64,000 nucleotides of DNA from Symmetrospora coprosmae (lineage: Eukaryota > Basidiomycota > Cystobasidiomycetes > Symmetrosporaceae). Position 1 is the first letter of the stretch, and the number at the start of each line of letters is the position of its first letter. Made by a program: the position numbers and the translations under genes. The notes beneath the pieces were generated by a model. It saw only the letters and a program-made list of their open reading frames with translations, did not search any database and was not told the origin of the DNA. The DNA lies in contig VUYT01000026.1 in the NCBI GenBank assembly GCA_008802785.1, positions 124,001 through 188,000 of the forward strand, given 5' to 3'. Below are positions 1-64,000 of this stretch, in pieces.

Positions 1-2042
1 GTTGGGACAGGCGGTGGTAGCCACATAGAAAAGATATGCTGCATTGATGGTCTGCTGTGGCTTGGCTCGCAAAGCGGTCGAGGGGAGGGTATAGAAGGAG
101 AAAAAGTCCGTGATGCGATGTGTATCGGGGTCCTGCGGATAGCGAGAGGGCGCAAGCTGAGTAGCGCTCAGGATCTAGCAAGCATGGGACAGCCACACAC
201 CTCGACGACGTAGGACCATGTGACCTGTCCCTTCCTCCAACCAGTGACTGGATCGACTTCGCCAGTTCCCTTTCTGCTGAAAAAATTGTGCTGGATCTGC
301 TCATCGTTCATCACCGGCGACATATCGAACCTCGCAAGGTAGGCGCGCAGCAGCTCGCCGACCTCTTTTGCGTCCCTCTCCTCAATCTCTCGAAGACCAG
401 GGATCGCCGGCACATCGTCGACCTTGTTCTTCATTACCAGACGGGCGAGCGTAGTCGAGCGAGGTACGCCAGAGAAGCCGGTCTCAACGAGCTTCTTGGT
501 GTTGAGTGCTCGATGGTAGTATTGAGACGCCGACACTGGCGTGGGCAGGTACTGGCCGACCGTATAGACAGCCTGGAACACGCCAACGAGGTTGCATCGC
601 CGTGTGACCTCTTTGATCAGGACCGGTGCCAACCGCTTGCTCCGTAGCTTCTTGTGCACGCAGAGGTAATTGATCTCGGAGCACTTCTTGGTTGCCTGTC
701 GGATGCGCAGGTCCATGGGGATGCCAGAGATGAAGGCGACTAGGCGGCGGCTCGCCGTGACCCGCACGCCAATGTGCCAGTCTCTGATGAAGCCAGGCGG
801 CATGAGAGCCCAGCGGATAAACTCGGCAGAGTAGTCAAAGCGGAACGAAGCGTCCGAATCTTCGACGTAGTTGTCCGTAAGAAGCTGATACACCTCTTTC
901 AGCTGGACCGGGTCCGTCAAGTCCATGGTGCACCACTCAAAGTCCTTTGGCAGAGGATACGCCTCCTGCCGGACTTCTGCAGATGGTCGGTCTGCCTCGA
1001 TGGGTCCATCTGGAGTGATGGTCGAGACTGGTGCGGAGGTTGAAGGGAGATGCGTGTCAGTCGCGCGCTCTGACCTAGCCTGCGTAGAGAGCACGACGTA
1101 CGGGAACCGAGACGCGGGACAGGTTGCGTCGACCAGAACTGTTAGAAGAGGATCAGTACCTTGCAGTCAGCTCGTTGTCTCTGCCTAGCTCCTGCTCCAA
1201 CTGCAGTCCGACACCCACCTTGAAGTCGGCCATGTCCCTATCACGTGCAGCTCCGCGCGCATCAGCTCAATGTCGTAGAGACTGGTCGCAACGACCAGGC
1301 GAGTGCTTGGAATACGCACTTCTTGTTCTTGCCTGCGACGCTGATGCCGCTCGACCGGCCCTCGGCCACATCGCGGAGGTTCAGAGCTGCGCGACGGCCA
1401 AAGGTGGGAGCGCGAGCGACCCAGATGGCAATGGCACCGGGGTGCAGATACAGGACATTGGAATCAGCATGCCGCTATCGCTAGCGTTGACCTTCGTCAT
1501 CGAGCCAGAGGTAGCACGGCCTCACCCTGCACCATCTCCATCACAGACTGCCTGTCGAGCTTGGCGGCCTCCTCCGCCGGGAGGTTCGCGCGGGCCTGCT
1601 GCATGATGCGCTCAAACACGGCGTCCGAGATCTCTGGGACCTGCTTGTCCTTGCTGCTTGCGACAGACGTGCTCTCATCGGACGCAGTGACCGTGGCGCT
1701 CTTGCTGGCACTGCCGCTGCTTCCACCACCAGGCAGCACGCTCTTGAGCTTGTCGAGCGCTTTGCCCTTTCCTTTGCTCTTTTTCTTCTTCTTTTTGGCA
1801 GCAGTCGAGGTCGAGGCAGGTGCTGATGCTGCTGCTGATGCTGAGGCCTCGGGTGCATCAAGGTCGATGTCTGCTACCGGCGGTCCTGCGTCCTCCTCGT
1901 CCTCGTCGCTGTCCACCCCGTCCTCGCCTGCGTTGCCGCCTTTGGCGTCACGTCGGACAGCGTCGGCTTGGACAGCCTGAGCCGTAGCATCCATAGCCGC
2001 CTTGCTCGCGTCAGTAGCTGGAACGGACTGAGTCGTCGACAT
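1..2042 (-). CDS. NMT1: Glycylpeptide N-tetradecanoyltransferase (N-myristoyltransferase), 3' end cut by the window
   Basis: Transfers myristate from myristoyl-CoA to N-terminal glycine of cytosolic proteins. The N-terminus is acidic and lysine-rich ([14 protein letters not shown]). NMT motifs follow: GKNKKDMADFKFWSTQPVP, YPLPKDFEW, LTDNYVEDSD, FRFDYSAEFIRWAL, INYLCVHKKLRSKRLAPVLI and DFFSFYTLPS. I place exons at 1526-2042, 1320-1332, 1219-1237, 1108-1138, 201-1027 and 1-132. Every junction is GT-AG and the reading phase is kept throughout. Three consecutive exons are only 13, 19 and 31 nt long, and they rebuild the conserved GKNKKD...FWSTQPVP block. An in-frame upstream Met exists (2171), but MSTTQS at 2042 fits the usual NMT start better. 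The last C-terminal part lies beyond position 1. Identity is certain; the micro-exon borders are deduced by eye. Confidence 0.95.
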
Positions 2043-2473
2043 GCTGCTGATGTGAGAGTTGATATGCCGGTGGGTGCAGTCAAGGGCAAGAGAGGGCCAT
2101 TCAGGCACAGGGCGCGTATCACCGGACTGCTCGGGGAGGCAGACAGAGGAGGCTGCGGGCAGACATCCCAAGGCAAGCGGGCGCCTGAGTTCTCAATGGC
2201 ATTAGAACGCAACCTGTGCGCGCGCTCGCCGAAACGTTGTCTTCGAAAAATTGCATTGCATCACTGACTGGATCCGCCTTGCGGTAGACGAGACAGGGCA
2301 AGCACAGCGGGCGAAACGGGGACGTCGCAGCCAAAACAGCGCGCGTGCAGAAGAGCATAAAGCAGACTGGTCGTATAGCAGCGAGGACGGTGGACGGAGA
2401 AGCTCAGCTCCCGCGCGCCTGCTCATCCTCCTGAGGTATCTTGAAATGAGAGGGCACGGCTGAGGCCGCGCAT
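2043..2473. other. Intergenic, NMT promoter side
   Basis: This stretch lies between the NMT start and the stop of the upstream gene on the same strand. It should hold the NMT 5' region and the 3' region of the DPBB gene. Open frames here are short and out of phase with both neighbours. I see no clear TATA box. Confidence 0.5.
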
Positions 2474-4113
2474 CTAGTTCCAGTGCCACGAAATGGGGAC
2501 TGGCAGGCAAAGGGCAATGTGACGTCAGTTTCTCATTTTCTGAAAGACTCGCGGTTGAAGGCGTGACTCACGCAGTCCCTGGTCGAGGTTGCCGAGAGCC
2601 TGGAAGAGGCCGGTCGAAAGGTCGAGGCTGTAGTACCTGCGAGGGACAAACGGATGGGTTGTCAGCTTGAGAAGGATCGTCACACACCGCAAGAAAGAGA
2701 CAAAATTACGAGCTGCAGCCCGGGCATGCGTCCGCAGCAATTGCTTGAGCGGTGGCACCCGTAGCAGTGTTGGTGATGGTCAGGGCTGTTGTTTCAGGAA
2801 GGTTGCGCGTCAGCGCATGTCCAGCTTGCAGATGACGGCCGATGTCAGACTACACCCACATCGTCCGCAGTACTGCGACCTCTGACCAGTCCAGCCGTAG
2901 AGATCAGTCTTGAGTGCGACAATGTAGTCAGAGTCGGAGTGGTATTGACCGCAGCTGAGAGTCGACGCAAATTCGCACGATCAGCAACGCCGACGTGATG
3001 GCGACCAGTCAAAACAATGCAGCCGTTGAAGCGGGAGATCACTTACGCTCCTGCGTTACCGTTCTGCGTGTACCAAGAGGCCGTTCCGGTGAAGGTCTCG
3101 ACGCCCGTATTGGTGTTTGCGCTCGAGGTCGGGGCCGGGGCGACATAGGCGGCAGAGGAGCTGCTCGGGGCAACCCACTCGGACGATGACCAAGAGGTGG
3201 TAGCAGCCTGGTTGACATGGACCTCAGGTGCGACCCACTGCGAGGAAGAGGAGGAAGGTGCGGGAGCCTGCCATTCGGAGGAAGACGACGAGGAGGGCTC
3301 GACCCAGCTGCTGCTTGATGGCGACGCCTCAGGGGTCCAAGAGCTGGATGAGCTCGACGGAGCAACCCAGCTGGAGCTGGAGCTGGAGGGCTCGGACCAG
3401 GAGGACGATGATGACGGTGTGAAGGAGGGTGCCCCAGGGCTCGAAGAAGGCGTGAAAGCGAGGCTGTTGGCAGTCGAGGCGCTTGCGCTGTCGCTGCCAG
3501 CGTTGTCACTGCCCTTGCCGTTGCTCTCGACCTGCGCGGTGCCCTTCTCGCCGTCATTGTCGTAGTGCATCTTGTCCTTGTAGTCAACGAGGGAGCCTAG
3601 CTTGGCGACCACCTTGTCTTTGCCGTAGACTGGATCGAAGACAAGGTAGGAGTCGAGCCTGCATGCAGTCGGGTAGTCCTTATCCTCCTGCTTGTTCGCG
3701 CCTCGCGGTCGGCAGCACTCCTGGAAGAAGGCAACATCGTGCTCGACGTCCGGGCAGCCAATCGCCATGTAACGGAAGTGGTACTTGCTGCAGTTGCCAG
3801 TGACGTCAGCAAGCTTGCACTGCTTCTAGCTCCCGCATTGGTACTCACTCGTAAGGCTCGAGGTTGTGGCCGTACTTCTTCGGGGTGTCCTTGTTCTGGA
3901 TGACCAGAAGACCGTCGTTGGCGTCGTGGATGGCACGTCGGAACATGGAGATGGAGTGACTGTGTAACAACGTAGCAACGCTGGATGAGCCCGGCGTCCC
4001 CGTCAAGAGGCTCGGGTCTGTTCAGAGATCGGTACGCACGGGATGGGGCGGGCAACAGAGACCGAAGAGAAGGCCAGCGAGGCTAGGGCCGTAATTGCGG
4101 TGAACGAGGGCAT
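2474..4113 (-). CDS. Secreted serine-rich protein with C-terminal DPBB (barwin/expansin-like, RlpA-type) domain
   Basis: The protein starts with a signal peptide (MPSFTAITALASLAFSSVSVA, 4051-4113) in an exon ending at 4040. An N-terminal region with several cysteines follows (IGCPDVEHDVAFFQECC). Next is a long low-complexity stretch, about 3100-3470, of repeated Ser runs broken by Trp-x-x-Pro/Ala. The C-terminus is a double-psi beta-barrel: TGTASWYTQNGNAGACGQYH, DYIVALKTDLYG, TNTATGATAQAIAADACPGC, LDLSTGLFQALGNLDQG, ending LPISWHWN. The domain is split by several short introns (donor GTAAGT next to 3043). Family members are secreted and include papain inhibitors and wall-loosening or wall-associated proteins. 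No catalytic activity can be assigned. Export to the wall or the outside is the expected location. Confidence 0.85.
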
Positions 4114-4614
4114 GATGTTGTTGATGTTGAGGTGGTAGGTAGGGGAAGATAGCCGCGTTTGGCGATGAGTGTCGAGTTGGACTAGAGAGCGTGTGATGCG
4201 TGTAGCGTATGTCGGTCGGTGCAACAATCGAGGTGGGAAAGGAAGCACGAGCACAAGTCAATTGCACTCGTAGAGCTTGATGGTGGTGATGTTGATGGTG
4301 AGTTGATGTCGGGATGGTGAGAGCAGGAAGAGCCTTCTCGAGACAAAGCTCGAAAGGGAGAATTGCCGCGAGACACAACAAGCGGTCGGTGTTTGCCGAG
4401 AGCGCAGCAAAGGCGCCCCTCTTTATAGCCCTGCCCCTGCACCGCTCGTGGCATGCCACCCTTGCAGAAAGACGCGTCGTGCTGCATGCCTCGGAATCAG
4501 GGCACGTGACAGCTGGCGACCTTGCACTTTCTGACGGCACCTCTCCCATGTCACGGTTTGCATGCAGTATGCAGCAGATTGAGGCGGGCACGTTGATGGC
4601 TTGTCGGCGAGGTA
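4114..4614 (-). promoter_or_regulatory. Promoter region of the DPBB gene with TATA box
   Basis: A TATAAA hexamer reads on the minus strand at 4427-4422, flanked by GC-rich sequence. It lies about 310 bp upstream of the ATG at 4113, which implies a long leader or a leader intron. The rest of the stretch holds no supported gene. Confidence 0.45.
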
Positions 4615-5451
4615 TCATGGAAGTCCTCCTCCTATTCCAACGGGTGAAGCTGGCGACGCCTTGGATGGATCGCGACCAGGCACCTCCGGCAAGTCGCTGT
4701 CCTCTTCAGCTTCCTGCTTGTCGAGCTTGGCTATTCGCCCTCTCAGGTTGGAGATACGGAGCGTCCTCGCCGTCTGTAGCCGTTTAGCCCGTGCCAGGTC
4801 CAGCGTGTCGTAATCCGGGATGGTCTGCGCTGGCGGGTCCAGCTTTCCTTCTTTCCGGTGCAGCTCTACCAGGAGGTTCTGAATCTCCGCGTCATTAGCC
4901 TCCAGTGTTTCCCTGATCTCGACGACTTCTTCATCGTCTCGTAGCCGGTAGAGCGCCTGTGTTGCGGCCTGCTCGATGTCGGTGAAGCGCTTCGGACCGA
5001 GCATGGTCCCGCCGAACCAGCGAGCCACGCAGCATGTCACATCGACAGCGTTGGCCTTTGCCAGTGCTTCAACGATGGTCCTGCCGCCCTTTGTCTCTCC
5101 ATCGTCAATCGCGGCCGTCTTCACCTCAAACTCTTCGGACTTGTAAGCCTTGGCAGCCAGCCATCGCGTCCCTTGCATGATGTGCGACGGCTCGTCGTCG
5201 CGGTAGTCGGCCACGCCTTGTTCCACGACATATTCACGCAGCTGCTTCGCCTGCACAGTGTTCTCGCAGTTGCCGGCATATGCCACAAAGACGGAATCGC
5301 GGTCGATGAGCGGGTCCGAAATGCCAAAGGGAGAGGGTCGTTTCGGTGCGGGTACGTGAAAGTATCCGTCTAGCTTGGACCGTTTCGAGGAATCTGCCGC
5401 TGTGGCATCCGAGGACGCGCTCGCGGTGCGCTTGAGGCCGGATGACGACAT
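4615..5451 (-). CDS. IMPACT/YIH1-type UPF0029 domain protein
   Basis: Single exon, 278 aa. Residues about 50-165 match the Impact N-terminal (UPF0029) fold: SVFVAYAGNCENTVQAKQL near the start, then DDGETKGGRTIVEAL, and the signature VARWFGGTMLGPKRFTDIEQ. The first 45 residues are Ser/Lys-rich, with a possible nuclear signal (KRSKLD). The C-terminal third is charged and helical (LRGRIAKLDKQEAEE). IMPACT and Yih1 bind Gcn1 and restrain Gcn2. Those proteins carry an N-terminal RWD domain that is missing here, so this looks like the stand-alone, YigZ-like version and its role is uncertain. The start is the first Met of a continuous frame. Confidence 0.8.
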   Translation of the reverse strand: MSSSGLKRTASASSDATAADSSKRSKLDGYFHVPAPKRPSPFGISDPLIDRDSVFVAYAGNCENTVQAKQLREYVVEQGVADYRDDEPSHIMQGTRWLAAKAYKSEEFEVKTAAIDDGETKGGRTIVEALAKANAVDVTCCVARWFGGTMLGPKRFTDIEQAATQALYRLRDDEEVVEIRETLEANDAEIQNLLVELHRKEGKLDPPAQTIPDYDTLDLARAKRLQTARTLRISNLRGRIAKLDKQEAEEDSDLPEVPGRDPSKASPASPVGIGGGLP

Positions 5452-6043
5452 GTCCAGTCTTCGAGGTTCGTTTGCTCGGGCACGCGCTTCGCGACTCTGC
5501 TCTTGACCGAGGCGTCAGAACGAATTCGCTCGATGACAGAGTCTTCACACTTGCAGGAGCTCACCTACGGTTGCTCGAAGCCAAAGAGCAGTCTGGCCTT
5601 GAGATTCCGGCCTTTCTGACGGAACTCTCGCCCTGCAGTTCTGGCACGGGATGGCTGAAGCCTAAGATCCTCGCAGGGTCGCGGCACTGAAGGCGCTCCT
5701 GGATATTGGCACTTTATGCGGTCGCGAGGTGAATGCGCTCGAATTTCGAAAGCTATTAGGTCAAACGTCGTCCAGGAGTGAGCGGTGAGGGCGGCCTCCA
5801 AGCGGACCAAACGACGCAAGCTGACCACAAGCGGCATCAAGCGTTCAGCAATTTGAGAACAGACAATGAGTGGATGAGGTCGGCGTCGGGTCGTGCCCGC
5901 CAAATCCATCCGCCATCATCCGCGTCTCCAGGGCGACCCGGTCTGTCGGTTGCGTCAAGCGCGGAGGTCTCGAGTCGCCTTCGAATCTCGGCGTTCGTCG
6001 CACGGCTTCACTCCTCAGTTCCCTACGCTCAGGCGACGTGCTT
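5452..6043. other. Non-coding stretch upstream of the IMPACT gene
   Basis: No open frame here shows a recognisable domain or good splice structure. It presumably contains the IMPACT promoter. Nothing else is supported. Confidence 0.4.
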
Positions 6044-6557
6044 TATGACTCTTAACAAACCTAACGACCTAGAAGCTGGCAGTACGCATGGACACAGCGA
6101 TGCCGGCAAGAGGGGAACGCCAGATATCCGCGTTGACCCGGGGACGCCTCTAGACCGCTCGACCGAAGCTCTTGAAAGTCCCGCAAGCGGTCAGTCGCAT
6201 CGCTGCATGAGCGGTCTTGTACCTCCTAGCGAAAACGGGGCCAGGCGACTGCGCCAGCCCGCGAGCGCAGCAGTCGCCGATAGCGAAACCAGCTCCGAGA
6301 AGCCTGCAACGTCTCGACATGTCCCAGACGGCGAGAACGCAGTCAGCCTCCGGCGCAAGCCTTCCATAGCCTTCACTGCAACTTCGGGGGTAGCGCCACA
6401 GACGTTCCGAGATCTGGCAGTGCTGTATCAGGTGGTCGCCGAGGTAGGCCGGTGGCCGCTTATTGCGTCGCAGGCACGCTCGCTGACATCGGAAGGCCGA
6501 CATAGCGTCGCACAAGCTTTGACAACCTTCTTTGGAAATGTCCATCGCTGGCTCTGA
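6044..6557 (+). CDS. Possible hypothetical protein
   Basis: An open frame begins at ATG 6044 (MTLNKPNDLEAGS) and encodes about 170 aa ending FFGNVHRWL. The first two thirds are polar (DSETSSEKPATSRHV). A more hydrophobic end follows (RDLAVLYQVVAEVGRWPLIA). The frame is open upstream to 5778 as well. I recognise no domain, and opposite-strand frames are also open here. It could be a first exon of a spliced gene or a chance frame in GC-rich DNA. Confidence 0.3.
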
Positions 6558-7900
6558 CGTAAGGACCGCCTGTTGAAGGCCTATACGCCTCCAGGGTCAT
6601 TGCTAATAGCAAGTCTCGCTTGACCGCAGCGCCCAGTCGTTCCTGTTCTCGGTAAGCCCTGGATAAACAACATATGGCCGGAGCTCTGCGGCTGATATGC
6701 TTTCCTGCTCGTCTCCGCAGATCGCACTCGGTACGGCTGTCAATACACGATGTCTGGATTGTCGTTGTGCTAATATCCTCCCTTTCTGGCAACCAGATTC
6801 CGAAACAACTCGGTCAGGCAAAGCGCAAGTTGTAGGCTGCTGCTGCACAGCTAACATCCTGTCCATACGCTCAGGCTATCCCGGATCATCAGTATGGTTT
6901 TATCGCTCTCCATCACTCTTCTGTCCCTGCACCTCTTCACCAGGCAACGTGAGTCAGCGTCTGTCGGACCCGGTGACCGAGCATGGCTGACGAACCGGAT
7001 ACGTCTGGAGTCTGCGCCGAGGCGGCTGATCGTAAGCTCCCTTATGGTCTCAGGCCTCTCGTGTGCGTGCTGACTGGGATGCGTCCCTGCCTCTCGTCAG
7101 ATGAATGGCTGTGAGTCGATTTCGCGTGCTCCAGTGATGTGATGTTGAACAAGCGAAGCCGACTTTTGCGACACGCAGCATCGACTTCGAGAAGCGTCAC
7201 GGCGTCGAGTACGAAGACACGGCATTCGGAGACAATTGGCGGCGCCGCCGGTTCCGCAAGCATCCAGCTGCCGGACCGCTTGGCTGGCTGGCCATGCATC
7301 GGTGTGCAAAGGTCGCGTCATCCGCTCTTTACGTAACAGCGATCTGACAAGATGAGCGTGTTACTGCAGGGCTTTCCCGCTGTGGGCAACGGGTCTCATG
7401 ATCTTCGCCGTGGCAGCCGTGCTTGTACTTCTCGTCAGCATCTTCAAGCTCGAGCTGCTGCAGAGTGCTGAAGGAAAGAGGGCAGGCGGGAGCTAGGTTC
7501 TCTTTCAGCAGACACGACGTGGCACGCGTGACATGCACAAAATTGACGCCGAGGTATCCTTCAGCGAGTTCTGCGAGAGGGATTGCCCTTGACTGCTCAG
7601 CTAGTCCCATAAGGCGAGGTGCGCGTGTCTGTGATATGACTGACTGCCCAGGCCCGTACCCGTACACATGCCAGATTCCCACGAACCCTTGAAGGCCGGC
7701 TGCTAGCCAGATCACCGACTGCTCCAAGCAATGAAAGGGACTGGTGCCGTAAATCCCCATTTGACCCGCCCGCTGGCTCTCGGTACACAGATGATCTGGC
7801 CCATCGTGCGGTCCACTCGTTTTGACATCTGCCAATCAAGATACTGATCATACTTTCAAATCGACTTCAAGCTTCGACCAAACCAAGCATGCCACAGATA
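6558..7900. other. Gene-poor stretch
   Basis: Only short frames lie here. The longest is a minus-strand frame of 168 codons at 7329-7835 with no recognisable domain, which I do not accept as a gene without transcript support. The right end should hold the promoter of the secreted gene starting at 7901. Confidence 0.4.
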
Positions 7901-9113
7901 ATGCGAGCTACTCTCAGCTGGCTGACTATTGCAGCGAGTGCAGCTCTGGTCGTCACAGCAAATCACACTATGCCGCTTGGCAAGCGCGACACCGCCTACC
8001 TCGATAGCACCGAGCCACTCCCGCATGATAAACGGTCTGCTGGGTCTGGTTGCAGCGCCTATCCTCTCGATCTCAGCGCCGCCATACCATACGTCAGATT
8101 CGTCGCGGCAAGTTCCGATGCAGAGGCCGAAGGTGACTTCAGGGGGATGCAATGGACGATTGGCATCGCGGGCTGGTAAGTTGCGGTGAGACCGCTGACT
8201 GGTCACCTTCCAAGGGACCGCACTGAGCCTCGAGCCGATGCTATACTAATCTGATGCTATTTGCACACTCCCTGACGCTACACGGACTCAGTCCGTCTGT
8301 CGAGCTCCATAGCGCGATGGCGCGTGCTAGCAAAGCCCGTGGGTCGGCTCAATCTCCTGGCTGTACCTGAAAGCTGATTTGAGGGCCCGTCATGCGCTTA
8401 TGCCGCAGAGACAACCAACACTGCTATCCTGCGGCAGTGTCAGACCTTCCTCCTGAGGGAACTTCCAGGAAGAGGGGAGCAGCAGACGTTCGCGATACAA
8501 GTTGCGCATCCGACCACCTTCTTCGGTTGGAGCAACGAGAAAAGGGCTGAAAACGCGGAGTACGTAAGCTTGCCAATTCCCAGCAGCTATGGCGGCTTGG
8601 CTGAGTGAATAGTTCGATCTGCTTGCCGTGTTACTTTCAGCGGGGTATCCTTCAGGTTTCTCGGTACGTTGATTCCATGACTGACCTGGACGGCTGGCTG
8701 TAGTGTAGGCTTGCAGACTTATGACAAAATCCCGTCTTCGAAGATCCTCTCTGGACGCCCATTCAGCGCTTCAAGCTCGATTGCACAAAGACGTATCAGA
8801 AGGGACAGTCTGGCATCCTGGGTCAAGATTGCCTCATAAAAGGAAAAAAAGATCATGAAGAGGAGGTGTGCTTTACTCTCGAGCCCGTTGCGGACGTCTC
8901 CAGCGAGCAGCAGGCTTTGCAATGGAAACCGTGTGGGGAAGTCGACCCGAAGTTGGGGCGCTGGAACATCCGTGAGTAACACGCAGGGAGATCGAAGGCA
9001 GGCTTTGGACGACGCTGTCGTTTCTGATGTAGACGCCCTTCCGTCCGCCATCCGCAGACGATGCTTCGGCAGACTTCAGTGAGATGCCTACCTACACTTA
9101 CGCCACGCCGTAG
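7901..9113 (+). CDS. Secreted seven-cysteine protein, tandem copy 1 (unrecognised family)
   Basis: I place six exons: 7901-8175, 8292-8338, 8409-8559, 8656-8663, 8744-8971 and 9058-9113. All junctions are GT-AG, and the summed length of 765 nt gives 254 aa with no internal stop. A signal peptide (MRATLSWLTIAASAALVVTA) is followed by two dibasic sites (GKR, DKR) that a Kex2-type protease could cut. Conserved blocks are DTAYLDS, DLSAA.PYVRF, FLLRELPG, QQTFAIQV, DPLWTP.QRFK, DCLI.G, PCGE.D and MPTYTYA. Seven cysteines are shared with copy 2. Exon 4 is only 8 nt. An in-frame Met at 7889 is an alternative start; 7901 matches the start of copy 2. No known family is recognised. Secretion, small size and tandem duplication suggest an effector-like or surface protein, which is inference. 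Confidence 0.75.
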
Positions 9114-9615
9114 CCCTTCAACCGTCATCAGGTTAATGCCGGTAGCAATCGTCTTAGATGCGCCAGTGCTGGTCACTCGCGATGCCTCAGCTGCTTAGGA
9201 CGTAGAGGCAAGCAACGATAGCCAGTCTCTCCGGAGAAGGTTCAGACCATTCCCGGGTGCAGCTCACGCGTGCGCAGCGCCCCTGAGATTGACCGAATGC
9301 ACGCTGCGACGGATCTCCTACGCGATCATGTGCGCTGCTTTGCGGTCGGTGGCCAATCCTGCTTGCTGATCCTGCTGTCGCACCGGAACTTTCCCACGAC
9401 CTTCTGACGCTCGGCCGCTACTCACACGGCGGCCACTTGAACCGCTGAAAGGTACGGTGCCTTTGACACCCCTGATCTACCTAACCAGCCCCGGGGCAGC
9501 GCGAGCTCAAAGTCTTGTGTGGGTGCAGATCTACGCCTGGCCGAGTCATACCTCAGATCCATACCACCAGTCTATCTCCGGTCGAACCTTAGCTATTGTA
9601 GTTGCCCCACACACA
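9114..9615. other. Spacer between the tandem paralogues
   Basis: About 500 bp with no supported gene. It contains the 3' end of copy 1 and the presumed promoter of copy 2. I see no terminal repeats or target duplications that would mark a mobile element. Confidence 0.4.
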
Positions 9616-10782
9616 ATGCGTCCTACCTTCGGCTGGCTAACGACAGTGTCGGCTGCAATTCTGGTCGTCACAGCCAACAGCACACTCCCGCTCGCCCAGC
9701 GCGACACTGCCTATCTCGATTCATCCCCGCCGCTCCCGCATGCCAGGATGTGGCGGGCCTGGATGTAGCACGTATCCCTGGGATCTCAGCGCCGCTGTCC
9801 CCTACGTCAGGTTTGTCCTGGCGAGCTCAGCTGGAGACGCCGAGGGTGAGTTCCAAGGCTCGGAATGGACGATGTCCATCACCAACTGGTAGGCGGTACA
9901 GTTGCTGAGCCTTGACTAGGCTGTCAAGCAATTGGCTGTCTGACGCGATGCCTGATGATCGCTACCTGCGCGCGTGCCCTTCCAGTGAAGACAAGCTAGA
10001 GGATCAGAACGTATACGCTTACAAGGCCCGTGAGCGGACCCTTTCTCAGTGCATCTTCGGCAGCACACTCATGATACACTTTCTGCGTATGCAAACCGCA
10101 GGGCCGATGAACGACTACGACGACACTGTGTGGAAATGTCAATCATTCTTGCTGAGGGAACTTCCGGGAACCGCAAAGCAGCAGACATTTGCCATCCAGG
10201 TTCCGCTCCCGACAACCTTTCACGGCTGGACCAATGAGGGCAGGTGCATACTTATGGTGCTCCCACCGCAGCTAGTCTGGCATGTGCTGACTGGGTAGTC
10301 AGTCGTTATCTTTACCGCGCCAATGCTCAGTAACCTGCACTTCAGGCATCTTGGTGAGTATGTCGGCTGACCTGCATGACTAGCTTCGTGGATCCGGGAC
10401 TCATCATCAAAATGCCACCGTTCACAGATCCTCTCTGGACGCCATCTCAGCGCTTCAAGTTCGAATGCAGGAAGACGCGTCAGAAGGGGCAGTCTGACTG
10501 GACGTTCGGCAGAGACTGCCTGATCAGAGGCACGAAAGACGGCCAGGACGAAATGTGCTTGGGTGTGCCGCCCATCGAGGACGTCACCGAGCAAGCAATA
10601 GAGGTGGTATGGGGGCCATGTGGGGAGATCGACGATAAGTACGGGCTATGGAATATAGGTGAGTTGAGGGCCAGAACTGTCGATGCCACCTGGACAATGC
10701 TGATGGTCATGGCTGCCCTGTGAACTAAGACGATGCGTCAGAAGACTTTCCGGATATGCCCACATACACGTATGCCATGTAG
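9616..10782 (+). pseudogene. Secreted seven-cysteine protein, tandem copy 2, probably frameshifted in exon 1
   Basis: The exon layout is the same as in copy 1: 9616-9888, 9986-10029, 10102-10243, 10346-10353, 10428-10658 and 10730-10782. The introns sit at equivalent positions and the 8-nt micro-exon is kept. The start MRPTFGWLTTVSAAILVVTA is a signal peptide, then DTAYLDS. All seven cysteines of copy 1 have a counterpart, as do FLLRELPG, QQTFAIQV, DPLWTPSQRFK, DCLIRG, PCGEIDDK and MPTYTYAM. Exon 1 is 2 nt shorter than in copy 1, and this puts its first part out of frame with the rest. The copy is therefore either recently inactivated or affected by a sequencing error. Exons 2-6 remain open, which argues that any decay is young. 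Confidence 0.65.
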
Positions 10783-11188
10783 AAGCCGTCTATGCGGGTC
10801 GTATCGAACTTGCCGCTTGCTTGGTGGTAAACGCGTTCGGATTGTACCAGGCAGGCCTGGCTGCTTGTCCCGCGTTCTTTAGGCTTCCCTTGCGATTGCG
10901 ATGAGGATCGAAGGTTGTTTGCGTGCCACAGCATGAGTCCCTTCCAGCAGACGTCAGCGAATGGAGCATCAGGCGTGCCCTAGCCTGCGATAGCGATTAC
11001 TGATTTGGATTACTTGGCTACAATAGAGAGGAAAGGGGCGAAGTCGATATGGGAACTGCTGTGATCTTATAGCACAGCTATGTCACAGGTTGAAGTCATA
11101 AGAGCGTCAAGCTCGGGGACAGACGCGTCTGGGCGCCTGTGGAGGGACTGCGGTGAGTGTATTCGCTCAATTGTCCGTAGGGTGCAGC
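10783..11188. other. Convergent 3' region
   Basis: The 3' flanks of copy 2 (plus strand) and of the small secreted gene (minus strand) meet here. No further gene is supported. Confidence 0.4.
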
Positions 11189-11990
11189 TTAGCGCCGTCG
11201 AGCAACGAAACCCTTCAGAAGATCTCGCAGAGAGTCCCCGATGGATCCAGCTCCGCCCTCCACAGTGTTGGCTGTGGACGAGGAGGTCTGCGCCGCAGCA
11301 GCAACGGGCGCGGCCTGCGAGGCGGCAGGGTCAACGCCCCAGTACGCAGTTGGGGAGGCGCTGCCGAGGGGAGCTCTGTCGCCTCCGGTGCCTTCCGTCG
11401 CAGTCGGCTCAGCAAGTGTGATGTTGGCGTTTGGGTCGTGCGAGAGCGCAAAGCCTTGCTGCGTGTCCGACACAACCTGCCCCTGGTAGAGCTCCTGGAC
11501 GAGCAAGGTGTAGTTGCCGTCGGCTATGGCAGCCGAGTCGACTGTGATGGTTGTGTTGACTGTGTACCAGTTGTCGACGAACGGCAGGTCCGCAGCAATG
11601 GCATACACGCCGGTCGCGTTCTGCAGGGACACGGTCGCGGTCGTCTCGTCGGCGCGTTCCTGCAGGATCCAGAAGAGGTGAGCGCGACTCGGCGGGCGGA
11701 GAAGCAGGGCTGGCAATACGCACACCGTTACGGTAGGTAAGGAGGAATGTCGAGTTGAGCTCGCTGCTGTTGGCCAGCAGGAAGAAGTTGGGAATGGGCT
11801 GCAGGATCTCGGCGACTGCGTGTGATGGACGAAAAGAGGGCGTCAGTCCATCCTTTGCAAAGCGCAGCGCGCGAGCACAGTAAGACCCACAATGAGGTGC
11901 ACGACTGTTTAGCAATGGGATGACGCTCGCAGAGACGCTCATTGCTGCCGTGGCTGCCGCCATCACGAATCCTGCGCTGAGTCGGGGCAT
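11189..11990 (-). CDS. Small secreted protein of unknown function
   Basis: Three exons. Exon 1 encodes a signal peptide (MPRLSAGFVMAAATAAMSVS) and ends at PH. An intron with donor GTGGGT, a CTGAC branch site and ACACGCAG acceptor follows. Exon 2 (FAEILQPIPNFFLLANSSEL...TYRNG) joins in phase to exon 3 (ERADETTATVSLQNATGVYA...). Alternating hydrophobic residues (WYTVNTTITVDSAAIADGNY) suggest a beta-sandwich. Several N-glycosylation sites are visible (NSS, NST, NAT, NTT, NYT, NIT). The C-terminus is Ala/Ser-rich and ends VARRR, without an obvious GPI signal. No family is recognised. It lies in a run of genes for exported proteins. Confidence 0.7.
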
Positions 11991-12506
11991 CCTGGCCGAG
12001 GTCGAGGTCGTTGCTGGAACGGAGGGTGCGAGCGCAGGCGCAGAGCTGAAAAGACGGAATGGGAATCCTGCAAAGGAGAGTGCGATGGCAGATGGTGCCT
12101 GCGTGTGGGTGTGTATGTGCAGTCAAGGTCCAGACTGAGCGTGTGCAGGAAGTGATATGTCGTGGAGCAGAGGCGGAGTGAGGAAGCAGCCGCGAAGGTG
12201 CACGCGCGTGTGTGCTTGGGTGACATCGACGGCCCGCTGCTATGGTGGCAAATGGGCAAGGACGCGTTCGCAAGGGGCAAGAGCAAGCACAAAGACCGTG
12301 ATGTGACGTGATGGGATAAGCTGCAGCATCGTTGAGCACGACAAACGCAGAAGAGGCTATGGTACACAAGAGTGTGGAGAGACGACGAGGACACTGCTAT
12401 GCAAATTGCGGGCAGGTGCGGGGAGAAAGAGTAGGGCGAAGGGCTAACACCACGAAGCCAGCTAAAGCCGGCAGGTGTAGCCGTTGACGACAGAGCGCGC
12501 GCACGC
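11991..12506. other. Intergenic, promoter of the small secreted gene
   Basis: About 515 bp between two minus-strand genes. Open frames here are short and carry no domain. It should contain the promoter of the gene starting at 11990 and the 3' end of the Rds1-like gene. Confidence 0.4.
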
Positions 12507-13760
12507 TTAGAAGAGCGTAGCGGCGGCAGCGGCGACCAGGCCCATGGCGAGGCCGGCAGCGGCAGTGACACCAGAGGTCCTCGAGGCAGCACCAGTGGTG
12601 GCAGCGGCGTTCGAGCCCACAGTCGAGTTGGATCCACCTCGGGTAGCACCAGCACCGGAGGATGCAGTGTTGTTCTTGGTGTCGAGCTATCGCCGAAAAA
12701 GCCATTAGCCCCCATGCGTGCATGCAAATGGAGAGGACCGGAAGAGACTCACGTTGAGCACGAACGGTCCAGCAAGGACAGTCGAGTCGTTGAAGCCGGA
12801 GTTGGAGCTCGAAATGACACCGTAGGCCTGGCCAGTGGTAACGTTCTGCGACGGGATCTGGCACGATCCGTTCTGGTAAGGCGAGATAGCCTGGCCGAGA
12901 CCAGAGAGGAAGATCTACGAGGTGGGCATTGTCAGCACCAGCAAGCACATCGGCCGAATGGACATGGCAAAAACTCACGCAGTACTTGTTGCCCTCAGAG
13001 GTCGAGTTGGCGTACGAGACCTGGATGGTGCTGCCAATGGTGGCATTGGCGCTGGTCAGGTTGGCAGCGGGGAAAGGGGTGAAAGGAGGAGCCGAGCCAT
13101 CCGGGCACGACATGAAGAAGGGCGTCGCGATGGACTGCACCGACGTGGGCGTGAGCGGGGTGTCGAAGGTGACGGCCGGCGAAAAGCCGTTGACATAGCG
13201 GATGAAGGCAGTGTGCCTGGCCTCGGCGGTGAGGATGGCGCCCGCGGCCGTCAGGTAGGCCGGGTTCTGAATGTACTGCGCAGCACCGAGGTAGGCGCTG
13301 GTTCCGACACCCTCGAGGACCTGCGACAGAGCGAGGAACGAGTCGACGCTGGTGTAAGGGAAGTTGTAACGGCAAGCCTGGACGGGCGTCGCGCCTGCAG
13401 CCGAAAGGGCGCTCGTGAGGAACGAGACGTGCTCGGCCTCATCGGCAGCGATCGTCTCGATGTTGGCGCGGATGTTGCTCGCGTATCCAGCAGAGGTGAA
13501 GTCGCTGGCCGAGAAGTTGGACAGGGCCTGCGAGTAGAAGGTCGCCTCGAGGTGCTCAAGGACGAGGGCAAAGTTGAGAATCTGCGTGAGTTGTGCGAGA
13601 GACCCGTCAGCGCTGTGCTTCTGCCAGGAAACAACACCCAGAACAAACTCACGTCGGCATCCGTGAGGGCCGGGGCAGCTGCCTGTCGCTTCTCAACGGC
13701 GGCACCGTTGGTCGAGACGGCCAGAGCGGCGAAGACAGCGGAGATGAGTGCAGCACGCAT
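12507..13760 (-). CDS. Ferritin-like Rds1-family secreted protein, probably GPI-anchored
   Basis: Four exons, 13653-13760, 12979-13581, 12753-12914 and 12507-12686, add up to 350 aa in phase. A signal peptide (MRAALISAVFAALAVSTNGA) and a KR dibasic site open the protein. The ferritin-like helical domain shows EHLEATFYSQAL, FTSAGY, IAADEAEHVSFLTSAL, CRYNFPYTSVDSFL and AEARHTAFIRYVNG. The Glu and Glu-x-x-His residues are placed as in metal-binding ferritin-like proteins. The C-terminus is Ser/Thr/Ala-rich and ends in a hydrophobic tail (AAAGLAMGLVAAAATLF), typical of a GPI signal. Rds1-type proteins in fission yeast respond to nutrient and stress signals. The present function is not known. Confidence 0.85.
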
Positions 13761-14639
13761 GTTGACTGGTGATTGTTTGTTGTGGGTGAGGGTGGTAAGA
13801 GGGTGGTAGTTCCTTAGATTGTCCTTGTAAGTGGAGAAAGGCTGGAGGCTGAAGCTGTAGAAGCTGAAGTGGGGGATAACAATAGGAGAGTAGTTGCAGT
13901 TGTGGGTGCGGATGGAGAGGGAAAGAGAGAAGGAGGGAGGAGCGTCAGGCCTCTATTTGAGGGCGGATCAGCAACGGGGCCCGGTGCCCAGAGAGGGGAT
14001 CGCCACCAAGGCAATTCAGGCGCCGACTGGGACCAGCCCTGGCCGTCAAGTCAACAACTCGTTCGAGTGCTCGTCGAGAGCTGGTGAAGGGCGCGCGCCT
14101 GTTGGGCGAGATTCTCGCTCGCTCCTGACCACGGGCGGGCGGTTGCAAATGCGCAGCTGGTCCCATTTGCCATAAATGCATTTCGAGGCCGGGCATGTCG
14201 GAAACATCGGTCGAGCCGCTTCGAAGACGTTGCGGCCGCGGGCGGAGAGCGATCGACCTGCTGGAAAGGGTCACGTGCCAGGCCCGCCAGGGGGAACACA
14301 CGGACCCTCTCTCTCAGTCTCGAGACAGGTTGGAGGGGAAGCGAGCACCAGTGCGACCGCAGTATAGTGAGAGAGGAGACCTTCAGCGTCGTCCGTGCAG
14401 CTGCTCATCTGCCTCAGGCTGTATTGTCGAGGCCGCTCCATAACAATGCAGCGGAGACATCTGGGCAGGACCCTCCAAAGCGACGCGCTGCGAACAGAGC
14501 CGTCGCATCAACCTTCATGTCTTCATACGCGGAGGCTACTCTACACGACATACTGTTGACTACTACCTCACGCCTCGAACGCCCATCGTGTTGCCGCCGT
14601 GCTTGACCTGCTGCTCCTGCGGTGCCCGTCAGACCGCCC
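13761..14639 (-). promoter_or_regulatory. Long upstream region of the Rds1-like gene
   Basis: About 880 bp lie between the Rds1-like start and the stop of VPS35 on the same strand. The part next to the ATG is pyrimidine-rich on the coding strand, as in many fungal leaders. A CACGTG palindrome lies near 14273. No gene is supported. Confidence 0.35.
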
Positions 14640-17600
14640 TCACTGCAAGCCCATCTTGAGCAACGATCCCACGAGGTCAATCTCATTGAAGGCGTCCTGG
14701 AGCGAGCTTGCAGCCCCAGACGAGGCGGCCAGCGCCCCTTCCTTCCTCGAGTGCAGGAACGCCAGGGTCGAGCGGAAGTGCTGGACGATGTTGTCCGGGC
14801 TTGAGACGCCCTCGATGAGGCCCGCCGTTGCGCTCGATGAGGTCGGGTGCACGTCGCTCCCATGGATGTTGTCAATGTTGGACGTGATGAGCTCGACGAG
14901 GCTGTTGATGTGCTTGGGCGTGACGGCCTCGACCTGCCTCTCAAAGTAGTAGATGTACTGGTCGAGCGCATCAACGTACAGCTGCACCGTCGTGATCTCG
15001 TCGATGCAGTTTGTCGCAATCCGCAGCGCCTTTTGCAAGCACTCGAGCACGCGCTTCCCATCGCGGCACAGAGGCTTGCCCTCCTTTGCCGCTCCGCCCG
15101 CAGTCTCCGTCTGCCACCACAGGTGCGATGCGAGCATCACCGCTGTTGCCTGATGCCCCTTCTTGAGGAGCTTGGCTCCGTGCAGTGCCGCCTTTGTGAT
15201 GAGCGTGTCGTAGTTGTCTGCCGTAAAGACGCGCGCCTGCTGCAGTGTCTGGATAACCAGCGTGATGGCCTGCAATTGCGCCCGACTCTCCGAGATGGAC
15301 TCCTCGTAGATGGTGAACGCCTGCACCGCGAATTCGTACGCGATGTCCTCTAGATCTGACTCGTCTGCCGCTTGCAAAGCGAGCAGGTATAGGCGCAGGC
15401 AGATCTCCGACGCGTCTGATGGTGAGTTGTAGAGGGTGGAAATGACTGCATGGCAAGTGCGAGTCAGCGATAGATCATCAGCGGTGCAAAGTGTGTCACA
15501 GGCGCTGACCTTGGTGAATGAAGCGGAACAGCGTCGACGCTTTCGCCTCGCCCTCCATGTCCGAAGGCGAGATGCCAGCTTCGACAGCTTTCGCTCTGCG
15601 TCGACGTGCAAGCTTGACGGCCGCGACAATGAGCGGAGGGAACGTCCAGCGTATCCTGTCACCACCTTCTGCGAAAGCTGTCCGTGCCGTTTGTAGGAGC
15701 TGAAGGAGAACCAAGCCGTCGTTATCAGTTCCAGGTCGGCAGACACGTGAACCTGACCTGAGCTTAGCCCACCTTGAACTGCACATCGTCGTCATCGTTC
15801 CGGAAGAGGTGCACTAGCCTCGCGACCCAGCCCTGCTCCTCCGCCATCTCTTGCAAATCGTACATCTGCCCCCCGCGCTGGCTGCTCCCGCGCAGCATCG
15901 GTCCGCCGCGGAGCTGTCCCTGCCCATGTCCCATCCGCTGCTGCTGGTAGCCCTGCTGCTGTCCAAACTGCATTGGCATCCCGATATTCGCATCGCGTTG
16001 ATCCTTGATGAGCACGTGGCACAGGTCGAGGATCCCCTTTACCTCCTCGGGCGTCGAGATGATGGTTTCGCGCTTGAGGACGGACGACACAATCGCGTGC
16101 CCGATGGCACGACGCGTCGCATATGGCTGTGATTGGAGAATGGGCGTGTATGTGGGAATGTGGAGCAGGTCCAGAGGTGATTGGTACGAGGTGATGGGCG
16201 CGACAAGGAGAGCAAGCAGGTTCTGCACGGTGGCAGGGTGGTGAAGGTCCGGGCTACAAGCAGAAACGCATCGTGAGCGACTGTTCCGCAAGGTGGGGCG
16301 CTACATCTCAACGCTGAGACTCACCTATCGGCATACTCGTCTACCTTCATCTTGGCAAAGCTGAGCACCTGGTCGACATAGTCGATGCGGTCCGGATAGC
16401 ACGACAGCGATAGGTTGATGAGCGAAACAAAAAGGGCAGTGATGTCCTGGATGGAGAGGTCCGGGCGGGCCTTGATGAGCTCGACGACCTGGTGCCAAAA
16501 GACCTCAAACAGCTTGACGTCTTCCGGGATGCCGCGGTACTTCTTCACTTCCGGCTGATGCTGCTGTTGTGGCGCCGGTGGCGTTTTCTCCGTTTCGGCA
16601 GCCGGCGTCTCCCCCTGCTCGCCATTGGCCCCCTCGCCGTTCGCGGCGCCTGCCTCCCTATCCACCTGCCCGTCTTTCTCCGAGACGACGCTGTCGACCC
16701 CGCTATCGCCGCCGCTCTTCTCTGTGCCATCCAACGAAGCTGCAGCTGGCTTTGCCGCGGCCTCGGCTTTCTCCTGCTCGGCCTTCTCATCATTCTCTGC
16801 CTCACGAGCTGCATAGGCGGCCAGACGGTCGATCAGAGCAATGACGATCTGCTTGATGTTGACTTTGGGGTGGAGCCGAGCAGTCGCCGATAGGAAAGGG
16901 CCAAGCGTGCGTAGATGGAAGTCGTCCGTGAAGACCTGGCACGCAGAACGGATGAGATGAAGCTAATCAGCGTCCCTCCCTGCCTCGTCCACGGTGAGAC
17001 CACCGTACCTGAATGACCACTTCCATGAGGTACTCTTGCGCAATGACGTCCTTGCAGTTGACGACCTGCTCGAGAATAGCTGGCAAGATGATGCGCCTGT
17101 ACATTTCGAGGTCGACGCCTTCGAGCTGCGACAGGCGGACGAGGTTGGTCCCGACGAGGATCCGGAGCTCCTTCCTCTCCATCTCGCGCTTCTCCCTGTC
17201 GCGCGACAAGCCCTGGTGCTGCAGTCGCACCCAGAGCTTGTTCATCTCGATAAAGTTGGTCAACACGAAGCCAATGGAGTCGTACAGGTTGCCAGAGGGT
17301 CTATGCGCGCGGGGGGAATACGAAGCACGTTCCGCCTCGTCAGCCTGGCGAGCGAGCGAGCTCGACATGAAAGTGGAGCAGTGCGCCCACCCTTGGTCGT
17401 TGCCTATTGGCAGGTGATCACGCGTCATGCCCGAGAGGTAGTATCGGAGGAAGAGGCCTCTTGTAGGGTGCTGAACCCCACGAGCCATCTCCATCATGTC
17501 CTTCATGATCTCCTTGATTGGCGCGTCGGGCACGCTGAGGTAGACTGTCCCGACTGTGATCATGAGGTACAGCCGTGGGACAATGTTCCCAGCGTACTGG

Positions 17601-17944
17601 ACGAGCTCGTACAGGTCGGCGAGGTGGTGCCTGCCGTTCGAGTGCGCCTCAAAGAGGTAGGCGGACAGGTGGCGGAGCGCGTCGAACACGGCCATGTAGA
17701 GCTCGTAGTACTGCTTGGGCGACAGGGTTGAGCTGCGGAGCTCGGCGAGCATCTGCGAGGCGTGCTTGAGCGAGTCCATGAGCTGGTCCCCGTCCAGGCA
17801 CTTCTTCATGAGTCCGAGCTGCTGCTTTACGGTGATGAGGCACTCGCCCAGGCTGCGACCGCCATCCAACCCGGCTGCCCCTGATGCTGCGCCTACGTCT
17901 GCCCCGCCTGCTGCACTCCCTCCTGCCGCTGCTGTGGATGCCAT
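14640..17944 (-). CDS. VPS35: Retromer subunit Vps35
   Basis: Vps35 is the alpha-solenoid backbone of the retromer cargo-recognition trimer, which returns receptors from endosomes to the Golgi. Five exons are read: 17009-17944, 16325-16935, 15773-16253, about 15513-15699, and 14640-15447. Family landmarks are [40 protein letters not shown], the [10 protein letters not shown](T)VY segment, and [18 protein letters not shown]. The last contains the PRLYL and RGLFLRYYL motifs needed for Vps26 binding. HEAT-like helices continue to the C-terminus ([11 protein letters not shown]). A Glu/Gln/Ala-rich acidic insert lies in exon 2 (16560-16750). Another endosomal sorting gene, VPS23, occurs at 60-62 kb. 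Confidence 0.96.
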
Positions 17945-18328
17945 CCTTGCTGCAGTTGCGTGTATGTGCGCCTGCCTCTATCCGCGTGCGTGCTCGATGA
18001 CGATACGGGGCCAGCGGACTCGGACTGCGGGCCTGTTGGACGCCTTCTCCGACGTTCGGTGCAGTGATGGCCTGGCCACTGCGATCTGATGGGATGGATG
18101 CAGCGATGAGCAGGCTATTGCTGTCCTCCTGGTGGGCTTGGTGGTGTTGGTCGAAGCGGGAAGGGCGCAGGAGGGCGAGGAGGAGCACACGGGAAGGGGC
18201 CAAGGCGCTTGCCCGGTCCTCGAGGAGGAACAAGGACGTCGTCGACACTCTGCACAACTCCCATTCCTACATATACTCGATATCGCATCCATGCAGGATG
18301 CAGTCCGCGTAGCAGCGTCGTCAGCACA
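17945..18328. promoter_or_regulatory. Divergent promoter between VPS35 and the CaaX protein gene
   Basis: The two ATGs point away from each other across 384 bp, so both promoters must lie here. The sequence is GC-rich without a convincing TATA box. Confidence 0.5.
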
Positions 18329-20378
18329 ATGGCAGCAGCTGTAGCGAGCCCGCAGCAGCGCTATGTCTCGTCCATCCCCCTCACCCCTGCGCGGTCAAGG
18401 GAGGTCGGCAGCACCAGCAGCAGGAGGCATGGACAGCTGCAGCAGCAGCAGCAGCAGCAGCAACCAACATCGCGATGGGAGGACATCACAAAGGAGCGTC
18501 TGCCAGGGCCGGATCTGCTGGTGCAGGGAGCACGGTCTCCGCGGGTCACTGTCGACGCCACCGCTCTGAACGCCTCAGTGTCGAGCCTGCCGGAGGACCA
18601 TCTCGAGGATCTCCTGACGTGCGTTATATCCTCCATGGCGTGGCGCGGAGGCATAGCTGCACGCTGCCTCATTCCTGCTCGCGCTCACGCTGGAGTTGGG
18701 TAACACGCCCGCGCAATCTGCATACAGGCTGCCCATGGCACAGGAGCTCAAACCGAGACGCGCGCGCAGCAAGGCCTCACTGACGACCATCGCCTCGGAG
18801 AATGGCTCGACCACGACGAACGGCAGCACGGCCTTCCCGTCGACATCGACACCCAAAAGGGGGAATCCGTCCGCCGAAGCGGCGGCACCGCTGTCTCCGG
18901 ATGACAATTATGGAGGAGACACTACTGGAACATCGGTGTCTGTCAGCCACGTCGCCAATAGTACGAGAGACTCGCCGTACCAGCCTCCGACGCGCTCGCA
19001 CAGTCTCCGAAAGCGCACCCAGTCCACCCCGTTGCGCAACAACCTGGCCTCGACTGTCACAGACCTATCCGCTCCGCCCCTCACGGCTCTCAGCAGCAGC
19101 AAGATCCCAAAGAGTGCAGTACCCGGTCCCTCTCCAGCCGCATCTCCGGTACTGGGCAGTAACACAAAGTCCGGTCCCGGGGCCAAATCATCCGGAGGAC
19201 ATTCGCCCCGCCCACGCGCAGTGACCAACAATCTGCCAGCTTCGGGCACCCCAAAGGGTGGGACTAGGAAAGCGCAGGGCACCTCCGGCACATCGCCATC
19301 GCTCAATGGCCGCAAGCCAGCTCCCTCATCTACCGTGCGCAGTCCGAGTGCCAACCGGCTGCAGCAGAAGAAGTCCACCCCTTCCAGCCCATCCACGCCC
19401 TACCGGTCCCGCGCCGGTTCTCTATCGACAGCCGCAGCCGCAAAGAGCGCATGGCAAGACGACGGCGAGAACGATCCGGCAGACTGGGACCCAAGCGCCG
19501 CGCCGCCGTGGCTGGCTGACCAGCAGGAGCACCTGTACCGCTCCGACATTGTGGGGCTCGTCACGCCCCAGCCGGGCTCACTCGCCGACATTGCCTTACT
19601 GGCAAAGCAGAAGCAGCAACACGGGCGCGACAGGACACAGGCAGACTCGGGCAACGCCTCCCTGACCGAGGCGGAGCTCGCGGCTGCCAATATATCCACA
19701 AGAAGCTGGGACGACGTCATCCTGCCTGCGGTGGCCAAGCAGATCCGAGCACAGCAGATGCTCGCGGCCCAGCAGCAGCAGGAGAGGGAGGCCTCGACTT
19801 CGCAAGCTCCCGCTCAGCCTGCCACCTCCGCAACGCACGAAGGGCAGGCGCGCGAGAGGAGCGCAGAGCCCCTTCCACCGTCAGAAGGCAGCACGCTTTC
19901 GCCTGACACGATGCCTGGCCGATCTAGACAGGCGAGCAAAGAGTCCCTGGCCTCTCGCAATGGACCGACAGCAGCAGTGCCCATGTATCTCATTCCGCCG
20001 GCCTCCGTCTCTCACCATGGCCAGGCTCAGAGCCTCAACAATCACAATGGCCCGCCATCCCTCTCGTCGCAACAGCAGGGCGCAGCATCCTGTGGCTCGG
20101 CCACCTCCCTCTCGCAGCCCTCGTACCGCTCGACCGGCCGGCAGGAGATCTGGCAGCACACGCCGCTCTCGTCGCCGACCGCAGCCCGGCAGAACGGCTT
20201 CTCCGAGCAGCAGCGCAACACGCAACAGATGGTCCTCAACCCTGCGGAGCCGTCCGGCCTCGGAGGCCAGGTCTTCGATAAAGAGGCGGCGGAGCTTGCG
20301 CGCCTCGAGAAGGAGCGTCTGGCACAGGAGGAGGAGAGGCATGCCAAGAAGGGTGGATGCAGGTGCATCATCATGTAG
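18329..20378 (+). CDS. Intrinsically disordered protein with C-terminal CaaX prenylation motif
   Basis: Two exons. Exon 1 (from 18329, MAAAVASPQQRYVSSIPLTP) contains a poly-Gln run and ends LEDLLT at donor GTGCGT. Exon 2 begins at ...LPMAQELKPRRARSKASL. The protein is about 640 aa, mostly Ser/Pro/Thr/Gln-rich and without a folded domain. Exceptions are a short conserved-looking block (WQDDGENDPADWDPSAAPPW) and RSWDDVILPAVAKQIRAQQM. It ends KKGGCRCIIM: CIIM is a CaaX box whose Met favours farnesylation, and the preceding Cys could be palmitoylated. A charged coiled helix (AELARLEKERLAQEEERHA) precedes the tail. Membrane attachment by lipids is inferred; I know no named orthologue. Confidence 0.85.
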
Positions 20379-20816
20379 CATGGCTCGCGAGGGCTGCTGG
20401 GCGCTCTAAACCAGCTCCAGGCTCCAGCTGCGCGATTCCGACAGTGATTCTTCGCCGAGCCTACACACTACAAGCATGCAGTGGACAGCGATACCTCAAC
20501 CACTTTCAATACCTTACATACGCACATTCGCATGCTCCGTACACGTCCGCCTTTCGGTTACAATCTGTATCGATAGCACTCTTCACACCTTCTCTCATCG
20601 TCTTTTTCGTCTCCTCACTGCCTCGTTGTATGAATAGCCATGTCACATCCGGAAGCGAGTCATACGACCACGAAGCAGACCAATCGAGGTCACTACTCGA
20701 GGCAATCGCCAGCATATTTGGCCTTCCACACACCTGCCTTTCACATCGCACTACTCAACAAGTCGCATGCGCAGCCTATAGCACTTTGTCCCTTTCGACC
20801 GGGCCGTTGCTAATCC
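20379..20816. other. Convergent 3' region
   Basis: About 440 bp between two convergent genes. No supported gene; it must hold both 3' ends. Confidence 0.45.
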
Positions 20817-22971
20817 TTACGCCCACTTCATCGGGACCGAATCTTCCTCGTCCCTCTTGTCCTTGTTCTTGTTGTCCTCGGTGCCAGCGGCTAGTAGCTT
20901 TCGCGGAGGAGAGGGTTTCGGGGCAGACGCCCCAGGAAGTCTGGCGAGGGCTTGCAGCGAACCGGGCATCGGGCCGGGTACCATGCCCGCCTGCACGGGA
21001 ACGGGAGGAACGGGCGTCGTTCCGGCTCGCAAGGGTACCGTGGGCGGCTTGCGCACGACGGCGACCTGGCTTCTCGGACGCAAGGCGGCAGGAATGGCCC
21101 GGGTGAGAGCAGGGCCTGCGGTAGGTACCCGATTGGGGATACAGACCTCCGTAAAGGGGTCTGGAGCGCTGGGTGCGGAGCCTGCCTGTGCCGGCTGGGC
21201 CTGTGCCGGCTTAGGTGCAGTACCTGGCATTATGCGAGCGGGCACCTGGTTCTGCGTAGTCTCCGCAAAGGCGACTTTGCCTTTCGCTTTCACTTTTGCT
21301 TTGAGAGGAGGAGGGAGGACCTGCAGACGAGCTGGCGCCGCCGTCGGCGCCGGTCTGGCCTGCGTCCCCAGCGCGAGGGCGCGATCCTTTTCGCGTTGGC
21401 TCACTCCCGCAACGGCTGTGGAGACAGCAGCAGTTTCCGCCTTCTTGGCAGCCGCTTCTGCAGCTGCCTCTACAGTCGTCACACCGTTCACACGCTGCTG
21501 GGCGCTGTCTTGAAGAGCGAGCTGTCCCTTCTTCCGCTTGTGCAGGGTCGCCTTGTATCCTTTGCTTCCATCAGGATTGACCATGGCGAGCTCCTCGATG
21601 CGGCGGATCTGCTTCGCCGCCGTGCGCTCCGTGACGGAGTTCTCGCCCGTGTCGACCTCGTCGTTGCCATTCTGACGGAGCTTTGTGCGCCGCTCTTTGA
21701 CGTATCGCGCTTCCTCGACGAGCTTCTCGAGCACGACGAACGGGTTCGGCCGCTCGGGGCGCTTTGGCTTGGCCGAGCCCTTTTCGCCAGCGAGGTTGAG
21801 CGCGCCTCCAGGCAGCTTCATGCCGTTCGCTTGAGCGAGCATGGCGCGCGCGCGATTGCCGAAGCGGTTCAGCAGGTCCTGATCAACGCCTTTGGCATCC
21901 TCCTGCGGGTCCTGCTTCTCGCCATCTTTGACCACTACAACGTCTTTCTTCTGCCCGTTCCGGACGACGAGGTGCAGCATGTTGATGATGTGGTTCATGG
22001 CGACTGCGTTGGCCGTGTTGGCGACCATGATAGGTTGCGGGATGGTAGTGACCTCTTCGTTGCTGGGGATGAAGATGCGGATGAGCGGGATGAAGATGAG
22101 GACCGCCACAGGCGCCACGTAGAATATGACCGTCAGCGTCACTGGGTGCGGGGTATAGTCCGTGTTCTCCTCGATCCCCTTTTTGAGCGTGAAGAACATG
22201 ACTGCTGTTACGACAAAGTAGGCAATGTCGATGGCGACAGTGGCGATGAGGACGATCCAGCGGAACAGCTGAGGCATGCCTTTGCAGAAGGTCTGTGGGC
22301 TTATGGGAATTAGATGTTGTGGGAGACTGAGAGGGGATGGCGCTGGACTTACGAAAGCGGCGACGATTGTAATAGCGCAAGCGCCTGGGAGAGGCAGCAT
22401 CAGCAGGCACGCAGTAGACTTTGGGGGCCAACCAAAACTCACTGACTGCCAGGATTGGCCAGACTTGGGTGAGGATTAGCGGCGGAAGCGCTTTTGCCCT
22501 ATATCAGGACGGGTCAGCCTTGAAAGTCGACCCAGAATGGTGCGCTTCTCGCACTCACCACTTGTCTGCGCCCTCAAAGCCGACAGGGTCGATGGTGAGT
22601 CCGAGCGACAGTGCTAGACAGGTGGTGCCTGCAGACAGTGTGCGTCAGTCCGTGAGACTAGCGGCTTGGTATAGCCCGCGACCCACCAGGCGATTTGTAG
22701 CAGACTCTGAACATACCGACGCTTACAAAGCTCGGGACGCCCTTTGCTTTGGTGTCGGCGACGACCAGCGCCAGTTGGGTCCCCAGGGACTCATTCACGT
22801 AGCTCGCTGCTGATGCAAGAGCGGGAACGGCTATCAGTAGACCAGCTGCAGCAGACGGTTCAGCCAGGGCGCACATATGCCAATGCAAGCGCACCCACCC
22901 AAGATAGTGCTAAAGACCAGAGTGAGGATGCTACATTGCATAGGAGTGGTCCTGCCGGTCTCTTTGTCCAT
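20817..22971 (-). CDS. Polytopic membrane protein of unknown function with long basic tail
   Basis: The start is MDKETGRTTPMQCSILTLVF at 22971. Several short exons between 22971 and 22360 encode hydrophobic helices (AGLLIAVPALASAASYV; LAVSACAITIVAAF). A long exon from about 22300 follows, with LFRWIVLIATVAIDIAYFVV and LTVIFYVAPVAVLIFIPLIR. At least four membrane segments are visible. The C-terminal 400 residues are soluble and rich in Lys, Ala and Pro (KRPERPNPFVVLEKLVEEAR; KATLHKRKKGQLAL), ending DEEDSVPMKWA. No transporter or receptor family is recognised. The exon borders upstream of 22300 are not all resolved. Confidence 0.7.
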
Positions 22972-23502
22972 AGTCTGCTGTCAGAGAAGCGTGCTGCACG
23001 GGATCCATCTAGGATTGTTCGTGGCTGAAGGAGTGTTGTCGATCCGGTCAACGGATGTCAGTCAGGTTGTGGAGGGAGATTGACGCGAGTCAGTATGGCA
23101 GCAGAGCAGAGCAGCGGCAGGTCAGTTCTCAGGCAGACAGTCCTTAGTGGTAGACGGGCGCATATGACCCTTTGATGCATTGTCCGAAGCTGTGCAGAGC
23201 AGAGCAGGGAGAGCCAGAGAGTCGACGCGTCACGAGCGGAGGTTGTGCCTGATCGAGATTTCGGGGTCAACCCGGCCAGGGGGAGACCTTTCGCCTCTCT
23301 CCTCCGCTCGGTTCAGGTACAGCAACCAAGCAACAGGAAGGGGAGACGCGTTCACGATGGGAGCGGGTCCGTGCGCAGGAGGAAGGAGAGGTGGTGCTGG
23401 AGGACAAGGAGGAGAAGGAGGAAGAGGGATGGGGTCGCGTCTCTCCCTTGTACTGCCAGTCGCATTCGCAAACATCGCCATCTACATCTCCGCACACTTG
23501 CC
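22972..23502. promoter_or_regulatory. Divergent promoter region with purine-rich tract
   Basis: This 530-bp interval lies between two outward-facing genes. It contains two short GCAGA repeat runs (near 23101 and 23194) and a purine-rich tract of GGAGGA-like units (about 23378-23432). No gene is supported. Confidence 0.4.
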
Positions 23503-26023
23503 ATGGCTGATATCCCAGCAGCAGTAGCATCAGCTGTGACGACTGCAGCGCTTGAGCATCTCACCAAGAAGCCTGATGAGGCTCGTCTACCCCTTCCCGC
23601 CGAGATCTCCCGTCTTGTACTTGAGCACCTCGAGCACGATCCCAACTTCCTCCCAGGCGAGCGGTCCGCCTTACGGAAGGCATGGCAGAGCGGTGCGACC
23701 TGGTCCGACCAGAGTACTGAGGAGCGACTGGGTATGATGCCGTCCGACTGGCTCGACAACGTCCTCGCTCAGGACGCCGCCAACATCGCCTCTACCCAAG
23801 CCATCTTTGAGGAGAAGGACAAGGGCAAGCACAAAGTTGCACATGACCGTCTCGCAGTGTCAGTGACGGATCGATGCGCTCTATCTCTGCCATTCCTGAC
23901 GCCTCTCTCGTTATTCCTCTCCTTCTCGCTGTCCCTCCTTCCCTTGCCCGCCGTCACCGTCTTTCCCCTCCTTTCCTCCCGATCTGCCGTTCTGCATCTA
24001 CTTGTCCCTAGCTACAAGCCATGGAAGCCATGGCTGCTCCTCCACATCATGAATTGGCCTACGCTGTCCAAGGATCCCGATAACCCGGACGCGGACCTCT
24101 GGGACCCCAAGAACCCGTCTCATTGCGCCTTCTACCTGAGAAAGGAAGGTCTAGATGCATCTGGCGTGAGGCGATAGCTGCTCATGCATGTCTCCGCTGA
24201 TAATACAAGCTGATTCCGAGCTCGATTTACCTAGAATTACGTTATGGACTTTACCAGCGTCCGATTCGACAACGATCTCACCGGCAAAGATCCACAGAGC
24301 GACTTGAGCAAAGAGCTGCTCGCTGCCTACGACAAGATCGTAGCCCACCGTCTCGTTGCCACGTTCGAGCTGGGCGGGACCGCGTGCATCCTGTCCAGTT
24401 GGAACAAGGACATTCCATATCAAGCTCGCTCGACACTTCGAGCTGTTACCCCTTCGTCTTCCCTCTGCCGCTCGACAACGATGCTACCTTTCCCACCGGA
24501 TTCCACTTCGCCCTCCCCGCCGGGAAGATGCAGCTAGCAAGTGCAGGCAAGCTGTTCATCAAGGACAGCCTCGGCTTCCTGAGTCGAGCTGCCTCCTTCA
24601 TTCAGCACGCTGCAAATGTGTGTTTCACCGGCCGTCTGACGTTTTCCTAGTTTGAAATCAGGGCTGATCTGGCCCGACAGGACGCCGCACTCAGTGTCAT
24701 CAAGGCTCCAAGCCCGGCCATTTTCGACTCGCATGCCGGACCTACCATTGTCTATCTCAGGTATGGACGTCTTGCCGGCTACGACGACTCGTGGTTCTGG
24801 CGGGCGACCAAGAAATTGGCAAAGAAAGAGCGCAAGGGCGATGGACCCTTGGTGAACGAGATCAGCATGCACCTCGCCGGCGGCAAGTTCCATCTCTGGC
24901 CGCGCTTGCAGGCCTACTTACGCAACAATGTCGAGGACGTCGATACCGTCTCGCTCCTCCTCAACGACAGGCTTCGCGAGTCACCCATCGCTCGCGCCGA
25001 CGCCTTGCTGGAGTACCGCCGCCTCATGTCGTACAAGAAGAACCGCCTCGCTTCATACGAGGATGGTTCAGTCGCTGAGGGAGATGGTCGTGCCCAGGCT
25101 TTCGCGAAAATGATGACCAGGCGAAAGTACTCGGACGCCAGCGGAAAGGAGACATGGGGCGACGGACACGCACAGCGCGAGGCCACCTTCCACACGCTCC
25201 GCAAGTACGAGACCTGCGATGGCACCATTGCAGAGAGGACGGGCAAGCAGCAGCAGATCGCCTCGAACGATGCATCGCCCAAGAAGGCACGCGTCATCGC
25301 CTATGCAGACGGCATCCAGAAGGAGGGCGACGGAAACGCCCAGAGGACAGTCACTAGGGAGCGTCTCCGCCCCTTCCGATTTCTGGACAACGTCATAGTC
25401 CAGATCAATGGCAGCCAGCGTTTCGCGGCCGTGAAGGCCATGAAAGATCTCCTCATCATGCTCATGGGAGACAAGCCCTTCCTCAGCCTCGAGTCGCTCA
25501 AGATCGATGGCCAGCTGCTCGAGCACGTATGCCTGTAAAGGGGATGGGTTCGGAACAGGATAAGCTCAAGAAGGGCGGAGAGCCCGGCTGGTTCACCAAC
25601 CCTGCAGGAGCCTACAAGCGCTGGTTCCCGGACTCGAATGAACCAGCGGATGTCGCTGCGCGAGCCGCCCTCGCCGCCGCAGGAACCGACCTTGTCGAGT
25701 ACGTCGAGGGCATCGTCGAGGAATACCAGGCGACGGTCGAGGGGGAGAAGAGGCACAACAGGATCCGCGCCAGAGCCCTGCACGGCATCAACAACCCCGC
25801 GCCCATCAAGTGCAAGTCCGAGTATCCTGTCAATCCAGGCCGAGGAAAGAAGGCGAAGGCCGTTGTCGTTGAGACAGAGGTAGACATCGTGGAGTCTTCG
25901 GTCGCTTCCGACACCTGCAGCTCTCCATCTTCTGCGAGAGTGCTACTCAGCCCGGCACCATCGTCACCAGCGGCATATAGGAGAGCAGGAGGTTCAGGGA
26001 TCGAGGTGTGGAGAACAGATTAG
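23503..26023 (+). CDS. Unrecognised multi-exon protein with internal repeats
   Basis: The start MADIPAAVASAVTTAALEHL at 23503 opens an exon that ends near 23858. Further coding blocks are YKPWKPWLLLHIMNWPTL (from about 24013), MDFTSVRFDNDLTGKDPQS (24246), FPTGFHFALPAGKMQLASAG (24500-24618), RADLARQDAALSVIKAPSPA (24660 on) and, after a possible 32-nt intron at 25531, KGGEPGWFTNPAGAYKRWFP to 26023. Four imperfect repeats of about 26-30 aa occur at 25040-25375, built on Y-x-D-G...E-G-D-G-x-A-Q. One frame change near 24430 is not explained by a good intron, so the model is incomplete or the gene is decaying. No domain is recognised. Confidence 0.5.
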
Positions 26024-26399
26024 GCCATCAGACGACACAGATACTGGCAGGCATCATTGCCTGGCATGAGTAGGCAGTAACAGTTTCAGGAGACGCCACG
26101 CTCCGCCGTTCGCAACTACAGCACGCAAGTTTGGGCAATCGCAGCTTGTACCATAGAACGGATGCCTGGCATGACACCTTTGTGCACGTCACGCTGCCTT
26201 GTTGACTCCATGCTTCGTCGTCCGTGTGCCATCGAGAGCTGCCCCTCCCGTCTTCGGCGCTGATCACGCTGCCCCTTCACGTCCGCTTGAAGAGTCTTCC
26301 CCTGAACTTTGCCGCTCACCTCTGCTCCCTCCACCCGGACCACAACAGTGTCACAGGACCAGCACATCCCCCTACCACACATACAAGTAGCTTCTCAAC
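26024..26399. other. Intergenic, promoter side of the eL21 gene
   Basis: The stretch lies upstream of the ribosomal protein start at 26400. It ends in a pyrimidine-rich leader. No gene is supported. Confidence 0.45.
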
Positions 26400-27334
26400 A
26401 TGCCTCACAGCTTCGGAAGTCTCATTTCCCTGCATTCTCGCTGTGTTGTCGACCCGCGCTAAGACTTTGCCGTTTCCTTCCCTTACCCCGTGCACCGACT
26501 TCTCCGGCGCCAACACGTCAAAATGCAACGCCAAACCGCCCAATGCATCCGGATACACGCCCTGTGTCTCATGCAACTTGTCGCATCGCTCCTGCTGCTG
26601 TTGCGGCTGCTCCACGCCCCATTCAACGCGCTCGATCACCTCGAAACCTCGGGACCTCGACACCCCGACGCCGACACCGCCAACCACCGCCAATGCTGCA
26701 ATGACCGCGTTGCCGTATACAGGGTCTCAGGGCGCGCACGCGCCACATGTTCAGCCGGAAGTTCAAGGACGCCGGCCGAACTCCCACCTCCATCTACTTG
26801 AAGCAGTTCAAGACGGGTGACATTGTCGACCTCGTCGCCAACGCTTCGCAGCACAAGGGTATGCCGCACAAGGTGGGTCAGCGCAGCGGGAGCCATAGAC
26901 GAGAGGGAGCAAGGGGCGAGCAAATGTGCTGAAGGCGCTGTTGTCGTGGTCCGCTCGCAGTACTACCAAGGCCGCACAGGTGTCGTGTACAACGTCACCC
27001 CGCGGGCCGTCGGCGTCCTGATCTACAAGGTCGTCGGCAACCGGTACATGGAGAAGCGAGTCAACATCCGCGTCGAGCACGTCCGGCACAGCAAGTGCCG
27101 ACAGGAGTTCATTGACCGCGTCAAGTCGAACGCCGAGAAGAAGAAGGCGGCAAAGGAGTCTGGAGAGAAGATCAACCTCAAGAGGCTGCCCGCGGCACCC
27201 CGGGAGGCAACCACCATCTCGCAGAGCAACATTGAGACGCTTGCTGCCATTGCCTACGACACTGTGCGTTCAGCGTGCTGTGTCGCATGTCTCGGACAAA
27301 GCTGATGACCATCTTCGCGCCGCAGTACATCTAA
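26400..27334 (+). CDS. RPL21: 60S ribosomal protein eL21
   Basis: The body of eL21 is clear: [44 protein letters not shown], then after an intron [53 protein letters not shown] and [21 protein letters not shown] last intron is followed by YI and a stop at 27332. The N-terminus MPHSFG at 26400 matches fungal eL21. However, the join from there to the exon starting near 26721 lacks a standard in-phase GT-AG pair, so exon 1 is provisional. A pyrimidine-rich first intron of about 300 nt is normal for ribosomal protein genes. Confidence 0.93.
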
Positions 27335-27887
27335 AAAGCTTCGGCTTTTCCGAGCGGCCGACGCTCGGTACGGCATCCCGGAGCACTACCCACAGGAGGC
27401 ACAGCAGGATGGTCAGGCGCAGGACAGGGGCCATGGACACGGACTGCGAGGCAAACTTCCCTCCTCCAGATTCTTCGACTGTATCTTCTCTCCATCCCGC
27501 CCGCCCGTTGTCTTTACGGCTTCGTATCTGCAATGGCCAACCCTGTCTGCCCGATGTTGGGCGGGCGACATTCATCTTTTGTTTGCGGACCCTGCGTTAT
27601 GACCGTCGCCCTGTGAAAGAGTCCTGACGCGCCAGCGACCATGTCCTTCCCGACACCCGCTTGTGAACGCTGCCCCAGAGAAAGCTGGGCAAGCTCTCGC
27701 GGTTGAGTTGGTTAATGGCCAGCCTGACTGCTGCTCCTCATCTTCCGACGGCAACGCCTTCATCCTGGCACAATATAGCTGTTTTAGTGTCGTACAGCAC
27801 AAGCCATTCCTCCTGTCTACATGATCTCCTCGACTCGATCAGTCGCAACGCGCAGTCACGAGTCTCCGTCTCAGCTCGTCTATACGC
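27335..27887. other. Convergent 3' region of RPL21 and COX6
   Basis: About 550 bp between two convergent genes. Short frames only; nothing supported. Confidence 0.45.
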
Positions 27888-28880
27888 TTATAGCGGGAGG
27901 CCGTACAGCTCTTCCTTGGTAGCAATGCCTGCAGGTTAAGCAACCGATTTGACAGAACAGCCAGGTGCGCGACTCAGCCGAGACACTAAAGCGATATGAC
28001 AGACGGACGGACGGAAGGCATGGCACGCACCCAGCTCCTTCCTGAGGTCGGCAAACTCGTCGAGGTACGCCTTGTACTGCGACTGGTTCTCGACCTTCTC
28101 CTTTACGCCTTCAAAGATGCGAACGGCGGTGGGGTAGTCGTTGAGCCTGCGGGCGGCCTTGAGGGCGGCCTCGACGATAGGGGTGCCGGGGACGAGATCG
28201 TACGCGAAGCAGTTGTTCAGGCCGCGCTGCAGCTCGAACGAGTCCTCAACGCTCTCAAAGAACTTTCTGCGGGCCGGCAGAAGGCGGTTTTGACAGGGGA
28301 GCAGGCGGGGCAGAGGAGGTCAGCAGGCCGAGTCGGAGATTGGGGGAAGCGGGTGCCCCTCTCGGGCCATTGGTGCCACTGAGGACCAGGGAGGGACCAC
28401 TCACGAGTATCGCTCAGTGAAGGCCTGCGTACGTGCAAACATCGACGGTCCAGCGAGCGTCGTGCGGTGAGGGCGAGTTGGGCGTTGCACGGGTCGCAGG
28501 TTAGACGATTGGGGCGGGAGGGTGCCAGTCAGACAGAATGCAAAGGTTCGGCGTACGGCGAGCAGAAAGGATGAGATGAGCATCAGTTCCTTGCTCCAGC
28601 ATCCCCGCTCGGCGCAGCTTCCCGTCCTGTCCTGCGAGCTCCTTCCTGCGCAGACGACTGACCTCGTAGGACTCCTCTTCGTGTGCCGAGGAGTACGAGC
28701 GGGCTGAGGACCAATGATATAGCATGTCAGTAGCAGTCGCATAAGCATGGCAGCCCCCGCGCACTGTCCCAGGGCGCACCCTGCTTTGGCGAGTTGAGAG
28801 CGGCGACACGGCCGAACCTGGCAGCAGCGTTGGCCTTTGCTGCGCGCGAGATTGCGCCAGTGAGGAAGAGAGCGCGGGAC
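27888..28880 (-). CDS. COX6: Cytochrome c oxidase subunit VI (COX6/Va family), mitochondrial
   Basis: A nuclear-encoded subunit of respiratory complex IV. The first exon encodes a mitochondrial presequence (MSRALFLTGAISRAAKANAA). Later exons give ARSYSSAHEEESYE, AFTERYS, then the family core RKFFESVEDSFELQRGLNNC, FAYDLVPGTPIVEAALKAAR, RLNDYPTAVRIFEGVKEKVE, QYKAYLDEFADLRKELG. The final exon ends IATKEELYGLPL, with the stop at 27888. The matching order to fungal Cox6 is complete. Four or more introns interrupt a short protein. The gene is divergent from the mitochondrial uL10m gene, so the two may share regulation. Confidence 0.93.
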
Positions 28881-29265
28881 ATGGCAGAAGTGTGCGTGAG
28901 GGGTGTGTCTCGATGGGGATGCGACTGCCTCTATAGCTATGCTGTATGTGCGTATCGAGGAGGAAGGGAGAAGAGGAGGATGCTGCCCGCTGCTCGCCCG
29001 CTCGCCTGCCTGCCATCCTGTCGCCGGTCGCCCGTCGCCCGTCTGCCCCCGAAGCAGGCTCCCTCAGCTCCTCTGCACGACGACGACGACGACGACGACG
29101 AGGATTCACAGGACGAGGTTGGAGGAACGTTCGTATTGCACAGACACGGTCCTTGGCAGGTGAGCAGCATCCGCTCCTCCGTGGGGCAGCATGACCAAGC
29201 CTCATCCTGCATTGCAGCTCCGCAGCCCCGGTCTCTGCCCAATTTCCAGTCCGTATATCTCAAGC
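28881..29265. promoter_or_regulatory. Divergent promoter between COX6 and MRPL11
   Basis: A 385-bp interval separates the two ATGs. Both products are mitochondrial, so joint control is plausible. It includes a (CGA)n run at about 29077-29102. Confidence 0.5.
29077..29102. repeat. (CGA)n trinucleotide microsatellite
   Basis: About eight tandem CGA units lie inside the COX6/MRPL11 divergent promoter. They are directly visible in the sequence. Confidence 0.9.
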
Positions 29266-30327
29266 ATGTCGTCGGCTACACCAACTTCACGAGCTCTGGC
29301 AAGGAGCACTGCCGCGTCCAGTCGACGTAGTCATCGCGCAGTGACCCTATCCTCCGTACCGAGCTCGCTGCTGCCGACCCGGTCAAGCGCGACGACGATC
29401 TGCCGACACGCTACCACTCTCTCGACCGTTCCCGACCATAGCGGCAGCGGCAGCAAGGGCAAAGGGCGTGCCTCGGATCAGGCGTTGGGCGACACTGCAC
29501 CTGCGGTCAACAAGCCACGCGGAGGCCGCGCCAAGCCGTCCGAGCGAGAGCTTCCCCTGCGCAAGCAGTTCCTCCTCGAACAGTACAAGCACCTCTTTTC
29601 GACCTCGCCCGTGCTCGTCTTCCTCAAGCCGGGCGACTTCACCGTCGCCGAGCTGACCAAGCTGCGCGTGGATCTGGCGACTCTGCCAGGGCTGGGGTCC
29701 AGCTCCAGCTCCGGCTCCCCCTCTGCGGACGACATCAACGACAGCAGCGACAGCCGGCCGCGGTACATGCACCTGCGCGCAGGCCTCCTCCCGCCCGCCT
29801 TTGCGGCGCTCCCGCACCTGCCGAGCAAGACGGTGCTGCAGCAGCTCGAGGCCAACAAGGGCGCCATCGCCGTGCTCACGATGGACCGCCTCGACCCGCC
29901 CATCCTGAAGGCGGCGCTCGCGGCCGTGCAGAAGCTGTCGGCTTCGCCCAACCTGCGCAAGATCCAGGCAGCGGCGAGCGCGGGCGCAAAGGGCAAGGCG
30001 GCGGGCAAGCCTGCTGGTGCTCCAGCTGCAAAGGCGGGCGCTGCGACGGCGGCGGGGTTGAAGCAGGAGGAGCGGCTGCGCGTCCTCTCTGCCCTTATCG
30101 ACGGGAAAGACGTGCCGACCAAGGCAGGGGTTGCAGAGGTCGCGGCGCTACCTGGCCTGCAGGACATCCTGGCGCAGCTTGTCTCGCTCATGCAGACGCC
30201 TGCGCGACAGCTTATTGGTCTCACGGCTCAGGCGGGAGGACAAGATCTGGTGCGGGCGCTCGAGGGATTCAGGGTGGGGCTCGAGGCAAAGGAGGGAGAA
30301 GGGAAGGAGGGGACGGTGAGCCCGTAG
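29266..30327 (+). CDS. MRPL11: Mitochondrial large-subunit ribosomal protein uL10m
   Basis: Single exon, 353 aa. The first 60 residues form a Ser/Arg-rich mitochondrial targeting sequence (MSSATPTSRALARSTAASSR). The L10 fold follows: LPLRKQFLLEQYKHLFSTSP, VLVFLKPGDFTVAELTKLRV, YMHLRAGLLPPAF and GAIAVLTMDRLDPPILKAAL. The C-terminal half has an Ala/Gly/Lys-rich linker (GAKGKAAGKPAGAPAAKAGA) and a conserved helical end (QDILAQLVSLMQTPARQLIG). The longer open frame begins upstream, but the Met at 29266 gives the best presequence. This protein anchors the stalk base of the mitochondrial 54S subunit. Confidence 0.85.
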   Translation: MSSATPTSRALARSTAASSRRSHRAVTLSSVPSSLLPTRSSATTICRHATTLSTVPDHSGSGSKGKGRASDQALGDTAPAVNKPRGGRAKPSERELPLRKQFLLEQYKHLFSTSPVLVFLKPGDFTVAELTKLRVDLATLPGLGSSSSSGSPSADDINDSSDSRPRYMHLRAGLLPPAFAALPHLPSKTVLQQLEANKGAIAVLTMDRLDPPILKAALAAVQKLSASPNLRKIQAAASAGAKGKAAGKPAGAPAAKAGAATAAGLKQEERLRVLSALIDGKDVPTKAGVAEVAALPGLQDILAQLVSLMQTPARQLIGLTAQAGGQDLVRALEGFRVGLEAKEGEGKEGTVSP

Positions 30328-30759
30328 TGGCTGTTGGGCGTAACGCATGAAATGAGACCGTCCTTCCCTTGCAAGCGCGATTCGTCTCTCTGTAGCATCG
30401 CGTGCAGTGCAGTGCACTCAGGCGCAGGCATGACAGCCCGTCCCCCGTGCTGTAATGAGCTGTGATGATGCGCCTGAATAATATCGTGCATGACCGACGT
30501 CACGGGCAATTATGTACTGTCTCTTGCCTTCCTTGCTCCTGTGCCTGCTTCTGCTTCTTTCCCTCGGCGTCGGCGCCGACTTCTTCTGTGCCGAGGCCGA
30601 CTGATGAATTGCCGCAGGGAGGGTGGGGTGGGACGAGAGGACGAGTGCGGGAGGCAGAGTGGCGAACGATGGAGGGCGCAGAGTGGTTGCTCTTTGGCTT
30701 CTTGCACATCGAACGAGCGCATAGTGGACACCACACAAGCATACATATCTACACACATC
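30328..30759. promoter_or_regulatory. Intergenic, promoter of the single-pass membrane gene
   Basis: About 430 bp between tandem plus-strand genes. No domain-bearing frame is visible; it should contain the promoter of the next gene. Confidence 0.4.
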
Positions 30760-32007
30760 ATGCTCGACAAGAGACAGTACATCCAGCCAGACGGCAAAGG
30801 GAACGGCAACAGGGTGGGTCTCTGCCCCGTCATCACTGACGCCTGGGAGAAGGCGACGGGGACGCTGGAGTGAGTGAGCTAGATCGACGCTGACACCCTT
30901 TTTCGCTTTCGATGCGCATCTGCAGGCCATTGGAGCAGCAGTGTACTATGGCATCACTGTGCGTGTTCTCTTTACCTGTGCTGCTGTGCATCCGTCTTTC
31001 CTGGTCATGAGCAGGAGCAGGAGCTGCTGCTCGGTCCATGACGCTCTCGCTGGCTCGCTCGCCCTGACCGGCGCCCGATGCGATGGCTGCTCGCCCGCGC
31101 TAGGGCTGCAGGTCGCCGCAGATAAGGGCCGGACACGGCTGGACACATGATCAGGGAGACCGGAGCACAGCAGACAGATGCCAGATGTTCCTGGGGAAGC
31201 GAGACTGACACCTCCGCCTCCTCCGGCTCCTACCCTTCCCTTCTCTGGTGGCGTTCTTCCCACCTCGCAGGCCGCCATCATTGTCGGAATTGCAGTCTCG
31301 GTCATCGTGGGCAAGATCCTCTACAGGCGGAAGCAGCGTCGCGCGTACAATGCGCGCATAGACGTCGAGCGACAGGAGCAGGTGCGTCACCGACTCTTCC
31401 GGGTTGTCCGGTCCTGCCCGGAGGTCAGCCTGCTTACCGCCCAGCGCTGACACCGGGTCTGCCAATGCGTCTCTCTTCTTACCAGGCCCGACGCGGCGAA
31501 GCAGCTGGCCTGCCCACGTATCTCGACCACGGTCGCACCGTCTCAGTGCCCATGCCCACGCTGCCGCAGGCCGCGTACGACCCAGAAGCTGCAGCGTACC
31601 ACGCGCGCATCGACGGGCAGCAGCACGGCAGCTGGGCGAACGCCCCGCACGATCCTTCGCTGCCAAGCTACGATCTGGCACCGCCAAAGTACGATTTTAC
31701 GCAGGACAGTGCAGCTGGAACCACCGCGACGACGACGACGACGACAGCGCCAGTCGTCACGACGCCGGGAGGAGGGATGGAGATGGCAGAGACGGGGCGA
31801 AGCGCGCCTGTCCTCACGACACCCCTGCCCAGCCCCGCAGCGCCACTAGCAGCATCGGACAACGCACCATCCATGTTTCCAGTGTCATCCCCAGCAACCG
31901 CACCAACATCGCCGGGCGAGATGCATGACGTGAGCTTGGCGGATCGCCCTAGCCTCACCCCCCGCGTCTCTGCGAATGCAACGACAGGCACGATCTTGCG
32001 GCAATGA
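30760..32007 (+). CDS. Single-pass membrane protein with proline/tyrosine-rich cytosolic tail
   Basis: Four exons (30760-30813, 30926-30958, 31271-31381, 31486-32007) join in phase 0 at each of the three junctions. Exons 1-3 read MLDKRQYIQPDGKGNGNR, AIGAAVYYGIT, then AAIIVGIAVSVIVGKILYRR. The last is a clear transmembrane helix followed by a basic stop-transfer (RRKQRR). The tail holds GLPTYLDHG, SLPSYDLAPPKYDF, a Thr run and many Pro/Ser residues; PSY and PKY segments resemble PY-type adaptor sites. A later Met (31178) would give a shorter product but ignores the strong acceptor at 31270. No named family is recognised. Confidence 0.75.
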
Positions 32008-32335
32008 GAGCCGACATGGAAGCGAACAGAGAGAATAGTGGTCTGTATCCATATCCGTCTTTCTTCCCGTCTATCTGCACACCCTCTGGGCTGCTTCTCA
32101 TCGTACATGTAGATAGGGTTTTAAAGGGTTACGTGCAATTCATGTAGCATCCTTCATCCGTTCCTCGAGGGCATGCAGACACGTCGCATCGGCAATCCTC
32201 TCCTCAAGCACATGCGCCTGATCAGAAGCTGCACTCGAGCAACATCTTGTTTGCAGTGCAGGCCACACCATGTACATCAAGCTGTTTCTTCGAACGAGCG
32301 GCTTGTTTTTGCCTCTCGCACGCTCAATCTACTCT
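32008..32335. other. Convergent 3' region
   Basis: About 330 bp between the membrane gene and PEX14, which converge. Nothing further supported. Confidence 0.45.
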
Positions 32336-34033
32336 CTACGCAGTAATCTCGCTCGAATCCACGATCTCCCCACTTTCCGCAAGGTCCGCCCCGCTTCCCT
32401 GTTCCTGTACCGACGTTGCTTCCGGCGATGTCGATTTCTGTACCGTCGCGCTCGGACCTCCTTTCACTGCATCACCGTCTTCTGCCGAGGCTGCTACGGG
32501 CATCGGAGCTGGAACCGCTGCCCGGGCCTGTGCCGCCTGCTGCTGCTGCTGCTGCCACGCTGGGATCCCCGGCGGCCGATTCGCGATGGCTGCAAAGTTG
32601 GGTGACTGTCTTCCGCTAGCGTACGGCGAGCCTGCACCCGGCACTGAGGTTGATGCTGATGCTGAGGCGCCGCCCGCGAGGCCGAAGCGGCCACCTGCGG
32701 CGTACGGCGAGGTGTAGCCTGTGTAAGGGGTAGGTGCGCCTACTTGTGGAGCTGACTGCGATGGGGACGAAGAAGAGACGAAAGGCGCTGCGGTCGGGTT
32801 CGTGCCGGAGCCAGAGGCAGAGGCAGAGCTGGACGAGGGCGCTGGTGCGCCTGATGCGCCTGATGCGGTGGCTGACGTGGCTGCAGGCGCAGGTGCAGAA
32901 GCGGAGGCGGCCTCGGCACGCCGGGCGAGGAGCGACTTGAGCGACTTGACTTCGTCCTGGATGGCGCTGAGCGAGGTCGACTGGGCGTCCTTGTGCTTCT
33001 CGAACATCTGGTGGAATTAGGGCATGGGCAGAGTAGCATGAAACATAAGACAGCCTCAGCTTGCTGTTCGATACCGCACTGCACTGGACTGAGCACTGAG
33101 AACCAAGCAGAGCAGAGCAGAGCAGAGCAGAGCAGAGCGGACCCACCCGCTCCATGAGACCCTTTATCGCGTCCATCTCTGTCTTTATCTCGCCAATCTG
33201 GCGGTCGCGCTCCTCCTCGCGCTCGCCGAGCTTCTTTACGGCACTATCGACCGCTCTTGTGCTCTCGCGCACGCTCTCCTCCTGCGACTGCAGCGTCTCG
33301 CGGATGGCCGACGTCTCGTCCTGCAGCGAGGCGAGGATCCCGCTCGCTTCGTCGTACTTTGCCTCGAGCGCGGCTTGGGCTTCGGCGAGCGCTGTCGCGG
33401 AGGGGGGCTGAAGGGCTGGGAACAGGTATTTCTGCCGGTCGTCGCAGTGCGGATTGAGGAGCGTGCGCGTGCGCGATTACGATGGCGAATGCGAACGCGA
33501 AGGGGGATCCGGCGGTTTCGCCGTGTCGAGGCAGTGTCACAATTCCAGATTGCGTCAGTCTTGTTCCAAGCAGCGCAACCTGCCTGGTCTGCTGCTGCGA
33601 GAACGCTACTAGACGGCCAGAAGCTCACCCTTGCTAACGAGTAGGCGACAGTTCCCACGCTGCCCGTGACGACGGCCATGATGAACCAGTCTCTCCAGTC
33701 TGGCCTTGCTGTCCGCCAGTCATTCGGACCTGCGCCGCCGGCTCCAGGATAGCGCGCCGGCTGCTGCTGCTGCTGCTGGCGCCATGACGGATTGTACTGA
33801 TGCTGCTGCTGCTGCTGCTGCTGCGAGACACTGCTACTGAAGGACGTTGTTGCAGGCGTTGCCGTGTCGTGGCTCGCGGCCAGACGCACGGCCGTGTCAA
33901 TATCGAGCTGCGACAGGCCCTTTGATTCTAGGAAGGCGACCTTCTTTGCGAATGGCGAGTCGGCCACGGACGGGTCGCGCAGGAAGGCAATGGCCGACTG
34001 CACGTTGGCAGACTGCGCTGATGCGCTGCTCAT
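32336..34033 (-). CDS. PEX14: Peroxin 14, peroxisomal docking protein
   Basis: Pex14 docks the import receptor Pex5 at the peroxisomal membrane. The N-terminal domain reads AIAFLRDPSVADSPFAKKVA, FLESKGLSQLDIDTAVRLAA, which is the Pex5-binding fold. A poly-Gln and Pro stretch, then a hydrophobic segment (DWFIMAVVTGSVGTVAYSLA) follow. The second exon has KYLFPALQPPSATALAEAQA and a coiled coil (AIRETLQSQEESVRESTRAV, EREEERDRQIGEIKTEMDAI). The third carries a Ser/Ala/Pro-rich tail. The intron at about 33010-33149 contains a pentanucleotide repeat. Met at 34033 is preferred; an in-frame Met at 34081 is possible. Confidence 0.93.
33106..33139. repeat. (GCAGA)n pentanucleotide microsatellite in a PEX14 intron
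   Basis: About six to seven tandem GCAGA units are visible on the plus strand within the second PEX14 intron. Confidence 0.9.
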
Positions 34034-34986
34034 GCTATGCTTGCTATCTATGCCCGGAGAGACGGAGCGGTCGGTCGGCAAGAGAGAGCCCGAGCAGCTG
34101 GATCCCTCCCTCCCCGGTCACTTGCAGAAGCCGGAGGAAGCACGAGCACGAGCACAACTCGAAGCACACGAGCACAGAGAGCGCAGATCAGGCACGAGAA
34201 AGCTGACGAGGCAAATGGAGCAATGGGTACGACGATGCGGTACCGTAGTGCCTACAGACGAGTGCCCTGAAACAGCACGACGCTGACGTTGGAGCGGTTG
34301 CAACTACCGTAAGATGAGGTAAGCCTTGCTCTGCTCCCCAGCCGTGACGTGCGAAGGTGCTTGAAGAGCAGCACTACTGGGAAGGCGAGGACGATACGAT
34401 AGCAGCGCAGACTCCCCTCCGGTTATACAGAGGTGTGATGATGCGGGAGCAGTCACTCAAGGACTCTCGACACCGGATGGATGCGCGCAGCACAGGTCAG
34501 TCAGGCCCAGGCAGGCGCCAAACCCGGCTGGACGAGCCCCGGGATTCGACCAGGATGAGGAAGCTGCAAGGGAGCACAGGCAGAAGCAAACAGAAGGCCA
34601 AAGCTGCACTGGCCGTACAGTACTGTATGCAGTGCACTGTTTGGGTCCGCTCTCTCCGTGCCCTTTCATGCCGTTTCTTGATGGATGAACGGGGGGCGGT
34701 GGAGAGCCACGCGGGCGGGCCGGGGGGGGGGGGGGGGGGGGGGGGGGGGCGGGGGTGCAACCCCCCCCCTCCGCCCCAAAGAGAGGGGGGGGGGGGCAGG
34801 GAGCTGTCACGGTGTCGATCACCCACTCCAGTCCCAGACGAAGGGGAGGGGAAATCGCCTCGACATCGTTTGCTTCTCTCCCTCTCGCCAGATACCAGAT
34901 ATACACGGCACATCTCCCGTCTGCGCTGCCATATCATCACAGTCCCGTTCCATCTACTGTACTGAGTCCTCCCAGTCACACACACA
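34034..34986. promoter_or_regulatory. Divergent promoter region between PEX14 and the ARMT1-like gene
   Basis: 950 bp without a supported gene. It must contain two promoters. It also holds an extreme homopolymer block at 34722-34796, listed separately. Confidence 0.45.
34722..34796 (+). repeat. Long poly-G tract block (G28, G5, C9, G12)
   Basis: 28 consecutive G at 34722-34749 are followed by G5 (34751-34755), C9 (34761-34769) and G12 (34785-34796). The tract can form G-quadruplexes, and C9 with G12 can form a hairpin. It lies about 200 bp upstream of the ARMT1-like start. Confidence 0.9.
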
Positions 34987-37356
34987 ATGGCCGCCGACCC
35001 CAACTCGCGTACCGGGCCCCAGGCTGGGCAGAAGACGACGTGAGGCCCACCACGCCCTGGGGGCGGGCCTGAAACGTTCAGGGCCATGGAAGAGGACGGC
35101 AGACCAGAGGCTGACGATGCGCGGACCTGCCTGACAGTCTCGTCCTCGGCAACCTCCCTCCCAAGCAGCAGGGCTTTGGCCAGAACCTGGTGAGTCCTCC
35201 CATCGCAAGAGAGAGAGCCTGGCGTTCCTGGGGCAGTCGGGTCGGCAAGGGGCGGGCGTGCCTGGCTGGCTGGCTGGCTGCGAAGGCAGCTTTCAGCGAC
35301 GACACCCTGGGACACCAGGCAACTCGATCTAGACATGTCGTCTGTCCGTGGCCTCCTCTGACCATCGCTATCTTCCCTCCTCTGCGCCTGATCCCCTTTG
35401 TGTGCGGCAGTTCCCGCGAACCCCTTCTCGAGTCGATCCGTAAGCGGCCGCTCTCGTGTGCCTTTCAGTCACTGGCCGAACCCGAACAGACGCGCTGACC
35501 ACATCTCTGTCTCGTCTAACAGCAACAATCCGCCGTGCGTGTGCTGTCGTGTAGCTTTTGGCTTGCCCTTGCCCTTGCCCTTGCTGATGCCTGCTCGTCT
35601 TCACCGTCGCCCGCAAACGCCCTCAGTTGGCCCGCCTACCGGTGAGCGCTTTTTGGCCGCCCCCTTGCCCAGGCTATCGTGCAGATCCATACTGTCAGCA
35701 GCTACTGATGCGCAGCACTCCTCACAGAGGCTACCATGAGTACTCGTTCGCCCACGCCACCATGGGTGTCCGTCTCCCGACCATTCTCGGCAAGGCCATC
35801 GACGACGTCGTCCGCACCCTCAACGAGCAGTACGACGAGGACCGCATCAAGGACCTCGTCCAGTGCATTGAGCGCATGGAGGATCTCATGGACGACTTGC
35901 ACAAGAATGCAAAGCTCCGCCCCATCAAGGACGACGGCGAGGGCGACATTGCCCTCTGGAACAAGGAGATTGCAAAGTACTTCCGAGGCAAGGACTTCAT
36001 GAACGCCCCTTGGCTCTTTGCCGAGGCCTACAAGTACAGGAGGTTGCATGAGTGCTTCTCCATCTCAAAGTACTGGAAGGACTACGACGTCTTCTTCAGG
36101 CAGAAGGTAGGTCCAGCTGCTGCGCATCCAGGAGACTGGAATCATCACACGGGCTGCCTGACGTTTTGCCTCCCAGTGCGACACCTTCTCGCGCTCAGCC
36201 CAGGCAGTCTTTGAGCTCTCCACCCGCTTCGCCGAGCTCTTCAAGTACAAGGAGGGGCAGACGGCCGACGAGCAGGAGATGGCGCGCAAGGTCATCTTCC
36301 ACGAGCTGATCCAGGTCTGCCTGTGGGGCAACTCGACCGACCTGTCGCTGCTCATCGACATGTCGGAGGAGGACATCAAGAAGCTGCAGTCGACCGGAGG
36401 CGAGCACCTCGCCTCGACCGAGAAGAACATTCTCGGCAACGACATCAACGCCATCTGGGCCATCATCTCCAAGCTCAAGGGAGGAAGACTCGACTTTGTC
36501 CTCGATAATGCCGGCTTTGAGCTCTACTGTGACCTTGTCTTTGCAGACTGGCTCATCCAGTCCGGCCTCTGCAATGAGATTCGCTTCCACGGCAAGCGTT
36601 TTGCTTGGGTGAGTGCGGGCCCGACTGGCTACCTCGACACCTTTCAGTCGGCTGATCCTTGTCCCCCTTTCTATTGATCAGTTCGTCTCGGACGTCACTC
36701 AGCAGGACTTTAGCTGGCTCATCAACAACATGGTCTACGGTGGGTCCAGTCTGATTACGCCGCGCCGACCTACCCTTTAATGCTGACCCCCCTTCTCCTC
36801 ACAACCCAGGCCACCTCTTCACTGGTGTCTCCGAGAACGAGCTCGCATCGCTCAAGAAGATGGGCCAGCGATGGAAGAGCTACGTCGAGGAGGGCAAGTG
36901 GATCTACGAGCAGCACCCGTTCTGGTGCACGGGTTACACGTACTGGGACATCAAGACCGAGGCCCCCGATCTCTTCCTGCACCTCGCCGACAGCGACCTG
37001 GTCCTCTTCAAGGGCGACCTGAACTTCAGGAAGCTCAGCTACGACTGCCACGCTCCCCCTACCACGCCCTTCGAGGTTGCCATTGGCCCGCTTGCATCCG
37101 AGGGCGGAGCACCCCCCGTCGTCTCGCTCCGAACCATCAAGTCGGACGTGGTCGTCGGCATCAAGGGCGAGGACGCCCAGCGACTCGACAACGAGGAGCC
37201 CGGATGGAAGATTAGCGGTGAGTACAAGCGCAAGCCGAGCCCGTCTCTAGTATCCAAACTGACTTGAGCCTATGCGCGCATCCCACCCAATCAGGCAAGT
37301 ACGCCGTCATTCTCCTGTCCGAGGGCCACAAGGGCGAGAAGATCCAGCTCGTCTAG
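34987..37356 (+). CDS. DUF89 damage-control phosphatase, ARMT1-like
   Basis: The core is unmistakable: EYSFAHATMGVRLPTILGKA, IDDVVRTLNEQYDEDRIKDL, WLFAEAYKYRRLHECFSISK, LWGNSTDLSLLIDMSEEDIK, and the metal-binding signature LDFVLDNAGFELYCDLVFAD. HGKRFAWFVSDVTQQDFSWL, FWCTGYTYWDI, SDLVLFKGDLNFRKLSYDC and TIKSDVVVGI come after it. The Asp-Asn-Ala-Gly and Lys-Gly-Asp residues bind metal and substrate phosphate. Family members remove damaged or excess sugar phosphates; human ARMT1 and yeast YMR027W are relatives. The C-terminus is GKYAVILLSEGHKGEKIQLV. The first exons (MAADPNSRTGPQAGQKTT at 34987, then small exons to 35740) are inferred from splice signals and less certain. Confidence 0.9.
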
Positions 37357-37623
37357 GCATGATGAACCCTATGAGGTGTACAGCTGGGCGGAACAAAGCT
37401 CGGCAAATTACACACTCACTCGTCGACGGATAACCTACCTACTCCGCTAGCTCGAAGAAAACGGGAGTGCACTCTTAGAGCGGCCATTATCCGCATGCAG
37501 TTTTGACCAAGTCCATCAGGGGAACATCACAATCTTCGGCTGCAGTCTTGTATTGATACCATGCAGCAATCACTTCCATCGGAAAGCATAGCATATGAGA
37601 ATCGCAACAACTGACACGCACAG

Positions 37624-37969
37624 CTACACGTACAGCCTCCTCTTCCCACCCGACAAGTCTGCGTTCCAGCCTACAATTAGCTGCCTTGCCAGTGTCCGCC
37701 TTCGGTCAACGCGCAGAAGTGACTGACACCGTACGACCAACCTCGATTTCCTGAGCCTCGTCTGTCGTATCGACCCACTCGGACGGGTCCCAATCGATCC
37801 CTCTGAAGGGCAAAAGCTCCCGCTCGCGCAAATCCTCGCCTGCAGTGAGCGTCGCATTGCGCATAACGTCGAGCACAGTGATGCCATCGGGATTCTCGAC
37901 AAGCAGCTCGGTAGCCGGCGCCTTGCGCGTGGGGCTGTCTCGTCCAATGACGTAGTCGTGCCCTGTCAT
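37624..37969 (-). CDS. Small hypothetical protein, about 93 aa
   Basis: Two exons. The first runs from MTGHDYVIGRDSPTRKAPAT through PDGITVLDVMRNATLTAGED and LLPFRGIDWDPSEWVDTTDE to EVGR at a GTACGG donor. The second gives WNADLSGGKRRLYV and a stop at 37624. The junction keeps phase. The peptide is acidic with a basic end. No family is recognised. Upstream minus-strand frames (to about 38300) might add exons, so this could be the C-terminal part of a longer protein. Confidence 0.45.
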
Positions 37970-38852
37970 GCCGAGGCTCGATACTGGCCGGCTAGTCGCA
38001 AAGAGCGAAGAGCGAAGACAGGATGACATGACGATCGAGCCGGGTGCCCTCGTCGTGAAAGAAGCGGTCCATCATATCGTTACGCTCCCCGGCGAAATTG
38101 GCCCGGCGGAACCGCTACTGCCCTCGCTCCTTCAGGCGCAGATACCGCACTGCCAGAGGCAAAAACGGTCGGACCCGCTCGCCATGATCGGCGCTCCCGA
38201 AGACTGACACGGTAGCGCCTCCCGCAAATTTCCCTGGAGTGACGAACTCATTGGACATGTTCGGCGATTCCGACCACGACATGTCGCGGTTGATGTCCAT
38301 TAGACGACTTCGGGCTCAACCTCGACGCGAGAGACCAATCTATGCGAGGGCCCGAAAGCGACACTTAGACATGTTCACACCCCGCGTTATGGATGGCGAA
38401 GGCGAGCCGTACCCTCAAAGCTTCGCTTGGCCCGGAGAGCAGCGGCAAAGCGCTCCCTGCACAGGACGCACTGCATCGACTGCCTATGTATCTCATCAAG
38501 ATGTTCGTCACAGGTCCGAGGCGCATGCAGCAAGGGTCTGCCTAGATCGTATCGACGACGGAGGAGGTTCTGCCAGTACCGAAATTTCCTCAAGGATTGC
38601 GTAGGTGGCTTGCCCGTGCTCAGGAAAGCGCTAATCCATTGAGAAGCGTCCAAGCCAGTCGCCAACATCTTTGCAAACCCAAACAAGCAAGGACGCAGGC
38701 GCGCAGCAGCGAGATGGTCGAAAGACAACGGTAAGTCTGCCGAAAGAGCACACACAGATCTTTCGGTGCTGAACTTCCGGTCCGCGGACAGGACTCCTGA
38801 CTGACGCGACTGACGAGCAATGCCGTATGTATTGCAGATGGACGGTGACAAG
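37970..38852. other. Unassigned stretch between the small protein gene and MAK5
   Basis: About 880 bp with several short frames on both strands, none with a domain. It may hold upstream exons of the 37624-37969 gene. Nothing else is supported. Confidence 0.35.
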
Positions 38853-41717
38853 CTAAGCGCTAGCTCGCATATCCTCGACGGCTCGCGTCTTGCTGAGACC
38901 GAGCAGGCTGCCATGACTAGTGCCCTTGAGCATGTCCGAGGCGAACTTGGCCGATGCTCCTGACGTGAGGTACCGAGCGCTGAGTCCGCGCAGCATGACA
39001 GGCTGAGCGAGCAATGCTTTGAGCTGCGCCCGGAGATCCTTCTCTTTGCCCTTTGCCGCTTTGCTCTTCTGCTTGCGCATGCCGCGGCCGTGATCAGAGC
39101 TGTGGATGCAGGTGACAGTCAGATGAATGACCGAGTTATGAAGACTGAAGCACAAGACTTACTCGGACCCATCCGCATCGAGATCAATCTCCATATCGTC
39201 CGCGGCCTTCTGGAGCCATGCGTCATCGTGGGCAGCCTTATTCGCCCGGTGCGCAGCAACCTCGATGCCTCGCGCGAGCTCGACGCGGTCCTTGAGGCGA
39301 CTCATGAGGCCGAAATCGACCGGAAGATCTTTGATTTTCTCGGTCCTCGCCAGGCTCGTCATGAGCGCCTTCTGCGTCGGCTTCTCCTCCGGGGCACATA
39401 GCTGCAAAGCGAGACCCTCGTTACCCGCTCGCGCCGTTCGCCCGCTGCGGTGGATATACGTGTCTGCCGTCCGGGGGAGCTGGTAGTGCACCACGTGGTC
39501 CACAGCAGGCACATCGAGACCTCGCGCGGCAACGTCCGTAGCCAGCATGACCATGTTATCGGACGATTTGAAGCTGTCGCCGGAATGGGAGAAGGCATCA
39601 GTTCCGTTCTGCTGCACGACTGCCAGCCCAGACAGGCTCACCGGTCAAGCGCCTTCAGTCTCGCACGCTGCTGCATACCAGAATGCAAGACAGCCACATT
39701 GAGCTCAAGAAGCAGCAACAGCGGCTGCAGACGCCTAATCGCATCGATACTGCTGAAAAAGACGAGGGTCCGGCCAGGGTACCGCAGAATAAAGTAATAG
39801 AGATAGACGTCCTTCTCGTTCAGTAGGCAGTCGACGCGGACTTCCTGAAGCTGCTTGACCGTTCCTCCCTCGTTGGTGAGATCGATGAGATGCGGGTCGG
39901 CATCGCGGAAGTCGAGCTTAGCGAGGAGGCCGGCGAGCGCGCCGAGATGACCCTGCTCTTCGGCCGTCAGAGCGAACCTGTTCGAGCTCGAGCCAGCTTT
40001 CGGTTTGCGCTTGACGTTGCGCTGGAGCTCCTTGCTCATTGTAGCGGAGAAGACGTAGGTGTTCATCTCCTCTCGCACCGGGAACGCAGCGAGGCTGTCT
40101 TCCGGGTCGGAAAAGTCATCCTCGAACGTCCCGGACTCTAGCGCTGCCGCTCGCGCATTGTCATCCTGCTCCTGTGCCTTGCCCTTTCCTTTGCTCTTTT
40201 TGCCTTTTCCACCGCCGGATGACCCGCTCTTGCTAGCAGGGCGCCGGGTCAGGTTGACAATGCTCTCGAGCTCGGCGAAGTGCCCGTTCTCAATCATGCG
40301 GTCCGCTTCATCGAGCACGAGGAACTTGATCCCCTTGACCTGCTTGCTCAGCTCCGGATCGTCCTGCAGCATCTCCCAGAGTCGACCGGGAGTTGCAACG
40401 ATGATGTCAACCCCGTACGAAGAGGAGAGCAGCCTCTTTTGCTTCTGGATCGACATGCCGCCGCAGATGGTGATGATGTTGACGCGCGGCGTGTACTTTG
40501 TCTTTCCCTTGTCGTTGGCCGCTGCGGACTCATCATCGGATCCGGGCGGTATCGAGGCCTTGTACACGACGTCGCCCACATGCTGTCGCACCTGAAGGGC
40601 CAGCTCTCGAGTTGGACACAGGATGAGGCCCGACAGAGGACGCTTCTGCCTCTCTGTGCAATCGGTCGCTGAAGCAGCCTTGCTCGCCGTAACGAGGATC
40701 TCTTGCAGGATGGGCAGAGAGTACGCTAGCGTCTTTCCGGATCCCGTCTCTGCGACGCCGATGAGATCGCGACTCTGGACCGCATAGGAAGGGTCGACAA
40801 GGACAGTAGATAGAGCCTGGTCTTGGATGGCAGACGGCTTCTGGAAGCCAATAGATAGGAGGGCGCGCTTGAGCGATGGGAGGAGGTGAATCTGCTGGAA
40901 GCCGGGAAGGAGGGCGTCTACAGTTGGAGCGTATACGTCAGTATATGGGGGAGGGTACTCTTCTACTACTGCTTTATGCAACCACCCACCGTCAAAGGGC
41001 GTATCATATGCGTTTGCCTGCTGGACGGGCGCGATGACCGTACTCTTCGCCTTGCCTTTGCCCTTGGCCTTGGAAGTGCTGGCCACCAGGGCGACTTCTT
41101 CTGGAGTACTGGCCTCTGAATCTTGCACCGTCTCCTCAACGAGCGTGGCTCCCTGCCCAGCAGCCGTCTCTGCGTCGGGCTGCTGCTCCTCGTCCACAGC
41201 GGAGAAGCCTGTCCACTCCTCCTCCTCGTCGCCTTCTCTCGGTGCATCGGGATCCCCTTCAAACGCGTCCGAAGGGTCGAATGGAACATCATCATCGTCA
41301 TCTTCTTCTTGTGTCCCAGCTGTAGCTGCCAGCTGGTCCTCCCTGACCTGCGGGCAACGTACGTAGACGCCCGAGTGGCGAACACGATAAATTCAGCCTC
41401 CAGCGCTTCGCTGTTCTGAGCGGCGGCAGCAGCAACGGCAATGAGCGCACCTTGAAGCTTATCCTCCTGCTGCCATCCGTGCCATCGTGGTCGTAGACGA
41501 TGTCGACGCCGTCAATCTCCTCGAGCTCGAGCATCCCTCCTTCTCCCCCTTCAAAGCCGTCAAAGTCGTATCCGACGCCTGCGCTCCGCTTCCACGGCAG
41601 CCGCGACGAAGGGACGTCCACATAGCGCGCAGACTTGGCTGGACGAGCTGACGATGACGACAACGATGACGACGACTTGCGCTTCTTGCCGCTGCTCTTG
41701 CGCTTGAGCGATACCAT
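38853..41717 (-). CDS. MAK5: DEAD-box ATP-dependent RNA helicase Mak5 (DDX24 family)
   Basis: Nucleolar helicase for 60S ribosomal subunit assembly. The N-terminus is lysine/serine-rich ([18 protein letters not shown]). Helicase motifs in order: Q motif region [13 protein letters not shown], Walker [55 protein letters not shown], the SAT motif (YVFSATMS), then [15 protein letters not shown] and [20 protein letters not shown], and [13 protein letters not shown]. The DEAD box with ENGHF and the insert before SAT are typical of Mak5/DDX24. The C-terminus is basic ([20 protein letters not shown]). Introns lie near 41340-41450, 39590-39650 and 39080-39160. Confidence 0.95.
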
Positions 41718-43119
41718 TTTGCGCGTGGTGGTGATGAGCCGAGGTGGCGATGAGGGCGAGGCGCTTTGACACGACTTCGGAGGATGCAGCAATTCTCATC
41801 CAGCTCCCGCGCTCACATGCAGCCACCTTTCGACAATCTGCTAATGAGATAGAGGCCATGCGACCATCTATGAAGTTGATCTCACGACTGCCGCAAGTTC
41901 CCCGCACCGCTGCGCTCCACATCGTCCTTCTTGCGGATGCGCGACCATCATCAGTCTGGATTCCTGGACCAAATTCGCAATAGCCAACTGAGTCTTACCC
42001 TGTGGTTCAGGTCTCTTGCTCCTGATGCATGGCAACCCTACGAGCTTAGGGACAGACGCTTCTTGCACTGTACTCACCGCCCCCGCAGGCTCCCCTCTAG
42101 GTCCAGCAGCGCTCATCGTTTCACAACCGTACAGTGCTCTAATCTGCCTCTGATGTATCCCGCCCATTCTCGAGGCTTACAGTACTCTTCGTACTGGTCG
42201 CCACCCCTCATCATATGCAAGCCTGCCCCGTCAACGCAGCCTCACTGGCCTTTCCAGAGGGCCAGGATGGCCTGATCCCTATGCACAAACCTCGCTCATT
42301 ACTGCATACTACGGCGAAACTACTTCTCACGCCGTCACGGTGATACCCGTCCCTCCTCACTTGACCAGTAGTCGGTCAAGCGCGTCATATCCTTGTCAGA
42401 TCTCCCTTCCCTTTCCTCCCCACCTTCGCTGAATGGACTGTGCACGATCGCGATTAGCACGTAATATGCGGAGACTCCTGGAAGACGCACCGCAGGTTCT
42501 TCTACGATGAGGAGCGTCATAATGTGCAAAGTTCCGCATCGGCGCCTCGCTGACGGACTGTCCTCGATGCGCTGGCTCTCCCGAACAGCTGCCTGGCCAA
42601 GCTAGACACTTCAACCACAGCGAATGATACATGCGCGCACGCACATGCTGCTCTGAAGACTCGGTCAGTGCCCATGGGTGCTGGCACAGCACCAGGCGCT
42701 CCGCCAGTCGGTGTTGACGTTGCATGACAAGGTGGCGGGTCGCGCGCTTCGCGCTCCGTACGGTACACGTTTGGGACGGGTCTTCTCGACAGCGCTGAGC
42801 ATCGCTAGATGGGTTACGGGTGTAGTGCTACGTTTGATGCAGAATATACACGCATGGCAGCCTGTATCTTAGCTTGTGTTGTCTGATGCAATGGTCAGCT
42901 CGCGGGGCGATGGCCGTTCGCAGCTTCTCTCCATTCCCTTTCTCCCCCCTTCTGCCTGTCCCGAGCGGCTTGCCGCTGCTCCAACCGAAAACACACGGGG
43001 AGCAAGGAGCAGACGCGTGCAGGGCAGCAGACGTCACGCAAAGCAGGAAGAAGTACGGAAGCATTGGCAAGATCCAGTGCAGCGCAGCGCATCGCACCGC
43101 ATCGCAACACATAGCAAGC
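41718..43119. other. 1.4-kb intergenic region between divergent MAK5 and the Bqt4-like gene
   Basis: Unusually long for this window. It must contain two promoters. Frames of 60-160 codons occur on both strands, but none shows a domain, signal peptide or consistent splice sites. An unannotated non-coding RNA is possible but not visible from sequence alone. Confidence 0.4.
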
Positions 43120-45127
43120 ATGGCCCCGTCGCGCAGGCGCAGGTCGAGCAGCCGCGAGGTCGCCGTCGAGCGCACAGTCGCGCTGCCCGTCGAGGAGGCA
43201 AACGAGCTTCTGTCGGGGTTCAAGGGGAGGCTGCACACGGTCAAGGTGTGTCCTGGCGTCGCGTCGTACATGCAGTCAGCGTGCATGCTGTGCTGCTTCA
43301 CGCTGCTCCGCCGTACATCTCACGCCATGCTGGGCTGGATGGGAGAGTGCAGTCGCTGATCCTGCTGGCCTATTCGCCCTCCTCCTCCCTCGCGCCGGAA
43401 CGCATCGCACGCCTTGATAGACCCAGGAGCTCAAGCTCGAGGATGGAACAGCAATCATTATCGCCAGAGTCAAGGTCCCCACGCCAAAAGGCGTCAGCGG
43501 GTACGCCGTCGCCTTGGCTTCTGATGCCATGGGCACCAAGGGGCTGCGCTGACGTCCCTGCCCATCTTTCCCTACGCACCGCGTGAACAAAGGCACATCA
43601 TCCGCCGATTCGACACCGAAGCTCTTTCGGCGAGCAGCCTATTCCGAGTCGCATTCCCTATGGCCACGGAGGAAGCAGAGTGCGTGCTCTTTTGCCGCTC
43701 CTTTCCTTTCTTCCTGATTGCCTGAGATCGTGCTGAACAACTCCTTACTCCCATCTTTGCCCTTTTCTCTGCCCACCTCCGGAACGAGCAGACAGGCCGA
43801 GATGGCATACCTAGCGAAGCGCTACGACACGCGACGAGCAGGGGACGAGGACGCGAACGGGTCTGGCAAGCTGACCGGGACCTGGTGAGCGAACCCCGGT
43901 CCAAGAAAGTGCGGACAAGGCACGCAGTTTACAGGATGCCAACCCTCTTCTTCCTTCCCTCTCCTTCCTCCGCGTACACTCCTGCAGGATCCCGCTCGAG
44001 GACTCGGCCAACGTAGCATCGCAGTACGGCCTCACCAAATTTGCCGCAGAGCTGGTGGGCAACACTTCCCGCCAGTATTACCTGTTCATTGCAATACTGA
44101 CATCTGCACGGGCTTTTCAGATTGGCTTTGAGACGCCGACTGGATCGTCGAGTGGAGGCGTCATCTCGACACCGACTGCGCCGACCCCGCGCAAGAAGTC
44201 CAAGTCACCTGCTCCTCCCGCCCCGACCTCCGCAAGCAGGAGCAAGCGTGCCCGAGTCGCCTCGCCGCCCGTACCCGCCTCTTCCATTAGCACGCGCAGC
44301 CAGACGTCGACGATGCAGTCCCTCGCTGCACCATTCGCCACGACGCCCTCGAAGCGCTCGAGCGGCGGTAGCAGCACGTCGCAGGCTGGCGACGACAACG
44401 AGGAGGAGACGGCAGACGCAGAGCCGCAGGAGCAGGCCGAGGAGGACAGCGCCGAGCAGCAGCCGGGCGGGATTCAGGTCACGCAGGAGGTCATCACCGA
44501 CAACGAGACGGGCCAGGTGTACGAGGAGACCAAAGTCACTTTCACCGGCCAGGACGCAGACGCCATCACGGGCGGGGACGGCGGGGAGAGCGGTCTGATG
44601 GGCACGGACGAGCAGGCGCGCGAGGCAGTCGAGAATGCGCGCAGGCTGATCGAGAGCCTCAAGGAGGATGGCGTGCTCCAGAGCGGGGCGACCAAGCGCG
44701 GCCGCGAGGTCGAGGAGGAGCTCGAGATTGAGGGTGCGGGCGTCGTCGGTGCGGAGGAGGACGCCGACGAGGAGAATATCAGACCTGCGGGCGTGTTCAA
44801 GCGCCTCTTTGGGAGGAAGCCCGCTGGGAGGAAGACGAGGCGTGTATCGGGCCAAGGCGCCGCGGCGACAGTCCGCCCGGAGCTCGGAGAGCTGCAGCTC
44901 ATGCAGAGCCCGGATGGAGCTCAGGTGCTCGTCGCTCATACGCCTGCCCCTGTTCAGCCCAACCGACGACGCTTCATCGCTATGGCTGGGATGGTCGTCA
45001 TGGGTGCCGCAACGTGAGTGCATTTTTCGATTGTGACGAGATGAACGCAAAGATTATCGGCTGACGTCCAGCCCTGTGATATCATTCCTGCCCCCGCAGC
45101 GCTGCGGCCCCGTACATTTTCAACTAA
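43120..45127 (+). CDS. Bqt4-like inner nuclear membrane protein with KilA-N/APSES-type domain
   Basis: Exon 1 reads MAPSRRRRSSSREVAVERTV...ANELLSGFKGRLHTVK. Later exons give ELKLEDGTAIIIARVKVPTP, IIRRFDTEALSASSLFRVAF, PMATEEAE, QAEMAYLAKRYDTRRAGDED, GTWIPLEDSANVASQYGL and LTKFAAELVG. That order is the APSES/KilA-N fold of Bqt4. A long acidic, Ser/Pro-rich linker follows (TAPTPRKKSKSPAPPAPTSA; VTQEVITDNETGQVYEETKV). A basic patch and a C-terminal membrane anchor end the protein (RRRFIAMAGMVVMGAAT, then AAAPYIFN after the last intron). In fission yeast Bqt4 ties telomeres to the nuclear envelope through Rap1. It lacks features of a regular DNA-binding transcription factor beyond this fold. Confidence 0.8.
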
Positions 45128-45543
45128 TCGACGATGACACAGCTCGCATAATGCGCGAAGCGAAGTATCGCCATGCTCAATATGCTCTCTCTCAAGCGGA
45201 AAGACGACGGATCCAAATGCGCGCTCTTTCTCTTTGTTTCGTAAGATCGGAGGTAGGGCAACTGTCAGAAGCAGGACTAGGGAGGGAAAGCAGGTAAGAG
45301 GAATAGGCAGGCTGAAACAATCGAACAAAGAACTCGCGCTCCAGACAGTCTGCCCTTCTTTCCAAATCTCATACACATGTCCGAAGTATTAGGTATACCC
45401 GCTGCGCTTCTGTCGAGAAGCCTTCTGTGCCCTGCTGCGATCTACACTGTTATAGTCTCCCACTTCACCAACAAGAAGCATGCAAGGAAAGCCATTCTCC
45501 CATACCCATGCCCCTCTCACGGCCGCATAGCGCAAATGCCCTC
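45128..45543. other. Convergent 3' region
   Basis: About 415 bp between convergent genes; no gene supported. Confidence 0.45.
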
Positions 45544-46890
45544 TCAGTAGCTCTCGACGAGCACATCCCGTGAGCCCCCGAGGATGCGCTGCTCTTCTTC
45601 CGGGCTCACTCGCTCGAGCAGCGCCAGATCCTCGTTTGCTTCAGACCCTTGATGTTCGGCGAAAGTATACACGCGCGCCTCGACATTCTTCCACATCTGA
45701 GCAAGCGAAAGACGGTCGGTGTTCATGCTGCGCGTGCGGGGGCCGCGAAGTGGAGGAACTCACTTGACTGTGCGGCGCGCGGACGATATGCCGGAGAAAG
45801 CCCTGTGTGTGCGGAAGCTTGCTTCGTTAGGCCTGTAGACAAGCGTGATAGTGTGTACGAGAGACTCACGGCGTGGCAGACGACGGTGACAGAGCGCTCT
45901 TGCCGTGCTTTCAACCTTTGTCGTACGTGCAATGCGCGCGCGACAAGTGCTTCTTCGCTGTTCAAGGGGAGAAGCAGGCGCATCAGCATCACGTCCGCAT
46001 GCGCTTAGACGCGCTTGTGAGGCGACCTCGCCTCGCCCACCTCGCTGCGTATTTACCTGCGCAATGAGATCGCAGTCAAGGCGTCAGTACTGACGAACTC
46101 TGATTGCGTCATGGTGCCCCGGCCTTTTTCCCCACCCGTCTTTTCCTGCCATCCATCCGCACACGACGAGAAGTCGAGCCAGCGGCAATTCAGCGCCTTG
46201 CGCGTCTGCTTCGTCTCTTTGCTGTCGCCTTTGCCTTTGCTTGGGGTGCCGTTCTGCTTCTGCTTCTGCTTCTGCTCCGGCGGAGGCTTGTCTGCCTCTA
46301 TCGCTTCTGGCTCGACGCCAGCGTCCTTCCACCCTTGTTCCGTCTTGAACCACTTTTCCAGTGTTGCGCGCGATGAGCCTACGTCACACGGATGGGCTTG
46401 CGTTTCTTGCCTGAGGAGCGAACATTCGGGAAGTGAAGGGGGCCGGGCCGGACCGGCATCTTCTCGTCAGAATGCGAACCTACTCCGCCTGTGCGTAGGA
46501 GCAGACAGCACACGCACAGATCTGGCCAAAGCTCGAGCGGGACGCCCTGGTCTCTGAGCAGCGGGAAGCCGACGAGGGTGGTCTGTATTGTCCGGCGCAG
46601 GGGGCTCGTGAGGATGACGTCCGAGCTGCTGTACAGGTTCGGGTAGGCCTCTGGGAGGGAGCTGGCCTGCTGCTCGCCGAGTGCAGTCAATGGAGGATCT
46701 GGGATGGACCAGTCGCAGGCGACGTTGCTGCATGCGGATTATCGTAGGGCGTTCAGGGATGGAAGCTCATCAGTGCACGATGCCTGGCTCATCGCGGTGT
46801 CCGGACTGACTGCTCTGCCTGTGCATGCCGTATGAGGACTACATATTGAGGAGGAGAGGAGCCTGAAGCAGACGATGAAGCTGCTGCCAT
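45544..46890 (-). CDS. Histidine phosphatase (phosphoglycerate mutase-like) family protein
   Basis: Exon 1 starts MAAASSSASGSSPPQYVVLI and carries RHAQAE; after an in-phase intron it continues HNVACDWSIPDPPLTALGEQ. The RHA motif holds the phosphorylated histidine. SSDVILTSPLRRTIQTTLVG supplies the second arginine of the active site. A middle segment is Lys/Gln-rich (PPPEQKQKQKQ). ERSVTVVCHAGFLRH carries the second catalytic histidine. The end reads LAQMWKNVEARVYTFAEHQG...RDVLVESY. Fungal relatives are broad-range acid phosphatases of unknown substrate. Small introns near 46030 and 45760 are not exactly placed. Confidence 0.82.
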
Positions 46891-47503
46891 TGCAGCTTGG
46901 TATATGTTCGGTGGAGCGATCAGTTCGCAGCAGGAGCAAGCAAGCAAGCAAGCGCACGGATGCGTGTGACCGGCGGCAATCGGCGGCAAGGCGCGGTGCG
47001 GTGCGGTGCGGGGCCGCGGGTGAGGCTGCGAAGCTCTGGTGGACAGGAGCAGCTTCGAATTCTTCTCCTTCAGGCCAACATCTAGGAACAGGAGCGATCT
47101 CCGCTGCAATCAGAACACATTGGCGGGCTTGCGATGCCATGCAGCGTGATCCCGCTGATCTGCACGATCGTGTGCACGGACCTCCGCGCGGGGATGATGC
47201 GCATGCGGAGGGCCCGAGCGAATGTGCCCAAAGCATCTTGACGTGCTCGTCCAGCCCAGGAAGCAGGCTCATGATGGAAGCGAGAGCAGCTTCGAGCAAG
47301 ACCTCGTCTGCTCTGACATTCTGACATCTGACATCTGACACACAGAGCATCCTCTTGCAGGTCAAGACGGTGCTGTCGAGGCTGTACGCTTGGCTGGACG
47401 CGTTTGCAACCTCCTTTACAGGGACCGAGCTGGGCGCCGCTTGTCTGCAGATCCCCTGGACACGGCAACTTGCCCATCCGTCTGTCTACCGTCTAGCACC
47501 AGT
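46891..47503. promoter_or_regulatory. Divergent promoter region with CTGACAT tandem repeat
   Basis: 613 bp lie between the phosphatase gene (minus) and the F-box-like gene (plus). A run of four near-identical CTGACAT units at about 47310-47340 is followed by ACACACAG, which looks like the 3' end of a leader intron for the plus-strand gene. Confidence 0.4.
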
Positions 47504-50500
47504 ATGAGGTGAGCGACGAGTGCGAGTTTGCTCGTGCGTGTCCAGCCCGCAGCCAGCTCACTGTTCGCGCCCCGCGCTCGCCCTGCAGTGACATCCTCAA
47601 CCCGCCCCTGAAAGACGAGAATGGCCAGTTCCTCCGACCGAGCCAGCGGTTTGCGAGAACCCTATATGGCAGAGATGGCAGCGCATATGAGGGGATCCTC
47701 AGCAGCAGTGTTAGTGGTAGCTCTCTTTACCCGTCGGGAGCCACGTCGCCAGCATCGTCCCCGTCAACCTCGCAAGACACGTCGACCGTCACACCGCCAA
47801 CCTGCACCCGGATGTCGTTCCTTTCGCTCGAGCCAACTTCCTTCGAGAGTAACCCATCTGCCGTACTCCTCCCCTCGTCGCTCTCCTTCGGCGAGCTGCC
47901 AAAGCCGGCTCGCGACGTCCCGCCCTTCGAGCCGCCACAGGCGCCTACCAAAAAGCCGGCTTCTTCAGCAGCTTCAGCTCGCGAAGAGCGAGCAGTGGCA
48001 CTGCTGGCGCTGAAAGACCATCTCTGAGGAGTAGCAGAGTGTCGCATGACTCTTCGGCAGTCAGCGATGATGAAGGAGCTTCGGGCGAGCGGAGAAAATC
48101 GCGCTCCGCCGTCAGAGAGGCTTTTGGCTTTGGCAAGAGAAGCAAGTCGCTCGGCAGAAGTGCACCGGCCTCTGCAGCTTCGTCAGCTACCGATCTGGTC
48201 TCGTCTGGCGGCATCCCGGCAGGAACAGGAGACTCTGCACTGGCCGAGGAGTGGGTCTTGCTGCAGGAACACAATAAGAAGCAGGCAAGGCCTGCGCACA
48301 AGTACAACGTCCCTCCAGAAGCGCAGACACCTGGCGATGCGAGCGGACCCCCCAACCGGTCAGCAGAGAACGGCAAGAGTATGGCATCGCAAAACAAGGG
48401 GAAGAGGCTCCTTGCAAACGCGTACAGCGAAATTGCGGTGTTTCAAGAGACCAAGCAGAAACCTGTCACATCGGTCAAGACGCCATCGCCGGTGCAGAAG
48501 GGTCGTCGCAACCTTGGGGGGACGTCTTCCCCCTCTAGCCCCGCCTCGATTGCTCGCACCACCAACCAGGCGCGGACAGCCGTGCAGGCAGCCGCGGCCA
48601 GTCCGCCTTTCTACTTGGCCGGCGGCAAGCAGGGTTCGGGCAGCAACTCGCTCCTGCCAGTGAGTCCGACCGCAGACCTGGACGGCCGAAGAGCGTCAGC
48701 TCTGCCGTCATCACGGACGAGGGAGCTGCCTCGTCCTCCGCTCGCCTTCGGTGGGCCGCTTCCCCACCCACAGTCAACGGGAGACATCGTTCGCCTGCCC
48801 GACGCGCGCTCGCGCAGCCATGCCTCGCTCTCGCCGACGAAGCACTCGACCGCGCCACGATCAGCTCGCTTGTCCATGCAGCCACCACTACCTGTGCCTG
48901 CGAAGCCATCGATCAAGCAAGCTTCCAGCGGGAGTGATGTCTTCCTGCGGGCGTCGTCGAGGCACTCGCAGCTGCCCCCTGTCCGGACTGTCCCCATGCC
49001 TGGATCTACGCTCTCGCCAGTCAGCCCGCAGAGATCGCCCGGCGCACTCTCGCCTGCATCGAGTACTGGCTCAGACGGCGCGTCCAGTATGCGAGCGGGA
49101 TCGAGTACCAAGACATCCCCCTTGCCCAGTCCTTCAGGCTCGCAGGAGCTTCGAGAACAGACGGGCCCGCCTGGAGGTACCGACCGAGGTCCACCACCTT
49201 GCAGGAGCAGCGCTGGTCATCCGGGCGCGCAAGGTGCGCACACAGCTTCTCACAGTCTTGCCCTCGAGGCGGGACGTTGGAGGCAGTCGGTTGTCCGGCC
49301 CTCCCGTCCAGCGGGCTTCGAGAGGCCTCTACCAAGCAGGTCTACACGGGATAGTCTGCTACCTGCCAGTCGCACAAGCCCCGGAAACGAAGTGGTGCCC
49401 TCTGATCTGCAGCCTGAGACATACAGAGACCCGGTCTGCCGGTCTAATGCCTTAGACGCGAATGTCGATTCTGATGCACAGCCAGTAGTCGATGTGCCAC
49501 CTTCGTCATCCTTTGACGCCACCCCTCACTTGGAAGCCCTCCTTATTGGGAACACCGAGACCCTGGCAACCATCCTCGACAGCCTTGACTACGCTTCTTT
49601 CCGTCATCTGCGCCAAGTCAGCACAACGCTGCGGCAGGGTCTGTCGACCGATGCGGTGCGGGAGTTGGTGCTGGAGCGTTTTATGGGCAGGATGGGGTAC
49701 CGATCGTCATCGAATACGAATCTCACGGCACTCTCGCTTGCCGACCTCGACGCGCTGCAGTCCAGCCTCGAGCTCAGCCTCTCAGATTTTGCCATTTACG
49801 CAGCGGAGCACAAGCGCGCCCCGCTGCCCATGGCCGTGCAGCGCCGCGTAAAAGCGAGCACATGCGCACACAGTCGGCTTGTCGTGCGATTGAGAGAGCA
49901 GGCGACAGGCACTTCTGCCTTGCTACCGCTCTCGCGCCCGCGCTGGGCCTCGCTCGGCACGCATGTCGCTCTGCACAGGCAGGGCAGGGCGGCTACGCTC
50001 CGTGTTTGGGTAACGTGTGCGTCGACGTGGATGACGGACGACGAGCTTGTCGAGTGCGAGAGGGAGATACACCGTGCCGGGTGCTGGACGGCGCTGCAGC
50101 GGGGGGACCTGGTGCGCAACGTGGCACAGAGCGACATTGCCAATGAGGGTGCGTGATGTCCCGAGCCAAGAGATTATAGTGATTGCTAATGCCGTGCCTG
50201 TTTTGGGTGTGTGCAGGCGTGGTGATATTCGATGGACGCTTCCTGCGCGACCTGTCATATCTGCACGATCCCATCGGACACACCCCAAGCTGGCTCAATA
50301 TGCTCGCCCTATCGCCTTCGCACTACCACAATCAGCTCGCATCAAGCACAAGCACGCCAGTCATCTACCTGGATCTTACACCCTTCGCGCAGGCGGTCCA
50401 GGCCAACATGCAGCTGTGCAAGGAGAACGGGGAACTGACAAGCCCGTCTGGCGACCGGTATCGGGTCAACCGCTACGTGTACCGCACGGTCATTGAGCTG

Positions 50501-50779
50501 CTGCCGGGCACACTCCTCGGCTCCTCGGGTAGCGCTGGCGGTGCCGGACCTGGCGGCATTGAGCAGCTTCATCCGGATTGGGCGGGGAGCCTTGTCATCG
50601 AGGTCGAAGGCACGAGTGAAGCTGCCCAGAAACTTGTACAGAGTACAACGCCCAATCCATCGGCGCTGCAGCACAGTGCTCCACAGCAGACACAAAATCG
50701 ACCACACAATGTCCTGCGCAATCTGTCGAGGCCGGGTCAAATCTGGGTCAGGCCAGTGACGGTCGAGGACAAGCACTAG
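47504..50779 (+). CDS. Large disordered protein with F-box-like domain
   Basis: The ATG at 47504 is followed at once by an intron (donor GTGAGC), then SDILNPPLKDENGQFLRPSQ. A long Ser/Pro-rich region follows (RKSRSAVREAFGFGKRSKSL; SPTKHSTAPRSARLSMQPPL). From about 49530, HLEALLIGNTETLATILDSL, DYASFRHLRQVSTTLRQGLS, VRELVLERFMGRMGYRS resembles an F-box. The C-terminal 300 residues look globular (GVVIFDGRFLRDLSYLHDPI; STPVIYLDLTPFAQAVQANM; YRTVIELLPGTLLGS). An intron lies at about 50154-50217. The frame change near 48.0 kb needs an intron I could not fix. It probably serves as an SCF substrate adaptor or a related scaffold (inference). Confidence 0.7.
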
Positions 50780-51397
50780 AAGGGCGGGACGGCGGAGTAA
50801 CAGCATCAAAAGGCAAGCTCGAAGCCGTTGTACCGATTGCAGGACGTTGGGCCAATGATAAGAGAGCCCGGCACAGAGTTCCTAGGCCGTAGGCAAGCAG
50901 TTTAGGCTGACGCGCTAACAAGCCTTGTCGTGTCCTGCGGGACCCGGCTGGCTGTCTGCCTGCTCCGACTTACGCATTCTTCCACGTCATTGCGCATGCC
51001 AGGCACTCGCTGACTCGATCATCCTTGCTCGTCTTCCGCCGTGCTGGAAGACCATTCTCTTCTATATAAGCGAGGATGGCTGGCATGCTCCTTGTCTCCT
51101 CTCCTTTTTCTTCGCCGACAGAAGCTTCTGGGAACGGTCTTCAGACGCACGGCTAACGGGTACTGCACCGCTTCGCCGTTTGCTACTGGCACCACAGAGC
51201 TGCTTTTCTGATACCAAACTGGATGCGACCTGCTCGGATAGTCTTCGCTGTATGGCCGAGAAGCGGAGGCTTCCGTCGCGCTCCTCATCCGTCAAAGTGC
51301 GTATCACTCAGGAGGAGATTTCGTGGGCGTGAGCGGTAAGCTTCAGGTCCAACCTCAGACACCAATCAAGAAAAAAGAAGCAACTAGACATAATATC
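50780..51397. promoter_or_regulatory. Intergenic region with TATA box
   Basis: TATATAAG lies at 51063-51070 on the plus strand, about 330 bp before the next ATG (51398). A long leader or a leader intron would be needed. No gene is supported between. Confidence 0.35.
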
Positions 51398-52976
51398 ATG
51401 CCATCTCGAACAAGCTTCCCGACTTTCACCAGCGAGATTTCCGACAATGCGCTCGGAGAGCTCCGAGTCTGCCCTCATGCGCACAAGAGAAAAGTGGAAG
51501 GATCAGAGAACAGCCCTTGTGCTAGATCATTCGATATGCTCGGCCAGTCCTCCAAGAGCAATATGCTCGGCCAATCCTCCAAGAGCAAGGGGAAACAGAG
51601 AGCCGCCGTCCAAGACCCACAGTCTGAGCCGGAGCGTTCGCCTGACCGCGACGCCGACGGTGATGCACTCATGAGGAGCCCGGGCGAGTCGGAATCGAGT
51701 TCGGGGCTAGGATCAGAAGACTCTGATAGCGAGGAGAGCCTGCACGGCGCAGCAGGTCCCCAATCTCGACTGCGGACCAAATCGGTAGAACGATTCGAGC
51801 GTCTCCCGCGAGAAGGCAGGGTCGTCCGCAACGATATTGCACTGGAACATAGCATACGCATACGTAAAAAGTGTCTTGCAGGCTATACCAGGTGTCCCAG
51901 ACGGTCTTGGTGGCTTTGCGGCCACTTTCGTCCAGGTCGGTCTCGCCTATACGGCTGCCTGGCTCGAGCGGCCCATAATCGTGCATCGTGGGCACGACGG
52001 TGTCACTGTCGTCGGCGGCCACCACCCTGGTTAGGAGCTCCACCTCTACTGGGTGATGCGCGGCGGAGGCCACTTCTCTGGCATGCGAGCCGTCGAGACC
52101 GGTCCCGCCCAACCCGCCGGTGTCGAAGTGTCACCGATTTCCTCTCCATCATTGGAACCAACATCTCCTGCCGCCTCCCTCTTCGGATCCACCTCCTCCT
52201 CGTCTGCCTCTCACACCTTTGACACGTCGGTCTCGTCAGTCTTTACCAGCACTCGCGACGGATCTTGTAAACGATGAAGAGGAAGATGAAGCTGTCCAGC
52301 TCGATGTTGCCGCCCTGGAAATGGCTCAGCTCATCTATCTGTGAGTTCAACGGACGTCCCGGGCGACCACGAGGGGGCGACGGAGGCATGGTTGCTGTAG
52401 ACCCGGTCGCCCTCTTCCAGAAAGCACAAACGGAGGAAGCTCGGGAGCTTCAAGGCGAGTGGCAGAGTAGCCTGATTGTCTTGGCCCAGGACTTTCTACG
52501 CATCCAGTGCTACTACTGGCGTCGCGCTTACCGCATCAACGACGGGCGGATCGGGAGGGTAAGCAGCGCATGTGTGGAATATGAAGTGACCGGTTACGAC
52601 GCTGATGGGCTCATCAATCAAACAGATCACGGGTGTCAAGATTGCTGACAAGAACGGAACAGACGTAGCCGCGATGTTTATGGCAAGCGAAGAACACCGG
52701 GCGGTCGTACGGGACGGCAAACCGCGGTACTTCCCTCTGCCCGCGTTGCAAGCGCCGAAGCCACCCAAGAGGATCTTCGTCGAGACCAAGCGGAAGGGCC
52801 GCGACGACTACAAGATGGTCGACGGCAAGAGGGTCAAGCGCGACCACGAAGCTGAGGCCGCGGCGCGAGCACGGCAGCAGGAGGAGGAGCGGGTCCAGCG
52901 GGCCCTGGATAATCTCGAAGGTGACGCGCCCGCGGCGAATGGTAACGGCCAAGCCAGCGAGGAAGGCGGTGCATGA
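51398..52976 (+). CDS. Hypothetical protein, exon structure partly resolved
   Basis: The first block starts MPSRTSFPTFTSEISDNALG and contains the tandem nonapeptide MLGQSSKSN/MLGQSSKSK. An acidic Ser-rich part (ESESSSGLGSEDSDSEESLH) is next, up to about 51850. The last two exons are clear: DPVALFQKAQTEEARELQGE...YYWRRAYRINDGRIGR joins in phase 0 (donor GTAAGC) to ITGVKIADKNGTDVAAMFMA, RYFPLPALQAPKPPKRIFVE and a charged C-terminal helix ending at 52976. Middle exons (ATDLVNDEEEDEAVQLDVAA near 52255) are likely, but the joins are unresolved. No family is recognised; the charged ends suggest a nuclear protein. Confidence 0.5.
51533..51588 (+). repeat. Tandem duplication of a 27-bp coding unit
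   Basis: Two copies of a 27-nt unit encode MLGQSSKSN then MLGQSSKSK. They differ at very few bases, so the duplication is recent or kept by selection. Confidence 0.85.
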
Positions 52977-53513
52977 GAGAGGGAGGGGGGAGGAAGAAGT
53001 GAGTGAAAGGCAGACTGCCACCGAGCGTGTTGGACCGGCGACTCTGACGACGACCTGCGGGTTTCTCGGCAGCTCGCACCAGATACGAGACGCGCAAGCG
53101 AGGAGCAAGCAGTCAAGAGTCCATGTGCTGACAAGCTGGCAGGGATAGCCTGCCAGGGAGTGCAGGCGGCGAGGCGAGCGCTACCTGCACGCGCTGGGGA
53201 CGCCCGTAACGCCTGCCGCAACTGCGAAGAGGGGAAGAGGCGGTGCACCGGACGCCTCGACCGAAGTCGAGATGGGCGTCTCTCACACACCAGCTAAGTG
53301 GCAATGGCAAGCTGACCGCTCTTGCAGTCCGCAGGTGCTTCTTCCATCCGCGTCAAGGTCAATACTTTCAAGCGTGCGAGCTCTCTGTACAACTACACAC
53401 GTCGTCTTGGTCTTAAATACTGCTCTGCGAGGTATAGAAGATGTGTGGATTGGTCGCTGCCGGAGCGTCCGTGGCGTGCTGTATGCTTTTGTACATGTAC
53501 TGCGTGCGTAGGT
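52977..53513. other. Convergent 3' region
   Basis: About 540 bp between convergent genes; short frames only. Confidence 0.4.
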
Positions 53514-54985
53514 TTAGCTCGAACCGCCTCCCGTGAGGCCAGAGATGCCCGCATCCCCTAGCAATCCCGAGATGTCTTGCTGCGAGAGCGGGCCTGTCGT
53601 CGTCAAATACAAATGCACAGTCAGCGAGAGGTGTAGCGCACGTCATCCAGACGGGCTTTCGCCTGTGTGGGATTTCGGCGACTCACAAGCGAAGCTCGTG
53701 CTGCTAGAGAATGTGGGCGAGATGGTGAAGACGACAATCTTGACCTGGAGGGTGAGGTCGTAGTTGACCTTGATGTCTGAGCGCGCGCCATTGCCCACGA
53801 ACCCGCACTTCTCGGCCATGTCGAGGAGGACTGCGCGGTTCGGGTCGATGGCTTGCGTGTAGCTGCAATGCACCACAGGCTCCGTCAGCAGTGCGCATCG
53901 GACTGCGGGAAGATGGGAGATGAGAGACGCACTTGATGTTGAAGGGGAAGAAGAGCGTGTTGTGGCTGTGCGCAGGGATCTTGACGTCTCGCATCTCGCC
54001 GCCGCCCATGGCTTGCTTGTCGTTGCCTGGGTAGTACGCCTTTGCTGCTATTGACTTGAAGGAGGCGCCGAAGACTGCGGGAGAGGGACAACTCAGCCGC
54101 GTGCTCTTCTTTCTTGGTCAGGCGCGACCTGACTCGCAGTTCGGGTTCGAGACAGCAATATCGAGATCCTGTGTGGGCAAACGGCGCGTCAGCATCGTCA
54201 GAGGGATAGTGAAGACTAACAGCGTGAGTCGCGGAACTCACAAAGTTCAGGTTGAAGCTGCTCCCCTGGATGACGAGCTGTTCGGTGCCGTCTTGTGGCG
54301 GGAGGACGCCCTGGAACTGGACGTTTGGTGGGCGGACCTGCGTGTAACGCGTTGTGAGCGCATGTCAAGGGGGCCATGAATCCGCTTGCACGGCGTGCAG
54401 GCAGGTGGGAAGGGCACCCACCCATAGCAGGAACGCGGCGACTATGCCCGCGACGAGGATGATGGCAAATATGATTGTGCAGCAGCAGCAGCGGATGCAC
54501 GTCCTCCGCTTCCCGCCCTGAGTGAAAGTGCCGTGGTGTTCGTCGCTCCTCCACATCTTGAGGCCCTCCTTCTTTGGGATCTTGCCCTCTGCAGCTGCGA
54601 GCAATGCGACAGATCCACGCGAGACGTGACCTGGCTGGAAGCTGACGGACGACTTTGGGTGATGGCTGCCGACGCCTGGCCGCCCGTTCGGATACCGCGG
54701 AATAGCAGGGGGGATGTAGTCTGGGTCGTGACTCGTCACGGGCACGACCTGCCCAGCTGTGCCGTGTCCCTGCTTCTCGTCGTAGGTCGACGTGTTTGTG
54801 GACGACGACGCGGTCGAGGGCTGGCGCAGGAACTCGGGCGACTCGAGCCCGCCTGCAGCGTATCCCTTCTCGTTGCTGCTGCTGCTGCCTGTGGGCGGCG
54901 GGTAGCTGTAGTCGTCGTAGCCATAGTTGTCGTTCCCTGCGCCTGCGCCATAGTAGGGCTGCGATTGTTGGTGCTGCATATGCAT
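53514..54985 (-). CDS. Single-pass membrane protein with LEA-2 (NDR1/HIN1-like) extracytoplasmic domain
   Basis: The N-terminal cytosolic part is Gln/Tyr/Ser-rich (GAGAGNDNYGYDDYSYPPPT) and reaches KMWRSDEHHGTFTQGGKRRT. Next is a cysteine cluster and a transmembrane helix (CIRCCCCTIIFAIILVAGIV). After several introns the lumenal part reads VRPPNVQFQGVLPPQDGTEQ, DLDIAVSNPNCESG, ASFKSIAAKAYYPGND, VKIPAHSHNTLFFPFNIK, DIKVNYDLTLQVKIVVFTI. The order N-x-N-P-N, AYYPG and ADSxxxFxFPF is typical of LEA-2 beta-sandwich domains in fungal membrane proteins. The C-terminus is GLLGDAGISGLTGGGSS. The start may be the Met at 54985 or 54979. The biological role is not known. Confidence 0.8.
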
Positions 54986-55667
54986 CGGTGCTGCGCACGG
55001 ACGGAGATGCGCGTTGGTGACTGCCGCCCTGGACCCAGTGAGGAGGAGCCAGACGAGGCCCTGGATGATGAATATGCAGACGAGGACGCTGTTGACGATG
55101 GTTGGAGGTCAAGATGAGATGATATGGGTAGAAACAGAGTGCCGTGCTGGTGCAAATGCAGGCAGAGCAGAGCAGAGCGAAGCAACAGGAAGGGAGGCAG
55201 GCCAGCAGCAGTGACGAGCTATGGTACATCGTTAACGTCACACATCACAACTGCGATGACAGACCATGCACACGGTGCTCCTTTCCTTGCCGCTGCTGTG
55301 TTGCATCCTCTCGTGCCCCGCCAGAGACGCGTTGCAGCCACTCACTCACGTGCAGCTGGATGGGCAACATGGCAGTCGCAGAGTCATGCATGGCGTGCTC
55401 TACTTGTAAGGGCATGCTGCAGCGGCAGCCAGAGGCATACTAGCATTGTGTGCATGTCCTGATGCATTGCGTGGAAGAGATATATGGCTGGAAGGGTAGG
55501 ACAGGGCAGGGCAGGGCTGCTCGGTCCGAGCTGAACCGCCTCGAGGCTGTCGATGGCGCAAGACTAATCCCGCCCAGCTCTGCCTTCTGCTGAGGACGGC
55601 TGCTACACATACAACACCCTGAAGTGACTGCCATCGACTGCTTACACGCAAGAACACCACACACGAC
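54986..55667. promoter_or_regulatory. Divergent promoter region with short GCAGA repeats
   Basis: 680 bp between the LEA-2-like gene (minus) and the SDR gene (plus). A short GCAGA run occurs near 55160-55178. No gene is supported. Confidence 0.45.
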
Positions 55668-56927
55668 ATGTCGCTGTTCCGCCTGACCCCGCCCAAAATC
55701 GCCTTGTGAGCAATTGCAAGAAGCGCTCGACTGGCTTGCGTTGCCGTCTCCGCTCGCCGGCTCAGGCTTCTAACTTACTGTACCCATTGCAGCATCACAG
55801 GCGCCTCGTCCGGCATTGGCCGCGAGACTGCGATTCTCTTTGCCCGCGCAGGTACATCAGTCATCCTCACCGCCCGCCGTGCTGAGCAGCTCGCCGAGAC
55901 AAAGCAGCTCTGCAAGGATGCCAACAAGGACGCCCGCGTGGAGACCATCGAGCTCGACGTCTCAAAGCCGGACCAGGTCAAGGGCATCCTCGAGCGCATA
56001 CCGGAGGATCTCAGAGAGGGTGCGCGTCGCGCATTCCCTTCGTGCGCTGGACCGTTTGCTAAACAGCTAAATTGCGCCTCGCGTCCCCGTTCAACATCAG
56101 TGGATCTGCTCGTCAATAACGCAGGTGGGCGCATATCCGTACACGAGATGGAGGCCGCACTGATGCAGATTATGCCGTGTCCCTCAATCCAGGGCTCGTC
56201 AAGGGAGTCGCGAAAGTGGGCGATGTCGCACAGGAAGACATCGACGTCGTTGTCAACACGAACGTCCTGGGCCTGATGTGGGTTCGCGCACCGTCCCCGC
56301 TTGCAGGACTCGCGCCACTGAGCTGCGCTCTATCCTGCCGTCTTCATGCAGCGGAATGACACAGGTCTTTGTGCGCGAGTTCAAAAAGCGCGACCGCGGC
56401 CACATCATCAACCTCGGCAGCATTGCGGGGCGCGAAGCCTACCCTGGCGGGAGCATCTACAACGCGACCAAGTTTGCCGTCGCTGGCTTCACGTCTGCGC
56501 TGCTCAAAGAGCTCGTAGCGACGCAGATCCGCGTGAGCGAGGTCCAGCCGGGCATGGTCGAGACGGAATTCTCGGTCGTCCGATTCGGTGGGGACAAGGA
56601 GGCGGCTGATAAAATCTACAAGGGTGCGTTCCAGCCCTCTCCTCCTCGAAGTAACGCTGTCGGCTAACGAACGTTTCGGTGCACCGCTCGACAGGCCTGC
56701 AACCTTTGACGGGTCTGGATATAGCTGAAGAGGTGCGGCCAGGCCCAACGCAGTCGTACTTGCTCAGGCGAGAAACAGGCGGCGGCACCAGGCTGACCCG
56801 CTCCTTGCTTTGCGTCCTGTAGATCGTCTGGATCGCATCGAGGCCGCCGCACGTCAACATTGCAGAGCTCTTCATTTTGCCTGTCAACCAGGCGTCGCCA
56901 ACGCTCAACTACAAGCGGCCCTCGTAG
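55668..56927 (+). CDS. Short-chain dehydrogenase/reductase, YMR226C/YdfG-like
   Basis: The first exon is MSLFRLTPPKIAL. The next gives the cofactor motif ITGASSGIGRETAILFARAG and VILTARRAEQLAETKQLC. Short exons add VDLLVNNAG, then a GLVKGVAKVGDVAQEDIDVV block. The active site is GHIINLGSIAGREAYPGGSI followed by YNATK: Ser, Tyr and Lys are in place. The end is VWIASRPPHVNIAELFILPV...NYKRPS. This resembles NADP-dependent serine/3-hydroxy acid dehydrogenases (yeast YMR226C). The TARRAE segment suits NADP. At least five introns split the gene. Confidence 0.9.
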
Positions 56928-57146
56928 ATTACCGATGTGCAAGTGGATATGTATGACAGCTAGACGCGTCTGAGCAGTGCGCGAAAGAAACGGGAGTCTT
57001 CCATCGCCCGTGCCTGAAGCTTCGTGTGGTCTCGCGCAACCGCTGCGCTTTGCCACCTAATTATAGCGAGCCGTTGCGATGCGCAGCTACATGACGGTCT
57101 CCGCCAGCCGCTGTTTGGCTTTGCCCCAGTCGGGGGCGATACGCAC

Positions 57147-58071
57147 ATGTCGCGGCATCAGTACGACGTCTCGGACGGACGCCACGTCTCGGAGCGCTGG
57201 CAGGAGACGGACGCATATCTAGAGGACCTTTTCATAGCGCCGCCGGCGGGCAGCCCAAATGACGTCGACGCTGGCAACGCGGCTGCTGGGCTCGAGCGGG
57301 CATTGCGGTCGCACGACAAGGAGGGCATCCCAGCCATCAATGTATCGCCTCTGCAGGGCGCCTTCTTGTACAACATGATCTACCCGCTGGCCCTGAGCAA
57401 GGGCACCGAGTTCCGCGTCCTCGAGATAGGGACGCTCGCTGGATGTGCGCGAGCCGGCTAGCTGCGGGGACACTCCGAATTTCGACACCACTGACACTGA
57501 CGTCCAAGGTCACGACGCTCGAGTACTCGGAGAAGCACGCCGAGGTCGCAAAGCGCAACATTGCCGCAGCGGGATATGCCGACTGCGTGACGGTGCACAC
57601 TGGAGACGCGCGCATGATACTGCCCAACCTGGTTGAGGCGGGCGAGAAGTACGATTTCATCTTCATCGATGCCGATAAGCCGGGTGAGCCTGCCATGGCT
57701 GAGTCCTCCACCCAGCTTATCGACATGTATAGACCGCACGCTCTGAGCGCCGGCTTGTGTAAACCCGAACAGCGTATCCCGACTACTGGAGGTACTCGCT
57801 GCAGTTGAGCAAGCGCGGCACGCTCATCGTGGCAGACAACGTCATCCGTCAAGGCAAGATTGCCGATCCCGACAGCCAGGACGAGTGAGTCTGCCGAAGC
57901 ACGCGTCTGCGCTTGTCCCGCTGATACGCGATCCCTTACGGCAGAAATGTTCTCGGTGTGCGCAAGTATCTTGAATTCGCGGCAGCGACGAGACACGTCC
58001 AGAGCAGCGCACTCAGCACCGTTTCGGGCAAAGGCTGGGACGGCTTCGCGATATCGGTCGTGAAGCTGTGA
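57147..58071 (+). CDS. Cation-dependent class I SAM O-methyltransferase (OMT family 3)
   Basis: The start is MSRHQYDVSDGRHVSERWQE. Conserved parts: GIPAINVSPLQGAFLYNMIY, motif I VLEIGTLAG, VTTLEYSEKHAEVAKRNIAA, and EKYDFIFIDADK with the metal-binding Asp. An exon with PDYWRYSLQLSKRGTLIVAD follows and supplies the second Asp-Asn metal ligand. The end is GKGWDGFAISVVKL. Family 3 enzymes methylate catechol-type hydroxyls with Mg2+; the substrate here is unknown. Introns lie near 57445-57508, 57683-57778 and 57887-57944. The gene follows the SDR gene on the same strand by 220 bp. Confidence 0.88.
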
Positions 58072-58583
58072 CACAGACTGCCGCAATCGTCCGTCTGGCA
58101 ACCAGGTGACGGGCTCGGCCGCTCACAAATATAGCACATGTGTCCCTGGGCTTGCGAAAAGTAACAGCCTGAGTCGGTCACTAGGCGGCTAGGCAGACTT
58201 CCGAACAACAAAGGAAACTTCAAAGACCGCTTCCCACACTGATACTGACATGGTCATCGTCAGTGAAGCTAGATAGACCGCCTCGCCTGTCTTCATTATG
58301 CCGGGGTCCTGACACCGCACCTTTTCCAGATCGTCCCTGCTGGCGTCCGGTGTCAGCATTCTCCTATCCGAAAATGCGCTAAACCTTCGGCTGCAGACCG
58401 CACATCTTTGATGAGGCGCAGTGTGAGAGTTGTGGTCGCTACCCTTTGACACTCTGGCGCGTATGAGGCCGACCATTCAGAGGTCCCGCTCGCGCCTACT
58501 TCTGATCCAGTCGCGAAATACAACTCTGCTCCACCCATCTTCAGCATCACCACGTGATACACTTGGTCAACACTCTCCATCAA
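58072..58583. promoter_or_regulatory. Promoter region of the secreted calpain-like gene
   Basis: About 510 bp upstream of the ATG at 58584. No gene or clear TATA box is visible. Confidence 0.4.
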
Positions 58584-59810
58584 ATGCGTATCCAGGTTGC
58601 ACTCGTCCACCTCTGTAGCGCGCTGCTGGCAGTGCCCTCTTTCGCCGCTCCCGTAGATGTAACCTCTCCTATGCAGCACAAGAGGGAAAGCCCTGGCGCA
58701 ATGGGGCGCCCCGCTCCCAAGGAAGAATGGTGCCCGACTATCTACGAGGAAGGTTCGACACCACATGTACGTCCAATCTTCGAGGGGAATGTTTATTCGA
58801 CGCGTCACAGTCGGTTGCAAAGTATAGTGCCTGCTGACTCTCCTCCCGCATACAACAGCTCGAGGACATTCAGCAGAAGGCGCGAATGGACTGCTGGTGG
58901 CTAGCTGCACTGGCTAGCACAGCACATGCCGATCCGGAGCATCTGAGAAGCATTCTTCCGCAGCCGGAGTGCGGTACGGCACAAGGTGGAACGCAAGTCA
59001 AGGTCAAGCTCTTCGACCATACAAACAAACAAGTCGAGATCGCTGTCAAGCTAAGCAAGACTGACGTAGGTTTGATAGCGGAGTGCTGTGCAGGCGGACA
59101 GCATATGGGAGTCAATCTTGCTGATGGCTTCATCCTCGCCCCGATCACACGGATACGGCGGACTCGCTGAGCAGATGTCAGCAGGGCTGTTCATGAAGGG
59201 GGGTATGTTCATCGAAGGAGTTCCGACGACTGACGAAAGCTGGAGCCTGGCCAATGCGTACTACAAGGACTATGATATCCTGTGGCCAGCAGTTATGGAG
59301 GCCGCCACGCTGATTCTGCAAGATGGCGATCCTGAGATTAGCGAAGGTCTATCAGGCGGAACTGCTGGACAGGCTTTCCGCTTGCTTTATGGCAAATCGG
59401 TCAAGCTCGTGGCCGTCGAAGAGGCTACCGCGGACCTTCTTGCAGAGCTTCTGAAGAAAGCTACCGATACGCCAATGTGGCTAGCAAGCGCCGGTACCGC
59501 CGCAAGTGAGTATGCAGCGCCCTTGGTACGGTCCTGTCTGGTAGCGAAAGGAGGCACAAACTTATAGACGCCCCGCTTCCTGCCTCCGTCAACTTTTTCT
59601 GCAGAGGGATGGATCGGCAATCATGCGTACAGCGTCCTCAGAGCAACAGATGACACCGTCACCGTGCGCGACCCGTACGCGACGGACACGGCGCCCGACG
59701 GTGCCAAAAACGTGGACCACGGTACCTTCGACATTCCTATTAAGGGAGAGGCTGGCTCCTCGTGTTTGACTTGCGGCTCTCTCGCCATTATAGCTTACGT
59801 AGAGCTCTGA
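58584..59810 (+). CDS. Secreted calpain-like cysteine protease (peptidase family C2-like)
   Basis: I place exons at 58584-58766, 58859-59065, 59094-59505 and 59605-59810, 335 aa in total and in phase. A signal peptide (MRIQVALVHLCSALLAVPSF) comes first. DIQQKARMDCWWLAALAS matches the calpain DI.QG..GDCWFLAALAS motif, with the catalytic Cys near residue 73. ILWPAVMEAATLILQDGDPE, ISEGLSGGTAGQAFRLL follows the calpain WP...A...GG pattern. GNHAYSVLRA supplies the histidine (about 274). VRDPYATD stands where calpains have RNPWG, so Asn is replaced by Asp (about 290). The second intron would be only 28 nt (or 49 nt with an earlier donor). Most calpains are cytosolic; a signal peptide makes this one unusual. 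Activity is not certain. Confidence 0.75.
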
Positions 59811-60122
59811 TAGCTTGCAGATCATGCTGACTGTGTCTGTCCGATAGTACACGGTCCCACATCGCTATTGCCGCCGGACGATTGGCAGGGCTAGTAACCA
59901 GTGCCCATGTATACGCATGGCGGGACTCAAACCGAGCGACGGTTACTGGACTTTCGCAGAGTCGTGATATGCCCGATGTACGCATAGCTGTTCCCTTTGG
60001 GCGAAGCATTGTGTAGCAGCAGCCAAGTCCGCTCTTGGGATTGCCTTCGTAACGCTTCATGGCCAGCGCACTCGGCCATGCGCTCTTCGCGAAAGCCCAA
60101 AAAAGTCAACGCAACAACGTGT
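59811..60122. other. Convergent 3' region
   Basis: About 310 bp between the calpain-like gene and VPS23, which converge. Nothing further supported. Confidence 0.45.
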
Positions 60123-62166
60123 CTATCGCTGCGCTCTTGACAGAGCTAACTCGAGCAGGATCTTGTTGATGAGAGCGCGCTTCATAAACTGCTCTCTACC
60201 AAGCGCGCGCGTCCGCTTCAGGAACTTCTCCAGCTCGTCCTGCGTCCTTGCATCCGAGTTGAAAGCCTGCCCGAGATGGTAAATCGTGTCTTCCAGGGCA
60301 TTGTCCTCTGCTACCAACTCGAGCAGTCTGAAGAAAGCCATCACGTGCGCCATGTCAGCTGTTGGGCCCGGGCCAGGAGCCGCGAGAGGAGCACTAACTG
60401 ATTGTGGACCACGTTCGTCCCGCAGACGAGCTCGTCCACTTCGGGATCCGGTCGATTGCGCAGCTCGTCGATGTTCCGCTCACCGCGCTGGACGACCTCT
60501 GCCATCCTGTCCCGCGCGCTGGCACAGACGTCCCGCACGGCCTCGAGGCGAGCCATCTCGTCCAGTATGGCCGGCTCGCCCTTGAGCAGGTCCTCGTGCA
60601 GCGCATGGAGCAGCGCATTCTCCGCCTGCAGGTGTGCGTGCAGCGCAGCGAGGTGGTGCGAGAGCTGCGCGTGCAGCGCGCGGCGGAGGTTGAGCAGCTC
60701 TGGATTTGTCGGCCGCGGAGGGGCGGGCGCGCCGGACGCCCCGCCGGGTGAGGCAGTGTCGTCATCGTCATCGAGGATGTTGACGGGCGTGCGGAACCCG
60801 CTCCGCGGGGGTGGCTGCGCAGCACTGCGCAGGGATTCCGGCCGCGGTGGGACGTATGGACTAGGTGTCGGCGCTGGACTTGTCGTTGCGCCTGGGCCCT
60901 GCGCATGTAGTTGCCCGTTGCTTTGCCCTTGGCTGTACGGGTGTCTCTGCGGGGCCGAGTAGGATTGCGATTGGCGATGGCCGCTCGGCTGCCGAGCGAG
61001 GGAATCGTGTGCGCTAGGTGAAGCTTGAGCATGCGCATTGTACTGCGATTGCGACTGCGTGTGATTGCCAAGTGAAGGGTCTCGATGCATGTCATGCCTC
61101 TCTGTCGGGCTCGGCTGGGCAAATGGCATGCTGGGTGATCTCCGATGAGGCGAGAAGGGAGGGTGCTGCGAGGCTTGCCGTTTTTGGCCGAACGCGTCCG
61201 GTATTGGTGGATGCTGGGTATATCGCTGCGTCCCATCTACAGGTGACTGAGGCTGCGAGCTGGCGAAAGCAGGAGACGACGAGGACGAGGAAGGGTGTAC
61301 GTGCAGCTGGGGTTTTGCTGGCAAGTATGGCGTTTGTGATGAGCCTGGGTGTGGAGACTGTCTGGAAGAGGGGTGAGGCGGTCTAGGTGGTGGTGGTGGT
61401 TCGTGAGCTGGTTGACTGCTGGAAGCTCCTGGAGGAGCGGGTGGCGGCCGCATGTGTGACTGCGGCCGCCGCTGCGAAGGCGGAGGTTGAGAGGATTGAG
61501 GCTGAGGGGTTGACGGCGGCTTGCCATACAGGGGCGGCTCTCTCGAGAAGATGGCCTGCAGCGTCTCTGTGAGAGCGAGCAAGCTGCACCCTTCCGGCTT
61601 GCGCGCCCACATCTGGAGGTAGTCTGGCCTGCACAAGCCCGAGATGTCGACATTGGAGCTCGGGCGCACAAGCATGGCCGTTGTCGGCACGACGTAGGCA
61701 ATTGGGGGCTCTGTTGGGTAGTCGTGCGGGATCCAGAGTGCCACGGGAATGTTGTAGGTCGCGCCGCGGAAGGTGATGGGCAGGGTGCCTTGGATGGTCA
61801 GGAGGAGGACTGTGCGGCCGTCGTCGTAGGCTGTGCGTGCGGGTAGTACGCCGTCAGCCCTAAGCCCCGAATGCGTGCGTGCCGCGTCGACACGGGGGGA
61901 TAGACGGCCTGAGTGGAGGAACAGCCCACTGTAGGTATCCGTCTTTGGGGACAGAGACGGTGTGCTCTGGAGCGTCCTATCGACATCCACGTAGACCTCG
62001 TGGCGGTATCGGTACTGTCGCCATGGAGGGATGCCACGTCCATCCATCAGCCATGCTGCGATGACGCCGGCGCAGCTTGGCCGAGCTTCCTGCTCCTGCT
62101 CCTGCTCCTCCTCACCGGTCCAAGGATCGAATGCAGCCAGTTCTGTACAGCGTTCAGGTGGCTCAT
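60123..62166 (-). CDS. VPS23: ESCRT-I subunit Vps23 (TSG101)
   Basis: Start MSHLNAVQNWLHSILGP at 62166. After an intron comes YRYRHEVYVDVDRTLQSTPS, LSPKTDTY, then YDDGRTVLLLTIQGTLPITF, GATYNIPVALWIPHDYPTEP and PIAYVVPTTAMLVRPSSNVD. This is the UEV domain, which binds ubiquitin but lacks the E2 catalytic Cys. A long Pro/Gln/Ser-rich linker follows, then a coiled coil (LNLRRALHAQLSHHLAALHA, AENALLHALHEDLLKGEPAI). The C-terminal steadiness box is MAHVMAFFRLLELVAEDNAL, EDTIYHLGQAF, FLKRTRALGREQFMKRALIN. It sorts ubiquitinated cargo into multivesicular bodies, downstream of the endosomes where VPS35 acts. Confidence 0.95.
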
Positions 62167-62387
62167 CGCAATGTCCGCGTCGTCCTCGTCTTCGTCCTCG
62201 TCCTCTGATATAATGGATGGTGGGGGATGTCAGAGAGATCCAAGCTGCGCTGCGACTCTGGGCGGAGAGGCGGACGAGTGGGGCTCGAGCACGGGCGGCG
62301 GGCTGCTCTTCTCCTTCCTTCCCATTGCACACACATATATACACACACATACATATATACACACAGCTTGGTGCGCGTCAGGCCGGC
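62167..62387. promoter_or_regulatory. Short divergent promoter between VPS23 and the Rap1-like gene
   Basis: Only 221 bp separate the two ATGs. The interval contains a CA/TA dinucleotide repeat at about 62327-62367, the likely AT-rich core promoter element. Confidence 0.55.
62327..62367. repeat. CA/TA dinucleotide microsatellite
   Basis: Alternating ACAC and ATAT runs fill about 40 bp immediately upstream of the Rap1-like start. This is directly visible and AT-rich compared with the surroundings. Confidence 0.85.
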
Positions 62388-64000
62388 ATGCCCGCTCGAG
62401 CTCCACCCTCAGGAGGAGAGGAGGAGGAGGAGGAGCTGCTCGACCTCAGTCGCGTCCTCGTCACGCAAAAGGATGGTCAAGACTACCAGCTCCGCGTCTA
62501 CATACCCAACAGCAGCAGCAGGGAGACGCTCCGGGCCATCGTGAAGGTACCGGCCATGCCCTCGTCTCATCGCAGTCGATACTGACTGCCCTGCCCTTTG
62601 CTGCCCTCGGGGCATCGTGCATCCATCTCCATCCCAGGAACTGGGAGGGAAAGCGCACACAAAGACGGCCAAAGCAGCCGACTATGCCGTCGTGGACCCA
62701 AAGGCACCCAAGGACAAGCTCGCGCTCCTCTGGGACGCCATCCGCACGGACAGGGACGAGTGCCGCATCGTCGACGTCGCATGGCTTCTCCGCTGCAAGC
62801 AGAAGGGCCGCCGACTGCGCCACGAGAAGTGGGCCATTGCCCAGCCAGAAGTCAAGCCGCGCGCGCCATTCACCGAAAAGTACAAGGACACAAAGACGCT
62901 GTACAATGACGCCGTCGACCTGCCCCTCATGGCGAAATACCTCGTCAGGGAGAAGAAGGACGAGCGAGGCGCGTCGAGCATCAACACCTGGGAAGCCTTT
63001 GTGCGGCGGTATCCCAACAACGGCCACACTGCACAGAGCTGGAAGCAAAAGTACAAGGTCAACAAGCACGAGGTCGACCGGCTGGCTAAAAGATATCGAC
63101 AGACGGTTGACAAGCGGAGAGACCGGGGAGAGGACCTATACACGGCGGATGAGGGTGACGAAGACGAGGCACCATCGGACGATCAGCCGCAGTCGCAGCT
63201 GCAGCAGGCGCAGGCACAAGCACAAGAGCAGGAGGATGGAGAAGACGACGGATCGTCGGATCACTCTAACGGGGCATCGAACGACGGGATGCCAATCAAG
63301 AAGGGCAAGACGGCCAGGCCCTCGTCTCGAAAGGGCAAGGAGCGCCAGAGCGATGTCGGACAAGGTGTAGCCGCTTCCGTCGCGTATTTCAAGCGTACTT
63401 CTGGATACCAGCAAGGCGAGGAACAGAGGCGCGGCAAACGTGCAGGATCTGCCATCGCTTCTCCCCGACCCGCCGCGTTCAACGCGCCAATGCGCAAGAA
63501 TGCACAAACGGGATTCATCGACGAGGACGATGACGACGGCGAGCTCGAAGGGGAGACAGAGGAAAAAGGAATCCCGGTCGCGTCTACTTCGCGACTGGCC
63601 GCGACCACTGGGCAGCGGCGAGCCTCGTTAGGAGCAGCCGGCCTGGGATCTCGGTCTCGGTCCCAATCTAGGTCCCGGTCCCGGTCTCGGTCTGGGTCCT
63701 CTGCACGCCCCGTCCGCCCGTCGGACAGCGGTATGGCAGATGCTCAGTCCACGCCCGCGTCAAGGACATCGTCACGCCGTCTCAATGACGATGAGATGCG
63801 AGACGAGTCAGAGGAGCAAGACTATGATGGCACGGACTGCGATGGCCGGACTCGACGCGCGTCCACCAAAGAATCGCATCGCAAGCGTGCGGCATCTGCA
63901 CCACGGGCGAGCGCGAGCGTGAGGCGAGGCGTGACGACGGATCTGGGTAGCTCGGGTAGGCCGGAGCGCGGCAATGGCGCGCAAGGGGAAGCTGCAGCAC
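62388..64000 (+). CDS. BRCT-Myb protein resembling telomeric Rap1, 3' end beyond the window
   Basis: Exon 1: MPARAPPSGGEEEEEELLDL, then SRVLVTQKDGQDYQLRVYIP, ending IVK at donor GTACCG. Exon 2 continues ELGGKAHTKTAKAADYAVVD and CRIVDVAWLLRCKQKGRRL. Together these form a BRCT domain (about residues 18-120). At about 165-225, SINTWEAFVRRYPNNGHTAQ, SWKQKYKVNKHEVDRLAKRY looks like the Myb domain of Rap1 (F/Y...P.HT..SW...Y). A long acidic, Gln-rich and Arg/Ser-repeat region follows (SRSRSQSRSRSRSRSRSG) and runs off the window, so the C-terminal RCT domain cannot be checked. BRCT followed by Myb is the hallmark order of Rap1. Assignment is by motif, not by overall alignment. Confidence 0.65.

What the first reader, a model, noticed from the sequence alone, without database searches (positions are those of the whole stretch)
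7901..10782. Tandem pair of an undescribed secreted seven-cysteine protein family
Two neighbouring loci encode paralogues with signal peptide, DTAYLDS, FLLRELPG, QQTFAIQV, DPLWTP.QRFK, DCLI.G, PCGE.D and MPTYTYA motifs. All seven cysteines occur in both copies. I recognise no known family. Position in a gene-poor stretch, secretion and tandem duplication are usual for fungal effector or surface-protein genes.
Basis: partly seen in the sequence, partly recalled or inferred. Interest (0 to 1): 0.75.

Follow-up and report, generated by a model that had tools for sequence, protein, structure and literature searches.

The report
Orphan secreted eight-cysteine fungal protein family
Two neighbouring fungal genes belong to an eight-locus family of probably secreted, disulfide-rich proteins with no recognisable relative in the databases searched; families of this sort are common in fungi, so it is a real but not startling find.

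Summary
Copy 1 (7889/7901-9113) is an intact six-exon gene model for a 263- or 259-aa protein: hydrophobic N-terminus, pro-region ending in KR, ~214-aa domain. Copy 2 (9616-10782) carries every motif named, but its signal/pro part and its domain lie in different frames, so as assembled it is broken. The pair is old (dS 1.56, near saturation; dN/dS about 0.23). It is part of an eight-locus family in this genome: three tandem pairs and two singles on four contigs. The core has eight cysteines (CX4C-X35-41-C-X25-30-C-X55-60-C-X15-16-C-X8-20-C-X19-22-C); copy 1 lacks the first, hence 'seven'. DTAYLDS lies in the pro-region. One member has eight CX6-7C repeats before the domain. Pfam, NCBIfam, PDB sequences and two searches of 5.8 billion proteins gave no convincing relative, while a control gene of the window found 57 proteins, nearest named Cystobasidium minutum (Pucciniomycotina, not Ustilaginomycotina). 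Neighbours are housekeeping genes. Best reading: a lineage-restricted, Kex2-matured, disulfide-stapled extracellular domain, more likely binding/surface than enzymatic; an effector role is possible but untested. No fold of the whole protein was obtained.

The parts
7889..8175 (+). copy 1 exon 1: hydrophobic signal-like N-terminus, pro-region with KR at residues 32 and 48 of the 263-aa model, start of the domain (GC..YPLDLS..PYVRF). In-frame ATGs at 7889 and 7901; 7901 aligns with the start of copy 2
8292..8338 (+). copy 1 exon 2; its first base completes the codon of the third core cysteine (C96 of the 263-aa model)
   Evidence: the same split Cys codon in copy 2, C8:100.9k, C8:336.9k, C11 Y and C29 (C11 X has no intron there; not modelled in C8:99.3k)
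8409..8559 (+). copy 1 exon 3 (RQCQTFLLRELPG..QQTFAIQV)
8641..8663 (+). copy 1 exon 4 (23 bases)
   Evidence: like-placed short exon (23-35 bases) in copy 2, C8:99.3k, C8:100.9k, C8:336.9k and C11 Y, not in C11 X or C29
8744..8971 (+). copy 1 exon 5 (DPLWTPIQRFKLDC..DCLIKG..CGEVD..WNI), four of the core cysteines
9058..9113 (+). copy 1 exon 6 (HDASADFSEMPTYTYATP, stop)
9616..9741 (+). copy 2, first piece: signal-like N-terminus and pro-region (ends SSPPLPH), 28/42 identical to copy 1; its frame closes soon after, out of frame with the rest
9749..9888 (+). copy 2, second piece, rest of exon 1: CGGPGCSTYPWDLSAAVPYVRF, in a different frame from the first piece
9986..10029 (+). copy 2 exon 2
10102..10243 (+). 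copy 2 exon 3
10331..10353 (+). copy 2 exon 4
10428..10658 (+). copy 2 exon 5
10730..10782 (+). copy 2 exon 6 (..DMPTYTYAM, stop)

Best explanation
The pair belongs to a lineage-restricted family of secreted proteins. Each is made as signal peptide, short pro-region and ~200-220-aa domain. The pro-region is cut at a KR site (Kex2-type) at or just before the first cysteine, releasing a disulfide-stapled, strand-rich domain with eight cysteines in the core (four likely bridges). The domain most likely acts outside the cell as a binding or surface module (wall, neighbour or host surface), not as an enzyme. One paralogue carries it as the end domain behind eight CX6-7C repeats. SHOWN: family, gene structure by splice sites and homology, Cys pattern, purifying constraint, lack of detected relatives. 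INFERRED: secretion, Kex2 cutting, disulfides, strand content, binding role.
For: Eight loci in G000. All introns of the modelled runs GT..AG; phases identical in the two copies and partly shared in the others. Copy 1 vs copy 2 domain, 208 codons: dN 0.36, dS 1.56, ratio 0.23; changes by codon position 65/60/104; 6 of 28 pairs gave a ratio (0.23-0.42), 22 were saturated. Core Cys columns 2-8 invariant in every row that reaches them; the first lost only in copy 1. Hydrophobic N-terminus in 8 of 8 loci, best 11-residue mean hydropathy 2.08-2.82. KR directly before the first core Cys in 5 of the 7 loci where that stretch reads in one frame (C8:99.3k, C8:100.9k, C8:336.9k, C11 X, C11 Y), at the matching place in copy 1, absent in C29; copy 2 is broken there. 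No invariant His, Lys, Arg, Tyr or Thr. C29 member: eight CX6-7C repeats, 37% Ser+Thr, then the domain.
Against: No expression, localisation or fold data. The only fold run (75 aa of exon 5, two rows) had mean pLDDT 53.3, so its strands mean little. Invariant Asp, Glu and Gln leave an enzyme possible. Signal peptides were judged by hydropathy, not by a trained predictor. dS is near saturation, so the ratio is rough. 3 of 8 loci are broken as assembled, which could mean the family is decaying. The C29 member lacks the KR site.
Confidence: 0.55

Rival explanations
1. Host-directed effector: the released domain acts on a plant, fungal or lichen partner and the family diversifies under that pressure.
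For: Same general build as Kex2-processed pro-domain effectors described in PMC10942635 (passages seen): Cys-rich, pro-region, little sequence likeness. Multi-copy, with broken copies.
Against: Purifying rather than diversifying average ratio (0.23; an average can hide selected sites). Housekeeping genes among the neighbours. Organism and lifestyle unknown. No expression data.
Confidence: 0.2
2. Extracellular enzyme or enzyme inhibitor of unknown fold, maturing by pro-region removal.
For: Invariant Asp61, Glu129, Gln137, Gln177 and Asp247; pro-regions are common in secreted hydrolases (general knowledge).
Against: No Pfam family, no NCBIfam match near its cut-off, only weak PDB sequence matches; no invariant His, Lys, Arg, Tyr or Thr.
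Confidence: 0.15
3. Antimicrobial or killer-type protein aimed at competing microbes.
For: Probably secreted, Kex2-type site, Cys-rich, multi-copy.
Against: No match in any library searched; larger than most such proteins (recalled).
Confidence: 0.07
4. Decaying remnants without function.
For: 3 of 8 loci carry an apparent frame break or an early stop as assembled.
Against: Coding signal, exon/intron identity contrast, conserved splice sites, five loci open over the modelled coding sequence.
Confidence: 0.03

Closest known systems
Kex2-processed pro-domain (K2PP) secreted Cys-rich fungal proteins, including FOLD proteins (Avr1, Avr3, SIX6, SIX13) of Fusarium oxysporum f. sp. lycopersici (PMC10942635, passages seen)
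   Same: N-terminal secretion signal (hydropathy here), pro-region ending at a dibasic site, Cys-rich mature part of roughly 200 aa, little sequence likeness between members
   Different: FOLD: six Cys of shared spacing in the N-domain, and in SIX6 a single bridge in the C-domain. Here four core Cys lie in the first ~80 residues and four in the last ~90. No PDB chain matched convincingly
Fungal orphan candidate effectors grouped by structure (PMC10462633, abstract and outline seen)
   Same: Secreted candidates without known relatives
   Different: That set is from Pezizomycotina; this organism looks like Pucciniomycotina and no fold is available to compare
CFEM domain (eight-Cys fungal extracellular module; recalled, no call)
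   Same: Eight Cys, fungal, extracellular
   Different: CFEM is about 60 aa and mostly helical (recalled); the Pfam scans listed no family at all for these members

Membership tests
K2PP class (FOLD included) | Signal peptide plus pro-region ending at a Kex2-type site | tested here: met
   Sequence feature only; cleavage not tested. Hydrophobic N-terminus in 8 of 8 loci; KR at or next to the first core Cys in 6 of 8 loci (copy 1 included; C29 has none, copy 2 is broken there)
FOLD | Six cysteines of shared spacing within the N-domain | tested here: not met
   Core spacing CX4C-X35-41-C-X25-30-C-X55-60-C-X15-16-C-X8-20-C-X19-22-C: only four in the first part. The FOLD feature is taken from the text; its alignment figure was not seen
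FOLD | Two-domain fold (N-domain of strands with or without a helix, C-terminal beta-sandwich) | not testable with these tools
   Spliced proteins fall outside what structure prediction says it accepts, and no homologue was returned; the exon-5 piece alone had pLDDT 53.3
Any Pfam or NCBIfam family | Score at or above the curated cut-off | tested here: not met
   0 Pfam families at E<=10 for 6 of 6 members given (8 loci known); the one NCBIfam match, in 1 of 6, scored 11.8 bits against a cut-off of 243.2
Fungal host-directed effector | Action on, or induction by, a host | not tested
   No expression or host data
Lineage-restricted (orphan) family | No detectable homologue outside the lineage in broad searches that do find other genes of the genome | tested here: met
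   0 hits at E<=10; the control Vps23/UEV protein gave 57 at E<=1e-5. The search is word-seeded, so distant relatives can be missed; the lineage itself could not be sampled

The most novel reading that the evidence does not exclude
An undescribed extracellular fold, confined to one basidiomycete lineage, used in two ways: released free by Kex2-type cutting (most members), or displayed at the end of a Ser/Thr/Cys-rich repeat stalk (C29 member). That would be a home-grown surface-recognition module in a little-studied group of yeasts.
Probability: 0.3. Interest if true: 0.55.

Novelty: new member of a known kind. Interest (0 to 1): 0.33.

Why it matters
It adds a family with a clear cysteine signature and gene structure to the many secreted fungal families that sequence searches cannot place, in a group with few secretome papers in the library searched (9 papers for Cystobasidiomycetes + genome + secreted proteins; none for Cystobasidium + effector + cysteine-rich). 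The eight-Cys pattern and the stalked C29 member give definite handles for a fold prediction and for localisation tests. It is not startling: orphan secreted families are routine in fungal genomes (general knowledge).

Tried and rejected
Recent tandem duplication: rejected, dS between the copies is near saturation (1.56). Gene-poor effector island: not supported, housekeeping neighbours. Ustilaginomycotina origin: not supported. In the control search the best named hit was Cystobasidium minutum (61%); the one Ustilaginomycotina hit that I recognised, Acaromyces ingoldii (placement recalled), had 45%. That is one gene only, and Cystobasidium onofrii has 48.8% GC (PMC10422843, passages) against about 60% in this window, so the genus is open. 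FOLD membership: Cys spacing not met. CFEM: no Pfam match. Links to N-acetylgalactosamine kinase (E 0.053), PsaO (E 2.1), antibody chains (E 0.14 and 0.65), a mutarotase model (E 0.095), three PHROGs families (E 0.1-0.49, one member each) and DUF3084 for the C29 N-terminal part (E 0.55): weak, treated as chance. Viral contigs: 19 pattern matches, none confirmed. The exon-5 model (pLDDT 53.3) was judged too poor for a fold search, so none was run. In checking this report I found that a line I had drafted (that no single query finds all eight loci) was wrong: one search finds all eight.

Full report
Setting. The window is bases 124001-188000 of contig C18 of an unnamed 20.05-Mb, 77-contig genome, about 60% GC. 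C. minutum is in Cystobasidiomycetes, Pucciniomycotina. One gene is thin evidence, but it does not favour Ustilaginomycotina.

Gene models. Copy 1: exons 7889-8175, 8292-8338, 8409-8559, 8641-8663, 8744-8971, 9058-9113; introns GT..AG, 70-116 bases, phases 2,1,2,1,1; 263 aa, or 259 aa from the ATG at 7901 that aligns with the start of copy 2. Copy 2: a signal/pro piece 9616-9741, whose frame soon meets a stop, and a domain run from about 9749 to 10782 with the same five intron phases, in another frame. Whether that is a true mutation or an assembly error cannot be told here. The domain run still shows constraint against copy 1, so a true break would be recent (inference).

Not chance. Over copy 1's exons 516/781 ungapped columns are identical (66%), over its introns 178/388 (46%). 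Changes fall 65/60/104 on codon positions 1/2/3 over 208 domain codons; dN 0.36, dS 1.56, ratio 0.23. Of all 28 pairs of loci, 6 gave a ratio (0.23-0.42) and 22 were saturated at synonymous sites. The copies are therefore old.

The family. Six protein searches of the same genome, at E up to 1 or 10, list places that all fall on eight loci: C18 copy 1 and copy 2; C8 at 99.3 and 100.9 kb; C8 at 336.9 kb; C11 at 684 kb (X) and 682.5 kb (Y), minus strand; C29 at 81.7 kb. The C11 Y exon-5 query finds all eight (weakest E 0.16); the others find seven, seven, five, seven and five. The tool scores only its best candidates, so more distant members may exist. Five loci are open over the modelled coding sequence (copy 1, C8:100.9k, C11 X, C11 Y, C29; the C-terminus of C8:100.9k is unsure, as its model was ended without a stop). 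Copy 2 has a frame break in exon 1. C8:99.3k has an apparent one: its exon-1 frame stays open, but likeness to the family stops about 15 residues before the splice site and the phase does not fit exon 2. C8:336.9k has an in-frame TGA about 20 residues before the family's usual end. In an eight-row tree the C18 pair, the C8 99/101-kb pair and the C11 pair are each sisters with moderate support (85/85, 83/86, 87/89); the split of {C11 X, C11 Y, C29} from the rest has 100/99, the only starred one of five inner branches; C11 X is a long branch.

The domain. Core spacing is CX4C-X35-41-C-X25-30-C-X55-60-C-X15-16-C-X8-20-C-X19-22-C (the C8:99.3k row covers only the last five Cys, and its exon-1 piece has the CX4C). 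Copy 1 lacks the first Cys, which explains 'seven'; with an odd number it may carry a free thiol (inference). Invariant residues besides Cys are D, L, P, V, F, E, Q, W, I and one S, over the 7 or 8 rows that reach them. KR stands directly before the first core Cys in five loci and at the same place in copy 1; C29 has none and copy 2 is broken there. In copy 1 DTAYLDS lies between the two KR sites of the pro-region, so it is probably not in the mature protein. The C29 member has eight CX6-7C repeats (37% Ser+Thr after residue 60) before the domain. Intron phases are 2,1,2,1,1 in both C18 copies; 2,1,0,2,1,1 in C8:100.9k; 2,1,0,2,1 in C8:336.9k; 2,1,0,1,1 in C29; 2,0,0,0,2,1,1 in C11 Y; 0,0,1,2,1 in C11 X: a shared frame with gains and losses.

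Relatives. The four-row alignment A2 had 7029 candidates, 0 at E<=10. Copy 1 residues 117-224 had 21 candidates, 0 at E<=10; that stretch was chosen because 121-224 shares words with 6 of 6 other members compared. Pfam: 0 families for 3 of 3 exon or ORF pieces at E<=1 and for 4 of 4 and 6 of 6 members given. NCBIfam, PHROGs, PADLOC: nothing beyond chance. PDB sequences: weak matches only, none. Viral contigs: none confirmed. Bacterial and archaeal contigs were not scanned (one search failed). The protein search is word-seeded and can miss distant relatives, and fungal genomes without gene models are not covered.

Structure. The exon-5 piece (75 aa, two rows) gave mean pLDDT 53.3 with predicted strands; I put no weight on it.

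Surroundings. ORFs of N-myristoyltransferase (168-1166), UPF0029 (4615-5514), Ferritin_2 (12397-13692) and Vps35 (three ORFs within 14640-17977) flank the pair; of the 20 ORFs scanned, 6 had a Pfam family at E<=0.01. Contig positions (C8 99 and 337 kb of 414 kb; C11 683 kb of 1584 kb; C18 132 kb of 297 kb; C29 82 kb of 181 kb) put no locus within 70 kb of a contig end.

Reading. The most likely case is a lineage-restricted secreted family whose Kex2-released, disulfide-stapled domain works outside the cell, with binding or surface function favoured over catalysis because no catalytic signature is recognised and one member carries the domain at the end of a repeat stretch. The effector reading keeps about one chance in five. 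The nearest described class by build is the Kex2-processed pro-domain proteins including FOLD (PMC10942635, passages), but the FOLD cysteine pattern is not met.

Literature. The listings showed no paper on this family. PMC10942635, PMC10422843 and PMC8355462 were seen in passages, PMC10462633 in abstract and outline, the rest in search listings only.

Noticed in passing
L031:2559-4260 (G000:C29): Family member with an N-terminal run of eight CX6-7C repeats, Ser/Thr-rich, before the eight-Cys domain; no KR in the protein.
   Followed up: partly
L014:3349-4496 (G000:C8): Member with an in-frame TGA where the family has the Trp of WNI, so it ends about 20 residues early.
   Followed up: partly
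L013:2271-3418 (G000:C8): Member with an apparent frame break late in exon 1, beside an open paralogue that starts 1.6 kb downstream.
   Followed up: partly
window 12397-13692, minus strand: Ferritin_2 (PF13668, E 1.1e-47) protein near the pair.
   Followed up: no
window 11189-11990, minus strand: Possible secreted or wall protein with a Ser/Ala-rich tail (by eye; no Pfam match for 11189-11842), 0.4 kb from copy 2.
   Followed up: no
window about 6900-7495, plus strand: Possible small intron-bearing gene ending in a membrane-spanning stretch (LWATGLMIFAVAAVLVLLVSIFKL), by eye only.
   Followed up: no
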